From IMG/VR virus record IMGVR_UViG_3300050006_001381, positions 1-51,841 of that record: a DNA stretch of 51,841 nt. The stretch is one strand, 5' to 3'. Shown one piece after another: positions 1 to 51,841 of the stretch; the stretch's first letter is position 1, and each line of letters begins with the position of its first letter. The notes beneath the pieces are model-generated. The model did no database searches. It was given only the letters and a program-made list of their open reading frames with translations, and had not been told where the DNA came from. Position numbers and translations under genes: made by a program. Source of the stretch: a virus.

Positions 1-1751
1 AGAACGCCCTGGACGTTGTTCAGGCCGATCTGCGACTGCATCCCGTTCGTGGGATCAGCGCCGCCACCCTGCTGCGGCTGCCCGCCGCCCTGTTGGGGCT
101 GGCCGCCCTGTTGGGGCTGCTGGCCACCCTGTTGGGGCTGGCCACCCTGTCCCTCGGCCCCCGGCTGGCCACCACCAGGGGGCTGCTGTCCGGGCTGCTG
201 CTGAGCCTCGGCCTGGGCCTGCTGCTGGAGCTTCTGGGCCCTCACCCCATACTTCGTCTGGACGAGCATGGCCTCACCGGCCGCCTCGGCGTTGGCCTTC
301 TGTGCCTCCTTGACGAAAGCGGCCCGGTGCTTGGCCTCCTCGCGCAGGCCGTCCTGCTCGTCGTCGACGTCGTAGTCGCGGGAGGTCAGCAGGGTCTTGT
401 CCGAGAGCTTGCCGGCCATGTTGAGCTGGAAGTCGAAGGCGGCCCTCTGCAGGTCGTCCGCCATCTTGAAGGGGGCCATCGTCGCGGTGGCTTCCTCCCA
501 CCGCATGAACAGGCCGATGCGCTTCACGACGAAGCGGATGAGCCCGTAGATGTCCTCGCGGGTGCGGAGGAACTCGTTCTCGAGCATCCGCATCGACACG
601 GAGCTCCCCGAGTACGACAGCCCGCCGAAGATGAACTCCTGCGGGGCGCCCATGCCAGCGACCACATGCTGGGCCCAGACCTTGATCTCCTCGTGCATCG
701 CCAGCGAACGCGCGTCGCCACCGATGTTCTGGAAGCCCAGGGGCAGAGGCATCACCGCCATGTAGTTGGGGTCCTGCTTCCAGGTGGAGATCTCCCCCTT
801 GACGAACTCCTGCCAGTTGCCGATCGACACGTTGGAGTAGGGGTCCGACGTCGTGGAGCCCGGCTGCGGGAAGAGCACGCGGAAGGGGACGATGTGCCCC
901 ATCGCGATGGCCTCCTGACTCTTCTTCAGGATCGTCATGTAGAAGACGTCCTTGAGAACAGGCAGCAGGCGGGGCACGCCCAGCCCGGTGTCCAGGTGGG
1001 AGATGGACGACCGGCGGTAGTGGTACAGGTTGTCGGGGGCCAGGACGATGGCGCGGCGCTTGCGCATCGCCTCGATGAAGGTCTGCGGGGTCTTGGCGAC
1101 GACGTGCCGCTTGCCCATCGTGATGGCGTTCTTCAGCCGCCGCGGCATCTTGTAGTAGTAGCGCCGCTCCTGCGTGATCGGGTTGTAGTCCACGCTCACG
1201 CTCTCCGGATCCCACCGGATGAGCTTGATGCCCTTGGCGTCTTGGATCTGCCTGTCCTCGGCCTTGGCGTCGTCCTCGTTCCCGCACTTCTTGCAGGACA
1301 TGCGGAAGGCGAAGTTGGCCATGCGGAACTTGGCGTTGTCGGCCTTGATCTCGGCCTTGCAGTGGCGACAGGTCAGCCACTTGATGAAGGGGAAGAACAC
1401 CGAGATGAAGGCGTTGCCGTAGCACTCCTTGTCCAGGTTCGCCTCGACCAGGAACGACTTGACCCTCAGGTCGTCGATCAGCAGGTCCTCCCACTTCTTC
1501 TTCAGGCCCTTCTCAGTCGCCTCGAACAGGATGTCGGTGATGGGGTACAGCGCCATCTTGTAGATGACGGAGCTCACCAGGGGGTTGGTCAGCGTGTAGT
1601 AGCGGCAGTACTTGAAGAGGTCCTGCACCGTGTTGGGCAGGTAGGTGCCGGCGACATCGAAGAACGGGGAGGGGTACCGCAGGGAGTTCCCGCGATTGGA
1701 CTGCTCCCGGCTGTCGAACTGGACGCCTGCGGCTGTGAGCGAGTCGGCCAA
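1..1751 (-). CDS. Phage portal protein, C-terminus cut by window edge
   Basis: The frame is open from a TTG at 1751 to the left edge, about 583 residues; GGAG sits 5 bases before the TTG and the upstream gene's TAG is just ahead. The N-terminal half reads like a portal (phrases such as LPNTVQDLFKYCRYYTLTNP, SSISHLDTGLGVPRLLPV and GAPQEFIFGGLSYSGSSV), the dodecameric ring at the capsid vertex through which DNA is packaged. Residues 128-156 carry two CxxC pairs (C128/C131 and C153/C156), a zinc-ribbon-like insertion. The C-terminal ~60 visible residues are Gln/Gly/Pro-rich repeats. GC-rich third positions support this frame over the longer arginine-rich shadow frames on both strands. Portal identity rests on recognised sequence style and the head-module context, not on a search. 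Confidence 0.82.
   Translation of the reverse strand, partial: MADSLTAAGVQFDSREQSNRGNSLRYPSPFFDVAGTYLPNTVQDLFKYCRYYTLTNPLVSSVIYKMALYPITDILFEATEKGLKKKWEDLLIDDLRVKSFLVEANLDKECYGNAFISVFFPFIKWLTCRHCKAEIKADNAKFRMANFAFRMSCKKCGNEDDAKAEDRQIQDAKGIKLIRWDPESVSVDYNPITQERRYYYKMPRRLKNAITMGKRHVVAKTPQTFIEAMRKRRAIVLAPDNLYHYRRSSISHLDTGLGVPRLLPVLKDVFYMTILKKSQEAIAMGHIVPFRVLFPQPGSTTSDPYSNVSIGNWQEFVKGEISTWKQDPNYMAVMPLPLGFQNIGGDARSLAMHEEIKVWAQHVVAGMGAPQEFIFGGLSYSGSSVSMRMLENEFLRTREDIYGLIRFVVKRIGLFMRWEEATATMAPFKMADDLQRAAFDFQLNMAGKLSDKTLLTSRDYDVDDEQDGLREEAKHRAAFVKEAQKANAEAAGEAMLVQTKYGVRAQKLQQQAQAEAQQQPGQQPPGGGQPGAEGQGGQPQQGGQQPQQGGQPQQGGGQPQQGGGADPTNGMQSQIGLNNVQGV
62..152. repeat. Short tandem repeats coding a Gln/Gly/Pro-rich portal tail
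   Basis: Imperfect repeats of about 19-22 bases containing CCCTGTTGGGGCTG lie inside the portal gene and encode repeated GGQPQQGG-like units on the minus strand. Such repeats expand and contract easily, so copy number may vary between isolates or be mis-assembled. Confidence 0.75.
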
Positions 1752-1763
1752 TCTGGCTCCGAG

Positions 1764-2471
1764 CTAGAGCTGGGCCGGCGCTTCCCTGATGAGCGCCAGC
1801 TGCTGTTGCAGCTGCGAGTCTCGCATCTCCACGTACCGCTTCGCAACGTGGAGCTTGGCCACCTGGATGTCCACCCCGGTCTCCTCCAGGGGACGCTTGC
1901 CGTCATAGGCCTTGAAGGCCCTGCCCACCTCAGGATCCTGCCGCACCAGGCTCCTGGCGAAGGACAGGGGCCCCGGGCAGTGCCAGACGGAGTCCTCGTG
2001 GAAGACGGCGGCGACGTACCGCGGCACGTCCAGCTTGAACCGCTCCTTGCGGACCAGCCCCATGATCCGCGCGCCGTTCCACAGCTGCTCGAGCGAGCAT
2101 CGCTGCATGCGGTCGAACATGGGGATGTTGTTGTTGATCGCCTGGACGACCTTCTCGAAGACCTCCCACCTGCTCCACGCCCGATCGGAGCGGTGCAGGG
2201 TCCGCATCGCCTCGATCTTGTTGAAGTTCAGCTCGGAGATGGTGGAGCTGAAGCGGTGACGGATCTCGCCCTTGATCGTGGCCCACTCCCAGTCGAAGTA
2301 CTGGGGCCCGAACAGCTTGAGCAGGAGGACGTCGAGCGCGAAGGGGTGGGCGTCGTGGTGCGCCAGGAAGGAGCGCAGACGGATCGCCTTCGTCCCCGCC
2401 TCTGGGGGAGGTGGAGGCCGTGTCCCCTTGAGCGCGTCGAGGTAGGCCTCCTCCGGGGAGGCGTCAGGCAC
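1764..2471 (-). CDS. Unknown protein between structural gene and portal
   Basis: A 235-residue product. The start chosen is GTG at 2471, four bases past the TAG of the upstream gene; longer readings enter an arginine/serine-rich shadow of that gene. The protein is mixed helical, with no signal peptide or membrane segment. A proline run (GTRPPPPPE) follows the N-terminus, and the C-terminal third is helical and Gln-rich (SQLQQQLALIREAP). It stops 12 bases before the portal start, so the two are probably cotranslated. I do not recognise the family. Position next to the portal suggests a head-assembly or neck role, but that is inference only. Confidence 0.72.
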   Translation of the reverse strand: MPDASPEEAYLDALKGTRPPPPPEAGTKAIRLRSFLAHHDAHPFALDVLLLKLFGPQYFDWEWATIKGEIRHRFSSTISELNFNKIEAMRTLHRSDRAWSRWEVFEKVVQAINNNIPMFDRMQRCSLEQLWNGARIMGLVRKERFKLDVPRYVAAVFHEDSVWHCPGPLSFARSLVRQDPEVGRAFKAYDGKRPLEETGVDIQVAKLHVAKRYVEMRDSQLQQQLALIREAPAQL

Positions 2472-2475
2472 CGGC

Positions 2476-3429
2476 CTACGCGGTGACGTTGACGATGAGC
2501 GCGGGGAACGACATCTGGTAGCCATCGATGACCACATCGCACTGCATGGTCCGGCCCGCCGTCGCAGCGTCGATGAGGGCGTCCCACGTGCCGTCGTGGT
2601 CGAAGAAGATGCGGAGCTCGGTGGCCGACGGCTGCTCATCGGGACCTTCCGAGGCGAGCTGGCGGTACGCGTTGGCGTTGAGGCCGCTCTTCAGCAGCCC
2701 CTCGACACCACGGAGACGGACAACTGCGGCCTTGCCCTTGCGGCTGCGGTCGGTGGCGCCGGCGAGCGCGGCGGCCGCGAAGCCCTCGAGCTGGGTGTGG
2801 ACGCCCGTGCCGTCCTCACCATCGAAGTCGATGGCGATGAGGCGGTTCGCGACGTCGTCGGCGAGCAGCGCCGCACGGAAGTCGAGAGCGCGGCTGTTGT
2901 TGCCCTCCTCACCGTCGTAGGTGAAGGTGAGGAGCTGGTCGTTCTCGGAGTCGGTGGTGATCGCGATGCTGGGCGGCGCGGCGCCGTGCTCCGCGTCGTG
3001 CGTCAGGGCCACCTTGATCTTGCTGTCGCCGGGGACCAGCGAGGTGAACCGGATCTTCGCGTTGGCCGCGGCGCCATCGTCCGTGAGGGTGTCGTACCCC
3101 AGGCCGCTGTCCAGGTTGAGCCCGGTGATGACGGCGACAGTGTCGTCCGCGTCATCTCCGTCGCTGTCGTTGATCCCCTCCATCCCTACCTGCCCCGCTG
3201 GTGCGGAGCCGACGTCGCCCACGGAGAACGAGGGATCGTTCGGGCCGGTGTCCGCCGCGTTCATGAAGCGGACCTCGTGGATCTGCGGCATGCCGGTACG
3301 GGCCTCAAGCGCCGTGAAGGCGTCGTCGACATCGTCGCGGACATCCTTGACCTCGGACGCCAGGCCGTGGCCCCGCAGGAGGTGGGCACGCTTGGCGTTG
3401 CGCTTACCGAAGCTGAGGCTGTCTCCCAT
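2476..3429 (-). CDS. Probable virion structural protein
   Basis: A 317-residue acidic protein starting at ATG 3429 behind AGGAGAAGGACTC. After about 50 helical residues it becomes beta-rich. The middle (AKIRFTSLVPGDSKIKVAL, then TDSENDQLLTFTYDGEEGN) has the layout of a module also seen in the 1524-residue baseplate-region protein at 32251-36825: a short strand, a G-x-x-G-N/D-x-I-x-V turn, strands, then a helix. The C-terminus (TMQCDVVIDGYQMSFPALIV) is again beta-rich. It lies between a leader gene and the portal and is probably part of the virion. Which component it is cannot be said. Confidence 0.65.
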   Translation of the reverse strand: MGDSLSFGKRNAKRAHLLRGHGLASEVKDVRDDVDDAFTALEARTGMPQIHEVRFMNAADTGPNDPSFSVGDVGSAPAGQVGMEGINDSDGDDADDTVAVITGLNLDSGLGYDTLTDDGAAANAKIRFTSLVPGDSKIKVALTHDAEHGAAPPSIAITTDSENDQLLTFTYDGEEGNNSRALDFRAALLADDVANRLIAIDFDGEDGTGVHTQLEGFAAAALAGATDRSRKGKAAVVRLRGVEGLLKSGLNANAYRQLASEGPDEQPSATELRIFFDHDGTWDALIDAATAGRTMQCDVVIDGYQMSFPALIVNVTA

Positions 3430-3444
3430 GAGTCCTTCTCCTAT

Positions 3445-4503
3445 CTATGCGGGCGGGTGGTCGTAGTCACGCGCCATCCGCATGAGCATTGTCTTGATCG
3501 GCGCTGGCATCGACTTGAACACGGCGACGGGGTTTTTGGCAAACCCCGTCACCATGTCATCGGGGAAATGCTGCTTCATCTGAGGCAGCTTGTCGCGAGC
3601 CATTGTCGCAAGCTCCACGCCGGTGACCCGGTCGATGCCGTCGGTGTGGACGAAGTCCTCCGAGGCGACCTTGTCGAACGTCGACCACCAGGGGTCCGGG
3701 ACCTCGCCGTCCCAGTGCCTGTCGAGCCCCAGGGCGACATCCATGTGCACGACCGCCTCGACGAAGGCGTCGGGGGTCAGGGAGGCCTGCTTGTCCAGCA
3801 GGAGGTTGTAGGCTCCCGCCTCCTCCCGGTGGCCCATCAACCTCTCCCGGGTGGCCATCATCAGGCCGAGGTCCTTGGAGTAGCTGTCGCCGGCATACCG
3901 GGCGAGCTCGGAGGAGGTGTCCACGCCCAGAGCGGTGGCGCGCTTGTCGATCCCGACGGCGACGGTGCGCCGTTGGGAGGGGTGCATGTCCTGGTGGTTG
4001 TCGTCGAACCAGGTCGCGGCCTTCTCCACCTCGCCGAAGGTGTCCAGGGGGACGCCATCGACGCTGTGGCTGGGCTGGCGCACCTCGGGGGGCTCCGACA
4101 GGAAGACGGCCTCGTACACGGTGCTGTCGTGGAACCCCTCGAGCTCGGGCTCGTGGGCCGCAGCCTCCTTGGCCAAAGGCTCCGGAGGGGTCAGCTCCTG
4201 CTCCGCGCAGGCGATCAGCAGATTGTGCGCGGCGTGCTTGCGCATCTCCTCGGGCAGCACATGGCGGCGCTCGAGGAAGTACATCACCGACAGGGCGGTG
4301 TTGCCGGGGTCGACGTGCGCGAACTTGCGCCTCTTCTTGCCGTCACCACCGATCATCACCAGCGCAAACTCGTGATCATCCGCGTCCGCGGTGACCGGAC
4401 TCGCCTGCTTGATGAAGTCGGGAACGTCGCTGGGATCAGGCAGAAGCCCACGCAGGACATCGCCTGCGTGGTCGTCGTAGAGGTCCAAGACTGGGTGGCC
4501 CAC
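3445..4503 (-). CDS. First gene of the leftward head operon, unknown
   Basis: A 352-residue protein. GTG 4503 is chosen because GGAG lies 5 bases upstream and a good leftward promoter (-10 at 4527-4532) ends just ahead; the longer starts at 4560 and 4572 lie in or upstream of that promoter. An N-terminal segment (EFALVMIGGDGKKRRKFAHV followed by helical HVLPEEMRKHAAHNLLIACA) resembles a small region common in phage and bacterial proteins with a 'FAL...RR/KYP' then helix layout. The rest is helical, with a lysine-free acidic stretch near EPELEGFHDSTVYEAVF. Being first in the head operon fits a scaffold, protease or morphogenesis role, but no catalytic motif was found. Confidence 0.68.
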   Translation of the reverse strand: MGHPVLDLYDDHAGDVLRGLLPDPSDVPDFIKQASPVTADADDHEFALVMIGGDGKKRRKFAHVDPGNTALSVMYFLERRHVLPEEMRKHAAHNLLIACAEQELTPPEPLAKEAAAHEPELEGFHDSTVYEAVFLSEPPEVRQPSHSVDGVPLDTFGEVEKAATWFDDNHQDMHPSQRRTVAVGIDKRATALGVDTSSELARYAGDSYSKDLGLMMATRERLMGHREEAGAYNLLLDKQASLTPDAFVEAVVHMDVALGLDRHWDGEVPDPWWSTFDKVASEDFVHTDGIDRVTGVELATMARDKLPQMKQHFPDDMVTGFAKNPVAVFKSMPAPIKTMLMRMARDYDHPPA

Positions 4504-4526
4504 GCGCGCTCCTACGGTCGGGGGCC

Positions 4527-4556
4527 ATGATACGGCCACCGTTTTGCGGCCGTCAA
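4527..4556 (-). promoter_or_regulatory. Leftward sigma70-type promoter for head operon
   Basis: On the minus strand TTGACG (4551-4556) is followed by 18 bases and TATCAT (4527-4532), each five of six matches to consensus. The expected start near 4520 gives a short leader to the SD and GTG at 4503. Confidence 0.6.
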
Positions 4557-4584
4557 CCATCCTCAAGGGCAACAGGGAAGCCGG

Positions 4585-4590
4585 TATAAG
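4585..4590 (+). promoter_or_regulatory. Candidate rightward early promoter -10 box
   Basis: TATAAG lies 26 bases before the first rightward gene and would start transcription near 4597, just ahead of AAGGAGG. No convincing -35 is seen at 16-18 bases, so it may need an activator or be weak. Confidence 0.4.
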
Positions 4591-4615
4591 GACGATGCAC
4601 CAGAAGGAGGTTTAG

Positions 4616-5116
4616 TTGAGCTACAGCTCGAAGTTCCGGTCGCGCCCAAGCTGTTTCGGCACGGGGTACAACGACAAGGATCAGGAGTGCAGGAAGGAAT
4701 GTCCGTTCAGGGAGTCCTGCTACGAGAAGATGGACTGGGAGGAGGAGGAAGACGACTCGCCGGCGGCCCGCCGGCGGCGCCGTCATGGCAGGGAGAGGGG
4801 CCGAGGCAGCAAACGCAGGACGACCTCGGACGACCGGAGCAGGGACGACCTCCCCTATCCGCCGGACGAGCTGGTGGACGAGCTGCTTTACCTGGAAGAC
4901 GGGGAGCCTTGGCACCACCGACTCGGGTGGAACGCCTTGTCGGGCGGGATCAGCGCGATGGGCGGGGAGCTGTCGGAGTTCTTCCGGGTGTTCCGCTTCC
5001 AGCCGAAGGCGCGCGCGGCACCCCGGAGGCCGGAGCCCATGCAGCCGGAGCGCAAGGCGGGCAAGAAGGGGTGCGGCGACGGTGGATGCGACAGCGGTCA
5101 CGAGGACGACGAGTAG
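4616..5116 (+). CDS. Cys-rich, highly charged first early protein
   Basis: A 166-residue product starting at TTG 4616 with AAGGAGG five bases upstream, one of the best ribosome sites in the window. Near the N-terminus C13, C25, C29 and C35 (C-x11-C-x3-C-x5-C, within CFGTG...ECRKECPFRESC) could bind zinc or an iron-sulfur cluster. It is followed by an acidic then arginine-rich disordered region, a helical middle (PPDELVDELLYLEDGEPW) and a second Cys pair with an acidic tail (GCGDGGCDSGHEDDE). As the first gene of the early operon it may be a host-takeover or regulatory protein; that is inferred from position and composition. No family is recognised. Confidence 0.7.
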   Translation: MSYSSKFRSRPSCFGTGYNDKDQECRKECPFRESCYEKMDWEEEEDDSPAARRRRRHGRERGRGSKRRTTSDDRSRDDLPYPPDELVDELLYLEDGEPWHHRLGWNALSGGISAMGGELSEFFRVFRFQPKARAAPRRPEPMQPERKAGKKGCGDGGCDSGHEDDE

Positions 5117-5137
5117 GTCCCCCTACTTACGTCGTAA
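5112..5137. promoter_or_regulatory. Candidate operator: hairpin plus perfect palindrome
   Basis: A 6-bp inverted repeat (AGTAGG/CCTACT, 5112-5127) overlaps the previous stop codon. It shares one base with a perfect palindrome TTACG-T-CGTAA (5127-5137), which ends 3 bases before the ATG of the XRE regulator. The size and symmetry suit a dimeric helix-turn-helix protein, suggesting autoregulation. Confidence 0.45.
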
Positions 5138-5140
5138 CAC

Positions 5141-5551
5141 ATGGCGCACAGATCGTTCCGCGAGGTGAGGGAGGAGGCCGAGCTGTCCCGCACAGAGGCT
5201 GCGGGGCGGCTGGGGGTGTCCTACGAGTGGCTGCGGCAGGTGGAGGCGGGCAAGTCCATCCCCACGGTCGAGCTGCTGAGGCTCATGGCGAGCACATACC
5301 CCCTGGACAGGATGCAGGAGGACCGGGCCATGCTCGCGGCGCTGCGGATGCGTCGCAAGCTGCCGAAGATGGTCGAGTACGACAAGCTGCGTCGGGCCAT
5401 CCAGGACCAACGCCTGGGTGGTCTGGCCAGCTCCGTCACGGGAGAGGTGATGCGCGCGGTGGACGAGTGCGGGAAGCTGTCAAGCCGTCAGCTGCACGCG
5501 GAGATCAAGGACGCGGTGGAGTACTTCCTGTCGGGGTGGGAGTTCAGATGA
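5141..5551 (+). CDS. XRE-family helix-turn-helix regulator
   Basis: A 136-residue protein. Residues ~5-60 form a classic XRE helix-turn-helix (VREEAELSRTEAAGRLGVSY, then EWLRQVEAGKSIPTVELLRL), the fold of Cro/CI-type repressors that bind palindromic DNA as dimers. The C-terminal half is helical and basic, perhaps for dimerisation. ATG 5141 is the first possible start, because an in-frame TAA lies 6 bases upstream. There is no SD, so translation may be leaderless or deliberately weak. The palindrome directly upstream suggests it represses itself. It overlaps the helicase start by four bases (ATGA). Family assignment is firm; its targets are inferred. Confidence 0.85.
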   Translation: MAHRSFREVREEAELSRTEAAGRLGVSYEWLRQVEAGKSIPTVELLRLMASTYPLDRMQEDRAMLAALRMRRKLPKMVEYDKLRRAIQDQRLGGLASSVTGEVMRAVDECGKLSSRQLHAEIKDAVEYFLSGWEFR

Positions 5552-6936
5552 AGTTCGTACGGAAGAGCCCGGACGCCGGGTACTGGGGCAGGGAGCTGTG
5601 GCTCCCGAGAGCCCATGTCAACGAGGCGGCGATCCGCAACGGGCTGACCTTCGACCTGGAGGACGAGACCCAGATCATCGCCTACAAGGACGAGCGGGAC
5701 CACATCGTGGTGCCCAGGGAGACCTTCTCCGCGGACAAGCTGGAGCGGTTCGGGTTCCCCATCTACGACGTGCGAAGCAGGGACTATGAGGACATCTGGT
5801 TCCACGACAGGTTCGTGCCCAGGGATCCCATCCAGGAGGAGGCGTGGGAGGCGTTGTCCGTGGCGGACGGCGGGGTGCTCAACCTCGCCTGCGGCAGGGG
5901 CAAGTCCGGGCTGGCGCTCAAGAAGGGCGCCCAGCTCGGCGGCCCCATCCTGATCATCATCACCAACACGGGGACGGTGGAGGGGTGGTTGGAGGAGATC
6001 GAGAAGTTCCTGGGGATCCCCCCGCATCAGGTCGGGGTCATCAGGCAGTCGCAGTTCGAGTGGGACAGGCCGGTGGCCATCGCCACCATCCAGACGTTGT
6101 CCAAGAAGGTGGGCACGTGGCCGGGGTGGTTCCTACGGAGGTGGAAGCTGGTGATCCTGGACGAGGTGCACCACGCATCGGCGCGGACCTTCTCCAGGGC
6201 GCTGCCGCTGTTCTCGGGGGAGAGGCTGGGGCTGACGGCGACGGTGGAGAGGGAGGACGGGCTGGAGAGCCTGTACATGTTCCACATCGGGAAGGTGCTG
6301 TTCTCCGACCTGACGCAGGACCTGCCGGCGAAGATCCACTTCGTCCAGACCTCCTTCACCTGCGACATGGCCGACCCCGCCGTCCTGGACAAGGCCGGGC
6401 AGTTCAACATCGGCAAGTTCAGGTCGTGGCTGGGAGCGCATGCCGAGAGGAACGAGCTCATCGCCAAGCACGTGGGCAAGGCGCAGCGGGCCGGAAGGAA
6501 GGTGCTGGGGCTGTCGCACAGCGTGGGCCACGTGGAGGCGTTGGCGAAGCTGGTAGAAGGATCCGGGGTGATTCACGGCCAGATCGCCTACGACAAGAGG
6601 CTGCAGATCCTGCGGGACCACAGGGTGGTGTTCGCCACCCCCGGCTGCGCCGAGGAGGCCATGAACGACCCGGCCCTGGACACGATGATGTTCCTCACGC
6701 CGTACAAGGTGTGGCGCACGTTCCAGCAGGGGGTGGGCCGGATCCAGAGGCCCTACGAGGGGAAGAAGAAACCGCTGGTCACGCTGTTCGAGGATGTGAG
6801 GATGGGCCCCTGCAAGGGGCTGTGCAACAAGCTCAAAGGCAAGCTGAGGAGGAAGGGCTATGGCTACACCACCGTCCCTGCGCGACATCGCTCGCGACTG
6901 GAGAGGATGCACACAGTGCGGACTGAGCGAGGGTAG
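5548..6936 (+). CDS. Superfamily 2 DNA helicase (DEAH/XPB-UvsW-like)
   Basis: A 462-residue ATP-dependent helicase/translocase; the ATG overlaps the regulator's stop (ATGA) and has GGGAG five bases upstream. Visible motifs: Walker A LACGRGKSG (residues ~113-121), motif Ib region, DEVH box (205-208), motif III-like LGLTAT (227-232), and motif VI QQGVGRIQRP near the C-terminus. About 90 N-terminal residues precede the helicase core. This architecture is like T4 UvsW or XPB-type remodellers, which act on replication forks and recombination intermediates. The 3' end overlaps the uracil glycosylase gene by 77 bases in another frame. The open frame extends upstream to 4687 but that part is a shadow of the two preceding genes. 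Confidence 0.9.
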   Translation: MKFVRKSPDAGYWGRELWLPRAHVNEAAIRNGLTFDLEDETQIIAYKDERDHIVVPRETFSADKLERFGFPIYDVRSRDYEDIWFHDRFVPRDPIQEEAWEALSVADGGVLNLACGRGKSGLALKKGAQLGGPILIIITNTGTVEGWLEEIEKFLGIPPHQVGVIRQSQFEWDRPVAIATIQTLSKKVGTWPGWFLRRWKLVILDEVHHASARTFSRALPLFSGERLGLTATVEREDGLESLYMFHIGKVLFSDLTQDLPAKIHFVQTSFTCDMADPAVLDKAGQFNIGKFRSWLGAHAERNELIAKHVGKAQRAGRKVLGLSHSVGHVEALAKLVEGSGVIHGQIAYDKRLQILRDHRVVFATPGCAEEAMNDPALDTMMFLTPYKVWRTFQQGVGRIQRPYEGKKKPLVTLFEDVRMGPCKGLCNKLKGKLRRKGYGYTTVPARHRSRLERMHTVRTERG

Positions 6937-7594
6937 GAACCGGGTGGTCCTGGGCGCGGGCAGCAAGAAGGCCCGCGTGATGATCGTCTCGGAGGCGCCG
7001 GGCGATGAGGAGGACAAGTACGGATGGCCGTTCATCGGCCAGGCCGGGGACATCATCACGCAGCTGCTCCACGATGCGGGGCTGCTGGCGAGACAGCTCG
7101 ACCTGGAGGAGTACGACGACCTGAAGAAGGGGGAGCTCCCCGTCGACACGATGCTCGACGTGCGCAGGAACCTGTTCATCACGAACATGGTGGCGTGCCG
7201 TCCCCCGGACAACCGGGATCCGTCGGCGCCGGAGATGGAGGCGTGCTGGCCGAGGCTGGCAGCGCAGATCATGGCGGTCGACCCCGACCTGATCATCGCC
7301 TGCGGAAAGGTGGCGGCGACCTTCCTGGTCGGCAGGAACGTGGCGGTCACGGAGGATCACGGGACGATCTTCGACGCGAAGATGCCGGGACTGTTCCGGG
7401 ACTACACGGTGCCCACCATGGTCATCCTGCACCCGGCCTACCTGATGAGGAATGCGGACTACGGGCCGGGAGGCCCATGGGAAGGGACGTACAAGGACCT
7501 TGAAAAAGCCAGGGAGGTGTTGGACCTCCTCGGCCGAGCACACAGAGGAGCCGATGTCGCAAGCAGAGATCCAAGAGAAGCTGGAGGCGCTTGA
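6860..7594 (+). CDS. Family 4 uracil-DNA glycosylase (Fe-S type)
   Basis: A 244-residue enzyme that removes uracil from DNA. Four cysteines match the 4Fe-4S ligands of family 4 (C17 and C20 in CTQCGL, C113 in VACRPPDNRDPS, C129 in EACWPRL). Motif 1 is SEAPGDEEDKYGWPFIGQAG (44-63), and a His motif HPAYLM lies near the C-terminus. The usual first Gly of GEAPG is Ser here. The loop that defines the suicidal UdgX subgroup (KRRIH) is not seen. Compared with typical ~200-residue members there is an acidic insertion at ~80-100. It starts with GAGGAGG upstream inside the helicase gene, suggesting tightly coupled repair and fork processing. Confidence 0.88.
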   Translation: MATPPSLRDIARDWRGCTQCGLSEGRNRVVLGAGSKKARVMIVSEAPGDEEDKYGWPFIGQAGDIITQLLHDAGLLARQLDLEEYDDLKKGELPVDTMLDVRRNLFITNMVACRPPDNRDPSAPEMEACWPRLAAQIMAVDPDLIIACGKVAATFLVGRNVAVTEDHGTIFDAKMPGLFRDYTVPTMVILHPAYLMRNADYGPGGPWEGTYKDLEKAREVLDLLGRAHRGADVASRDPREAGGA

Positions 7595-7982
7595 GGCGCT
7601 GGAGAAGGACCTGGTCGAGGTGGAGGAGTCCGCCTCCGACGAGTTCCGCAAGTGGTACGCGCTCAACGACGAGCGGTCGGCCCTGATCGAGGACATCAGG
7701 GGCCAGGTGCGGACGGAGAAGTTCGACGGCGACAAGGCCGAGTACGGGCCCTTCCGCATCTCCCGCTCGAAGGAGACCGTGGTGGACCTCAGCACCCTGC
7801 GGCGCGCGGCGCCCGAGGTGCTGGCGCTGCCCGGCGTGGTGAAGAAGGTGGACGTCAAGGCCCTGAAGGCCGCCCTCGCGGGCGGGCAGGTGTCCGAGGA
7901 GCACAAGGAGGACGTGCAGGACTGCATCATCGTGCAGGAGGGCACGCCGAAGATCTACGGCCCCAAGGGCGTGAAGCTGTGA
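7554..7982 (+). CDS. Unknown protein with N-terminal coiled coil
   Basis: A 142-residue product. ATG 7554 has AGAGGAG upstream and overlaps the glycosylase gene by 41 bases. Residues 1-55 are a charged heptad-like helix (QEKLEALEALEKDLVEVEES). The middle has a compact segment (EYGPFRISRSKETVVDLSTL) and a Lys/Ala helix. The C-terminus ends IYGPKGVKL. No catalytic motif or membrane segment is visible. Its place between repair and small early genes suggests a DNA-metabolism accessory, but this is inference. Confidence 0.72.
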   Translation: MSQAEIQEKLEALEALEKDLVEVEESASDEFRKWYALNDERSALIEDIRGQVRTEKFDGDKAEYGPFRISRSKETVVDLSTLRRAAPEVLALPGVVKKVDVKALKAALAGGQVSEEHKEDVQDCIIVQEGTPKIYGPKGVKL

Positions 7983-8068
7983 GCGACGAGGTGGTCGTCG
8001 GAAGGCGGACCATCACCAGGCGAGGGAAGGGGAAGAAGCTCATCGACCAGCGAACGGAGGAGGTCACC

Positions 8069-8332
8069 ATGGCCAAGGATCTGTTGAAGGACATTCTGGG
8101 GGACGGCAAGGCGCGGGTGAGCAAGGCGCTCCACCTGCGGGAGTCGGGGGAGATCAGCAGGTCGACGTGGCTGACGGGGGAGGTGTCCACCGAGGTCACC
8201 CTGACCTGCGATCAGTCCGTCGACGGGATCGAGGAGGCGGACGAGGCGGCATGGGAGCTTGTCCAGGAGAAGACCCTGGACGGCGTCCAGTGGGTCCACG
8301 ACTGGATCGAGAGCATCCGGAGCGACGACTGA
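8069..8332 (+). CDS. Small acidic unknown protein
   Basis: An 87-residue product starting MAKDLLKDILGDGKARVSKA. ATG 8069 is preceded by a textbook AGGAGGTCACC. A longer reading from GTG 7979 (117 residues, GTGA overlap with the upstream gene, no good SD) stays in frame and cannot be excluded. The middle is beta-like (STWLTGEVSTEVTLTCDQSV) and the C-terminus helical and acidic (DEAAWELVQEKTLDGVQWV). Family not recognised. Confidence 0.65.
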   Translation: MAKDLLKDILGDGKARVSKALHLRESGEISRSTWLTGEVSTEVTLTCDQSVDGIEEADEAAWELVQEKTLDGVQWVHDWIESIRSDD

Positions 8333-8559
8333 TGCCCATGTTCGAGGTGGGCTGGGTGTACAGGACCAGCGACTACTGCGTGGTGGAGGCCCCGGACAAG
8401 GAGGCCGTCCGCAAGGCGCTGGAGCTGGGGACGATCGACTACGAGCACTACGATCGGCCGGGCAAGAACCGAGGCGGGGAGACCTTCGTAGGCGAGGTGA
8501 TCTACGAGGACGGCCCGGACATGGTCATCGACGCCGAGGGTGGGGAGGTGATCCGGTGA
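8332..8559 (+). CDS. Small unknown protein
   Basis: A 75-residue product; its ATG overlaps the preceding TGA (TGATG) with GGAG nine bases upstream. The sequence (FEVGWVYRTSDYCVVEAPDK, then EVIYEDGPDMVIDAEGGEVI) suggests a small beta-rich fold with one helix (KEAVRKALELG). No family recognised. All third positions fit the genome's GC bias, so it is a real gene. Confidence 0.7.
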   Translation: MPMFEVGWVYRTSDYCVVEAPDKEAVRKALELGTIDYEHYDRPGKNRGGETFVGEVIYEDGPDMVIDAEGGEVIR

Positions 8560-8609
8560 CCTGGGCCATCGACATCCCCAGCACCGTCCGGGAGGGGGAC
8601 AGTGAGTAG
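8556..8609 (+). CDS. Micro-ORF or 5' remnant of a truncated gene
   Basis: A 17-codon frame starting at a GTG that overlaps the previous stop (GTGA). Sixteen of 17 sense codons end in G or C, matching coding DNA here, whereas the gene that follows is visibly AT-richer. It may be a genuine micropeptide. It may instead be the stump of a gene cut when the low-GC segment at ~8602-9066 arrived. Confidence 0.35.
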   Translation: MTWAIDIPSTVREGDSE

Positions 8610-8916
8610 CGGCCACACACCAGGGCCGTGGACAGTAGAAGGCGCATCAGGGGATGCCGGAGAGGCTGAGGTGATCGAGTCCGATGATCGGATCATCGCA
8701 TGGACCGCAAACTCGCTGGGATCTGACGCCATCGACGGCAAGCTCTCAGAGGAAGATAAGGCCAATGCTCGCCTGATCGCAGCAGCGCCGGATCTGCTGG
8801 CTGCGCTACGCAAGGCCGCTGATTACATGGGCAAGATGGCCCATCCGGCTGACGTGTTGGAAGAAGCCCGAGCAGCAATCGCCAAAAGCGACGAGGATCA
8901 GTTCAATGACGACTGA
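8602..8916 (+). CDS. TPGPW-type small phage protein
   Basis: A 104-residue product from GTG 8602 with GGGAGGGGG upstream. It has the hallmark N-terminus SSGHTPGPWTVEG and the later NARLIAAAPDLLAALRKAAD block, a small protein family very common in phages and prophages and without known function. Codon usage is looser (many A/T third positions, e.g. GCA, GAT, ATC/GAT mixtures) than in its neighbours, a sign of recent acquisition from a lower-GC source. It overlaps the next gene by 11 bases. Confidence 0.82.
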   Translation: MSSGHTPGPWTVEGASGDAGEAEVIESDDRIIAWTANSLGSDAIDGKLSEEDKANARLIAAAPDLLAALRKAADYMGKMAHPADVLEEARAAIAKSDEDQFNDD

Positions 8917-9247
8917 GAACCCCCTGTGGCTAGACGACAAGCTCCAGTTCGCAAGGCTGCTGTGCGAGCTTGCCGCCACACAGCCAGACATGAACCTGAT
9001 CGAGACGGCCGACTCTATGGACCTGTCGATGGATGAGATCACGATCCTCTTCGACCGTGCTCATGACGTGTGGGAGGAGGCCAAGGAGGAGGCCGGGGCC
9101 AAGGAGGAGGCCGGGTGCAAGGAGCACGTGCCGGACGTGACCTCCATCGCCCACGTCGAGGGCGACGTGTTCGACGTGTGGTGCCTCAACTGCGAGATCA
9201 GCGGCAGCTTCAAGCTGGGGATGTCGGAGCAGGAGGTGGATTGGTGA
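8906..9247 (+). CDS. Unknown protein with CxxH/CxxC zinc-like motif
   Basis: A 113-residue product from ATG 8906 (GAGG nine bases upstream). Residues 1-58 are helical (a DDKLQFARLLCELAATQPDM segment and a SMDLSMDEITILFDRAHDVW helix that could be helix-turn-helix-like). A duplicated EEAKEEAGAKEEAGC linker follows. C71, H74, C93 and C96 make a plausible zinc site (CKEH...CLNC). The first ~55 codons share the low GC of the upstream gene; from about 9067 the codon bias returns to the genome norm, so a recombination junction may lie inside this gene. Confidence 0.68.
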   Translation: MTTENPLWLDDKLQFARLLCELAATQPDMNLIETADSMDLSMDEITILFDRAHDVWEEAKEEAGAKEEAGCKEHVPDVTSIAHVEGDVFDVWCLNCEISGSFKLGMSEQEVDW

Positions 9248-9825
9248 GCACGGGATTCGTGAGGGTGGGGGTCGAGTACTACATCGTGGTGCCCGACGAC
9301 CCGGAGATGATCGCCCGGGCCGGTGAGTCCGTGCATGCGGACCTTGAGACGATGGCGATCAACAGCGGCGGGATCGACGTCGGGGTGCTGACCAACGACG
9401 TCGAGGCCACCTGGGACGACGTCCCCGTCTGGTTGCGCGAGGAGGGAGAGACGGTGACGTGTGCCGACTGCGGGGAGCCCTGCCTGGAGAAGTTCGTCCA
9501 CAAGGTGGCGGGGCCGAAGGCGGGGTCCGTGATGATGGTCGGGGACGAGTGCTGCTGGGGGACGCCGAAGGGGCTCCCGTTCCCGGAGCTGCAGGTGAAG
9601 AGGGTCAGCACCTGGCAGTGCTACGAGTGCTCGGAGCACAAGCGAATGCCGTGTCCTCACCAGTTCAAGGCGGGGGAGAAGGTGCTGGTGACCGCGGAGC
9701 TGTCGTCGGCCAGGGAGGGGGAGCAGGTGATCGTGCTGGAAGACACCACCAGTTCGGGCTCCGTGCACACCACATGGGCGGGTGGCACCTGGAACGCCTC
9801 CTTCCTGTTCAGGAGACCGACATGA
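9244..9825 (+). CDS. Unknown Cys-rich protein
   Basis: A 193-residue product. GTG 9244 overlaps the previous stop (GTGA) and has AGGAGG seven bases upstream. C73, C76, C80, C103 and C104 (TCADCGEPC and DECCWG), then C126, C129 and C137 (CYECSEHKRMPC), look like two zinc-binding knuckles. The C-terminus is beta-rich (EKVLVTAELSSAREGEQVIV, then SSGSVHTTWAGGTW). No enzyme motif is seen. A nucleic-acid or protein-binding role is likely for such knuckles but unproven. Confidence 0.68.
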   Translation: MSTGFVRVGVEYYIVVPDDPEMIARAGESVHADLETMAINSGGIDVGVLTNDVEATWDDVPVWLREEGETVTCADCGEPCLEKFVHKVAGPKAGSVMMVGDECCWGTPKGLPFPELQVKRVSTWQCYECSEHKRMPCPHQFKAGEKVLVTAELSSAREGEQVIVLEDTTSSGSVHTTWAGGTWNASFLFRRPT

Positions 9826-10154
9826 AGGAGGGCAGGCCGCTGATCGACGGGCTCATCCTGATGGAGGTGGCCCTGCGTGGCCCCGAGCATCCGGGAGGGC
9901 CCAACCTGAAGGTGCAGTACGCGCTGGTGCAGGTGCGGGAGGGCGGGGGCCTGTCGACGTGCGGGAAGCTCACCTACGAGGCTCTCCCTGCGCTCGAGGC
10001 ATGGCCCGAGGAGGTGAAGGGGGCGTACCAGACGTTCGTGGATGTCTTGGAGGAGCACATGCTCCGGACGGGAGGGGTGTTCGAGGAGACAGATGACATC
10101 GACAGGGAGGTAGTGCATGCCGTCGTTGCAGGGACTGAACCCGAGGAGTTTTGA
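9822..10154 (+). CDS. Small unknown protein
   Basis: A 110-residue product; ATG 9822 has AGGAG six bases upstream and overlaps the previous stop. The N-terminus is beta-like (LIDGLILMEVALRG, NLKVQYALVQVREGGG) and the C-terminal half is an acidic helix (EEVKGAYQTFVDVLEEHML). The 3' end overlaps the next gene by 38 bases. Family not recognised. Confidence 0.66.
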   Translation: MKEGRPLIDGLILMEVALRGPEHPGGPNLKVQYALVQVREGGGLSTCGKLTYEALPALEAWPEEVKGAYQTFVDVLEEHMLRTGGVFEETDDIDREVVHAVVAGTEPEEF

Positions 10155-11175
10155 GGAGGTGCGGGCGGAGGTTGCCGCCCGCCACGAGCGGCGCTACCCC
10201 GACAAGGTGATCGAGCTCAAGAGGGTGACGGTGACGGAGAACCTGCATGTGCGGGTCCCCGGCGTCGGCATCCTGGAGATGACCGACTGGGCCAAGACCC
10301 AGATCGGCAGCTCCCTCGGCATCAAGTGGGACAAGTGGTTCGCCACGAGGCAGGCCGGGACCGTGATCACGGCGGCGGAGATCCAGCAGGAGCTCCAGCG
10401 TCGGTTCAACCGGCTGCCCGGGATGGTGAGGATGGTGAGGTCGCGTCGTCATGAGACGACCAGGGCACGCTCGGACGGCGTGCTCGAGGCGTTCCTGGGG
10501 CCGTTGTACGAGCCCATCGACGACGAGAGGGTCTTCGCACGGCTGGAGAGCAGGTTCGCCGACAGGGTGGAGGCCCTGCGGGTGATCCAACGACCCATCG
10601 CCGGCGACTGGGACTGGGGCTGGGGAAACGACCGGACCTCCCACTACGTCTTCCTGACGGGGGAGGCCGAGGCGATCGGGACGCTGGAGGACGGGGAGCC
10701 GGACTGGCACCACCCCGGGTTCTACCTGCGGAACTCCGAGGTGGGGGCGGCCAGCCTGACGATGGACGACTTCTGGTTCAGGACGTCCAGCGGGTCCGGG
10801 CTGTTGGGGGTGGCGGACAAGGAGCACCTGCTGCGCCGCACGCACAGGCGGATCGAGGACCAGGACATCGACGACCTGCTGAGGGAGTCGTTCGAGGAGT
10901 TGGAGAGCAGGCACCGGGCGTCCCTGGACCTGCTGATGGAGGCTCGGCACACCGAGCTGGAGGATCCGCCCGACGCGTTGGAGCGGTATCTGCGGGCGCG
11001 TGGCGCCCCGAAGCGGACGGTGGAGGCGGTGGTCACGGCGTGGGAGGGCGAGCCGGGCAGGAACAGGTTCGCCGGGATCCAGGCGATCACAAGAGCGGCG
11101 AAGGACATGAGGGACCCGGACCGGCGATACGAGTTCGAGCACCTGGCGGGGAGGTTCAATTTCTGGGTGGGCTGA
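10117..11175 (+). CDS. DUF932-like early protein
   Basis: A 352-residue protein from ATG 10117 (GGGAGG upstream, inside the previous gene). The middle segment (PGFYLRNSEVGAASLTMDDF, then WFRTSSGSGLLG) resembles the 'SEVG...Y/FR..C.NG' core of the DUF932 phage/plasmid protein family, although the usual Cys-Asn-Gly is changed to Ser-Gly-Ser-Gly here. The N-terminal part has a basic helical stretch (MVRMVRSRRHETTRARSDG) and the C-terminus is helical (ITRAAKDMRDPDRRYEFEHL). It is the last gene before a 180-base untranslated region, so it ends a transcription unit. The function of the family is unclear; the match is by eye and moderate. Confidence 0.6.
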   Translation: MPSLQGLNPRSFEEVRAEVAARHERRYPDKVIELKRVTVTENLHVRVPGVGILEMTDWAKTQIGSSLGIKWDKWFATRQAGTVITAAEIQQELQRRFNRLPGMVRMVRSRRHETTRARSDGVLEAFLGPLYEPIDDERVFARLESRFADRVEALRVIQRPIAGDWDWGWGNDRTSHYVFLTGEAEAIGTLEDGEPDWHHPGFYLRNSEVGAASLTMDDFWFRTSSGSGLLGVADKEHLLRRTHRRIEDQDIDDLLRESFEELESRHRASLDLLMEARHTELEDPPDALERYLRARGAPKRTVEAVVTAWEGEPGRNRFAGIQAITRAAKDMRDPDRRYEFEHLAGRFNFWVG

Positions 11176-11278
11176 GCCCCACATCTGGTAGCTCGACACG
11201 GTGTCGCTCGCAAGATGTTGTGGGGCCCTATCTATCCGCGCACAAAGGGTTTCCCGGGTTGACCGGGCCTTTGTGCGC
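11176..11278 (+). promoter_or_regulatory. Two strong hairpins in the dnaB leader region
   Basis: Hairpin 1: GCCCCACA (11176-11183) pairs with TGTGGGGC (11219-11226), enclosing a small palindrome CGACAC-G-GTGTCG (11194-11206). Hairpin 2: an 11-bp perfect stem GCGCACAAAGG (11238-11248) with CCTTTGTGCGC (11268-11278), extended by CCCGG/CCGGG. Neither is followed by a run of T, so they are unlikely to be simple terminators. Hairpin 2 overlaps the -35 box of a candidate promoter and could be an operator. Bases 11288-11350 hold nothing recognised. Confidence 0.55.
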
Positions 11279-11286
11279 GCGATAGT
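11259..11286 (+). promoter_or_regulatory. Candidate promoter for the replication operon
   Basis: TTGACC (11259-11264, five of six) is followed by 16 bases and GATAGT (11281-11286, four of six). It lies 70 bases ahead of the DnaB-like gene, and the right arm of a strong inverted repeat falls in its spacer. Confidence 0.45.
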
Positions 11287-11357
11287 TTGGGGGTCCCTCG
11301 GCAGCCTGGCAGCAGCCGTTTCACAAGAACGAACCTTGAGCCCATAGGGGGTGACGT

Positions 11358-12755
11358 TTGCCCAGCTGGGAGCTGCAGCTCATACGACGGATCCTGGAAG
11401 ACAAGGACTTCGACACCCCGAACAGGTTGTTCGGGATCGATGCCAGCCACTTCAACGACAGCGACGCGGCGCTGGTCTTCGACGACATCTACGCCTGGTG
11501 GCACGACCGTAGACATTACGGGCAGGTGCCACCTATCGAGTGGATCGAAGACCAGCACCCTTCGCTGGACCTGCCGGCCCCCCGGGCCGACATGGAATCC
11601 CTGTGCGACATCGTCAAGCAGGGGCACCTGAGGCAGCGGCTGGAGATCATCTCGGACGACCTGTTCAACAAGGTGAAGGAGGGAGAGGACCCCAGGGAGG
11701 CTCTGACCTACCTGATGGAGGCGGCGAACCAGCTGTCCCAATCCTCGGTGGAGGCGGGAGAGGACATCGACTTCGGAGCCACGGCCCACAAGGCCATCCG
11801 GCAGGAGGTCAAGGTCCTGGAGAGCGCGGACGGGATGCTGGGGTTCCCCTGGCCGTGGGAGATCATGAACGACGAGACCCAGGGGATCGTCAACGAGGGC
11901 CTGTACGTCCTGTACGGGCGGCCGAAGAGCATGAAGACGTGGCTCCTGACGAAGATCGTGGAGCACCTGTACACGGAGTGCTCCGCAAGGATCCTGGTCT
12001 GGTGCCGGGAGATGTCCCCCAAGCAGATGCGCAGGCGGCTGGCCTGCTGCATCGGGGAGGTCGACTACGGGCGGTACTCCAAGGGCCGGATGAACGCGGA
12101 CGAGCGGCGACGGCTGTTCGCGGCGTTGGACCTGATCAAGGAGGACGAGGATGCGGGAGTCGACTCGAGGCTGATGATCACGAAGGGGACGCACTCCGGG
12201 GCCGACGGGTCCGGGAGGTCCTTCTCGGAGATCGTCGCGAAGGCGGAGGAGTTCCAGCCGCAGGTGATCGTGCTCGACAGCGCGTACCACATGCAGAGCT
12301 CGACGAAGTGGCAGGACATCTATGCGCTCTGCCGTGGGCTGAAGAACCTGGCCGTGGACCTCGACGTGCCCGTGCTGTGCACGTGGCAGGCGAACCGCGG
12401 TGGGGACAAGACGAAGGGGCGGGAGCTGTCCGAGATCGCCCTGGGCGACTCGCTGGCGCAGGAAGCCGACTTCCTGATGAGGGTGCTCAAGCGGGGCACG
12501 AAGAAGCATCCGCTGCTGAGCTTGGTGGTGTCGGGGGCGAGGGAGACGGCGTTGGAGGGGTTCACGGTCAACGGCGTTCCGGCGTCGGACTTCAGCTTCT
12601 ACTCCGAGGAGATCTTGTGGGATCCCCCGGAGCCTGAGGAGAAGGACAACGAGCCCAGCAAGCGACGCAGGCGTACGGGAGAGGGGTCGGCCATCAAGTT
12701 CGGCACGGTCCCCGAGCCCCCGGAGCCTGACAACTACGACGAAGAGGATGTCTGA
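11358..12755 (+). CDS. DnaB-like replicative DNA helicase
   Basis: A 465-residue protein from TTG 11358 (AGGGGG six bases upstream). Residues 1-130 look like a DnaB-type helical N-terminal domain, and ~160-420 a RecA-fold ATPase. Walker A is YGRPKSMKTW (187-194 core), in which the Gly normally before the Lys is Met; Walker B is QVIVLDSAY (302-310). A later TWQANRGGDKTKG and GDSLAQEADFLMRV match the DnaB/RepA pattern of sensor and arginine-finger region. The C-terminal tail is acidic and basic, disordered. It should unwind DNA at the fork with the primase encoded next, whose start lies inside this gene's end. Confidence 0.88.
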   Translation: MPSWELQLIRRILEDKDFDTPNRLFGIDASHFNDSDAALVFDDIYAWWHDRRHYGQVPPIEWIEDQHPSLDLPAPRADMESLCDIVKQGHLRQRLEIISDDLFNKVKEGEDPREALTYLMEAANQLSQSSVEAGEDIDFGATAHKAIRQEVKVLESADGMLGFPWPWEIMNDETQGIVNEGLYVLYGRPKSMKTWLLTKIVEHLYTECSARILVWCREMSPKQMRRRLACCIGEVDYGRYSKGRMNADERRRLFAALDLIKEDEDAGVDSRLMITKGTHSGADGSGRSFSEIVAKAEEFQPQVIVLDSAYHMQSSTKWQDIYALCRGLKNLAVDLDVPVLCTWQANRGGDKTKGRELSEIALGDSLAQEADFLMRVLKRGTKKHPLLSLVVSGARETALEGFTVNGVPASDFSFYSEEILWDPPEPEEKDNEPSKRRRRTGEGSAIKFGTVPEPPEPDNYDEEDV

Positions 12756-13740
12756 CAGGGCGCTGCTCGCGATCCTGGCCAAGCACCTCCCTCGAGGGAG
12801 GCCGGGAGCGGGCGAGTATGCGTCGCCGTGCCCCTTCCACAAGGGGGGCCGGGAGAGGAGGCCGAGCTTCTCGGTCAACCTGGAGACGGGGTTGTCGTTC
12901 TGCCAGACCTGTCACCAGGGCTGGAACTTCAGGACGTTGTTGCAGGACCTGGGGCTCAACCAGCGCCAGGTCGATATCGAGATGGCGAAGCTCCCTTCGG
13001 GGTTCTCGACGCCGACGAAGAGGAAGTGCCTGTTCAAGGGGGAGCTCGCGTTCTCCCTGGACGACGTGTTGCCGGAGATCATCCTGGCGCCGTACCGGAA
13101 GAGGTGTCCGTCGTCATTGCTGCGCGCAGGGTTCGAGAAGGCCACGCTCAAGCACTTCGAGGTGGGCTACGACCGCACCGGGGAGAGAGTGATCTACCCG
13201 GTGCGGAACCACCGGGGCTCGCTGATCAACGTGGTCGGCCGGGTGTCGGAGCGCAGGAGGGGCGACGGGGACCCGAAGCACTTCCCGCTGGTGCGGGAGA
13301 TCAGGGAGTTCCTCGACAGGAGAGACTGGAAGCCGGGCAGGAAGCGGTACCTGTGGAACATGCACAGGGTCTACCCGGTGGCCTACCACGAGGACCTTGA
13401 TCAGGTGATCGTGGTCGAGGGCTACAAGCAGCTCATGTGGGTGTGGCAGTGCGGGTACAAGAACGTCGTCTCGTTGCTTGGCTCGTACATGACGCGGCCG
13501 CAGCGGACGCTGCTGAGGAGACTGGGTTGCGACGTCGTCCTGTTCTTGGACAACGACAAGGCCGGGTGGGACGGCACCTTGGAGGCCGCAATGGCGCTGA
13601 GGGGCGGATCCCACGACGTGAAGGTGTGTGAGTACCCGGAGGGCGCCAAACAGCCTGACGGGATGGACGAGGAGCAGGTGCAGGCCTGCATCGAGAACCC
13701 CCTAGACACTAGGACCTGGAGGAAACGACATGGGGTATGA
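12748..13740 (+). CDS. DnaG-type primase
   Basis: A 330-residue RNA primase, shorter than cellular DnaG because the C-terminal helicase-binding domain is absent. The N-terminal CHC2 zinc ribbon is C28, H31, C52, C55 (PCPFHKG...FCQTCHQG). A short RNA-polymerase-like middle (YDRTGERVIYPVRNHRGSLI) is followed by a TOPRIM domain with the catalytic Glu in VIVVEGYKQ and Asp pair in LFLDNDKAG. ATG 12748 overlaps the helicase stop by 8 bases, and GAAGAGG sits directly before it. This tight linkage fits a helicase-primase pair. The gene overlaps the SSB-like gene by 11 bases. Confidence 0.92.
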   Translation: MSDRALLAILAKHLPRGRPGAGEYASPCPFHKGGRERRPSFSVNLETGLSFCQTCHQGWNFRTLLQDLGLNQRQVDIEMAKLPSGFSTPTKRKCLFKGELAFSLDDVLPEIILAPYRKRCPSSLLRAGFEKATLKHFEVGYDRTGERVIYPVRNHRGSLINVVGRVSERRRGDGDPKHFPLVREIREFLDRRDWKPGRKRYLWNMHRVYPVAYHEDLDQVIVVEGYKQLMWVWQCGYKNVVSLLGSYMTRPQRTLLRRLGCDVVLFLDNDKAGWDGTLEAAMALRGGSHDVKVCEYPEGAKQPDGMDEEQVQACIENPLDTRTWRKRHGV

Positions 13741-14824
13741 CCACAGGCGGTACCGGTCGCAGCTGAAGAAGGACGCGAAGGAGCGGAGCAAGGGACGAGG
13801 GCGGGGCAAGGGCCGATGGAACTTCTTCAAGCTGCAGGAGAAGTCGACGTTCGTGCGCCTGATCCCGGGCAACCACATGTGCTTCGACGGCATCGAGCGC
13901 CCCTTCTTCGTGAAGCGGACGCACTACGACGTCATGGGCAAGAAGACCCGGGACTGCATGGGGGCCGAGTGCCTGCCGTGCCACGACCGGGAGCGGAAGG
14001 AGCGGAAGGGCGGCAAGAAGGCGAAGCAGCGGTTCAACCCCCCGACCTCGAAGTACGTGTACACCGAGGTCCACCTGGGGAAGTACCACAAGGTGGAGAA
14101 GGACCGGGACGACGGCGACGGCACCTTCACGGTGTACGACGTGTGCAAGGGCCGGCGCTGCGAGATGTGCCGGGACGAGGTGGAGACGTCGTTCGGACGG
14201 AAGCTGCACTGGACGCTCAACGAGAGCGACCACGGCACGCTCGAGTCGTACGACGACACGCTGGCCACCCAGTGCCTCTGCGGGGAAGGGGAGATCGACT
14301 ACAAGGCCTACCGCTGCACCGGCTGCGACAGGACCTTGCGGGACGCGGAGGACTTCGAGGGCTCGGACATCGAGTTCATCAAGCTGGGGTTCGAGGACTT
14401 CCACTGCTCCAAGTGCGGAGTGGAGGACCTGCCGGTGCCGGAGATCGAGTGCGTCAAGGAGGATGGCGACGGTGAGTGGGACGTCTGCTGTGACGACCCG
14501 CGGCCGGCGCACATCTTCGCCGTCGACCTCGAGGTGAAGGGTGTGCAGAAGACCGGGCGGGGCGACGTGTCCTGGCTCGGGCTGCAGATCGTCGGCCATC
14601 GCATCTGCGACATCGACGAGCGGGTGGCGGAGTTCGCGGAGCCGTTCGACTTCGACGTCATGTTCGACATGACGCTGGAGCGGCAGGCGGACATCCTCGA
14701 CATGGAGATCCCGCCCGGGATGGGCAAGAAGGGCCGGAACGCTCCGGACCCCGACGACGACGGCGACAAGGACAAGGACAAGGACGAGGAGTACGAGGAG
14801 GACGTGGAGTACGAGGACGACTGA
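13730..14824 (+). CDS. Zinc-rich single-stranded DNA-binding-like protein
   Basis: A 364-residue protein from ATG 13730 (GGAGG seven bases upstream). The start (KGRWNFFKLQEKSTFVRLIP) resembles the 'W/F-x-F-x-P-x-x-G...VRFLP' opening of phage gp32-like OB-fold binders. The end is very acidic (DEEYEEDVEYEDD), the usual SSB tail that recruits replication partners. Unusually, there are four Cys clusters: C76/C81/C84, C139/C144/C147, C182/C184/C196/C199 and C226/C229/C241/C253-254. It lies between primase and polymerase. SSB identity is inferred from the N-terminus, the tail and the context; another zinc-rich replication factor is possible. Confidence 0.65.
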   Translation: MGYDHRRYRSQLKKDAKERSKGRGRGKGRWNFFKLQEKSTFVRLIPGNHMCFDGIERPFFVKRTHYDVMGKKTRDCMGAECLPCHDRERKERKGGKKAKQRFNPPTSKYVYTEVHLGKYHKVEKDRDDGDGTFTVYDVCKGRRCEMCRDEVETSFGRKLHWTLNESDHGTLESYDDTLATQCLCGEGEIDYKAYRCTGCDRTLRDAEDFEGSDIEFIKLGFEDFHCSKCGVEDLPVPEIECVKEDGDGEWDVCCDDPRPAHIFAVDLEVKGVQKTGRGDVSWLGLQIVGHRICDIDERVAEFAEPFDFDVMFDMTLERQADILDMEIPPGMGKKGRNAPDPDDDGDKDKDKDEEYEEDVEYEDD

Positions 14825-14844
14825 AGTCGTCCTCGGCGCCACCA

Positions 14845-14878
14845 GGGGACCCGGCGCACGGCTGTGCACCGGGTCCCC
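14845..14878 (+). terminator. Stable hairpin between SSB-like and polymerase genes
   Basis: A perfect 10-bp stem (GGGGACCCGG 14845-14854 with CCGGGTCCCC 14869-14878) and an inner GCAC/GTGC. No T-run follows, so it may be a partial terminator or an mRNA-stabilising end that keeps SSB expression above polymerase expression. Confidence 0.55.
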
Positions 14879-14904
14879 GACGCGCGCTGACAAAAAGGAG
14901 ACAC

Positions 14905-16923
14905 ATGGCATTTGTCGTAGATGCGCCCGAGGCGGCCTACATCGGCACCGATGATCAGGCGACGCGGCTGCTGGAGAGGATCGGGAACTGGGACATGGTG
15001 GGGCTCGACACCGAGACCACCGGGCTGGACAGGATGAAGGACCAGGTCGTGTTCTGGTCCCTGGCGAACGGGGAGGAGCGGTACACGTTGCCGCGGAGGA
15101 TGCTGCGCCGGTTCCAGCGATTCCTCGAGGACGATTCGGTCACGTGGGCCGTCCAGAACTGCAACTTCGACGCAGCCATGCTGGCGAACGCGGGCATCGA
15201 GCACGTCAACAGGCGCGGCCGCCCGGTGGGCAACCGGGTGGATCCGATGGTGATGCACTGCCTGTACAAGGACGACGACCTCCATCACGGCCTGGACCGG
15301 ATCAGCAAGACCATGCTGGGGATCGGCAAGTACGCCTCCTACTCCGAGCTGTTCGGCAAGGAGGACATCTGGAAGATCCGGGAGGACCACCCGTCGTTCA
15401 ACGACATGGTGGAGTACGCCTCCTGGGACGCCTGGCTGCACTACCTGGCGGCCGAGGAGCTGATCAGGCGGCTGAAGCTGGAGGAGACCTGGTACGGGGA
15501 CCTGTGGGGCTACTACCAGATGATCGAGAGCCCGCTGCACGACGTGCTGCACGGGATGTCCCGACGAGGCGTGTTCGTGGACAGGGCCTACCTGCGCCCC
15601 AAGAGCGCGGAGGCGCTGATGAGGATGGAGGGGGCGGTGGAGAGGCTCTGCGAGATCGCCGGGCGCCCCATCAACCCTGGGAGCCCCAAGCAGCTCCAAG
15701 GGCTGTTCTACGACGAGCTGGGGATGCCCATCGAGCAGGAGACGTCGGGAGGCGCCAGCGGGAACAGGAAGGGCTCGACGGCCGAGGACGTGCTGATCTC
15801 CTGGAAGGAGCGGCCGCACATCGAGATGCAGAACGGCAAGGCGGTCAAGTACGGCCGCAAGCCCAAGGCCGGCGTCGAGATCAAGGAGTTCCCGATCCCG
15901 GCCAAGGTCAAGGAGTGCGTCGACATCATCCTCGAGTTCCGCAAGCACTCGAAGATGCGGGGCACCTACATCGAGGGCGTGCTCGACCGGCTGAACGAGG
16001 ACACGGGGTGGCGGATCCACGGAGACTTCACCCAGCACGTGGCGCGGACGGGACGGCTGTCGAGCCGGGACCCCAACCTGCAGAACCTGCCGCGGCCGGA
16101 GAACGACCCCTATGGAATCCGGCACGCCTACGTTCCCACGATGAGCGAGGAGGTCGACAGCGACTGGGTCATGCTCTGTGCGGACTACAGCCAGCTGGAG
16201 ATGATGCTGGCGGCGTCGAACAGCGACGACGAGGCGATGCTGGCGGCCATCCACTCGGGGAAGGACCTGCACTGCAACACCGCGGCGCTGATGTTCGGCA
16301 TTCCCTACGAGGACCTGAAGGCCGCCAAGGACAAGAAGGACCGGCGGGAGAACCTGACCTCGCGGGAGAAGGCGCTGATCCAGAAGAGGACGGCGGCCAA
16401 GACCATCGGGTTCGGGGTGCTGTACGGGGAAGGTCCGTGGAAGCTGGCGGAGCAGCTCAGTGTGTCGGTGGGGGAGGCCAAGAACCTGCAGAGGCTGTTC
16501 TTCGGGGCCTTCCCGGACCTCAAGGACCACATCGACGACGTGGAGAAGGTCTGCAAGAAGGAGGGCGTGGCGTTCACCGTGCTCGGCAGGCGCCGGCGGC
16601 TGCACAACGCGCAGAACGAGAGGAGCTGGGCCGAGAAGGCCAGGGCGCTGCGACAGGCGTTCAACTTCACGGTCCAGGGGTTCGCGTCGGAGATCGCCAA
16701 GCAGGCGATGATCTATCTGGCCCAGGACGAGGAGCTGCGCGACCTGGACTGCCACATGCTGGTGCAGGTCCATGACGAGCTCCTGTTCGAGTGCCCTCCC
16801 GAGAACAAGGAGAGGGCGAAGGAGCTGATCAAGTTGCACATGGAAAGGCCGTTCGGGGACATCTTGAAGGTGGACCTCAACGCCGACGTCGGCGAGGGCA
16901 TGTCCTGGCAGGACAGCAAATAG
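14905..16923 (+). CDS. polA: Family A DNA polymerase with proofreading domain
   Basis: A 672-residue replicative polymerase from ATG 14905 (AAAAAGGAG seven bases upstream). The 3'-5' exonuclease shows Exo I LDTETTGLD (~34-42), Exo II NCNFDAAML and Exo III YASWDAWL. Polymerase motif A is DYSQLEMMLAASNSDD (D427), motif B RTAAKTIGFGVLYGEG (495-510) and motif C VQVHDELLFE (H623, D624, E625). F503 aligns with E. coli Pol I F762. There is no 5' nuclease domain, as in T7-type phage enzymes. All catalytic residues are present. It follows the SSB-like gene after a hairpin. Confidence 0.95.
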   Translation: MAFVVDAPEAAYIGTDDQATRLLERIGNWDMVGLDTETTGLDRMKDQVVFWSLANGEERYTLPRRMLRRFQRFLEDDSVTWAVQNCNFDAAMLANAGIEHVNRRGRPVGNRVDPMVMHCLYKDDDLHHGLDRISKTMLGIGKYASYSELFGKEDIWKIREDHPSFNDMVEYASWDAWLHYLAAEELIRRLKLEETWYGDLWGYYQMIESPLHDVLHGMSRRGVFVDRAYLRPKSAEALMRMEGAVERLCEIAGRPINPGSPKQLQGLFYDELGMPIEQETSGGASGNRKGSTAEDVLISWKERPHIEMQNGKAVKYGRKPKAGVEIKEFPIPAKVKECVDIILEFRKHSKMRGTYIEGVLDRLNEDTGWRIHGDFTQHVARTGRLSSRDPNLQNLPRPENDPYGIRHAYVPTMSEEVDSDWVMLCADYSQLEMMLAASNSDDEAMLAAIHSGKDLHCNTAALMFGIPYEDLKAAKDKKDRRENLTSREKALIQKRTAAKTIGFGVLYGEGPWKLAEQLSVSVGEAKNLQRLFFGAFPDLKDHIDDVEKVCKKEGVAFTVLGRRRRLHNAQNERSWAEKARALRQAFNFTVQGFASEIAKQAMIYLAQDEELRDLDCHMLVQVHDELLFECPPENKERAKELIKLHMERPFGDILKVDLNADVGEGMSWQDSK

Positions 16924-17274
16924 GTGCTGATCACCAACCTGCAAGGGGTGGCGGCGACCAGGACCGCCCATGCAGCGAGGCTGGGGATGAACGAGAGCAC
17001 CCTGCGCGCCAGGGTGTACGCGCTGGGCTGGACGGACGAGGAGGCGTGCACCTACGGCAAGGGCACGAAGACGGAGAAGGTGTGCATGGACAGGGTGGGA
17101 CACCTGCGAGACCAGGTGGACCGCATAGAGAGGGACGTGACGAGGATCTTGGAGATGTTCACCGCGCTGATCAGGTCGGCGGACCGGCACGACGTGCGAG
17201 CCGTCCCTCCCAAGGAGCCGGAGAACAGCTCGAAGAAGTTCGGAGCCGTGCCCTCACCGACGGACCAATGGTGA
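16924..17274 (+). CDS. Small protein with HTH-like start and coiled coil
   Basis: A 116-residue product whose GTG directly follows the polymerase TAG; only AGGA nine bases upstream serves as a possible SD. Residues ~8-35 (GVAATRTAHAARLGMNESTL, then RARVYALGW) resemble a helix-turn-helix, and residues ~55-85 form a heptad coiled coil (DRVGHLRDQVDRIERDVTRI). The tail is disordered. It is probably a dimeric DNA-binding protein made with the polymerase, but the family is not recognised. Confidence 0.6.
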   Translation: MLITNLQGVAATRTAHAARLGMNESTLRARVYALGWTDEEACTYGKGTKTEKVCMDRVGHLRDQVDRIERDVTRILEMFTALIRSADRHDVRAVPPKEPENSSKKFGAVPSPTDQW

Positions 17275-17861
17275 ACAACGACAAGAAGGAGGTGCGGCCC
17301 TTGAACCTGATCAACGGCAGATGGCTCAACGACATGACGGACCCGGCCCAGCTGAGCCGGGACATGGCGGAGATCGGACCGCTGGGACTCGTGCGCTGCC
17401 TGCTGGGCGAGCGCAGGTTCTTCCCCAGCGGTCCGCCGGCGGGTGAGTGGAACGTGGCGGGGCACTCGATGCTGACAGCGTTGGTGTTCCTCAGGCTGAG
17501 GGAGGATGCGGGCTGGCCGCCGGAGTGGTTGGCCTTCGTGCTGCTGCACGACGCGCACGAGGGGTTCATCCGGGACATCCCGTCCCCGATCAAGCGCGCC
17601 ATCGGACCGATGTACAAGGACCTGGCGGACGGGGTGGACCGGGGGATCCGGGACTACCTGGGCATGCCCGACCCGTTGGAGCCGGCCCTGGCGGCGGTCA
17701 AGCACTGCGACCTGGTCGCTCTGCTGCTGGAGGCGATGGAGTGGGGCCTGACCATCGAGTCGGGCCCCGAGGACTTCCCGAAGGCGGTGGTCGCTGACTA
17801 CTACGCGTGCGGAGGCGGTGGGCCATGGAACTGGCGCAAGCCGATCAAGGAGGAAGGATGA
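17268..17861 (+). CDS. HD-domain phosphohydrolase (YfbR-like)
   Basis: A 197-residue protein. Conserved pieces are an N-terminal LINGRWLNDMTDP, then VAGHSML (first His), LLHDAHEGFIRDIPSPIK (HD plus second motif) and KHCD (last Asp region), the pattern of HD hydrolases related to 5'-deoxynucleotidase YfbR that trim nucleotide pools. ATG 17268 overlaps the previous stop. TTG 17301, which has AAGGAGG eight bases upstream and sits right at the family's usual N-terminus, is a serious alternative start giving 186 residues. The role is probably dNMP dephosphorylation or nucleotide-pool control. Confidence 0.78.
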   Translation: MVNNDKKEVRPLNLINGRWLNDMTDPAQLSRDMAEIGPLGLVRCLLGERRFFPSGPPAGEWNVAGHSMLTALVFLRLREDAGWPPEWLAFVLLHDAHEGFIRDIPSPIKRAIGPMYKDLADGVDRGIRDYLGMPDPLEPALAAVKHCDLVALLLEAMEWGLTIESGPEDFPKAVVADYYACGGGGPWNWRKPIKEEG

Positions 17862-19504
17862 CCAAGGCCGAGATCAAGGGGACCGCCAAGGAGGTCGCGG
17901 ACAGGGTGTATGCGGAGGCCGACTGCGACGGGTCCGGCTGCCAGCACTCGGTGGCCGACGGGGCGCGTCAGTGTGGCCGTGCGCCTCACCGCGAGGTTCA
18001 TGGCATCATGTGGTGCGGCATCCATGCCGCGAAGGTGGAGAAGCTCAATGGAAAAGCTGGCGGTCGTGACGGCGAAGCCGAAGCCGGGGGAGAAGAGGGC
18101 GCACGCGGAGAGCCCGGACCGGAACGTCCCGTGGGACCCGGAGAAGGGGACGAAGCCGTTCGAGGAGCGGCGGGACCCGAAGACGAAGAAGACCCCCTAA
18201 GCACCAGGGCGCGTCGGAGGAAGGAGCGCCAGGCCAAGAAGGCCAAGAAGGCGGCTCCGAAGAAGGCCAAGCCTCCCTCGAAGAAGAAGGCGGAACCACC
18301 GCGACCATTGAGCCGGGCGGAGCGCCTGGACGCGGAGATGGCCCGGATCGAGAAGGAGATGAAGGGCTCCATCTCGCTGAGGAAGGCAAGCGACCGGACC
18401 TACGCCTACAACGTGCGGCGGCCGACGGGGATCCTGGGACTGGACATCGGACTGGGCGGAGGCTTCCCGGCCGGCTCGGTGAACCAGCTGTACGGGGCGG
18501 ACGGCTCGGGCAAGAACCTCGTGATGAACTACGTCATCCGCGAGGTCCAGCGGAACTACGGCGATGACGCGGCGGTCCTGTATGTGCCCCTGGAGTACGG
18601 GTACGACAAGGTGTTCGCGTGGCACTGCGGCGTGGCCTGCCCCCTGACGGACACCGAGTTCGACCAGTACATGGAGGACGGTGACGGCGGGGCCTCGGAC
18701 GAGCAGGTCGAGATGGTGCGCAGGGAGGTCGGCAGGTTCTACCTGGCGGACCTGGGGCAGAAGGGGACGACGATCGCCGCGGAGGCGAAGTTCGAGGCGG
18801 CCATCGAGTCGCTGCAGACGGGGCTGTACCAGCTCATCTGCATCGACGGGCTCGGCGCGTTCCTGGGCAAGGACCAGAGGTTCAAGGGCGAAGGCAAGCG
18901 CCGTCGGCTGCAGGACTCGAGGAAGGTGGGCGTCAACGCGCGTCTGCTGACCGACTTCCTGGGCGAGGCGTTCTCCATCCTGGGGATGCCCGACGAGGAC
19001 GGCGGGCCCAACCAGACCACGGTGATCCTGAATTCGCAGCAGCGGGCGAACATCGTCGACAACCCCTACGCGGCGAAGTTCGCCAAGAAGGTGAAGCCGG
19101 TGGACAGCCGCGCACTGCTGCACGCCAAGGCGATGGACGTGGAGCTCAAGAAGATCAAGGCGCTCAAGAGGGAGATCCGCGGCCGCAAGAAGCTGGTGGG
19201 GCGCCTGACGGGCTGGGAGGTCATCAAGGGCAAGCTGGGGACGCACGAGGGCCACGAGGGCGAGTTCGAGCACTACTTCTCCACGGGGATCAACGTGGTG
19301 CCCGAGGCGGTGGCGACAGCACGCGCGCTGAGCGTGATCGTCAGCCGCGGAGCGAAGGTCTACGGGCCCTGGGGTGACAAGGGGAAGACCAAGGACGGCG
19401 TCGAGGAGTACTACGACGAGGGCTCCGAGCAGGACGAGCGGCTGGAGGTCCTCCGCAGGGCATGCTTCCGCAAAGCCGGGCTGAACGTGCGGTTCTCGGC
19501 GTAG
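17858..19504 (+). CDS. RecA/UvsX-like recombinase with Cys-rich N-terminal extension
   Basis: A continuous 548-codon frame from ATG 17858 (AAGGAGG upstream). Residues 1-63 hold a possible zinc site (C23, C28, C39, C53 with nearby His). Residues 64-114 are a Gly/Glu-rich linker whose codons do not fit the genome bias. Residues ~115-150 are Lys/Ala/Pro-rich, and ~165-548 are the RecA core: Walker A GADGSGKN (213-220), Walker B LICIDGLGAF, and a strand plus DNA-loop region TTVILNSQQRANI. Asn replaces the usual Ser/Thr after the Walker Lys. The true recombinase start is uncertain: in-frame TTG 18308 or ATG 18338 would remove the extension. See the nested frame at 18048-18200. Confidence 0.75.
   Translation: MTKAEIKGTAKEVADRVYAEADCDGSGCQHSVADGARQCGRAPHREVHGIMWCGIHAAKVEKLNGKAGGRDGEAEAGGEEGARGEPGPERPVGPGEGDEAVRGAAGPEDEEDPLSTRARRRKERQAKKAKKAAPKKAKPPSKKKAEPPRPLSRAERLDAEMARIEKEMKGSISLRKASDRTYAYNVRRPTGILGLDIGLGGGFPAGSVNQLYGADGSGKNLVMNYVIREVQRNYGDDAAVLYVPLEYGYDKVFAWHCGVACPLTDTEFDQYMEDGDGGASDEQVEMVRREVGRFYLADLGQKGTTIAAEAKFEAAIESLQTGLYQLICIDGLGAFLGKDQRFKGEGKRRRLQDSRKVGVNARLLTDFLGEAFSILGMPDEDGGPNQTTVILNSQQRANIVDNPYAAKFAKKVKPVDSRALLHAKAMDVELKKIKALKREIRGRKKLVGRLTGWEVIKGKLGTHEGHEGEFEHYFSTGINVVPEAVATARALSVIVSRGAKVYGPWGDKGKTKDGVEEYYDEGSEQDERLEVLRRACFRKAGLNVRFSA
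18048..18200 (+). CDS. Nested frame with genome-like codon bias
   Basis: A 50-residue basic frame, one base ahead of the recombinase frame, starting at ATG 18048 with GGAG seven bases upstream and ending at TAA 18198. Nearly every codon ends in G or C, against about half in the overlapping recombinase frame, so selection has acted on this frame. It ends PFEERRDPKTKKTP at a run of five C followed by TAA, where a -1 slip would lead straight into the Lys/Ala-rich start of RecA. It is either a separate micro-gene or the original frame of a linker now bounded by two compensating shifts. Confidence 0.5.
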   Translation: MEKLAVVTAKPKPGEKRAHAESPDRNVPWDPEKGTKPFEERRDPKTKKTP

Positions 19505-19507
19505 CCA

Positions 19508-20044
19508 ATGGGCTCCGAGGTCCGCAGGCAGGTCTGCGAAGGATGCTGGCGGGAGTGCCGGTATGCGGACTTCCGGGACTCGGTGCCCACCAAGCGGAAG
19601 AGGGGAGCTCACGGCGCCGCGGTGGAGCGTCGTGAGTTCCTGCAGGTGGCGGACGACAAGGCCCGGGAGGTCACCCAGAACATCAGTGACGGCGTCGGCG
19701 ACCGTCTCACGAAGGCCAAGATCCTCGGGAAGATGCACGAGGAGAAGCAGGCCCAGTGGGAGAGGGAGACCACCGAGTGCTTCTATCGGGGGCAGCAGCT
19801 GCCGGACACGACGGAGGACGCACTGATCTGGGTGGTGGGCATGGGGGACAAGCGGTTCCGCATCGAGGTGCAGGGCTGGTCCGAGGACCAATGGAAGAGG
19901 CGGGAGAGGATCCGCAGGCCGGTCACGGCGCGCACGTTCCTGCGTTGGTGGGGCAAGGCGCGTCAGCGCAGCCTGGAGGACGACCTGGACAGACCGAACC
20001 TGAAGGCCCCCGGCGTGGGGATCGGAGACCCATGGACGACCTGA
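19508..20044 (+). CDS. Unknown protein with N-terminal Cys cluster
   Basis: A 178-residue product from ATG 19508, three bases after the recombinase stop and without a visible SD, so probably translated by coupling. C10, C13 and C17 (VCEGCWREC) plus a later Cys may form a metal knuckle. The middle is a long charged helix (TKAKILGKMHEEKQAQWERE), followed by a beta-like WVVGMGDKRFRIEVQGW and a basic WKRRERIRRP helix. A recombination accessory role would fit its position but is not shown. Confidence 0.66.
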   Translation: MGSEVRRQVCEGCWRECRYADFRDSVPTKRKRGAHGAAVERREFLQVADDKAREVTQNISDGVGDRLTKAKILGKMHEEKQAQWERETTECFYRGQQLPDTTEDALIWVVGMGDKRFRIEVQGWSEDQWKRRERIRRPVTARTFLRWWGKARQRSLEDDLDRPNLKAPGVGIGDPWTT

Positions 20045-20367
20045 AGCGGTGGAGGCGGACGGAGGAGAGGATCGCAGATGATCTGGGCGGCCACGCCCAG
20101 GCGGGCTCGGGCAACCAAGCCAACTTCCGCGGTGACATCCGGGTGCACGGTTTTCTCCGGGTACAAGGAAAGACGGTCCTGAAGGGCAGGTCCACATCCT
20201 TGAAGCTGGACGACTGGGAGGAGGTGCTGGACCAGGCCCTGCGGGCAGGGGAGATGCCGGCGATGGTGTACCGCTTCGTAGAGGGGCGGGACACCCTGCT
20301 GGCCGTGATCGACTACGACGATTTCCAGGAGCTGATGAAGCTCAAGAAGGAGCGAGATGGCGAATGA
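20032..20367 (+). CDS. Hjc-like PD-(D/E)XK nuclease fold, active site altered
   Basis: A 111-residue protein from ATG 20032. The layout matches small archaeal/phage Holliday junction resolvase-like nucleases: WRRTEERIADDLGG (E11/E12), AGSGNQANFRGDI (GSG at 25-27, D35), then a core strand, and a helix with EVLDQALRAGEMPAMVYRFV. At the core strand, where an E-x-K motif is expected, it reads VLKGRSTS, so the catalytic Glu appears to be replaced by Lys and the Lys by Arg. It may be a structure-specific DNA-binding or inactive partner. It overlaps the next gene by 11 bases. Confidence 0.5.
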   Translation: MDDLKRWRRTEERIADDLGGHAQAGSGNQANFRGDIRVHGFLRVQGKTVLKGRSTSLKLDDWEEVLDQALRAGEMPAMVYRFVEGRDTLLAVIDYDDFQELMKLKKERDGE

Positions 20368-21085
20368 CACGCTGATGTCCATCAGGGACCTCAAGACGGT
20401 CGACGAGGAGGTGAAGAGGGAGCTTCGGGACGACATCCCGATCCTGAACGAGCTGCACGCGTTCCTGTGGCACGAGAAGAACGCGTCGGACGACCCCTGG
20501 AGGAGCAGCGGGTACTACTCGCCGTCATCCCTCGCCTACTGCGCAAGGGCGATGTACTACCAGCGGACCGAGGTGGAGCAGAGGAACTGCCTGGAGGCGC
20601 AGACCCGGATCACGTTCGGGGTCGGGCACGCGGTGCACGACATGCTGCAGAGCTGGCTGGTGGAGGCGCTGGGAGAGGACGCGGTGGAGATGGAGGTGGT
20701 GTGCACCGACGAGGACCTGCACATCAAGGGGGCGGCGGATGGCCTGTTGGAGCTCGAGCACTTCCGCAAGCTGCTGGAGATCAAGACCATCAGTGCGAAG
20801 GGCTACGCCGACCTGAGCAAGCCCAAGCCCGAGCACGTCCTGCAGACGCACTGCTACGCGTATATGCTCGACACCCCGCTGATCGACTACATCTACGTGT
20901 CGAAGGAGTGGCCGCACGAGATCAAGGTGTTCAGCACCTTCTTCGACCGTGTGGTCTGGGGCAAGGCGCGGGACAAGCTGGAGTCGATCGAAGCCTGCGT
21001 GCAGGCCGAGAACCCGCCTCCGCAGGAGGTCGGACGAGGCTGCTGGGAGTGCAAGTTCCGCTGGCACTGCGAGCCGGACCTGTAA
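20357..21085 (+). CDS. Cas4/RecB-like Fe-S exonuclease
   Basis: A 242-residue PD-(D/E)XK nuclease from ATG 20357 (AAGGAG four bases upstream). C62 (AYCARAMYYQR) and C229, C232, C238 (GCWECKFRWHC) are placed as in Cas4/AddB iron-sulfur nucleases. The catalytic core reads HIKGAADGLLE, then LLEIKTIS (E-x-K), then the QTHCYAY motif (Q-x-x-x-Y). Such phage enzymes resect DNA ends for recombination-dependent replication. Lying right after RecA and before RusA-like genes supports that role. There is no cas1/cas2 or CRISPR array in the window, so it is not part of an adaptation module. Confidence 0.85.
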   Translation: MANDTLMSIRDLKTVDEEVKRELRDDIPILNELHAFLWHEKNASDDPWRSSGYYSPSSLAYCARAMYYQRTEVEQRNCLEAQTRITFGVGHAVHDMLQSWLVEALGEDAVEMEVVCTDEDLHIKGAADGLLELEHFRKLLEIKTISAKGYADLSKPKPEHVLQTHCYAYMLDTPLIDYIYVSKEWPHEIKVFSTFFDRVVWGKARDKLESIEACVQAENPPPQEVGRGCWECKFRWHCEPDL

Positions 21086-21633
21086 TGGGCAAGATCGACA
21101 CCGAGGTGAGGCTGGCGGAGGAGCTGGAGCGGTACGACCAGATCGTACGCTCCGTGACGGAGGACCTGGACGAGGATGGGCTGGACCTGCCCGACCGACC
21201 AGAAGGGGATGTGCCCCAATGGCCGTCGTCGGACGTCAACAAGATCAGGGACGACGAGCTGTTCAAGCTCCACTTCGAGTTCCGGGAGTTCGGCAGGCAC
21301 GTGGCGGGCAAGGCCGCGATGTCCCGCCTGGCCCGGGATGCGATGAAGGAGAAGCTGGCGCTGGTGGAGGCCTCCGTGCGGAAGCGTGCCAAGGGGAGCA
21401 ACAAGGAGGAGCGCGACGACTTCGTCACACTCGATTCCCTGGTGCAGACGACCCGGCAGCAGCTCTTCTACTGGGAGGGCCTGTACCGGATCCACACCGA
21501 GCTCGCGGACATGCTCCGCAAGGACACGGACGTGGTCAGCCGGCAGATGACCCAGCGGGAGAAGGACAGGGAGCAGGGAGGCCGCAGCAGGAGGGCGGAG
21601 GGCAAGGGACGCCGGCGCCGGTACGAGAGTTGA
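21085..21633 (+). CDS. Unknown helical protein
   Basis: A 182-residue product whose ATG overlaps the previous TAA. It is almost entirely charged helix (KIDTEVRLAEELERYDQIVR and later SLVQTTRQQLFYWEGLYRI), with a disordered acidic patch near residue 40 and a strongly basic C-terminus (GGRSRRAEGKGRRRRYES). No metal or nucleotide motif. Position between two recombination nucleases suggests a DNA-processing accessory. Confidence 0.66.
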   Translation: MGKIDTEVRLAEELERYDQIVRSVTEDLDEDGLDLPDRPEGDVPQWPSSDVNKIRDDELFKLHFEFREFGRHVAGKAAMSRLARDAMKEKLALVEASVRKRAKGSNKEERDDFVTLDSLVQTTRQQLFYWEGLYRIHTELADMLRKDTDVVSRQMTQREKDREQGGRSRRAEGKGRRRRYES

Positions 21634-22085
21634 CGGAGCGTGTCCTCAGAGCGGTCCTGCCGATGCCTCCCAGCGGCAACAGCATCCAGAAGCTGACCAC
21701 CCGGAGGCTGAGGGGCAAGGTCGTCCCGATGATGCACTTCTCCGAGGAGGCCAAGCGGTACCGGGAGAGGGTCAAGGCCCACATGCTCGCGGAGCACGTG
21801 ACGGACGTGTCGGTGTTGGACACCACGCTGGCCTACGAGCTGAAGCTGGTCCTTTATCTGGAGGCGCTCAACAAGGGATGGCCGGGCAAGGCCAAGACCA
21901 GGTTCAAGGACCTGGACACCTCGAACCGGGTGCTGCTGCTGGAGAACTGCATCAAGCAGGCGACAGGGATGGACGACTACCACCACTTCCGGCTGGTCGT
22001 GGAGAAGAAGCAGGTGTGGGAAGGGCAGGAGGAGAGCGTGGAGGTCACCCTGACCCCTTTGCCTGAAGGATGGTGGGACCAATGA
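21630..22085 (+). CDS. RusA-like Holliday junction resolvase
   Basis: A 151-residue protein. TTG 21630 overlaps the previous stop (TTGA). The opening VLPMPPSGNSIQKL matches the RusA 'P-P-S-x-N' start. The core RFKDLDTSNRVLLLENCIKQ with ATGMDDYHHF carries the aspartates of the RusA D-x-D-N...D pattern, although the second motif reads D-T-S-N in place of D-N-x-x-K. A conserved VVEKKQVW follows. RusA enzymes cut four-way junctions as dimers. Here the gene completes a recombination set of RecA, end-resecting nuclease and resolvase. Confidence 0.72.
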   Translation: MTERVLRAVLPMPPSGNSIQKLTTRRLRGKVVPMMHFSEEAKRYRERVKAHMLAEHVTDVSVLDTTLAYELKLVLYLEALNKGWPGKAKTRFKDLDTSNRVLLLENCIKQATGMDDYHHFRLVVEKKQVWEGQEESVEVTLTPLPEGWWDQ

Positions 22086-22465
22086 AGAAGCGACCGAGGA
22101 AGCCGAAGAAGAAGTCGAAGATCGAGCTTCGCAACGACAAGGCCAAGGAGTACATTCTCGGCGACGGGGTCCCCGCTCTCGGGGATGCCTGCCTGGGGGA
22201 ACTGCTGGAGCTGTGCAGGCATGTGGGGCTGTCAGCCCACAAGGGAATGGGAACAGAGGCCATCGTGGCCCTGCTGGACGGAGAGGAGGACCCAGAGGCG
22301 TCACCGGTCGACAAGGTCCGGGACCGCATGGGGGTCTTCATGAAGCTGTACTGGGATCGGGTCACCCACCAGCTCCCTGACGGGTGCGATGGGGACTGCT
22401 ACAAGTGCTCGGACGTGAAGGTGATCTCTTGCTTCCGCGAGAACGCGGGCAACCTCTTCACGTAA
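22082..22465 (+). CDS. Basic protein with C-terminal Cys4 motif
   Basis: A 127-residue product whose ATG overlaps the previous stop (ATGA). The N-terminus is very basic (KKRPRKPKKKSKIELRNDK). The middle (PALGDACLGELLELCRHVGL, then TEAIVALLD) has a SAP/Rho-N-like two-helix look. C102, C106, C109 and C117 (CDGDCYKC...C) could bind zinc. This suggests a nucleic-acid-binding protein. Family not recognised. Confidence 0.66.
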   Translation: MKKRPRKPKKKSKIELRNDKAKEYILGDGVPALGDACLGELLELCRHVGLSAHKGMGTEAIVALLDGEEDPEASPVDKVRDRMGVFMKLYWDRVTHQLPDGCDGDCYKCSDVKVISCFRENAGNLFT

Positions 22466-22485
22466 ACCACAAGATAAAGGGAACC

Positions 22486-23061
22486 ATGTTTACCGAGAAG
22501 GAACTCAAGGGGATGAAGCGGCTGTCGCTGAGGCAGGCCGCCATGGAGGTCGGGATCGAGCGCAGCGTGTCCAGCACGATGTCGCCGGACGAGCTGGTCG
22601 ACGCCATCCTGGATCAGCAGGACGACGAGGGCGGCTCGAACGGGAAGAAGGCGAAGGCGCCGGAGAAGAAGTCGGGGGGTCGCCGCCGGAAGGCCAAGCC
22701 GCCCGAGCCCGACAAGGACGGCGACGAGGACGGTGGCGACGAGGAGAAGGCCGCAGCCAAGAAGGGCAACGGCAAGACCCGGCGCTCGCGGTCCAAGGCC
22801 GCACCCAAGGAGGAGCCGACGGACGACGGGGCGGACCTGAAGGAGCTCACCGACGAGCTCATCAACCGCCTCGACGCCATCGGCGGCGTCGTGGACAAGC
22901 TGGAGACCGCGGTGAAGGGCCTCAGCGGCAAGGTCAAGAAGATCGTCGAGGATGCGGTCAACCTGGGCGCCGTCGAGACCAAGCTCGAGGAGCTGGGCGA
23001 GGGCCAGGAGGAGATCGGAGAGCTGATCCTCAAGTTCCTCGAGGACAGCAAGGGCGGATGA
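22486..23061 (+). CDS. SAP/Rho-N-like protein with charged linker and coiled coil
   Basis: A 191-residue product from ATG 22486 (AAAGGGAACC). Residues 1-45 (a LKGMKRLSLRQAAMEVGIER segment and a TMSPDELVDAIL helix) resemble the small helix-extended-helix SAP or Rho N-terminal fold that binds nucleic acids. Residues ~50-115 are a Lys/Asp/Glu/Pro-rich disordered stretch, and ~115-185 a heptad coiled coil (ELTDELINRLDAIGGVVDKL). The design recalls nucleoid-type or tethering proteins. It is near the end of the early operon. Confidence 0.66.
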   Translation: MFTEKELKGMKRLSLRQAAMEVGIERSVSSTMSPDELVDAILDQQDDEGGSNGKKAKAPEKKSGGRRRKAKPPEPDKDGDEDGGDEEKAAAKKGNGKTRRSRSKAAPKEEPTDDGADLKELTDELINRLDAIGGVVDKLETAVKGLSGKVKKIVEDAVNLGAVETKLEELGEGQEEIGELILKFLEDSKGG

Positions 23062-23079
23062 CTGCCTCGCCGGTCTGGG

Positions 23080-23241
23080 ATGTCGGAGCCGCCTGAGAGG
23101 GACGTGCTCCACATCTCGGCCGAGCGGGTCGAGTCGATGGACGAGGACGACCTGCTGGCCCTGGCCGACAAGCTGGGGCTTCACACAAGCAGGGACGAGG
23201 AGACGCTGCGCGCGATGATCTTGCGTGAGGCGTCAGGGTAG
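23080..23241 (+). CDS. Very small SAP/Rho-N-like protein
   Basis: A 53-residue gene from ATG 23080 to TAG 23239, last of the rightward operon. The sequence MDEDDLLALADKLGLHTSRD followed by EETLRAMILREASG fits a minimal SAP/Rho-N helix-extended-helix. The third positions are mostly G or C. No clear SD is seen, so it may be reached by reinitiation from the gene before it (a 12-codon frame overlaps at 23058). Confidence 0.55.
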   Translation: MSEPPERDVLHISAERVESMDEDDLLALADKLGLHTSRDEETLRAMILREASG

Positions 23242-23255
23242 TTTTGGCTCCGGAG

Positions 23256-23287
23256 GGGGCCGGTCTTCGGACCGGCCCCTTTCGTTT
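23256..23287 (+). terminator. Rho-independent terminator of the early operon
   Basis: A perfect 10-bp stem GGGGCCGGTC (23256-23265) with GACCGGCCCC (23270-23279) around a TTCG tetraloop, followed by TTTCGTTT. It lies between converging operons. The minus-strand side lacks a T-run, so it acts mainly on rightward transcripts. Confidence 0.88.
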
Positions 23288-23822
23288 ACCCCTGTACCTT
23301 CTGGAACTTGGGCTTGGGGTAGCTCGTCGGCAGGTCGGGCGACGGCGGCGCGATCTTGGCGACGGCCTTCCCCGGAGAGGAGGGGGGAGCCATCTTGGCG
23401 GCTATGTTCTTGCCCCCGTGCATGAAGCTGGGCGCGCCCTTGCTGACCGCGTTCCGGAACTTCTGCTTGAAGGTCACGGGGGCTCCCGTGACCACCTTCG
23501 TGGGGCCTCCGGGGTCTCCGCGGAAGGTCATCCCAGGGCGGCCAGCTGCTGGCTTGCCTGCGCCCAGCTCGTTCAGGTTGGGGGCCTTCTTGAATGCGTG
23601 GAACTGCCTGCTGCCTCCCGCAGGCTTGCCCGGCTTGGTGCCGGCGCCTGGCAGCCCGCCCGAGGTGGCGATGTCCGTGGTGAGCTTGTTCGCCGCCGAC
23701 GTTCTCGGCGGCCATGGGGCGGGTGGTGGACCTAGAAGAGGGCCCGCCCACCTGTTGGTGACCTTGGCCCGCAGCTCAGCCAGCTTCTCCATCATGCGGT
23801 CCGTGTATGCGAGCTTGATCAC
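23286..23822 (-). CDS. Unknown late protein, Gly/Pro-rich, motif at N-terminus
   Basis: A 178-residue product, last gene of the leftward late operon. GTG 23822 has GAGGAG five bases upstream. The N-terminus IKLAYTDRMMEKLAELRAKV carries a variant of the AYxDEMxKL motif found on other late proteins. The rest is disordered and rich in Gly, Pro, Ala and Lys (for example KPGKPAGGSRQF, GAGKPAAGRPGMTFRGDPGG) with no membrane segment. Such composition suits a small virion or DNA-associated protein. The family is unknown. Confidence 0.65.
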   Translation of the reverse strand: MIKLAYTDRMMEKLAELRAKVTNRWAGPLLGPPPAPWPPRTSAANKLTTDIATSGGLPGAGTKPGKPAGGSRQFHAFKKAPNLNELGAGKPAAGRPGMTFRGDPGGPTKVVTGAPVTFKQKFRNAVSKGAPSFMHGGKNIAAKMAPPSSPGKAVAKIAPPSPDLPTSYPKPKFQKVQG

Positions 23823-23831
23823 AGGTTCTCC

Positions 23832-24278
23832 TCAGCGCAGCAGATAGGCGGTCGTCGCCATTGTAACCACCACTCCTCCTGCGGCGATAGCCGCAGTCCT
23901 CCACCAGTCGCGGGAGGCTTCGGCCAGGTGGCGAGCCTTGTTCTCCTCCTCCCACAGCCCCGTCATCTTGACGACCTCGCCCTTGGTGAGCTCGAGGTCG
24001 TTCTCCAGAGACATGCGGATGGTGGTGAGCCCCTCGATCTGCTCGGTCTGCAGGTCGAGCTTCTCCTCGAGCAGGATGATCTTGGGCCGCGCGCGGAAGA
24101 GCTCGTCGTCCAAGGACAGCGCGAGCTTCCACTCAGGTAGGTCGAAGCACTTGAAGATGCCGTGATCGACCTGGAGCTTGCGACCCAGAGGCAGCAGCTT
24201 GGGGGCGAGCGGCTGGGCGGCCACGTTCGCCGGCAGCAGGACGGCGAGCAGGATCGCCAGGCGAAGCAGGAGCCTCAC
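23832..24278 (-). CDS. Membrane protein with signal peptide, coiled coil and C-terminal helix
   Basis: A 148-residue product from GTG 24278 (GTGA overlap with upstream gene). Residues 1-21 form a signal peptide ending near ANVAAQ. Residues ~65-115 are a long coiled coil (LLEEKLDLQTEQIEGLTTI and beyond), and 126-147 a transmembrane helix (AAIAAGGVVVTMATTAYLL) close to the C-terminus. With the neighbouring holin-like and membrane/coiled-coil genes this suggests a lysis (spanin-like) role, but topology is the only evidence. Confidence 0.65.
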   Translation of the reverse strand: MRLLLRLAILLAVLLPANVAAQPLAPKLLPLGRKLQVDHGIFKCFDLPEWKLALSLDDELFRARPKIILLEEKLDLQTEQIEGLTTIRMSLENDLELTKGEVVKMTGLWEEENKARHLAEASRDWWRTAAIAAGGVVVTMATTAYLLR

Positions 24279-24740
24279 GCGATTCTCAGCTTGCGACGCG
24301 CCACGCCCCGCACCAACCTGCCGAGCAGGCTCGGCTTGGTGACGGTGTGCACGGACTTGATTCCCGGCGGGCGCAGGGCTTTCTTGGCCCGCACGTGCAT
24401 CTGCCTCAGGGAGCCCGGGTTCTGCCGCGCCTTGTTCAGGTTCCCTCTGCTGAACGTCCGTGACACCTGCCCGCTCTCCGCAAAGACGTTGCCCTTGAAG
24501 GCGTCTCCCGGCTTGCCTGCCTGCGGCGCCCAGTTCTTGGCGCTCTTGAAGCCCTTCTTCTTGGAGTCCATCCGGTCCTGCACAAACGCCTGCCCGGCGT
24601 TCAGGTCGGCATGGGTCCTCGGCTGGGTGGCGATCCTTCGCATGTGGCGATCAGCGTTCGACGCCACCTTGGCGATCAGCGTTCGACGCCACCTTGGCGA
24701 TCTGCACCGCCTCCCTGAAGTATGAGTCCCAGCTGATCAC
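24275..24740 (-). pseudogene. Late gene frameshifted by a 25-bp tandem duplication
   Basis: GTG 24740 opens a frame (VISWDSYFREAVQIAKVASN) that hits TGA at 24651 after 29 codons. The remainder continues in another frame to 24275 (ADRHMRRIATQPRTHADLNA onward, basic, ending GRLVRGVARRKLRIA). The break is caused by a perfect 25-base direct repeat at 24645-24694. With a single copy the two parts join in frame into about 146 residues. Translation could restart at GTG 24667, but no SD precedes it. The intact protein would be basic and disordered with a motif-like N-terminus. It may be a true mutation, a phase-variable switch or an assembly artefact. Confidence 0.7.
24645..24702. repeat. 25-bp perfect tandem duplication plus 8-bp partial copy
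   Basis: Unit 24645-24669 is repeated exactly at 24670-24694, followed by the first eight bases again (24695-24702). Twenty-five is not a multiple of three, so the duplication shifts the frame of the gene at 24275-24740. Confidence 0.95.
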
Positions 24741-24745
24741 GTGCC

Positions 24746-25027
24746 TCACAGCGGGTACTTCACCCCGAGGTCATGCAGAAGCGCTCCCCCAAGATTGAGG
24801 GGCTTGTCCGGATGGAACCTCTGCGCGGGCTTGGCGTTGGAGACCGCCGGAGTCCAGGTGCCTGCCATGTTGTCGCCCTTCACCGTGTACTTGCCCAGCC
24901 GCTTGCCTGCCCACCCGGTCGGCTTGAGCGCCTTGCTGGTGGGGCTCTCGGCGAGCTTCCCCAGGATGTCGTACCAGGCCAGCTTCTTCATCTCGTCGAG
25001 GTACGCACTCTGTGTCACGGGATTCAC
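24746..25027 (-). CDS. Small late protein with AYLDEMKKLA motif
   Basis: A 93-residue product. GTG 25027 has GGAGG seven bases upstream and overlaps the previous stop (GTGA). The N-terminus NPVTQSAYLDEMKKLAWYDI carries the clearest form of a motif shared by several late proteins. The rest is basic and loosely folded (KALKPTGWAGKRLGKYTVKG) with a short C-terminal LLHDLGVKYPL. No membrane segment. Function unknown; the motif and location suggest a packaged or virion-associated protein. Confidence 0.68.
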   Translation of the reverse strand: MNPVTQSAYLDEMKKLAWYDILGKLAESPTSKALKPTGWAGKRLGKYTVKGDNMAGTWTPAVSNAKPAQRFHPDKPLNLGGALLHDLGVKYPL

Positions 25028-25410
25028 GCCACATCCTCCCAGCTGGTCACCACAGCCAGCTTCTTCTCGAACTCCTTGCGGCCCACCACCAGCTCCTCGA
25101 TCTGCCGGTCCTTGTCCTTCTTGAGGACCTCGATCTCCTTGATGCCGTCCTCGACCACCTCGCGCTCCTTGGCGCCCTCTGCGAGCTTGTCGAGGACCTC
25201 CCGCTGCTGCCGGACGTCGTTGGCCAGGACGTCGGACTCGTGCCGAGCCAGGGCCTCCTTGCGACGGGCGAGGTAGGAGAACAGGAGGTAGCCGGCGGCG
25301 GCGACTGCGACGATCACCAGCAGGACGACGGCGACGGGCTTGGAGGCCGGCTTGCTCTCCCCCGAGCCGACAGCCCTGTCCAGGAGCTTCCTGACACCCT
25401 CCGCGGTCAT
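25024..25410 (-). CDS. Membrane-anchored coiled-coil protein (i-spanin-like topology)
   Basis: A 128-residue product from ATG 25410. About 23 soluble residues are followed by one transmembrane helix (VAVVLLVIVAVAAAGYLLFS), then a long charged coiled coil to the C-terminus (QREVLDKLAEGAKEREVVED and beyond). This N-in, C-out layout is that of Rz-type inner-membrane spanins, which finish lysis in Gram-negative hosts. It lies just after a holin-like gene in transcription order. No lipobox partner is seen, so the spanin call is tentative. Confidence 0.6.
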   Translation of the reverse strand: MTAEGVRKLLDRAVGSGESKPASKPVAVVLLVIVAVAAAGYLLFSYLARRKEALARHESDVLANDVRQQREVLDKLAEGAKEREVVEDGIKEIEVLKKDKDRQIEELVVGRKEFEKKLAVVTSWEDVA

Positions 25411-25541
25411 GGCAGGCCCCGCTGCCGGGACAGCGCCAGAAGAAGAGCCGCAGGGACCACCGCGGCACCTATGGCGGCATCAGAGCCCCGAGACAGCTTG
25501 GCCATCTCGTCGCTGTATGCCGACCACGTGCGGGAATCCAT
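25407..25541 (-). CDS. 44-residue membrane peptide with AYSDEMAKLS motif
   Basis: ATG 25541 to a TGA that overlaps the next start (ATGA). The N-terminus DSRTWSAYSDEMAKLSRG carries the recurring late-protein motif and is followed by one hydrophobic helix (AAIGAAVVPAALLLALS) and a basic end. Clear coding bias and exact overlap with both neighbours support a real gene. It may be a holin-like or membrane-tethered virion peptide. Confidence 0.6.
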   Translation of the reverse strand: MDSRTWSAYSDEMAKLSRGSDAAIGAAVVPAALLLALSRQRGLP

Positions 25542-25545
25542 CAGC

Positions 25546-25962
25546 TCAGCCCTTGGGCAGCAGGTGCTTCCCGACCAGCGAATACAGGCCCGACGCCGCG
25601 GTGCCCGTGAAGACCCCCTGCATGATGGCGGGCAGCCACTCGACTCCGCCTGCGACCGCGGCGGAGATGCCAGCCAGGACCCCCAGGCCGGCGGCGACCC
25701 AAGGCAGCAGGGAGGCCTTGACCGACTTCAGGAAGAACCTGCGGACGACCCAGATGGCGATCATCAGGCCGAAGGCGATGGCCAGGCCCCACTCACCACC
25801 CTGGGCGGCGTCGATGAGCTGCTTGCCGAGCTCCACGACCTCCGTGACCGTCTTGGGGTCCACGGCCGGTGTGACGGCCTCCTGGGCCCATGCAAGCGTG
25901 TGTAGCAGCAGCGCGGTGAGAGCTGCGCCGAAGGAAGCCAGTCGGATGCGGATCTTGTTCAC
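25546..25962 (-). CDS. Holin-like membrane protein
   Basis: A 138-residue product. GTG 25962 has AGGAG five bases upstream. A signal-like hydrophobic N-terminus (ASFGAALTALLLHTLAWA, cleavage near AWAQE) is followed by a short soluble segment, a transmembrane helix with basic end (GLAIAFGLMIAIWVVRRFF), a second (PWVAAGLGVLAGISAAVAGG) and a C-terminal glycine-rich hydrophobic region. Size and layout fit phage holins, which form the membrane lesion at lysis. The neighbouring membrane/coiled-coil genes agree. No endolysin gene is visible nearby. Confidence 0.58.
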   Translation of the reverse strand: MNKIRIRLASFGAALTALLLHTLAWAQEAVTPAVDPKTVTEVVELGKQLIDAAQGGEWGLAIAFGLMIAIWVVRRFFLKSVKASLLPWVAAGLGVLAGISAAVAGGVEWLPAIMQGVFTGTAASGLYSLVGKHLLPKG

Positions 25963-25970
25963 GGGAGCTC

Positions 25971-28900
25971 CTATTCGCCCAGGGCCGTCACGTAGATTCG
26001 GTCGTTCAGGATGATGGAGGCCTCGCCGCTGATGTCAAAGCCGAGGGTGTACCCCAGGCCCTCCTCGTCGATGTTCAGGCTGGTCAGCAGCCGCGGGACG
26101 CCTGTGCTGGAGACGATGTGGTACGTCCAGTGCGCCACGACGAACGGGAAGGTGATCGACGCGAAGCCCGCCGTGATCTCCTCGGCTCCGAGGATCTTCT
26201 TCGCCGTGGCCCGCTTGCGCTGGGCCGCCGCCTTGCCGTCCGCGGCACTGAAGTTGGGGACGGTCCAGTAGTTGCCCCCACCGGCCATGGTCTCGCTGAA
26301 CGCCAGCGCGAGGTCGCCCGGGGTCCTGACGCCACCTGGGGCGTCGGCGTTGGATACGATGACGGCCTCGATGCCTGCCAGAGCGATGGTGACCTTCTCC
26401 GCAAGGACGTTCTCGCCGGCCGCGTTGATGGCGTTCTGCAGGTTGACCGCGGAGGCGGCCTCGTCCCCACCGATGGTGACGGCGATGTTGCCTCCACCCA
26501 CGCCACCACCACTGTCCCACTCGTAGACGTCGCCACCGATGGTGACGGTCTCCGTGTCGGCGGGATTGTTGGTGATCATCAGGGTCGTCGAAGGCACGAC
26601 GCCCTCGTCCTTCACCCCCACCGTCGCGACGGTGGTGGCGGTCACCTTGGTGGCGACGACCTCCCCATCCTCCCCCAGAGTCACCCTGTCGGTGCCGTTC
26701 AGCGACTCGACGATGACCTTGCTGCCCGCATCCAGACGGAACGGGACGTCCCCCTTCCGCAGGAAGCCGTGGAAGGCGCCGAAGCCCAGGTCGATGAACC
26801 CGTTGTCCATCAACGTGAACATGGTCACGCCGCCTGTCTCGTGAGCGGCGTTCCAGGACTCGTGCCCCAGGGACAGGAACCTGTTGGGCTCCGTGGCCCC
26901 TCCCACGACGCCGGGCTCCGTCAGGTCGTCCTTGATGTACTGGATGCGGTCGTCCGCCGCGCCGCCTGAGCGGGTGTCCCAGAAGGCCTCGACCTGCGGG
27001 GGGTCGGTGAGACGGCCGAGGGACAAACGCATCGCGTGCCCGTCCGCAGGCACCCCGTCCGCGGACAGGTCGACCGCGGACGGCCCCACGGCGAACACCG
27101 ACTGCAACGCCGCAGGCTGATACAGGCGTGCAGCCTCCTTGACGCCGCCCACCTGGAACTTGATGGACAGCTGCTCCGTCTCCGCGGCGTCCCCTGTCAG
27201 CATCCAGTTGGTGGAGGCGAACGCCTCCAGGGATCCGTCGTCGGCCTGCACCTTCACCTGTGCGGTGCCACCGCCAAGCGAGTAGGCACGCACGAGCGCC
27301 GCCGCCGTCGACTCCGAGAGCACCTCTGCGTTGCCCACCGACTTGAACTTGGCCGTCAGGACGTCGCTGTTGTGCACGCCGAGGACGTTGAACTGGACCG
27401 CCCCGCCGCCCACCTTGTTCTGCAGGGTGAACTCGACCCTGGGCGTGCCGCTGGCCTGCAGCAGCATGTGGGCGCGGCTGTCCAGGTCCGCATCACCGGC
27501 CTTGGACACCTGCAGGTGCAGCTTGATCTGCTTGCCCGCGCCGCCCTCGTCCAGGTTCAGGTAGCGGTCGGCGGGCTCCGTGAACCTGTTGACCAGCTTC
27601 CCCCTGATGCGGGCGTCGCCGGCGGTGGTGACCTGGAAGTCGAGCTGGTTGGAGGCGCCATAGGCCGCGCCGTCCTCCCACTGGTCGTTGCCTCCGCTGA
27701 AGCACGAGACGTGCGTTCCCTGGCCCGTGCCCCGGTGCAGGGTGCGCAGGACGTCCTGGCGCGCGCTGGAGCCTGCCAGCTGCAGGACGTGGCCCTTGGT
27801 GTCGGCGTGGGAGGCGGAGAAGCCGTAGTCGTTGTAGGCGTCCGCCCACACTCGGAGCTCGCGGAGCTCCACGGCGATCACCTGCCCGTTGGCGCTGTCC
27901 CACCCGGCCCCATTGTTGGGGTCCTGGCCGTCAAGCTGCTTGAGGGACAGGGTGTCCGCCCCCTCGATGGCGCGGACGACCAGGTAGACGCCGTTGTCGT
28001 TGGGGTTCCCGCCCCCGCCGACCGTGATGGTGGCGATGGTGGCGAAGGGGACGACGTTCGTCAGGTCCTCACCCGGGGCCGGGTACACGACGTCGCCGCC
28101 ACCCCCGCTGATCTCGGCGGCCGCGGACAGCAGGGTGGCGTTGGTGGGCTCCGAGGAGGTCAGGAAGGAGGCCCACTTGTCCTTGCCCTTGGACTTGGTG
28201 AGGTAGCCCACCTGCTCGGCGGTGGTGCCCTCGAGGTCCGTCTCGAGCACCGCTCCGTGGGGGTCGCCCGTGCCGGCACCGCCGGCGACGAGCTGGACGG
28301 CGCCGTTGTCGACGGTCGCCTTGCGTCCGCTGCCCAGGGCGTTGTCCTGCTTGGGCCCGAACCGCTTGTCGTACGCCTCGTCCAGCCCAGAGATGTTGAG
28401 CTGGTCGGTGACGTTCTCCTCTTCCTCCGCAGCCAGGATGGACACCTTCATGAAGGTGTCGGTGTCGAAGGGGTATGTCGCGGCCGCGGGGACCGCCACC
28501 GAGGAGATCGGCTGCTTGGAGTAGCCGAAGACCAGGTAGATGGCCTCGAGGGCCGGGACCCCGCCGTCGTCCTTGGGGTTGAAGTTCAGGGTGATCGTCG
28601 GGTTGACGAAGAAGGAGCCGTTGGACATCAGCTGCGCGGTGCCCACAGCGGGGTTGGACAGGTCCAGCGGGCGGGAGGGGTCCTGCACGCAGCGGACCTC
28701 GACCTCGCGGTCGCTGATGACCTTGTGCACCACCCAGTCCAGCGTCCCGACGTTCGTGTTGTTGCCAGCGTGGTTGCCTGCGATGACGACGGTGTCGCCG
28801 GGGCAGGCGGGCCGGGGGTGGATGTTCCCGACCTTGGCGCCCGGAGCCTGGTTGAACGGGTAGGCCGGCGCCCCCAGCGTGGTCTTCACCGTATGCCGGG

Positions 28901-29411
28901 TCAGCGCGCTGATCCCCATGGCGTCGGTCAGCTGGATCGCCACCCCGCCGGACAGGTCGGTGACGTTCTCCGTGAACTCGACATCCGTGATCTGACAGAT
29001 GGTCCCCGAGACGTTGGTGATCTCGTTGAAGTTCTTGTCGAGGATCTGGAAGATCCCACTCTCCCCGGCCGGGGAGGGCGCGCTGTCGTCGACGTAGACG
29101 CGGAGGGCGGCGCCCCCGGGGTCGTCCACCACGAGGGTGGTCTCGCCGGCCTGCAGGTCGAGGTGACAGTCGATCACCTTGGGGACGGCCACCTCGCCAA
29201 AGGCCAGCGAGTGCAGGATGTCGACGTTCTTCTGGACGGCTCCCACGGCACGGTTGACCGCCCCGGAGGACACGTTCTCCCCGAAGCCGATGAACTTGGC
29301 GCCGGCCGGCTGTGCGGTGTTCGGGTCCGTGGCGTTGGCGGGGGTGTCCGCGGCGGCGGCGAAGATGACGTTCCCGCGGAGCTGCGGATGCCTGACGTAA
29401 TCCTTGCTCAT
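25971..29411 (-). CDS. Tail fibre-like virion protein, long paralogue
   Basis: A 1146-residue beta-rich protein from ATG 29411 (ATGA overlap). Its first ~330 residues are clearly related to the adjacent 688-residue protein (shared VRHPQLRG / VRLPKLRG and IGFGE...VNRAVGAVQ.NVDILHS). The middle (residues ~390-800) is unrelated to that protein and probably forms the shaft. Residues ~930-1040 hold a module with TVTIGGDVYEWDSGGG and NLQNAINAAG, a pattern common in phage fibre and surface proteins. The C-terminus is a compact beta region. The shared N-terminus would attach to the baseplate while the unique C-terminus meets the host. Confidence 0.78.
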   Translation of the reverse strand: MSKDYVRHPQLRGNVIFAAAADTPANATDPNTAQPAGAKFIGFGENVSSGAVNRAVGAVQKNVDILHSLAFGEVAVPKVIDCHLDLQAGETTLVVDDPGGAALRVYVDDSAPSPAGESGIFQILDKNFNEITNVSGTICQITDVEFTENVTDLSGGVAIQLTDAMGISALTRHTVKTTLGAPAYPFNQAPGAKVGNIHPRPACPGDTVVIAGNHAGNNTNVGTLDWVVHKVISDREVEVRCVQDPSRPLDLSNPAVGTAQLMSNGSFFVNPTITLNFNPKDDGGVPALEAIYLVFGYSKQPISSVAVPAAATYPFDTDTFMKVSILAAEEEENVTDQLNISGLDEAYDKRFGPKQDNALGSGRKATVDNGAVQLVAGGAGTGDPHGAVLETDLEGTTAEQVGYLTKSKGKDKWASFLTSSEPTNATLLSAAAEISGGGGDVVYPAPGEDLTNVVPFATIATITVGGGGNPNDNGVYLVVRAIEGADTLSLKQLDGQDPNNGAGWDSANGQVIAVELRELRVWADAYNDYGFSASHADTKGHVLQLAGSSARQDVLRTLHRGTGQGTHVSCFSGGNDQWEDGAAYGASNQLDFQVTTAGDARIRGKLVNRFTEPADRYLNLDEGGAGKQIKLHLQVSKAGDADLDSRAHMLLQASGTPRVEFTLQNKVGGGAVQFNVLGVHNSDVLTAKFKSVGNAEVLSESTAAALVRAYSLGGGTAQVKVQADDGSLEAFASTNWMLTGDAAETEQLSIKFQVGGVKEAARLYQPAALQSVFAVGPSAVDLSADGVPADGHAMRLSLGRLTDPPQVEAFWDTRSGGAADDRIQYIKDDLTEPGVVGGATEPNRFLSLGHESWNAAHETGGVTMFTLMDNGFIDLGFGAFHGFLRKGDVPFRLDAGSKVIVESLNGTDRVTLGEDGEVVATKVTATTVATVGVKDEGVVPSTTLMITNNPADTETVTIGGDVYEWDSGGGVGGGNIAVTIGGDEAASAVNLQNAINAAGENVLAEKVTIALAGIEAVIVSNADAPGGVRTPGDLALAFSETMAGGGNYWTVPNFSAADGKAAAQRKRATAKKILGAEEITAGFASITFPFVVAHWTYHIVSSTGVPRLLTSLNIDEEGLGYTLGFDISGEASIILNDRIYVTALGE

Positions 29412-31474
29412 CGAGACAGCCCTGTCTGGTCAAGCGCCCAGGTGTCGATCAGGAACGACCGGTCCGACGCTGCGTCCGCGATCACCCCCATCACCGGGGT
29501 CAGGGCGGCTTCGGAGGTGTCGGGGATCTTGTCGAGATCGTTCAGGGTCCCCTTGAGCGCCCCGTCGACGTAGTACTCGACCCTGTCGGTCTTCATCAGC
29601 AAGGTCAGCCACGTGAAGTTGTCCTTCTGGAGGACGACCCCCGTGTCCGCCGTGTCCTCGGCCTCGCCGTTCACCTTCGAGAACGCGGACCAGTTCACAA
29701 CGCCAGCGCCGGGGGCGTCCACCCGGAACCCGACCCCCTGGTAGCCGGCGTCGGGGTACAGGTTGTTCGCGTCGAGCATCCCGAACCAGTACTTCACATC
29801 GAGGATGTACTCGGGCTTCACCTTCCAAGACACATACAGGTCGTTGTGCAAGGCCCCCGCGATGATCCCATTCACGGGGGTGCCGACTGCGGTGTCGAGG
29901 CTCCACACGGTGCCGTCGCCCAGGGCAGGCACGTTGTCCTTGACCCAGATCCGCTTGACCCCACACTCCTTGATGGAGTCGGGCGACACGTCCCCGGCAT
30001 CCGCTCCCCCGGCCCCGATGGCCACCTTCCGCCACCGCAGCTCCCCCAGCTCCGAGTCGAGAAGGTGCGGAGCGACGAAGTCGTCGACCAGACGGAAGCC
30101 GCCACGGATGTCGACCGGCACGAGCAGGGTGGGGTTCGGGTAGGTGCCGCCCAGGTCCCCACCGGCGGCGCCGGTGGGGGCATGGTCGAGGTCGGTGACC
30201 TGGCTCTCCGTGACACGGAGGTCAGCTACCGTGATCTTCTTCTTGGCGTTGCCCGCAGCCGAGTCCTCGATGAGGAGGATGTCCGCTCCGACCGTGGGGG
30301 TCTTCGCCGCCACAGCGGCGATCTCGCCAGCCACGTTGTCGTGGACGGCGGTGCCGTCCGCCCCGTCATTGACGGTGGGGTTGGGGTAGGTCCCGCCAAG
30401 GTCACCACCCGCAACTCCCGACGGCGGACGGGAGGCGGTGTTGGTGTCCAAGGTCGCGTCGGAAACCTTGCTGTTCAGGTTCGCCAAGGTGTCAGCCGCA
30501 TGTTGGCCGCCACCCAGAGCATGCACGCCTGGCAGGGCTCCCGCAGCCTCCTCCGCCGCCTGCACCTTGAGCTTGATGAGGCTGTCCACCTCCAGCGGGT
30601 AGACGGCGGCCGCAGGCACGGCGGCATCCGACAGAGGCTGCCTGGACGTGCCGAGCACCACATTCACCGCCGCCCCGAACGGCCGGGGGTCGAAGTTGAA
30701 GGTGAGGACCGGAGCCACGAAGAAGTCGCCGTTCGAGCGCACCGTCACGTCGCCGTCGACCGTCACGTCCAAGGACTTGGACGGGTCGGTGGCATGACGG
30801 AGCTCGAGCTCGGTGGCGCCCACCACCGAATGCACGATCCAGGTGCCGTCGTTGGCCGTGCTGTTGGCGATCACCGCCTCGTCACCAGGGCACACGGGGC
30901 GGAGGGACCCAGCTCCGGGAGCTTGGTCGAACGTGCCGTCCGCACAGGTGACGGAGTGCTTGCTGATCGACGTGATCGGCTCGGCCGCGGCATGGACGTT
31001 GCGCTTGGTGGCGTCCGACAGGTCGTCCGTCGCGATGGACGGGACCGTGGTGTAGATCCTCTGGACCTGGCAGGTGGTCCCGCCGCCGTCCTCGATCTCG
31101 TTGAAGTTCTCGTCGAGGACGCTGATGATGGCGGCGATGGCGGCGGCGGTGTTGGCCCCCGCGTTCACGAACACCCGCAGCCCGGTCATCGTGGTGACGA
31201 AGGTGCCCCCGTCGTCGACGATGGCGGCGTCCTTGTCGACGACCTGGGGGATGGCGATCTCCCCATGGGTCCTCGAGTGCAGGAGGTCCACATTCTCCTG
31301 CACGGCCCCGATGGCCCGGTTGACCACCGATGAGATGGCCTGCTCCCCGAAGCCGATCAGCTTGGTGCCCGCAGGCTGGGCCTGGGCAGGTGTGGTCGAG
31401 TTGGGGGCCGTGTCCCCGGCTGCGACCACGACGTCGCCCCGCAGCTTCGGCAGGCGTACGAAGTCAGACGCCAC
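29408..31474 (-). CDS. Tail fibre-like virion protein, short paralogue with lectin-like tip
   Basis: A 688-residue protein from GTG 31474, just after the previous TAG. Residues 1-~320 match the N-terminal region of the neighbouring 1146-residue protein. Two copies of AGGDLGGTYPNP (in the middle, ~100 residues apart) are a hallmark repeat of phage tail fibres. The C-terminal ~230 residues (from RGGFRLVDDF, through YVSWKVKPEYILDVKYWFG and DRVEYYVDGALKGTL) look like a concanavalin/laminin-G type lectin sandwich that could bind a surface sugar. The gene pair provides two receptor-binding tips on one attachment domain. Confidence 0.78.
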   Translation of the reverse strand: MASDFVRLPKLRGDVVVAAGDTAPNSTTPAQAQPAGTKLIGFGEQAISSVVNRAIGAVQENVDLLHSRTHGEIAIPQVVDKDAAIVDDGGTFVTTMTGLRVFVNAGANTAAAIAAIISVLDENFNEIEDGGGTTCQVQRIYTTVPSIATDDLSDATKRNVHAAAEPITSISKHSVTCADGTFDQAPGAGSLRPVCPGDEAVIANSTANDGTWIVHSVVGATELELRHATDPSKSLDVTVDGDVTVRSNGDFFVAPVLTFNFDPRPFGAAVNVVLGTSRQPLSDAAVPAAAVYPLEVDSLIKLKVQAAEEAAGALPGVHALGGGQHAADTLANLNSKVSDATLDTNTASRPPSGVAGGDLGGTYPNPTVNDGADGTAVHDNVAGEIAAVAAKTPTVGADILLIEDSAAGNAKKKITVADLRVTESQVTDLDHAPTGAAGGDLGGTYPNPTLLVPVDIRGGFRLVDDFVAPHLLDSELGELRWRKVAIGAGGADAGDVSPDSIKECGVKRIWVKDNVPALGDGTVWSLDTAVGTPVNGIIAGALHNDLYVSWKVKPEYILDVKYWFGMLDANNLYPDAGYQGVGFRVDAPGAGVVNWSAFSKVNGEAEDTADTGVVLQKDNFTWLTLLMKTDRVEYYVDGALKGTLNDLDKIPDTSEAALTPVMGVIADAASDRSFLIDTWALDQTGLSR

Positions 31475-32227
31475 CTAGAACCGCCATTCCCAGATCACTT
31501 CGACCTGGATGTTGGGGGTCTTGGTCAACGTGGCGAAGGTGTTGTACGCCATCACCCCCAACGGCGTGTCCTCCACGGTGGAGACCGTCGGGTCGAGGTA
31601 CTCCGACGACAGCAGCAGCACCTCGGACAAAGGCACCGCGAAGGGGGCGTCCACGTGGTTGGAGCCCGCGTAGGAGATCTCGTCCTCGGTGAAGAGGCGG
31701 CGGAAGCGGATGGAGTAGTCGTCCGGGGCGTCCTCGGCGTCGGCCAGGCTCTGCTTCTGGATCTGGCCGACGTAGTAGTCCGCCGCGTCCACCGTGTCGA
31801 CGAACACGGGCCTCTCCAGGCCGGTGCGGGCCGCCACCTCGGTGAAGGCCCCCTTGCCCGGAGGCGTGACGTTCTGCGCGGTGCTGCCCGTGCCGAAGCC
31901 GATGTACCGGGGGCGGTAGGCGCTCGCCTGCTGCACATCGCTGCCGTCACCGGGCACGACCGTCAGGGCCGTGGGGGTGAACGGGCCGCCTCCTGCGTCC
32001 GGCGGGACCTTGGCGTCGGGGAAGTCGATGCAGGAGACCAGGCCCCGCAACCACTTGCGGCCGCTGTTGACGACGACGTTGTGGCTCTCCCGCTCCGTGA
32101 CCTTCTTGCCGCGCTCCCGCGCGATCAGATGGACGTTGGTGGTGAGCTCGAACCTCTCCGGCACGTAGATGGCGCCGGCGCCCTTGCGGAACCTGTTCAG
32201 GAAGGGCCGTAGGAGACTGAATCGCAT
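31475..32227 (-). CDS. Tail-associated virion protein
   Basis: A 250-residue product from ATG 32227 (GGAG six bases upstream). After a basic start it has HNVVVNSGRKWLRGLVSCI and RPRYIGFGTGSTAQNV, phrases typical of small phage tail/baseplate proteins that carry fibres. The C-terminal half is beta-rich (DYSIRFRRLFTEDEISYAG, then LGVMAYNTFATLTKTPNIQV). It lies between the very large baseplate-region protein and the two fibres. The exact position in the tail is unknown. Confidence 0.62.
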   Translation of the reverse strand: MRFSLLRPFLNRFRKGAGAIYVPERFELTTNVHLIARERGKKVTERESHNVVVNSGRKWLRGLVSCIDFPDAKVPPDAGGGPFTPTALTVVPGDGSDVQQASAYRPRYIGFGTGSTAQNVTPPGKGAFTEVAARTGLERPVFVDTVDAADYYVGQIQKQSLADAEDAPDDYSIRFRRLFTEDEISYAGSNHVDAPFAVPLSEVLLLSSEYLDPTVSTVEDTPLGVMAYNTFATLTKTPNIQVEVIWEWRF

Positions 32228-32250
32228 GAAGGGCTCCGACTATATCACCG

Positions 32251-35200
32251 TCACGGCAGAGGATCGACGAGCAGGTGGGGGCTGGTCGCAGGCAGCGGCA
32301 GACCCTCATGGCCGACCACTCTGGAGATGTTTCCGGTGGCCAGGATGGCCCCGTCCGGGCGGTCGTATCCCTGACCGTCGTCGGCATAGTCCCGATAGAA
32401 CCCCTGGTCCGGGGTGGCCAGGTCGACCCCGGCCCCTCCGTCGAACCACCAGAACAGCCCGGTCCCGCCACCTGCGGAATTGTGCATGTTCGGCTTGCCC
32501 CCCACGGTGTCGTCGAAGATCAACCCCTGATCAAACCGGGGGCCCTTCTGTGAGTTGCCCGCGACATAGCCAGGGTCCCCGACCTTCTTCTTGTTCACGT
32601 AGTCATACTGCAGGTCGATGATCACCGCACGGTTGACGGTGTGGAAGTAGGGGACGATGCCGCCATCGAACACGGCCTTGGGCTCCCAGACCCCACTGTC
32701 CAGGTGCAGCAGCCCCACCGGGGACTTCGGGTCCGCGTCCAGCAGGGTCTGCACCGCGGCCGGCGTGTCCCGCAGGGTGAACGCCACCCCGGCGGCGTTC
32801 GCCACCAGGGCCACGGGGTCGTACGGCGCCGCGAACGTGCCCAGCTTCAGCGCCGATGCCGTGCTGCCTCCCAGCAGCCGGTAGACGCCGGCGGAGGGGA
32901 ACAGGACCGGAGGGGTGCCGGGGAGCTCCGCGGTAGGCGGCCCCAGGAGCACCACCCACTTGTGGTGCGTCAGGTAGGGGCAGACGCCATCGTCGTAGCT
33001 GGGCAGGGGCGTGGCCAGGATCAGGGTGTCGAGGTTGGCTGGATCCACCGTGACGTCGGACCGCGGGGAGCTGTTGTCCATCGCCAGGTCGGGGTTGCCC
33101 TCCCCGTCGAAGGAGTCGAAGACCACCGGGGCCGGGTGGCCGATGGAGTCCTTGGGGTTGTTCGGCTCGTTGGGTGCGCCGCGGGGGTTGTCCACGATCC
33201 GCATCTGGTTCTTGATGATCACCTTGTCGATCGGGCCGGCGTCGTCGACCACCTCGTGCAGGCCCACCAGGATGGGGCTGGTGTACACGGGCTTCATCTT
33301 CTGCATGAACTGGGCGGCCAGGTCGGTGGACGTCGCAGATGGCGATCCGGCCTTGGTGCTCCACCTCACCCGGAAGGTGAAGAACTTCTCCACCTCCGTG
33401 ATCAGTCCCTGCCTCAGGTGTGAGACGAACCACCGCGGGGACTTCACGTAGTCGTCGACCGTCACGCCCTTGGTCAGCGGCGCGAACTGCGCCACCTCGT
33501 CACCGACGACATAGGGGCGTGCGGCCGGTGTCGTGACCACCCCGTTGACGTCGGTGACGTCCGGCGGGGACAGGTTGTCCGCGACGCCCGCCTTGCGGGG
33601 GTACAGGTAGGACCGCAGGATCGCCGGGTCCGCCTTGTCCGCGATGACGATCTGGCCTTGGGTCTCCGTGTACAGGTCGTCGATGGAGGAGATGACGCCG
33701 GCCACCTCCGCGATGGACAGGCCCAGGAAGACCTGGGCGCCGAGGTGCAGGTTGCTGACCTTGGGGCCGCCCAGGTAGGCGTACCACAGCGCACGGACAG
33801 CCGAGAGGTAGTCCAGGTCGCCGACGTCCTCCGCAAGGAGCCCTGCCCGGCGGCCGAAGTTGTTCTCGATGGCCTGCTCGTTGGAGAAGTAGTTGACCTC
33901 TCCCCACAGTTCGTCGGGAGGCAGCCCCAACACGTCGAAGTTGCCATCATCATCCGTGATGTCGAAGGTGCCGACATCGAAGGCAATGGCCTTGCTGCTC
34001 ACCGTGTAGTCAGCATTCTCATTGTAGGTCGTGGAAGGTTCCTTGACCGGCCAGACGAGGCGAGGAGTACTGCGGAGATCCTCGTCCACAGGAATCTTGG
34101 ATAGCCTCACCACACCCTGGTAGGTGTAGCGGTAGGCTGGCGTCGTGTTGCCGTTCCCGTCCAGCAGAGGGTCCCCGTCCTCCTTCTTGAGGGTCATGGT
34201 CCACCCACCGCCAACGGCCGCCAGCAGGTTCGTGGAATCGAAGGCGACCCGCGTCTTCAGGGAGCCCAGCACCTCGCAGTGGACGGTGGACACCGCCCCC
34301 GTGCCCTGGTTCGCCACCTCGAAGCGCACCTGGTCGCCCTTCGTCACGACCTCGTCCGTCTCCAGGTCGAGCTCCGACTTCACGTAGGCCGGCACCTTCC
34401 AGGCGAACGCCGTCGTCGGGCGGATCACCTCCCAGGACAGCCCGGTGGTGTCCGTCGGGACCTCCCGGTGCGGGCCCTCGCCGGCGGCGGGGGCGACCTT
34501 GCCCGGCAGGAACGCCAGGATCTTGCTTTGCACGGGTGGGGAGTCGGCCTCGGGGACCGGGGAGACGCCCCCGATGGTGGAGATGCCCGCGAGCGCCTTG
34601 CGGTTGAACGCATCCGCCGCCAGCAGGGCGTCGGTGCCGTCGCCGTCGCCATACGTCACCTCGATCAAGGTCGACGCCCTGACATGGGCGGCGACCGCCG
34701 CACGGACATCAGCAGGTGTGTGCGCCTGCGCCGTGTCGTAGGTGACGGTGATCGCGTTGTGCACGTCCGCCGTCACGGTGACGTTGGCGACGGTCCCCTC
34801 CACGAGCTCCACGCTGATCGCGTGCCCGTCTGTGCCCTTGAGCTTGGACACGAACACCATCTCCCTGTCCCCGGCGCCGATGCCGTACAGGTGGATGAGC
34901 TCGTTGTCGCCCGTGATCCGCAGGATGTCCCCCGTCAGGATCAGCTCGGACTTGAAGGCTCCCTCGGACGACCACAGGTTGGTGAACAGGTCCAGGTCGC
35001 CATCGTCCTTGGCCTTGCCGTTCCTCACACCCGTGTCGATGACGTCGTAGATGGCCATCTCGTCACGCAGCACCACGGTCCTGGTGTTCAGGCTGCGCGC
35101 GATCTCCCTGGTCTTGCCGGTGCCGATGTCCACCAGCAGGTTGATCTTGGCGTAGTCCAACGCGGACAGATCGCTGGTGGTGGCACGGTCGATGAAGTTC

Positions 35201-36825
35201 GGGGAGGTCAGGTCGCCGTCGCTGTCCTCCAGCGGCTCCCCAGCGGTCCCGGACAGCTCCTTGACGGGCAGGTTGATCCTGGTGTCCCTGCCGAAGACAT
35301 GGGAGGGGTCGGCCCGATCATCCAGGAAGGGTGTGTAGCGGAGCCACTTGCGGACATACAGGCGCTGGATGTCGCGCAGGGACTTGGCGTAGTCGTCCTG
35401 CCACGCCTTGAGCATCTCGGAGGAGATGGCCTGCAGGGCAGCGGACCAGAAGGTGGACAGCGGAGCCTTGTCGGGGACCAGGGTCCAGAAATCCGACAAC
35501 CCCTTCCACACAAATTCCGCATCGGGAATATGCCCCAGATGCATAGCCGACTGCATGACGACGATCAGGGTGGTCGCCACCAAGCTGTCGTAGGTGCCGT
35601 CATTGACCACCAGCTGGAACTGGTACGTGCCCGGCTTGTCTGGTGCGAAGGAGGGGGTCTTCGCCGAGGAGTCCTCCCCGGCAGCCAGGTTGGCGACAGG
35701 CAGGGCGGTGGCCCTTCCAAAGCCGGAGCCCACCAGGGTGGCGGTGATCAACAAGGCGACGTCGAGGTCGTACCCAACCGCGAGAGGGTTCGTCAGGGCT
35801 TGGTGGATCTGCTCGAAGGTGGTGGTCACCCTGGCGCCGTCGTGGGCCAGGATGATCGTCACGGCCTGACCGGCCAGCGACGTCTTCAGCGCACTCGCCG
35901 CCCCCAGGTCCACGACCTCCACCGTGATGGCGTTGCCGCCCGACCCCGCAGTCCTGGCCGCGTACTTGACGCCCTCGCCGCCCACGGCGTGCTGCAGGAA
36001 GGCCGCCACGGCCCCCGACAGCTGCGCGGTGCTGCCATCTGGCTTGATGGTCAGGGTCCACTGGTAGGTCAGGACCCCGCCCTCCGGATCCCTGGACTCC
36101 TCCGCAGTCAGTCTGACGACCCCGCCCAAGGGCACGGTCTGGTCCTCGCCGGCGTCTGCGATCGGCCTGTTGTGTGGGCTGAGAGCTTGGCTGGACAGCC
36201 TGAACTCCCGCAGGACGATGGTGGCGTTGAGCACCTCGATGTGGGCCTTGTCCAGCCCAGCCGCGCTCGCAGGGGCCTGCAGGGTGTACCGCAGCACGTG
36301 GCCCGTGGTCGCCAGCGAGGCGGTGGGCGTGATGTAGATGTCCAGGACCCCCGTGGCGGCCTTGGTGGTCAGCCGGATGGACAGGTAGTCGTTCGGGGCC
36401 CCCATCAGGGCCTTCGACTGCGAGAAGGGCAGCACGGCGTTCCCAGGCTGCGCCACGACGGCGATGCCGTCCCTGGACAGCAGGAGACCCGCAGCGTTGC
36501 CCTGGGCGTCGGAGGCGGCCAGGAACACTCGAGACGCGGCTGGGTCCGCCAAGCTGGCGGGGAGGTCCGCCGGACGAAGCTCGAACTCCAGGGTGAAGTC
36601 CTCGACGATGGCGACGGCGACCACCAGGTCGGTGAGCACACCGTCGTCGCTGCTCAGCAGGACGGCGTCCCCCTGGTTGACGGAGTGTGGGACGCCTATG
36701 GCGCGCAGCGTCGTGGAGGCGTTCGCGAGGATGCCGTCGTCGGGGCCCACCCCGGTGATGTCGGTGCCTGACGTGTCGCTCCAGTCGAGGAGGTCGAAGT
36801 CCACCGATGTCGGAATGGTCGGCAT
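32251..36825 (-). CDS. Giant baseplate-region virion protein with split PKD domain
   Basis: A 1524-residue protein from ATG 36825 (GAGG four bases upstream). Residues ~1-215 look like a lectin/LamG-type sandwich. Residues 219-424 are a PKD Ig-like domain (PIADAGEDQTVPLGG ... DKPGTYQFQLVVNDG) split by a ~115-residue insertion at 272-386 that carries GSGGNAITVEVV. A second copy of that insert-type module lies at ~655-735 (KGTDGHAISVELVEG). From ~435 (EFVWKGLSDFWTLVPDKAPL) the protein has a helical baseplate-like region. The C-terminal ~600 residues are beta-rich. Position between the J-like protein and fibres suggests a baseplate hub-to-fibre connector. PKD is clear; the rest is by pattern. Confidence 0.75.
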   Translation of the reverse strand: MPTIPTSVDFDLLDWSDTSGTDITGVGPDDGILANASTTLRAIGVPHSVNQGDAVLLSSDDGVLTDLVVAVAIVEDFTLEFELRPADLPASLADPAASRVFLAASDAQGNAAGLLLSRDGIAVVAQPGNAVLPFSQSKALMGAPNDYLSIRLTTKAATGVLDIYITPTASLATTGHVLRYTLQAPASAAGLDKAHIEVLNATIVLREFRLSSQALSPHNRPIADAGEDQTVPLGGVVRLTAEESRDPEGGVLTYQWTLTIKPDGSTAQLSGAVAAFLQHAVGGEGVKYAARTAGSGGNAITVEVVDLGAASALKTSLAGQAVTIILAHDGARVTTTFEQIHQALTNPLAVGYDLDVALLITATLVGSGFGRATALPVANLAAGEDSSAKTPSFAPDKPGTYQFQLVVNDGTYDSLVATTLIVVMQSAMHLGHIPDAEFVWKGLSDFWTLVPDKAPLSTFWSAALQAISSEMLKAWQDDYAKSLRDIQRLYVRKWLRYTPFLDDRADPSHVFGRDTRINLPVKELSGTAGEPLEDSDGDLTSPNFIDRATTSDLSALDYAKINLLVDIGTGKTREIARSLNTRTVVLRDEMAIYDVIDTGVRNGKAKDDGDLDLFTNLWSSEGAFKSELILTGDILRITGDNELIHLYGIGAGDREMVFVSKLKGTDGHAISVELVEGTVANVTVTADVHNAITVTYDTAQAHTPADVRAAVAAHVRASTLIEVTYGDGDGTDALLAADAFNRKALAGISTIGGVSPVPEADSPPVQSKILAFLPGKVAPAAGEGPHREVPTDTTGLSWEVIRPTTAFAWKVPAYVKSELDLETDEVVTKGDQVRFEVANQGTGAVSTVHCEVLGSLKTRVAFDSTNLLAAVGGGWTMTLKKEDGDPLLDGNGNTTPAYRYTYQGVVRLSKIPVDEDLRSTPRLVWPVKEPSTTYNENADYTVSSKAIAFDVGTFDITDDDGNFDVLGLPPDELWGEVNYFSNEQAIENNFGRRAGLLAEDVGDLDYLSAVRALWYAYLGGPKVSNLHLGAQVFLGLSIAEVAGVISSIDDLYTETQGQIVIADKADPAILRSYLYPRKAGVADNLSPPDVTDVNGVVTTPAARPYVVGDEVAQFAPLTKGVTVDDYVKSPRWFVSHLRQGLITEVEKFFTFRVRWSTKAGSPSATSTDLAAQFMQKMKPVYTSPILVGLHEVVDDAGPIDKVIIKNQMRIVDNPRGAPNEPNNPKDSIGHPAPVVFDSFDGEGNPDLAMDNSSPRSDVTVDPANLDTLILATPLPSYDDGVCPYLTHHKWVVLLGPPTAELPGTPPVLFPSAGVYRLLGGSTASALKLGTFAAPYDPVALVANAAGVAFTLRDTPAAVQTLLDADPKSPVGLLHLDSGVWEPKAVFDGGIVPYFHTVNRAVIIDLQYDYVNKKKVGDPGYVAGNSQKGPRFDQGLIFDDTVGGKPNMHNSAGGGTGLFWWFDGGAGVDLATPDQGFYRDYADDGQGYDRPDGAILATGNISRVVGHEGLPLPATSPHLLVDPLP

Positions 36826-36884
36826 GGGCCCTCTGCCTGCTCGGCGTTTGCAGTGTCGCCCCGGAGGGGGCCAGAATCAAGGTC

Positions 36885-37115
36885 ATGGACGCCGAGGACC
36901 TGCTGGCCCTGCTCGATGGAGAGGAGGATGTCCTCACGCCCAAGTTCCAGCAGATCTTCGTCAAGGCGGCCAACAGCTCCTGCCCCAAGTGTGGCGACCG
37001 CATGGAGGCCGCCTCCAACGGGACCGAGCTGTTCAAGGACGCCGTCGCCCTCGCCTACCGCACTCGCTGCGTCGGGTGCGGGCTGGAGGCCACACCCTCA
37101 GGCATCCTCCTTTAG
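36885..37115 (+). CDS. Zinc-ribbon protein facing against the late operon
   Basis: A 76-residue product on the opposite strand to all its neighbours. ATG 36885 follows AAGGTC. Codons have the genome's GC bias and there is no minus-strand gene here, so this is the real frame. Helices at the start (AEDLLALLDGEEDVLTPKFQ and IFVKAAN) lead into a zinc ribbon C33/C36 and C62/C65 (SCPKCGDRM ... RCVGCGLEA). A weak promoter (TTGCAG, 18 bases, CAGAAT at 36872) may drive it. It converges on the J-like gene with a four-base overlap of stops. It could be a transcription or translation modulator made at a different time from the late genes; unproven. Confidence 0.72.
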   Translation: MDAEDLLALLDGEEDVLTPKFQQIFVKAANSSCPKCGDRMEAASNGTELFKDAVALAYRTRCVGCGLEATPSGILL

Positions 37116-40100
37116 ATCCTGGTCACCACGATGTTGTCCTCGTCCGCCACGAAGAACTCGTTGCGCGCCGCGGTGACACGATCCGTGGAGCGATAGGCCT
37201 TGATCGTGCGGTCCTTCTTGTGTGTGACGGCCACCATCGTCAAGGGCTCCCTGACGTAGTTGGCGTTGCGCTCCCGAGCCACCACCTGCAGGTCGAACGC
37301 CTCCAGGGGGTCTCCCACCTTCAGGCCGTCGACGTGCGCGACCAGATCCTTCTTGACGATGGCGACCTCGGAGCCGCCGGAGTACTCCATCACGAACCGG
37401 ACGTAGGACGGGAAGAAGTGCCGTGACAGCGGGTTGTCGTTGATCACCCGCTCGCTGTCCAGCAGCAGGATGTCCTGCGCGCTGGAGACCGTGGGCGCCC
37501 TCTCGTAGGCGATCTGGACCTTGGAGCCCGGCAGCAGGTCGGCGTTGACCAGCAGGTCCTTCGTCCCGGCCCTCAAGGCGATCGGTGACACCTCGAGCTT
37601 GACCTTCTCCCCGGAGCTGAAGGTGTGGTGGGTGTCCACCGGCCTGAGGCGGTAGCCCTCGGACTCGTGACCCGCGACGGTCATCTCCGTGTCGTCGACG
37701 ATGTTGAACTTGTCGTCGGCCTCCGCGGAGATCATCTGCACATCGAAGTAGTACAGCCCCTCCTCGAGGTTGGCCGCCATGTCCGTCGAGGAGATGCGCT
37801 GGGTGGACGGCCGGATGAACTCAAGCTGCACGTCCGCCAGGGTGACACCAGTCAGGCCGGTCAGCGCCACCTTCCGGACATCGCCACCGACGGCGAGGGT
37901 GGCGACGGGATAGACCCCGACGTCGGCGTGCCAGTTGGTGTCGGCGTCGGCGAAGCCCAGGTCGCCGTTGGCGGTGCCTGCCTTGATCGTGAACCGGCTC
38001 TTGCTGGACAGGGCCAGGGACCGGACCGCCGGGTCGTCCGGAGGGGCCACCATCTCCACCTTGAAGATGGATGGCAGGGCGGCCTTGACCTGCTCAAGGA
38101 CGCCACCGGGGGCGACGGCGGTGGTCGGCACTACCGGGTTCGCTCCCGCGAAGGTGATCGTGATCGTGCTGCCGCCGTGAATCTCCACGATGAGGGTCTT
38201 GCCCGCCAGGAGCTGGTTGGCGGCGTCCGCCAGGTCCTTGGAGCCCTTGAGCCGCCTGTAGCCCACCTCGACGTCGTCGCCGACCTTCAGGCCGAGCTCG
38301 TACACGGTCGGGTAGGGAGCGACCCAGTTGACGTGGGTGGGGTTGGCCACGTCCAGGGCGGCCACGCCCGGCAGATCGGGGTCGTGCAGGGAGGCGTTGT
38401 TGTCCGGATCCGGCTTGTATGTCAGCCCCGAGGCGGTGACGAACGTCGCGGAGGCGTTGTCCACGGAGAACGTGGTGGGCTCCAGGAAGTAGCACCTGGC
38501 GGAGCCGATGGACGGGGCGCCCAGCGTGAAGTCAGGCAGTCCGGGCGCGGCGACGTCGACGATGTCCGCCAGCCCGCCGGCCGTGACGTCCTCCTCCAGG
38601 ATCAGGGTGTTCAGGTCCGTGACGGACTCCACCTGGTAGGACAGCCCCGCATGGACGCCCGAGCTCCACGCCAGCACGTCGCCGGGAGCGATCCTGGACT
38701 TGATGAAATCCGTGTCCCCGTTCGCCTCGACCGTGGTGACCCCTCCGGCGGTGGTCGTGTACAGGTCGTTGCCCGGCATGGTGTCGTTGGGGACCTTGAG
38801 CCCCGTGCCGCGGTTGCCAAAGTCCGATGAGCGGACGTCCACGGGGTCGGCGTAGGGGATCTTGATCCCCACCGACTGGCCGTTGGCGTCAAGCCTGTCG
38901 ATGGACGACACCCGCAGCAGGGGCAGGGTGATCCCGCCGTTGGCGGCAGGCTTGTAGATGCGATACTCAAGCCCCGTCTGTCCCCCGATCAGCACCGTGT
39001 CCAGAGTGATCTCGTCGTTGGGGAAGTCCCCTCCGATGGCGACGATGGAGTAGACGCCCTTGTCCTGCCCCTCGAAGATCTCCAGCACGTCCCCCACCTC
39101 GGCGCCCTGCTTCAGGTAGTCCACGTAGGAGAGGTTGTCGGCGTCACGGGACTCCACCCTGGCGCTCGCAGCGAAGGTGGTCAGGTCCTTGGGATTCTTG
39201 AGCGACGTGCCGTCGTTGACGTCGTTGTTGGGGATCTTGGTGTCCTTGGGCGACACCAGATCCACCGTGATCGTGCGAACCACCTCGAAACGGACGTTCG
39301 CCCCCACGTTGGCGAAGGCCTCCGCGGTGGGGTCCGCGTGATTGATCACCGTGACGGTGAGACCGGCCACCTTGGTGACGCGGTACGAGCCCGGGTTGTC
39401 GTCCTTGACGACAAGCACGTCGCCGGCGCGCACGCCCTTGGCCCCGAAGTCGACCGTGGCCGAGGTCAGGATGGACGAGCCCCCCGCAGGGTTGGAGCCG
39501 TCCACTCCCTGCGCTAGCGGCTCGTCGTCCTCGAGGTCCAGCACCAGGGGGGTGCCGTCCACGTTGTCGTTCACCCGCATGTAGGCGTCGGTCATCCCGC
39601 CGATGTGGATCGTGTCGTTGTCGATCGTGAGCTCACCCTCGGCCGTATCCGGGAAGGCGATGCCTCCGGGGATGTCGGACAAGGTGAGCTTGATGCCCGC
39701 GTTGACCGCAGCCACGGCCAGCGGGGCACGCTCGGAGTACAGCAGGTCGTTGATCGCGTTGCCGTCGACGAAGCCTGCCATGGAGGCCCCGGACTTGTCC
39801 CGGCGGATCACCCACTTCATGTTCGTGCTGGGGTGCAGCGGGATGGGGGCGTCGGCGTCTCCAGCCTCCGCAGCGGCGCCGTCCGCGCCGAGCTCCAGGT
39901 TGGCCGCCGCGGTGTTCAGGGAGTCCTTGGCGACCAGGGACCATTTGTAGTTGTCGTCGTCAGGGGCGGTGGCGGCGTCGATGTCCACATCCAGGGTGAC
40001 CTCGGTGCGATCAGCTCCGTCAGGCCATGAGCCCGCATCTGCGATCGCCTTGACCTTGAAGTACCGCTGCGCGCCGACGCCCGCCACGAGGCTGTCGTCC

Positions 40101-41719
40101 CCATCCTCCCGCATGACGATGTGCCTGTTCACCCACCCGGCGGCGCCGCCGACCGTGCCTGTCACCATGGCGTCGGGGACGCCGATCTTGTCGGCCCCAT
40201 TGGCCACCTTGATGGAGATGCCCGTGTTGTCCGCCGGGTCGGCCGCCTGGTTGTCCCCGATCCCCTCCGCGATCACGGCCAGCCCCTCGTCGATGATCAC
40301 CCTGGTGGCGGAGACGACGGTGCCGATGCGGAAGGCCGCCTCGTCGTTGCCTCCGCTGTACTCGACCATCAGCAGGTCGCCGGGAGAGGCAGGGTCGCCG
40401 GGCTTGAGGAAGTCCGCCAACGGGACCGTCTGCTCCAGGGTGTTGGAGAAGGGCAGGACGGCTCCGGTGACGTTGCTGCCGATCACCACCGTCTGCACCG
40501 TCTCGCCGGACTGGTCGATGAGCCTGTAGTCGTCGAAGAGGATGTCCCACTTCGTGGCGTCGAGCGGCGTCTCGACCACCGACGCGATGATGTGGTCGGA
40601 GACGTGGTCGGCGTCGACCACCTGGTCGCTCTTGTTGGCGGTGAGGCGGGTGGCGTGGTGGACGGACACCGTATTGCCCACCACGGGCGGGGAGACCTTG
40701 AGGTCCGCCTTGAGGATCTGCACGCCCAGCAGGCGGCGATGGAACGTGGTGAGCCCCACCGTGTCGTCGACGTCGTCCCCGAAGTCGTAGGAGCCGACCA
40801 GGGCCAGGCCGCTGGCGGCCATGTTCACGATGGGCCCCAGGCCCAGGTCGCCGGCGGACAGGACCAGGGAGCCCTTGATGACGTCCCGCTCCATCTCGAT
40901 GTCGCGGTAGCCGATGCCCTGGAGCTTGGTGATGGCCGGCAGCAGGGCCATCAGCCTGGCCGCCAGTCCCCGCTCCGTGTTCATCGTGCGCTCGGACAGC
41001 GCCACCTCGGCCCGGTCGATGAATTCCGAGTTCGACTCGAGGGCTGAGCCCTTGACGTCGGCCGTGGTGAGGTTCTTCGCCTTCGACAGGGTGGGCAGGC
41101 CCTCCACGATGGAGATGGCCCCGACGGCGACGTTGTGGTCCGTGCCGACCTTCTCCGCCTCCACCGTGGTGTCGAAGAAGTACAGCGCCCCCTCCTGGTT
41201 GAGGAGCATCGAGGCCGACGTGATCGACTGGGTGGTCGCGGGGAAGAAGCTCAGGCCGGAGACGGTGCCGTAGCGCGTGAGCTGGTTGACCTCCACGGCG
41301 GTGGGGGTGACGTAGTACAGGCGCACGGTGAACTGCGCCTTGGTGCCGGGGGGCCGGTCAAAGAACAGGTTGGCCAGCAGCGCGTCGGCCTCGGCCTCCG
41401 ACAGCAGGTCCGGGTCCGCGGTGGACTGGGACTGCTTGATCGTCGTGAGCTCGCGCTTGAACGGCTCCAGGAAGGACACCAGGGGATCGACAAGGATGTC
41501 GACAATGGTGTCGGCCTCGGTGCCGACAGCCAGATCGGGATGCTCCTCGCGGAGACGGGCCAGCAGGAACTCACGGATGGGGGTGGACAGCGGATCGGTG
41601 CCCAGCTTGGCGAGCAGGGGGAGGATGACGTGGGCCTGCGCAGGAGACCCCTTCGTGACGTCGATGCCCGCGTCGAAGGCCTGCAGCCGTTGGGCGATGT
41701 AGTCGGAGTCGATCGGCAC
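37112..41719 (-). CDS. Baseplate J-like protein, greatly extended
   Basis: A 1535-residue protein from GTG 41719 (GAGG six bases upstream). The N-terminal ~280 residues show the baseplate J/gp47 pattern: LLSEAEADALLANLFFDRPP, beta strands with YFFDTTVEAEKVGTDHNVAV, then GSALESNSEFIDRAEVAL and ERGLAARL. These proteins join baseplate wedges in contractile tails. Usual members are 300-500 residues, so about 1200 extra C-terminal residues are unusual; they consist of repeated beta-rich modules with turns such as DTMPGNDLYTTTAGGVTTVE and a LTIKAG-like block also seen in neighbours. This is the main reason for calling the phage a myovirus. Confidence 0.78.
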   Translation of the reverse strand: MPIDSDYIAQRLQAFDAGIDVTKGSPAQAHVILPLLAKLGTDPLSTPIREFLLARLREEHPDLAVGTEADTIVDILVDPLVSFLEPFKRELTTIKQSQSTADPDLLSEAEADALLANLFFDRPPGTKAQFTVRLYYVTPTAVEVNQLTRYGTVSGLSFFPATTQSITSASMLLNQEGALYFFDTTVEAEKVGTDHNVAVGAISIVEGLPTLSKAKNLTTADVKGSALESNSEFIDRAEVALSERTMNTERGLAARLMALLPAITKLQGIGYRDIEMERDVIKGSLVLSAGDLGLGPIVNMAASGLALVGSYDFGDDVDDTVGLTTFHRRLLGVQILKADLKVSPPVVGNTVSVHHATRLTANKSDQVVDADHVSDHIIASVVETPLDATKWDILFDDYRLIDQSGETVQTVVIGSNVTGAVLPFSNTLEQTVPLADFLKPGDPASPGDLLMVEYSGGNDEAAFRIGTVVSATRVIIDEGLAVIAEGIGDNQAADPADNTGISIKVANGADKIGVPDAMVTGTVGGAAGWVNRHIVMREDGDDSLVAGVGAQRYFKVKAIADAGSWPDGADRTEVTLDVDIDAATAPDDDNYKWSLVAKDSLNTAAANLELGADGAAAEAGDADAPIPLHPSTNMKWVIRRDKSGASMAGFVDGNAINDLLYSERAPLAVAAVNAGIKLTLSDIPGGIAFPDTAEGELTIDNDTIHIGGMTDAYMRVNDNVDGTPLVLDLEDDEPLAQGVDGSNPAGGSSILTSATVDFGAKGVRAGDVLVVKDDNPGSYRVTKVAGLTVTVINHADPTAEAFANVGANVRFEVVRTITVDLVSPKDTKIPNNDVNDGTSLKNPKDLTTFAASARVESRDADNLSYVDYLKQGAEVGDVLEIFEGQDKGVYSIVAIGGDFPNDEITLDTVLIGGQTGLEYRIYKPAANGGITLPLLRVSSIDRLDANGQSVGIKIPYADPVDVRSSDFGNRGTGLKVPNDTMPGNDLYTTTAGGVTTVEANGDTDFIKSRIAPGDVLAWSSGVHAGLSYQVESVTDLNTLILEEDVTAGGLADIVDVAAPGLPDFTLGAPSIGSARCYFLEPTTFSVDNASATFVTASGLTYKPDPDNNASLHDPDLPGVAALDVANPTHVNWVAPYPTVYELGLKVGDDVEVGYRRLKGSKDLADAANQLLAGKTLIVEIHGGSTITITFAGANPVVPTTAVAPGGVLEQVKAALPSIFKVEMVAPPDDPAVRSLALSSKSRFTIKAGTANGDLGFADADTNWHADVGVYPVATLAVGGDVRKVALTGLTGVTLADVQLEFIRPSTQRISSTDMAANLEEGLYYFDVQMISAEADDKFNIVDDTEMTVAGHESEGYRLRPVDTHHTFSSGEKVKLEVSPIALRAGTKDLLVNADLLPGSKVQIAYERAPTVSSAQDILLLDSERVINDNPLSRHFFPSYVRFVMEYSGGSEVAIVKKDLVAHVDGLKVGDPLEAFDLQVVARERNANYVREPLTMVAVTHKKDRTIKAYRSTDRVTAARNEFFVADEDNIVVTRI

Positions 41720-41727
41720 GGCCTACC

Positions 41728-42396
41728 TCACAGGGTGATGTTCGCGACCGCCTGCTCTCGGTCGAAGCTCGTCAGGGATACCACGGCGGACAGCGCGGCG
41801 GACTCCTTGTCGAAGGCCGCCCCCACCAAGTTGGCCAGCAGCAGACGCTCCGATGCGGGAGCCCCGCTGCGAGCCTGCATGGACGTGATCTGCTCGGAGG
41901 TGCGGCTGACCGCCACCGAGAACGACCGGACCAGGGCCTTGGACTCCGGGGCCGACGCTGCGCCCAACAGCCCCCTGGCGCCTCCCCCGAGGTGCGGGTT
42001 GTGGATGCTGGTGCCCGGCGTCGTGAAGAGCACCTTCACGAAGATCTGGGTCAGCCGCATGATCCCCGTGATCCCCTCGATGCGCGTGCCGAGGCCCAAC
42101 GCCACCCTGGACCGGATGGGGGCGACGGAGTGGTGCGGGGACACGGACAGGTTGGGGAGCTTGGTCGTCGACACCCTGACGCTGGTGATCGGGGCCGTCA
42201 TGTGCAACGGCAGCCCCACCAGGATAAGCCTGCCGTTGATCACGCTGAACTCGTCCATGCCCACACCGTTGGCGGACACCGCCTCGGTGTCGTCGAACCC
42301 GCTGCCGGTGATGGCCAGCACCAACGGGACCCTGGTGAGCATGAAGAACCCGCTCACCGGCAGGACGCCCTCCAGTCGCAACACCTGGATGTCCAT
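41728..42396 (-). CDS. Baseplate wedge protein, gp25-like C-terminal half
   Basis: A 222-residue product from ATG 42396. Residues 1-110 form a small beta domain (FMLTRVPLVLAITGSGFDD, IPT/Ig-like). Residues ~112-222 match the gp25/W wedge layout: MRLTQIFVKVLFTTPGTSIH with NPHLGGGARGLLG, then helices and a C-terminal strand pair (ALSAVVSLTSFDREQAVANI). gp25-like proteins start sheath assembly at the baseplate, and their gene typically neighbours J, as here. The N-terminal domain is an addition to the usual ~100-130-residue wedge protein. Confidence 0.6.
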   Translation of the reverse strand: MDIQVLRLEGVLPVSGFFMLTRVPLVLAITGSGFDDTEAVSANGVGMDEFSVINGRLILVGLPLHMTAPITSVRVSTTKLPNLSVSPHHSVAPIRSRVALGLGTRIEGITGIMRLTQIFVKVLFTTPGTSIHNPHLGGGARGLLGAASAPESKALVRSFSVAVSRTSEQITSMQARSGAPASERLLLANLVGAAFDKESAALSAVVSLTSFDREQAVANITL

Positions 42397-42749
42397 CAGG
42401 CCCAGTCCGCCCGGATAGCGACTTCGTCGGGCCCGGGATCCCGCAGCTCCGGGTCCTTCTCCACGATGGCCGGCAGCGCCCGGATGAGCCCGAGCTGGTC
42501 CTTGAAGCTGCTACGGAGCTTGATCAAGCGGTCTCTGCGCGAGAGCGTGCCGATCGGCGGGTCGGTGGGGACGTTGGAGCCGTCGAGCTGCGTCTCGCCG
42601 GGGGCGCCGAGCTGGCGGATGGACTGGGTGACGAGCTGATGGAAGGACACGCCCCGCAGGTACCGGGTCCCCTCGATGCTGTGGACGAGGGTATAGGCGT
42701 TGGCCAGAGCCCTGCGTGCCTCGACGACCGTCTTGTTGTCATCAGCCAC
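42396..42749 (-). CDS. Small tail/baseplate-region protein, unknown
   Basis: A 117-residue mainly helical product. GTG 42749 overlaps the previous stop (TAGTG) and its own stop overlaps the next start. It has VVEARRALANAYTLVHSIEG and RRDRLIKLRSSFKDQLGLI, and an acidic C-terminus. It is wedged between two large baseplate-region genes, so a structural or assembly role is likely. Family not recognised. Confidence 0.66.
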   Translation of the reverse strand: MADDNKTVVEARRALANAYTLVHSIEGTRYLRGVSFHQLVTQSIRQLGAPGETQLDGSNVPTDPPIGTLSRRDRLIKLRSSFKDQLGLIRALPAIVEKDPELRDPGPDEVAIRADWA

Positions 42750-45700
42750 TAATAGACCTCGTCCACATCCTCGGCCTCCCCATCCGTGCCGGAGGCCACC
42801 GCCCGGAAGCCAGTGCCGAGGTCGTCGTGCAGGTAGTCCGCATCCGGTGACGGCGCCGTGGACGACCTCGCCCCGCTGTCCTCCAGCATGTCCGGGGAGG
42901 CGGCGAAGTCCTCCTGGGCCAGGTCCACCATGCTCTTGATCAACCCTCCGGAAGGTAGGCTAGTGTCTCCCGTGAGGTCGAAGAAGTCCACGAAGCGCGC
43001 CTGCCGTAGGAGCGCAGCCCCTGCATCCATACGCATCTCCTGCAGCGCCTGCAGGATGGCGTCGGCCTCGTCGAAGACAGGGGCGTCGTAGGTCGTCAGC
43101 ACCGTCTGCAGCCCGTCGGGGGCAGCGGAGTCGTCCCAGATGGCCGTGAGCCTCGAGGCCAGGCCCACGGCCCTCCTCCTCTGCAGGTCGGACCCGTTGA
43201 CCGCTCGGTTCACCGCATCCCGCAACTTGGCCAGGCCGAGCTCGAACTCGTCATCCCCGGTCAGGACGTCGTCCTGCCATGTGGGCAGCGGGGAGGTGGC
43301 GTCCTTGGCGATGCGCTCCTGCTCCGTCAGCCCCTTGCTCTTGATCGAGTAGGTGGTCCCCGAGTCGTTCTTGGTGACGTCCGTGACGGCCGTGCCCAGC
43401 TTCAGCCCGACGCTGGCCGCGGCGGCCGTCACGATCTCCTTGGCGACCGAGTCCCCGGCGATGGTCAGCAGGTCGGTGGGGGCCACGCCCTTGTCCAGCA
43501 GGTCCACGGAGGCGTCGTCCCAGACATCCGTATGCCCGCGGACGTCCAGGTCGCCCGTCAGTCCGAGCTCGGTGTTGGCGTCGTTGGCGTCCGACAGGGA
43601 CTTGATGGACGAGGCCTTGGTGATCTTGGTGGACTCCAGGACGAAGGGGTCGGGCCCGATCCGTGCGTTGACATTGATGGTCTTGCCTGCGGCCGGCAAG
43701 GTCCCCGGTGCAAAGTCGGGAGTCAGGCTGATGGCGGGCAGGGCCTTGACGATCACGTGGTAGGTGCCGCCGACGTCCCCCTCCAGCAAGGCCACCTCTC
43801 CCACGTTGGGATCGCCCGACAGCACGGTGATGTCCCCGTCCTCGTCGATCTGCAGCTCCACCTTCGCCAGCATGGGCTTCGCGGCGAGCACCTTGGCCTC
43901 CCCGTCGATGTTGGTGCCGGCCGTAGTGTCCTCGAGGAAGTCCTTGAGCTGCTGGTTGGTGACGTCCTTGCCGCGGATGAGCTGATCAGCAGGCAGGCCC
44001 AGCGTCTCCAGGCACGTGCTACGCAGGGCGGGGAACAGGTACCACTCGTAGGTGTTGCCGCCGACGTCGTCGGCCGCGGGGCTCTCCTGGTCAGGCAGGC
44101 GCACCAGGATCGTCGTGGCGTCGACGAGCTCCAGGATCTTGGCGGGGCCGGAGACGAACACGTCGGGGCCCGCGACCAGGTTGGCATTGATGTAGTCCCC
44201 GACGAAGAAGGTCCCCGACTGCCAGGCGGGCCCGGACAGCTGCATGGTGTCATCGCCCACCCGCAGCAGGTTCACCACCGTCGTCGCCGTGCGGTACGAC
44301 GCAGGGCCCCAGGTCTCCGAGATGATGCGGACCGAGCCCACGGGCCCGTACCTCTGCGACCTGATCACCAGCCGCCCGTCCGTCGCCTGGGCGTAGGCGC
44401 GGGGCGCGCTCCCGTCGGCGGGGCCGGTGAAGTCGTCCTGGCCGTTCAGGTGCGCCACGATCTCCGCCAGGGTGGCCTTGCCTGCGACCTCGACCTTGAT
44501 GGGGATGTGCCGGCCCGCCCCGGCCGAGTCGTCCCGCAGGGGGTTGCCCGCATACAGCGGCTCGTCGACAGCCAGCACCAGCTGGTCGTTGCCCACCGAC
44601 CCTGTGGCCTTGTTGGGATTGGGATCCGGGTAGGGCGAGGTCTCCTCCGGGTCGTCGTCCCACCCGAACACGGAGTTCGCGCGGGAGGCGGCGATGGCCA
44701 GGGAGGTCTCCTCCTCGGGCAGCCCGGTGTTCGACGTCAGCCTCGCCTTGGTGGCGTCCTGGGGATCCACCTCCACCGTGGCTCGCAGGATGGCGGCGGC
44801 GATCAGCGCAGCGGCCTTGGCGGCGGTGTACGGGTGGTTGTCGATGAGGTCGAGCAGCACGGTCTCCGCCACGCCATCCGTGACCACCGTCAGCCTGTTG
44901 TCGCGGAAGACGGTGAAGTTGGCGTGCCCGTCCAGGAAGCCGTGCTGCCCCATGATGACAGCCCGGTCGTCGTCGAGGACGTGGACGATCCTGCCAGCCG
45001 ACCCCCAGCCGAGGCCGTCGGGGTGGGCCAGGTCGCCCTCCTTGGCGTTGGCGAACGGGGAGTTGGCCGTGTCCTCCAGGACCACACCGACCCCCAGGCC
45101 GTCGTCGTCCAGGGTGTACACGGTGACCGGGCCCCCGGTGGCGATCTCGAAGTCGAAGTTCTCCACGCCCGGAGTGATCAGGATGGCCGGGCCGGTCGCC
45201 ACCAAGGTCACGTCGGCGAACGTGCGGCCGATCACCGAGGCCCGAGTGGACGAGGGCAGGGTGAAGGTCTTGGTCAGGAGCTCGTTGAGGTCCAGCTTCA
45301 GGACATGGTTGCCGGGGTTGGTGGTCGGGACAGCCAGGGAGGCGCCCGGCAGGGGTCCGATGTTGTGTGGTCCCGAGGTCGTCCCAGTGGCAAGCGCCTT
45401 GGGGCCGTGGCTGTTCCCAGTGCTGTCCCCTCCGGCCCCCGTGGAGGACACCTTGGCGACGCAGGGGTCTCTGGGGTTGATGGCGGCGTCCATCCGCGCG
45501 ATGGAGGACAGCAGCTCCAGGGAGGAGGCACGCTGCCTGTCGGAGGGGTTCTTCTTCAGGGCCTCGAGGCGCGTGACGATGCTGTCCAGGGGGCTGGCGC
45601 CCGCGATCTTGGAAAGGTCGACCTCGTCCCAGTCGGTGCAGGCCGCCCTGATCCCCGTCACCAGGACCAGCATGGTGGCGTAGGCGTCCTCCATCTCCCT

Positions 45701-46189
45701 GAGAGCGGCGTCGGCCTTGTCGGAGGCCTCGTCCACGGGGGTCCGGGAGACGCCGCCCGCCCTGGACGTGTCGCCCAGCGTGCCCAGGAACAGGTCGATG
45801 CCCTCGGAGAACCTGGTCAGGGCGTCCTTGGTGGCCCCTCCCGCCGCCAGCGCGGTCTTCATCTCCTTGGCGTTGGAGATGGCCTCGTCCAGGTTCTCGA
45901 TGGAGGCCACGGAGGTGGGGGAGTTCTCCATGTCCGCCAACGCGCCGGACAGGACGGTCAGCTGGGCCAGGAAGGCGACGTTCTTCTCCAGCAAGGTGCG
46001 GACGGCCATCTTCACGAAGCTGTAGATCACGTCCGGGTTGGAGATGAACCCCCAGGCCACGATCTCCTGGACCTCCGCGAACTGCGCGGCCCAGTCCGGC
46101 GGGCCCGAGTCGGTGGAGGGGTGCTTGGGGTCCTTGGGGCCGAACTGGGCGACCGCCAGGGACTTCTCGGCGTCGGTGTATGCGCTCAC
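42749..46189 (-). CDS. Large virion protein in the baseplate cluster
   Basis: A 1146-residue product from GTG 46189 (GTGA overlap). The N-terminus SAYTDAEKSLAVAQFG resembles the late-protein motif. Residues ~30-240 are helical (IYSFVKMAVRTLLEKNVAFL and others). From ~285 the protein is beta-rich with modules such as LTVVTDGVAETVLLDL...RATVEVDPQD...LAIAASRANSVFGWD, a layout also present in the J-like protein. The C-terminal ~200 residues return to helix (QTVLTTYDAPVFDEADAILQ). Context suggests a baseplate or tail-tip component. No enzymatic motif seen. Confidence 0.7.
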   Translation of the reverse strand: MSAYTDAEKSLAVAQFGPKDPKHPSTDSGPPDWAAQFAEVQEIVAWGFISNPDVIYSFVKMAVRTLLEKNVAFLAQLTVLSGALADMENSPTSVASIENLDEAISNAKEMKTALAAGGATKDALTRFSEGIDLFLGTLGDTSRAGGVSRTPVDEASDKADAALREMEDAYATMLVLVTGIRAACTDWDEVDLSKIAGASPLDSIVTRLEALKKNPSDRQRASSLELLSSIARMDAAINPRDPCVAKVSSTGAGGDSTGNSHGPKALATGTTSGPHNIGPLPGASLAVPTTNPGNHVLKLDLNELLTKTFTLPSSTRASVIGRTFADVTLVATGPAILITPGVENFDFEIATGGPVTVYTLDDDGLGVGVVLEDTANSPFANAKEGDLAHPDGLGWGSAGRIVHVLDDDRAVIMGQHGFLDGHANFTVFRDNRLTVVTDGVAETVLLDLIDNHPYTAAKAAALIAAAILRATVEVDPQDATKARLTSNTGLPEEETSLAIAASRANSVFGWDDDPEETSPYPDPNPNKATGSVGNDQLVLAVDEPLYAGNPLRDDSAGAGRHIPIKVEVAGKATLAEIVAHLNGQDDFTGPADGSAPRAYAQATDGRLVIRSQRYGPVGSVRIISETWGPASYRTATTVVNLLRVGDDTMQLSGPAWQSGTFFVGDYINANLVAGPDVFVSGPAKILELVDATTILVRLPDQESPAADDVGGNTYEWYLFPALRSTCLETLGLPADQLIRGKDVTNQQLKDFLEDTTAGTNIDGEAKVLAAKPMLAKVELQIDEDGDITVLSGDPNVGEVALLEGDVGGTYHVIVKALPAISLTPDFAPGTLPAAGKTINVNARIGPDPFVLESTKITKASSIKSLSDANDANTELGLTGDLDVRGHTDVWDDASVDLLDKGVAPTDLLTIAGDSVAKEIVTAAAASVGLKLGTAVTDVTKNDSGTTYSIKSKGLTEQERIAKDATSPLPTWQDDVLTGDDEFELGLAKLRDAVNRAVNGSDLQRRRAVGLASRLTAIWDDSAAPDGLQTVLTTYDAPVFDEADAILQALQEMRMDAGAALLRQARFVDFFDLTGDTSLPSGGLIKSMVDLAQEDFAASPDMLEDSGARSSTAPSPDADYLHDDLGTGFRAVASGTDGEAEDVDEVY

Positions 46190-46416
46190 CGGGAGAAGTC
46201 CAGATCAGTCTTCATGGCGACCAGCAGATCCTCCAGCAGGTACTGGCTGCTCTCGCTCAGACGTACCACCATGACCACCTCGTCTTGTCCGGAGAGGCAC
46301 ACACGGTGGGTGTCCCTCATCCTGGTCTGCCTCCCGATGCACATCTTGGACCGCCGCTGCCGCAGGAACAAGCAGTCCCCAGCCGCAGGGCACCACGTCG
46401 GCCGGGACTGCGACAT
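46186..46416 (-). CDS. Small protein with four cysteines
   Basis: A 76-residue product; ATG 46416 starts two bases after the previous TAG. C9, C15, C26 and C40 could form a metal site (TWCPAAGDC ... MCIGRQ ... VCLSG). The C-terminal half (EVVMVVRLSESSQYLLEDLL) is a strand and helix. It is co-expressed with baseplate genes. No family recognised. Confidence 0.6.
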   Translation of the reverse strand: MSQSRPTWCPAAGDCLFLRQRRSKMCIGRQTRMRDTHRVCLSGQDEVVMVVRLSESSQYLLEDLLVAMKTDLDFSR

Positions 46417-46418
46417 GG

Positions 46419-46763
46419 CTACAAGAGGGTCCTCCCCATCCGACCCACGTCGGCCGGCGTCAGGGTGAGCAGCCAGCGTCGGACGGTGACGGGGTTCCTG
46501 TTGAACATGGAGCAGAAGCTGGAGAAGGACAGGCGTGCGTCCCCGCACTCCTCCTTGTCACAGCTGCAGCCGTCCTCGAACAACCACGTCGCGGCCTCGT
46601 CGGCCAGCCGACGCTGCCGACGCACGGCGCTGTCCTGGTACAGGACATAGTCGCAGACCGCCCGCCACCACACGCGGAGCCACAGGGTGTTGACCGCCGA
46701 CAGCTCCCTGTCCAGCCAGCTCGGCGGCGGCTCCTCCATCTCCGGGGGGGCCACTGAGATCAC
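46419..46763 (-). CDS. Small protein with Cys cluster and HTH-like end
   Basis: A 114-residue product; GTG 46763 overlaps the upstream stop. The middle is tryptophan-rich helix (LWLRVWWRAVCDYVLYQD). C66, C68, C73 and C84 sit in GCSCDKEECGD and FCSMF. The end SFSSFCSMFNRNPVTVRRWL has the 'S-F-x-x-x-C...P-x-x-V-R-x-x-L' look of small bacterial/phage proteins with a helix-turn-helix. A regulator placed among tail genes is unusual. Function unknown. Confidence 0.62.
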   Translation of the reverse strand: MISVAPPEMEEPPPSWLDRELSAVNTLWLRVWWRAVCDYVLYQDSAVRRQRRLADEAATWLFEDGCSCDKEECGDARLSFSSFCSMFNRNPVTVRRWLLTLTPADVGRMGRTLL

Positions 46764-47704
46764 GCCACGTTCACCACCAGCGACGGCAGTGCTGCGAGGG
46801 CCGGGCGGGAGACGATCTCGTAGCCCGTCTCATACCTGCGTTTGACCGTGAACGTGGCCTGGCCCGCCTTGACCCCCGTGATCACCAGCTTGGCGTCCGT
46901 GCTGTCGGCGCCGGCGAGGGTCGCCGTGGCGATGTCCGTGTCGCTGGACTCGATGATCAGCGGGGCGGAGCCGTCAAACTTGGTGGTCTTGCTGGTCCAG
47001 GTCAGGACGAGGGCGACATCCAGCGTGCCGGCGAGAGGCACGGCGGCCGGACTGACCGGGTCGTAGGTCACGTTGAGGATCACCGGCCACAGCAGGTGGA
47101 CGATGCTGCAGGAGGAGGCGTCGGGCACCACCACGTGCAGGATGTCGTTCTCCTGCCCACCGACGACCACGTCGAACTCGCCATCGCGCGGCAGGTCCAC
47201 CTGGATGTACCCGGTGGAGTCCGTCTTCACGTTGAGCGTCCTGCCCAGCGCGGCCTTGGCGTTGTCCCCTCCCCCGATGATCTGCGGCTCCGCGATCTCG
47301 ATCTTGGGGTGGAAGGAGATGTTCACGTCGGTCAGGGCCTTGCCCGTGACGTCCGTGAAGTAGCCCGAGCAGCGGCACATGTCGGCGCTCGCGGCCACGG
47401 GCAGGGTATGGAGCTCGGCGGACACATCGAAGATGTTGGTGGTGACGACAGGATCGGTCACCGAGATGTCCTGGGGGCTGACGATGGTGGTCCCGACCTT
47501 GGATATCCGCAGTCGATAGGTGACCCCGTCGGCATCGCCGTTCAGCGTGAAGTCCCTCTCGCCGGCGTCGTTGGCGCCGTCCCCGGTGACACCCGTCGTC
47601 ACAAGGGCGTCCTGGTCGTCGTAGACCTGGACAAGCACGCCGTCGACCGGCTGGGGCACTCCCGCAGTGTCCTTGACGACGATGGTGACGGTGACGTTCG
47701 CCAT
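46760..47704 (-). CDS. Ig-like virion protein with BIG2-type end
   Basis: A 314-residue all-beta protein from ATG 47704. Residues ~1-100 are an Ig/carboxypeptidase-regulatory-like domain. Residues ~105-200 start with ADMCRCSGYFTDVTGKALTD, a motif shared with the 443-residue neighbour (ADLCLVSGSFVDLKGVPIKD). The last ~90 residues are a BIG2-like domain (SSDTDIATATLAG ... ITGVKAGQATFTV). Such domains decorate phage tails and capsids and can bind sugars weakly. The gene overlaps the next by four bases. Confidence 0.68.
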   Translation of the reverse strand: MANVTVTIVVKDTAGVPQPVDGVLVQVYDDQDALVTTGVTGDGANDAGERDFTLNGDADGVTYRLRISKVGTTIVSPQDISVTDPVVTTNIFDVSAELHTLPVAASADMCRCSGYFTDVTGKALTDVNISFHPKIEIAEPQIIGGGDNAKAALGRTLNVKTDSTGYIQVDLPRDGEFDVVVGGQENDILHVVVPDASSCSIVHLLWPVILNVTYDPVSPAAVPLAGTLDVALVLTWTSKTTKFDGSAPLIIESSDTDIATATLAGADSTDAKLVITGVKAGQATFTVKRRYETGYEIVSRPALAALPSLVVNVA

Positions 47705-47761
47705 CTACGCCCTGCCTCTGGTCAGCTCGTCCACCCAGGACACCAGGGTCACAGCGTCCAC
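47705..47761 (-). CDS. 18-residue micro-ORF carrying a WVDEL motif
   Basis: GTG 47761 overlaps the previous stop (TAGTG) and TAG 47705 directly abuts the next ATG. The peptide VDAVTLVSWVDELTRGRA resembles the short motif seen on other late proteins. Codon third positions fit coding. It could be a micropeptide, a translational coupler between its neighbours, or chance. Confidence 0.3.
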   Translation of the reverse strand: MDAVTLVSWVDELTRGRA

Positions 47762-48270
47762 TAGAACTTCCCGTACTGGATCGGCCGCTCGCCGGGCATG
47801 CGCGAGTTGTAGATCTTCTTGCGCAGCTTCTTGGCCATCAGGAGCGCGGCGCCCCCGGTCACGCCCGCCGCGCCCAGCAGGGGCAGCAGCATCGAGAGCT
47901 TGTCCATCTCGTCGAGGTAGCCCGCCAGCGACTGCTTGTCCATCTCGAACTCCCTGCGCGCGTCGCTCACGTCCCACCGCTTCTTGCGCCCGAGGAGCGG
48001 CAGCTTGTTCCGGCGATAGTACCTGGACCTCGCCCCGCCCCACTTGCCACCGTAGGGCTCCTTGACCTTGCCCGGCGACCTGACGTGCGCCTTGGCGAAC
48101 CGCAGGGCGTCGTGCTGTGAGCCCCGCAGCCGGTCCTTGAACTCCCGGTAGGCCGGCTCCGACATAGGGAACCACAGCCGTTTGCCACGGGCCCGCAGCA
48201 CCAGCTCCCCGCTCCCCTTGCGGGAACGGTAGTCCTCGACCTCGAGCCAGCGTTCGGACCCGGCGGCCAC
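47761..48270 (-). CDS. Late protein ending in motif plus membrane segment
   Basis: A 169-residue frame from GTG 48270 (TAGTG overlap). The first ~105 residues are basic (SERWLEVEDYRSRKGSGELV ... WFPMSEPAYREFKDRLRGSQ), faintly KTSC-like. The last 60 residues begin MDKQSLAGYLDEMDKLSMLL, the recurring motif, followed by a hydrophobic helix (LLGAAGVTGGAALLMAKKL). An internal ATG at 47943 has GGAG six bases upstream, so the C-terminal 60 residues may also be made alone, much like the 44-residue gene at 25407-25541. One fused gene or two overlapping products are both possible. Confidence 0.6.
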   Translation of the reverse strand: MAAGSERWLEVEDYRSRKGSGELVLRARGKRLWFPMSEPAYREFKDRLRGSQHDALRFAKAHVRSPGKVKEPYGGKWGGARSRYYRRNKLPLLGRKKRWDVSDARREFEMDKQSLAGYLDEMDKLSMLLPLLGAAGVTGGAALLMAKKLRKKIYNSRMPGERPIQYGKF

Positions 48271-49601
48271 TACGCGGCCCGGGGCACCAGGACGATGGTG
48301 TCGTCCTTGGCGATGGTGAACATGTCCTCGGCGGCGCCGAGCAGGGAGGTCAGGTCCGCGGTGGAGGCGTCGGGGATCGTCAGCCGACGGGTGAGGCCGG
48401 CGCCCACGAAGGTCACGGTGACCTCCGAGGTGCGGACCAGGTTGAAGGACACCTTGCCTGCGGCGTTGGTCTTGACGATCAGGTCGTCCCCCAGCACGGC
48501 TCTCGTCGAGCGGATGGTGGGCACGAAGTTGTTCTGCACCCGGACCTCGAGGTCCTTGATGGGCACGCCCTTGAGGTCCACGAAGGAGCCGGAGACCAGG
48601 CACAGGTCCGCCGCGGCGAGCGGAGTCCCCACATCCCAGTCCGGGACGAGCTCGGTGACGAGGAACTGCAGGATGTTGGGGTTGGCGTCCCCCGACGCCA
48701 GTAGACGCTCGTCTGCGACCGTGTGCTCGAGGTTGTTGACCGAGTACACCTTGGCCGTGTCGAGGGGGTCGCGGATGGTGAAGATGTACGTGAGCAGATC
48801 GGCGTTGAAGTAGGCCTTGCCGCTGCCGTCCGTCGTCGTGGACAGCAGCTTGATCCCCGTCGCCTTCTCGGTGGCGATGACGTCCAGGTCGGGCTGCACC
48901 ACCTCCGTCAGGGCGTCCAGGACCGTGATGGTGACCAAGCGGTCCCCGATCCCGGCGCCGACGGCCGCGGCGACGTCGAAGGTGAGCGAGACGGAGGTCT
49001 GGGCATCATCCAGGTTGATCGTGGCGTACCACTTGTCCGTGTAGGTCCCCGCCTCGTCCAGCTTCGTGCCGTCGGCGATGATGTAGTAGACCCCGACCTT
49101 CACCTTGACGATGTTCGGAGCCACGACCGTCTGCAGGATGGCCGAGCCGTTGGTGGACAGGTCCAGGATCTCGACCTTGTCGATCGAGTCCGGGTCGAAC
49201 AGCGCGCCGGTGACGGAGTTGCGGTACTCCGCGTACAGGATGACGTCATGGTTCGTGATGGCCGAGGGGCGCTCCTTGAACGACGGCCCCGCCTCCACCA
49301 CCACGATCGACGCGGTGAAGTCCGTGTCCGCGTCGCCCTCCTCCTCCTCGATCGTCCACTTGTCGAAGTAGGTCCCGCCTACGTCGAAGCTGGCCTTGGC
49401 AGCGGTGATCTCGTACTGGCCGGTGGCCAGCTCGGTGACGGCGGCCGTGAGGATCTCCTCGAGCTCGGTCACCCCGTTGGTGTCGAGGATCTGGACCTTC
49501 TTGACCTTGAAGACATCCAGGTACTCGCCGCTGATCTTACGGAAGTGCGCCCGGAGGACGATGTCCTGATCGACGGTGGCGGTGGCCCGGGTGACTGCCA
49601 T
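48270..49601 (-). CDS. Ig-like virion protein
   Basis: A 443-residue beta-rich protein from ATG 49601 (TGATG overlap). Two related repeats in the first half each contain a DI/VILRAHFRKIS- or VILYAEYRNSVTG-type strand and a GTYFDKW or GTYTDKWY strand, so the domain is duplicated. The C-terminal half has ADLCLVSGSFVDLKGVPIKD, shared with the 314-residue protein downstream. It is probably a tail- or capsid-decorating protein built from Ig-like domains. Confidence 0.68.
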   Translation of the reverse strand: MAVTRATATVDQDIVLRAHFRKISGEYLDVFKVKKVQILDTNGVTELEEILTAAVTELATGQYEITAAKASFDVGGTYFDKWTIEEEEGDADTDFTASIVVVEAGPSFKERPSAITNHDVILYAEYRNSVTGALFDPDSIDKVEILDLSTNGSAILQTVVAPNIVKVKVGVYYIIADGTKLDEAGTYTDKWYATINLDDAQTSVSLTFDVAAAVGAGIGDRLVTITVLDALTEVVQPDLDVIATEKATGIKLLSTTTDGSGKAYFNADLLTYIFTIRDPLDTAKVYSVNNLEHTVADERLLASGDANPNILQFLVTELVPDWDVGTPLAAADLCLVSGSFVDLKGVPIKDLEVRVQNNFVPTIRSTRAVLGDDLIVKTNAAGKVSFNLVRTSEVTVTFVGAGLTRRLTIPDASTADLTSLLGAAEDMFTIAKDDTIVLVPRAA

Positions 49602-50215
49602 CAGACTCCTCCCATCACCACGCTGGCGGTGTACTTCGCCGTGACCGTCACGGTCCCTCCGCCGTCAGCCACGTTGAAGGTCTGCTCGGTGAAGTTCAGA
49701 TCGGCCCGCGACACCATGATCTTGTAGCCGTTGGCGATGGCCAACGGAAGAGTGGCCTGCCCGAGACCATCGACGTGACCCGTCAGCACCCTCGTCCCCG
49801 AGGAGGAGCGGACCACGTAGCTGCAGTTGGGCGCCCCGGTGGCGTTGGGCAGGTTGACCTGCAGGTTGACGACCTCGGTGGAGGCGGCGTCGGGGATGGT
49901 ATGCAGGACGTCGTGCTCGACGGAGAACCGCAAGGTGCCCGCGGCATACTCCATGACGACCAGGATCTCTCCGGCCGTGTCGGCGAGGTAGGCGATGACG
50001 TAGGTGCCGTTGCCGTCGACCTCCTTGACCTTGATCTCCCCGGCCGCGGGGTCGTTGGCGTCGTCGTCGAGCAGGGAGATCGCGACGTTGGCCCCGTTGG
50101 CGGCCATCTTCGCCGCGAAGTCGGATGCGGTCAGCCCCGTGACACGGGAGTACCCATCCCCTGCGAAGGGGACGAAGTAGTCCTGGCGCACCGTGTCGAC
50201 TCGGATCTGGGCCAT
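49601..50215 (-). CDS. Small Ig-like virion protein
   Basis: A 204-residue beta-rich product from ATG 50215. The start QIRVDTVRQDYFVPFAGDGY and SRVTGLTASDF match the opening of small phage tail proteins. The middle is strand-rich (GTYVIAYLADTAGEILVVME). The second half (PNCSYVVRSSSGTRVLTGHV, then KIMVSRADLNFTEQTF) is another Ig-like unit. It is the first of three adjacent Ig-type genes. The 40 bases upstream (50216-50255) hold no gene. Confidence 0.64.
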   Translation of the reverse strand: MAQIRVDTVRQDYFVPFAGDGYSRVTGLTASDFAAKMAANGANVAISLLDDDANDPAAGEIKVKEVDGNGTYVIAYLADTAGEILVVMEYAAGTLRFSVEHDVLHTIPDAASTEVVNLQVNLPNATGAPNCSYVVRSSSGTRVLTGHVDGLGQATLPLAIANGYKIMVSRADLNFTEQTFNVADGGGTVTVTAKYTASVVMGGV

Positions 50216-50255
50216 GGGCGCATGGTACTACCGAGGCCACCACCGAGCCAGGACC

Positions 50256-50420
50256 CTAGTTTGGCTCCCCCTTCGGGGTCCACGTGATCAGCTTGGCCTC
50301 CCGAGAGGCGTCCACCTTCTCCAGATGCTCCCCCAGGGCCCTGTGCATGGCCCGCAGGTGCAGAATCGGGGTGAGGGCCGTGGTCACGATGGGGAGCACG
50401 ACCTCCCCGTCGTCGCTCAC
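50256..50420 (-). CDS. 54-residue unknown protein
   Basis: GTG 50420 overlaps the previous stop (GTGA); the frame ends at TAG 50256. The sequence VSDDGEVVLPIVTTALTPIL followed by HLRAMHRALGEHLEKVD is one helix with a charged end. Exact coupling and coding bias support it. Function unknown. Confidence 0.58.
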   Translation of the reverse strand: MSDDGEVVLPIVTTALTPILHLRAMHRALGEHLEKVDASREAKLITWTPKGEPN

Positions 50421-50524
50421 CGGGGGCTTGCCCCCGGAGGGATCAGGGCGAACACGAGGTGCGAGTCCCCGGAGAGGGGGTTGGACGACACCTGGAAGAT
50501 GTTGAAGTAGAAGGGGGCGCTCAC
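50417..50524 (-). CDS. 35-residue unknown protein
   Basis: GTG 50524 overlaps the stop of the membrane protein gene (GTGA) and its own TGA overlaps the next GTG. The peptide has SAPFYFNIFQVSSNPLSGD and a hydrophobic end (VFALIPPGASP). Too short to classify. The chain of GTGA overlaps on both sides argues that it is translated. Confidence 0.5.
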   Translation of the reverse strand: MSAPFYFNIFQVSSNPLSGDSHLVFALIPPGASPR

Positions 50525-50877
50525 AGCAGGCGCTGCGTGACGAGGTACCCGATGAAGCCGATCGTCGAGGAGGCCAGCGCCGACGCGACCACCAACAGCA
50601 CGCACAGCACAGGGGTCGGCGAGCTCCCCAGCTCCTGGAGCGCCAACAGGCCCGCGCCGCCCAGGACGAGACCGGACCACGTGCCCACGCAGAAGGCGCA
50701 GTCGAACAGCTCGTAGAAGAACCCCTGGACGGGGTTGCGCTCCTCGTTGTCCTCACCGCCCCGGAGGAGGTTCCGGGGCCGGTCGAAGATGGTGGCGTAC
50801 TGGATCATGAAGGTCAGGCCGAAGCTGGCGAAGGGGTACGCCAGTCCTGCCAGGAGGGCTACGATGATAGGGGTCAT
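50521..50877 (-). CDS. Small membrane protein with CxxC, DUF1360-like
   Basis: A 118-residue product from ATG 50877. Three hydrophobic stretches (IIVALLAGLAYPFASFGL, SGLVLGGAGLLALQ, VLCVLLVVASALASSTIGFI) surround DCAFCVGTWSG, the 'C-x-x-C-x-G-x-W' signature of DUF1360-type membrane proteins (also found in phages and sporulation loci). Role unknown. Confidence 0.62.
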   Translation of the reverse strand: MTPIIVALLAGLAYPFASFGLTFMIQYATIFDRPRNLLRGGEDNEERNPVQGFFYELFDCAFCVGTWSGLVLGGAGLLALQELGSSPTPVLCVLLVVASALASSTIGFIGYLVTQRLL

Positions 50878-50883
50878 TGGTGC

Positions 50884-51249
50884 CTACTTGCGCTTGAGTG
50901 GGTTCTTGATCTTGCCGAGGACGCCCTTCTTCCTGTCCGAGGGCTCGGGCACACCGCAGCACGCCTTCCTGGCCCCGTCCTTGAGCTGCTCCTTCATGGG
51001 GGCCATCTCCTCGCCGGGACCCAGGGACTCGAAGCTCTGCCCGGGCTCGAACCTGCATGCCAAGGTGACGGGGACGTCGTACATGTTCAGCGCGTTGTTG
51101 AGCGAGACCTCGAGGCGCTCCACCTCCGCCCGGTCCTCCATGGAGAGCGGGCGCCGCTTGCGGTGCAGGGTCTGGACATACAGCTCGATGGCGTCACCCA
51201 TGGGCAACGTGTCGGTCTGCTGCTTACGCCGCTTCCCCATCTTCGCCAC
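50884..51249 (-). CDS. Unknown basic protein
   Basis: A 121-residue product. GTG 51249 overlaps the upstream stop (TAGTG). The N-terminus is basic (KMGKRRKQQTD), the middle helical (MEDRAEVERLEVSLNNALNM), and a Cys pair (ACCG) precedes a lysine-rich tail (KKGVLGKIKNPLKRK). Function unknown. It is co-translated with small late genes. Confidence 0.62.
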   Translation of the reverse strand: MAKMGKRRKQQTDTLPMGDAIELYVQTLHRKRRPLSMEDRAEVERLEVSLNNALNMYDVPVTLACRFEPGQSFESLGPGEEMAPMKEQLKDGARKACCGVPEPSDRKKGVLGKIKNPLKRK

Positions 51250-51446
51250 TACTCTTTCTCCACCACCTTCAGTGGCCTCGGCGCAGTTGACGCCTTGAAC
51301 ACCATCTCGCCGTTTGGGCCGAGCATCTTGTAGAACATCAAGGGGTCACCATCGCCACTCAAGCCGAACTTCCTCTCAAGCCAGAACTTCTCGGCGGGGC
51401 CTTCCACGATGATGACGATCTCGTCGTCTCCGATGGCCAGCTTCAT
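51249..51446 (-). CDS. Small unknown protein
   Basis: A 65-residue product from ATG 51446 (overlapping the previous stop, ATGA). The sequence KLAIGDDEIVIIVEGPAEKF followed by PNGEMVFKASTAPRPLKVV suggests a small beta fold. No recognised family. Longer readings to 51491 are shadows of the upstream gene. Confidence 0.6.
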   Translation of the reverse strand: MKLAIGDDEIVIIVEGPAEKFWLERKFGLSGDGDPLMFYKMLGPNGEMVFKASTAPRPLKVVEKE

Positions 51447-51733
51447 GGCAAGAGCCCTAATCCTCGGGCCTTGACGTTCACCTGCTCCCACTCGCTGAGT
51501 CGGGGAGCCTTCTCGCCGGCGTTGACCAGCGCCTGGCAGGTCGCCAGGGACGTGATGATGTCGACCTTTGAGTAGCGGACGGTGCGCTCGATCCTGGATT
51601 TGTCCACGGTCACCGCCTGGCCCGACACGTCAGACGCGCCCCTCGGGTCGTGCGTGTACCGCCATTGCGGCACCGCCAGCTGCTCGCCGTCCACGTAGGC
51701 GTTCGCAAGGTCCAGGTGATCCGTGTATCCCAT
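51443..51733 (-). CDS. Small unknown late protein
   Basis: A 96-residue product from ATG 51733 with GGAG eight bases upstream. It begins MGYTDHLDLANAYVDGEQ and has a strand-rich middle (QAVTVDKSRIERTVRYSKVD). It follows the fibre-like gene at the window edge by 11 bases. Function unknown. Confidence 0.62.
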   Translation of the reverse strand: MGYTDHLDLANAYVDGEQLAVPQWRYTHDPRGASDVSGQAVTVDKSRIERTVRYSKVDIITSLATCQALVNAGEKAPRLSEWEQVNVKARGLGLLP

Positions 51734-51744
51734 CGAATGCGCTC

Positions 51745-51841
51745 CTAGGCGTCGAAGGTGACAACCTTCCAGGCCGTGCCGTTGTAGAACTCCAGGGCGG
51801 TGCCGTTGAGCCGAAGCTGGCCCGTGGCCGTCGCCCCGGTT
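51745..51841 (-). CDS. C-terminal end of a fibre-like virion protein (truncated by window)
   Basis: Only the last 31 codons before TAG 51745 are visible. GQLRLNGTALEFYNGTAWKV matches the common 'G-x-x-R-x-N...LEFYNGT-x-W' ending of phage tail and fibre proteins. The start lies beyond the right edge. Confidence 0.6.
   Translation of the reverse strand, partial: TGATATGQLRLNGTALEFYNGTAWKVVTFDA

Follow-up and report, generated by a model that had tools for sequence, protein, structure and literature searches.

The recombinase gene of this virus lies in an open frame whose coding signal leaves it and then returns, and the question raised by the locus is what stands between the two parts of that frame and where the translation of RecA begins. 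The DNA analysed (the window) spans one complete virus record of IMG/VR, 51,841 bases long with a G+C content of 66.5%, carrying a replication cluster in the order helicase, primase, DNA polymerase I, the A/B/recA region and a Cas4-like nuclease (Table 1). A first-pass annotation had described a RecA frame open from position 17858 with a Cys/His-rich start, and this is what the sequence holds, a single open frame from ATG 17858 to TAG 19504 (548 aa) with a start and a Shine-Dalgarno (SD) sequence (-11.2). The whole region is very probably an ordinary junction at which three coding segments meet, namely a segment A, a small gene B and the body of recA. One real oddity is the missing start of recA, which fits no simple model.

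Table 1. Features of the replication cluster and of the A/B/recA region (positions of the window; SD values are duplex energies)
Feature	Position	Strand	Evidence or remark
Helicase	11358-12755		Replication cluster
Primase	12748-13740		Replication cluster
DNA polymerase I (family A)	14905..16923	+	PF00476, 3.9e-88; 52.5% identity to L024 Pol
Three ORFs (16924-17274, 17268-17861 and A)	16924..18047	+	Between pol and B; absent from syntenic L024
Gene/segment A, Cys/His-rich (CDGSGCQH...CGRAPH...WCGIH)	17858..18047	+	Codon log-odds in text; SD -11.2
Likely Shine-Dalgarno of B, GGTGGAG	18034..18040	+	Sequence; -7.8
Gene B, 50 aa	18048..18200	+	HMM of relatives only, E=1.5e-10; L024 orthologue
GTG, nearest canonical in-frame start upstream	18131..18133	+	-70 from B stop; SD -4.1
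CCC TAA, end of B (slip site proposed earlier)	18195..18200	+	Sequence
Putative RecA/UvsX-like recombinase body	18206..19504	+	phrog_97 UvsX-like, 6e-18; PF00154, 1.9e-8; 49% identity to L024 RecA
AGG where L024 recA has ATG	18206..18208	+	5 nt past B stop; R-ARRRKE vs M-ARGKKK by eye
TTG, first canonical in-frame start downstream	18308..18310	+	+107 from B stop; SD -7.4; would drop Lys-rich tail
Cas4-like nuclease	20357-21085		Weak match; after recA region

Coding signal across A, B and recA

The first-pass annotation also stated that the coding signal moves to the +1 frame and then back, and both third-position G/C and a log-odds model of codon usage (trained on the window's remaining genes, scores in bits) bear this out. 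The third position is G or C in 55 of 63 codons of the RecA frame over 17858-18047, in 49/50 codons of the inner (+1) frame against 24/49 of the RecA frame over 18048-18197, and again in 45/52 codons of the RecA frame over 18201-18359. In the log-odds model, the A/RecA frame scores +24.2 over 17858-18046 (-56.5 and -65.3 in the other frames), the inner frame +32.8 over 18048-18197 (-37.6 and -59.8) and the RecA frame +8.6 over 18201-18308 (-41.7 and -21.6), its signal resuming at about 18201. The coding signal switches frame because the gene changes, and the frame jump is, as judged from homology and codon signal, a normal boundary between genes, where a small family member intervenes.

An uninterrupted RecA frame across B is no surprise, its chance expectation being 40-74%. 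To produce a stop there, a codon of B would have to end in T and be followed by AA, AG or GA, and the frame is open because no codon of B has T in its third position. Given the B protein and the codon usage of the genome, the probability of meeting no stop across B is 0.40, and a 51-codon stretch of the -1 frame is free of stops at 74% of positions in the window's confident genes. In three relatives, the RecA frame is likewise open through the whole of B and recA still has its own start at the junction.

Upstream of B, the start of A overlaps the stop of the preceding gene (ATGA). The codon signal, the SD and the Cys/His spacing are what argue for A as a real gene; its second half is weaker (only +1.5 bits of codon log-odds over 17951-18046), and no significant homologue of A was found in the relatives or in phage collections. 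A has no stop of its own, the frame running on into RecA to 19504; the original 3' end of A may have been lost. Three ORFs precede B, a 116-aa ORF, an ORF with HD-hydrolase-like motifs (no homologue in viral contigs) and the Cys/His-rich A. As neither A nor the two ORFs preceding it occur in the closest relative, the uncultivated-phage locus L024, A is part of a stretch that is present here and not in L024.

Gene B and its family

Relatives of the region were collected from viral contigs by scans with a core fragment, a DNA pattern, and three-row and seven-row RecA alignments, the alignments giving relatives at 24-49% identity, and most of them carry a small ORF before recA. Scans of the viral contigs with the window protein alone or with a two-row alignment gave nothing new, no relatives were found in genome contigs, and nucleotide and protein searches of isolate phages returned no close relative of the region, Pol giving distant matches only. 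L024 (RecA 49% and Pol 52.5% identity) is collinear with the window by tblastn and by its own ORFs, with the order pol, B, recA. Its B has a 44-aa core (MTKYAVEVEK...NVPWTEKDGTKPFEKK), and its recA has its own ATG, which overlaps the B stop as TAATG.

In 44 distinct uncultivated-phage loci, a small ORF of this kind lies 5' of RecA/UvsX. The family spans L024 to L088 upstream of recA (e.g., L058 3718-3873 and L087 3612-3791), with the motif MxKYGV...GTxPFE. A zinc-ribbon-like centre (CPxCG...CPxHG) is present in 28 of the 44 members, while the B of the window, like the other 16, has no zinc-ribbon cysteines, these sequences retaining only MxKYAV...NxPxDPxKGxxPFE. On this sequence pattern, the absence of cysteines marks a Cys-less branch, and the zinc-ribbon cysteines do not define the family. 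There is no convincing match of the family in Pfam, PHROGs or NCBIfam, where its members meet weak hits to generic zinc-ribbon models only, and tblastn of one zinc-ribbon member against isolate phages found nothing. In four loci (L009 5372-5803, L019 4967-5512, L020 4952-5482 and L021 5030-5500), an HU-like protein and a zinc-ribbon B share one open frame, which may be a fusion.

The inner frame of the window encodes a protein beginning MEKLAVVTAK...NVPWDPEKGTKPFEERR... from an ATG and ends ACC CCC TAA; that it had its own SD and ATG and ended at CCC TAA had been seen at first pass, and the sequence confirms it. An earlier zinc-ribbon profile of six distant relatives had left its membership unsettled, with 5/20000 shuffles reaching its score and a non-significant rank across the window. 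The profile of the 44 members, from which the window was excluded, settled it: of 974 six-frame segments, 18048-18197 alone is clearly significant (E=1.5e-10), the runner-up having 0.038. With a profile restricted to the 16 Cys-less members, B aligns from its Met (E=1.4e-11), and none of 20000 shuffles reached the score of either profile. B matches the family along its whole length without any correction of the sequence, and it lies directly 5' of recA on the same strand, as family members do. The structure model of B is mostly extended (pLDDT 65). By sequence and position, the inner frame is thus an independent small gene with its own SD, ATG and TAA, an ordinary neighbour of recA. Of the overprinted micro-gene proposed earlier, the small gene stands, with homologues at the same place in 44 loci; there is no sign of an origin by overprinting.

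The first-pass annotation offered further readings. In one, a single gene would carry a pair of compensating indels, or of sequencing errors, where the inner frame has its edges, which would account for the identical frames before and after it. These edges are, however, a true start and a true stop at which the homologous genes also begin and end, so this reading is ruled out. The other reading, a programmed -1 frameshift at ACC CCC TAA joining B to RecA and giving two forms of the recombinase, is highly improbable. A tRNA on CCC would re-pair perfectly one base back and continue in the RecA frame, but this would be a single P-site slippage at a stop, as ACC does not re-pair on GAC and there is no tandem re-pairing. 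The next codon would be the rare CTA (11 of 1181 Leu codons), folding downstream is not exceptional (z -1.5 to -2.2), with no marked structure that could act as a stimulator, and CCC-TAA occurs at none of the listed B ends of relatives. The comparison with related phages that had been suggested as a check shows ordinary separate B and recA genes, the latter with their own starts, so no frameshift is needed. In place of the supposed frameshift stands a family of small genes that dozens of uncultivated phages carry immediately 5' of recA/uvsX.

B and recA are immediate neighbours in 30 relatives; in 28 of these a recA start codon (ATG or GTG) falls within -40 to +10 nt of the B stop, and the likely starts reach no further upstream than about -41. 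In L067, L072, L078 and L079, a GGAG or GAAGG at or just past the conserved PFE end of B looks, from its sequence and position, like the SD of an overlapping recA start. B is probably translated independently, and genes of its family usually adjoin or overlap the start of recA, which is the geometry of termination-reinitiation coupling. Overlaps of this kind couple translation, genes for subunits of the same complex are over-represented in overlapping pairs, and reinitiation is nearly abolished by a separation of about 20 nt (PMC10666635). From this coupling-type arrangement we infer that B and RecA are probably synthesised jointly, and they may act together. As a conserved gene that often overlaps recA and has one branch without zinc ligands, B is a candidate partner or loader of RecA, and may help it in such a role.

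Routes to RecA

The body of recA encodes a Lys/Arg-rich N-terminal tail, which resembles the one in the relatives, followed by a conserved core from about 18329, with a Walker A motif (GADGSGKN; GKN also in L024) and a PF00154 match of 34.5 bits, above the cut-off of 27. These matches identify it as a putative RecA/UvsX recombinase; tblastn of the full product against isolate phages gave no match at E<1e-5. Beyond recA, a Cys-containing ORF (19508-20044) stands before the next syntenic gene, and L024 does not have it at that place; it shows a weak Radical_SAM match (6e-4, under the cut-off) and starts TAG-CCA-ATG without a good SD (-2.4).

The first-pass annotation was right that no good in-frame start of recA lies at the junction. 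There is no ATG, GTG or TTG in the RecA frame from -69 to +106 of the B stop, and GTG 18131 and TTG 18308 are the nearest. Among the routes that could nevertheless produce RecA, a fusion is ranked first because it explains both the missing start of recA and the missing stop of A. Translation from 17858 would yield a 548-aa A-linker-RecA protein whose linker comes from the DNA of B read out of phase, and B would lie nested inside. This protein may well be the main source of RecA, at a likelihood a little short of even, and no counterpart of the fused form was seen in relatives. More tentatively, the locus could be one in which a new domain, the Cys/His-rich A, has been fused to RecA through the wrong-frame reading of an unrelated and still functional B, with the start of recA lost and B translated inside. 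If the fusion is true, it would be a worked example of a linker derived from a different gene read in the wrong frame. In the structure model of the 548-aa product, the RecA core is confident and most of residues 14-138 are of low confidence, which gives no help in choosing among the readings.

Ranked second is a start of RecA's own at 18206, coupled to the end of translation of B 5 nt before it; the AGG at 18206 would then be a sequencing or assembly error or a recent mutation of ATG. Where recA of L024 begins ATG GCT CGG GGC AAG AAG (M-A-R-G-K-K), the window has AGG GCG CGT CGG AGG AAG, a correspondence made by eye, as automatic alignment does not settle this low-complexity AGG/ATG stretch. 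M-A-x-K/R-K begins recA at this place in many relatives, and the next gene of the window (19508) likewise follows a stop with an ATG and an SD as weak (-2.4). An error or mutation at 18206 would, however, explain only one oddity, leaving the absent stop of A without a reason. AGG would be expected to work very poorly as a start codon, as IF3 accepts nothing but Watson-Crick pairing at the first two positions (PMC10158994). Altogether, an own start at 18206 is rather doubtful.

Less probable still is GTG 18131 as the start, a codon that lies within B but not in the frame of B and precedes the end of the B stop by 70 nt. The codon is canonical and in frame with RecA, and relatives commonly have a recA start overlapping the end of B. 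Its SD (-4.1), however, is near the median of random positions (-4.0), the likely starts of the adjacent relatives stop well short of it at about -41, and it would add 25 residues from the alternative frame of B that have no counterpart. An equally small share of the probability falls jointly to the remaining routes, namely TTG 18308, a frameshift and a route of some unknown kind. TTG 18308 probably comes too late, as the coding signal and the Lys-rich tail begin about 100 nt upstream (about 18201-18206).

Comparison with known systems

Known small zinc-ribbon proteins (for example FmdB-type CxxC_CxxC, RpoP and the Csl4 zinc ribbon) resemble the centre of 28 of the 44 B-family ORFs, at the level of weak model matches. 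The flanking motifs of the family fit none of them, however, and the B of the window is without cysteines. Among phage UvsX/RecA-like recombinases, the RecA core of the window matches both phrog_97 and PF00154, and recA of L024 matches phrog_97; the RecA of the window is divergent, with its Lys/Arg-rich N-terminal tail and no canonical start at the B junction. Although the window differs from coupled overlapping gene pairs in offering its downstream gene no canonical start at the junction, B and recA lie, like the members of termination-reinitiation coupled pairs, within tens of nucleotides of each other, often overlapping and in one order across phages.
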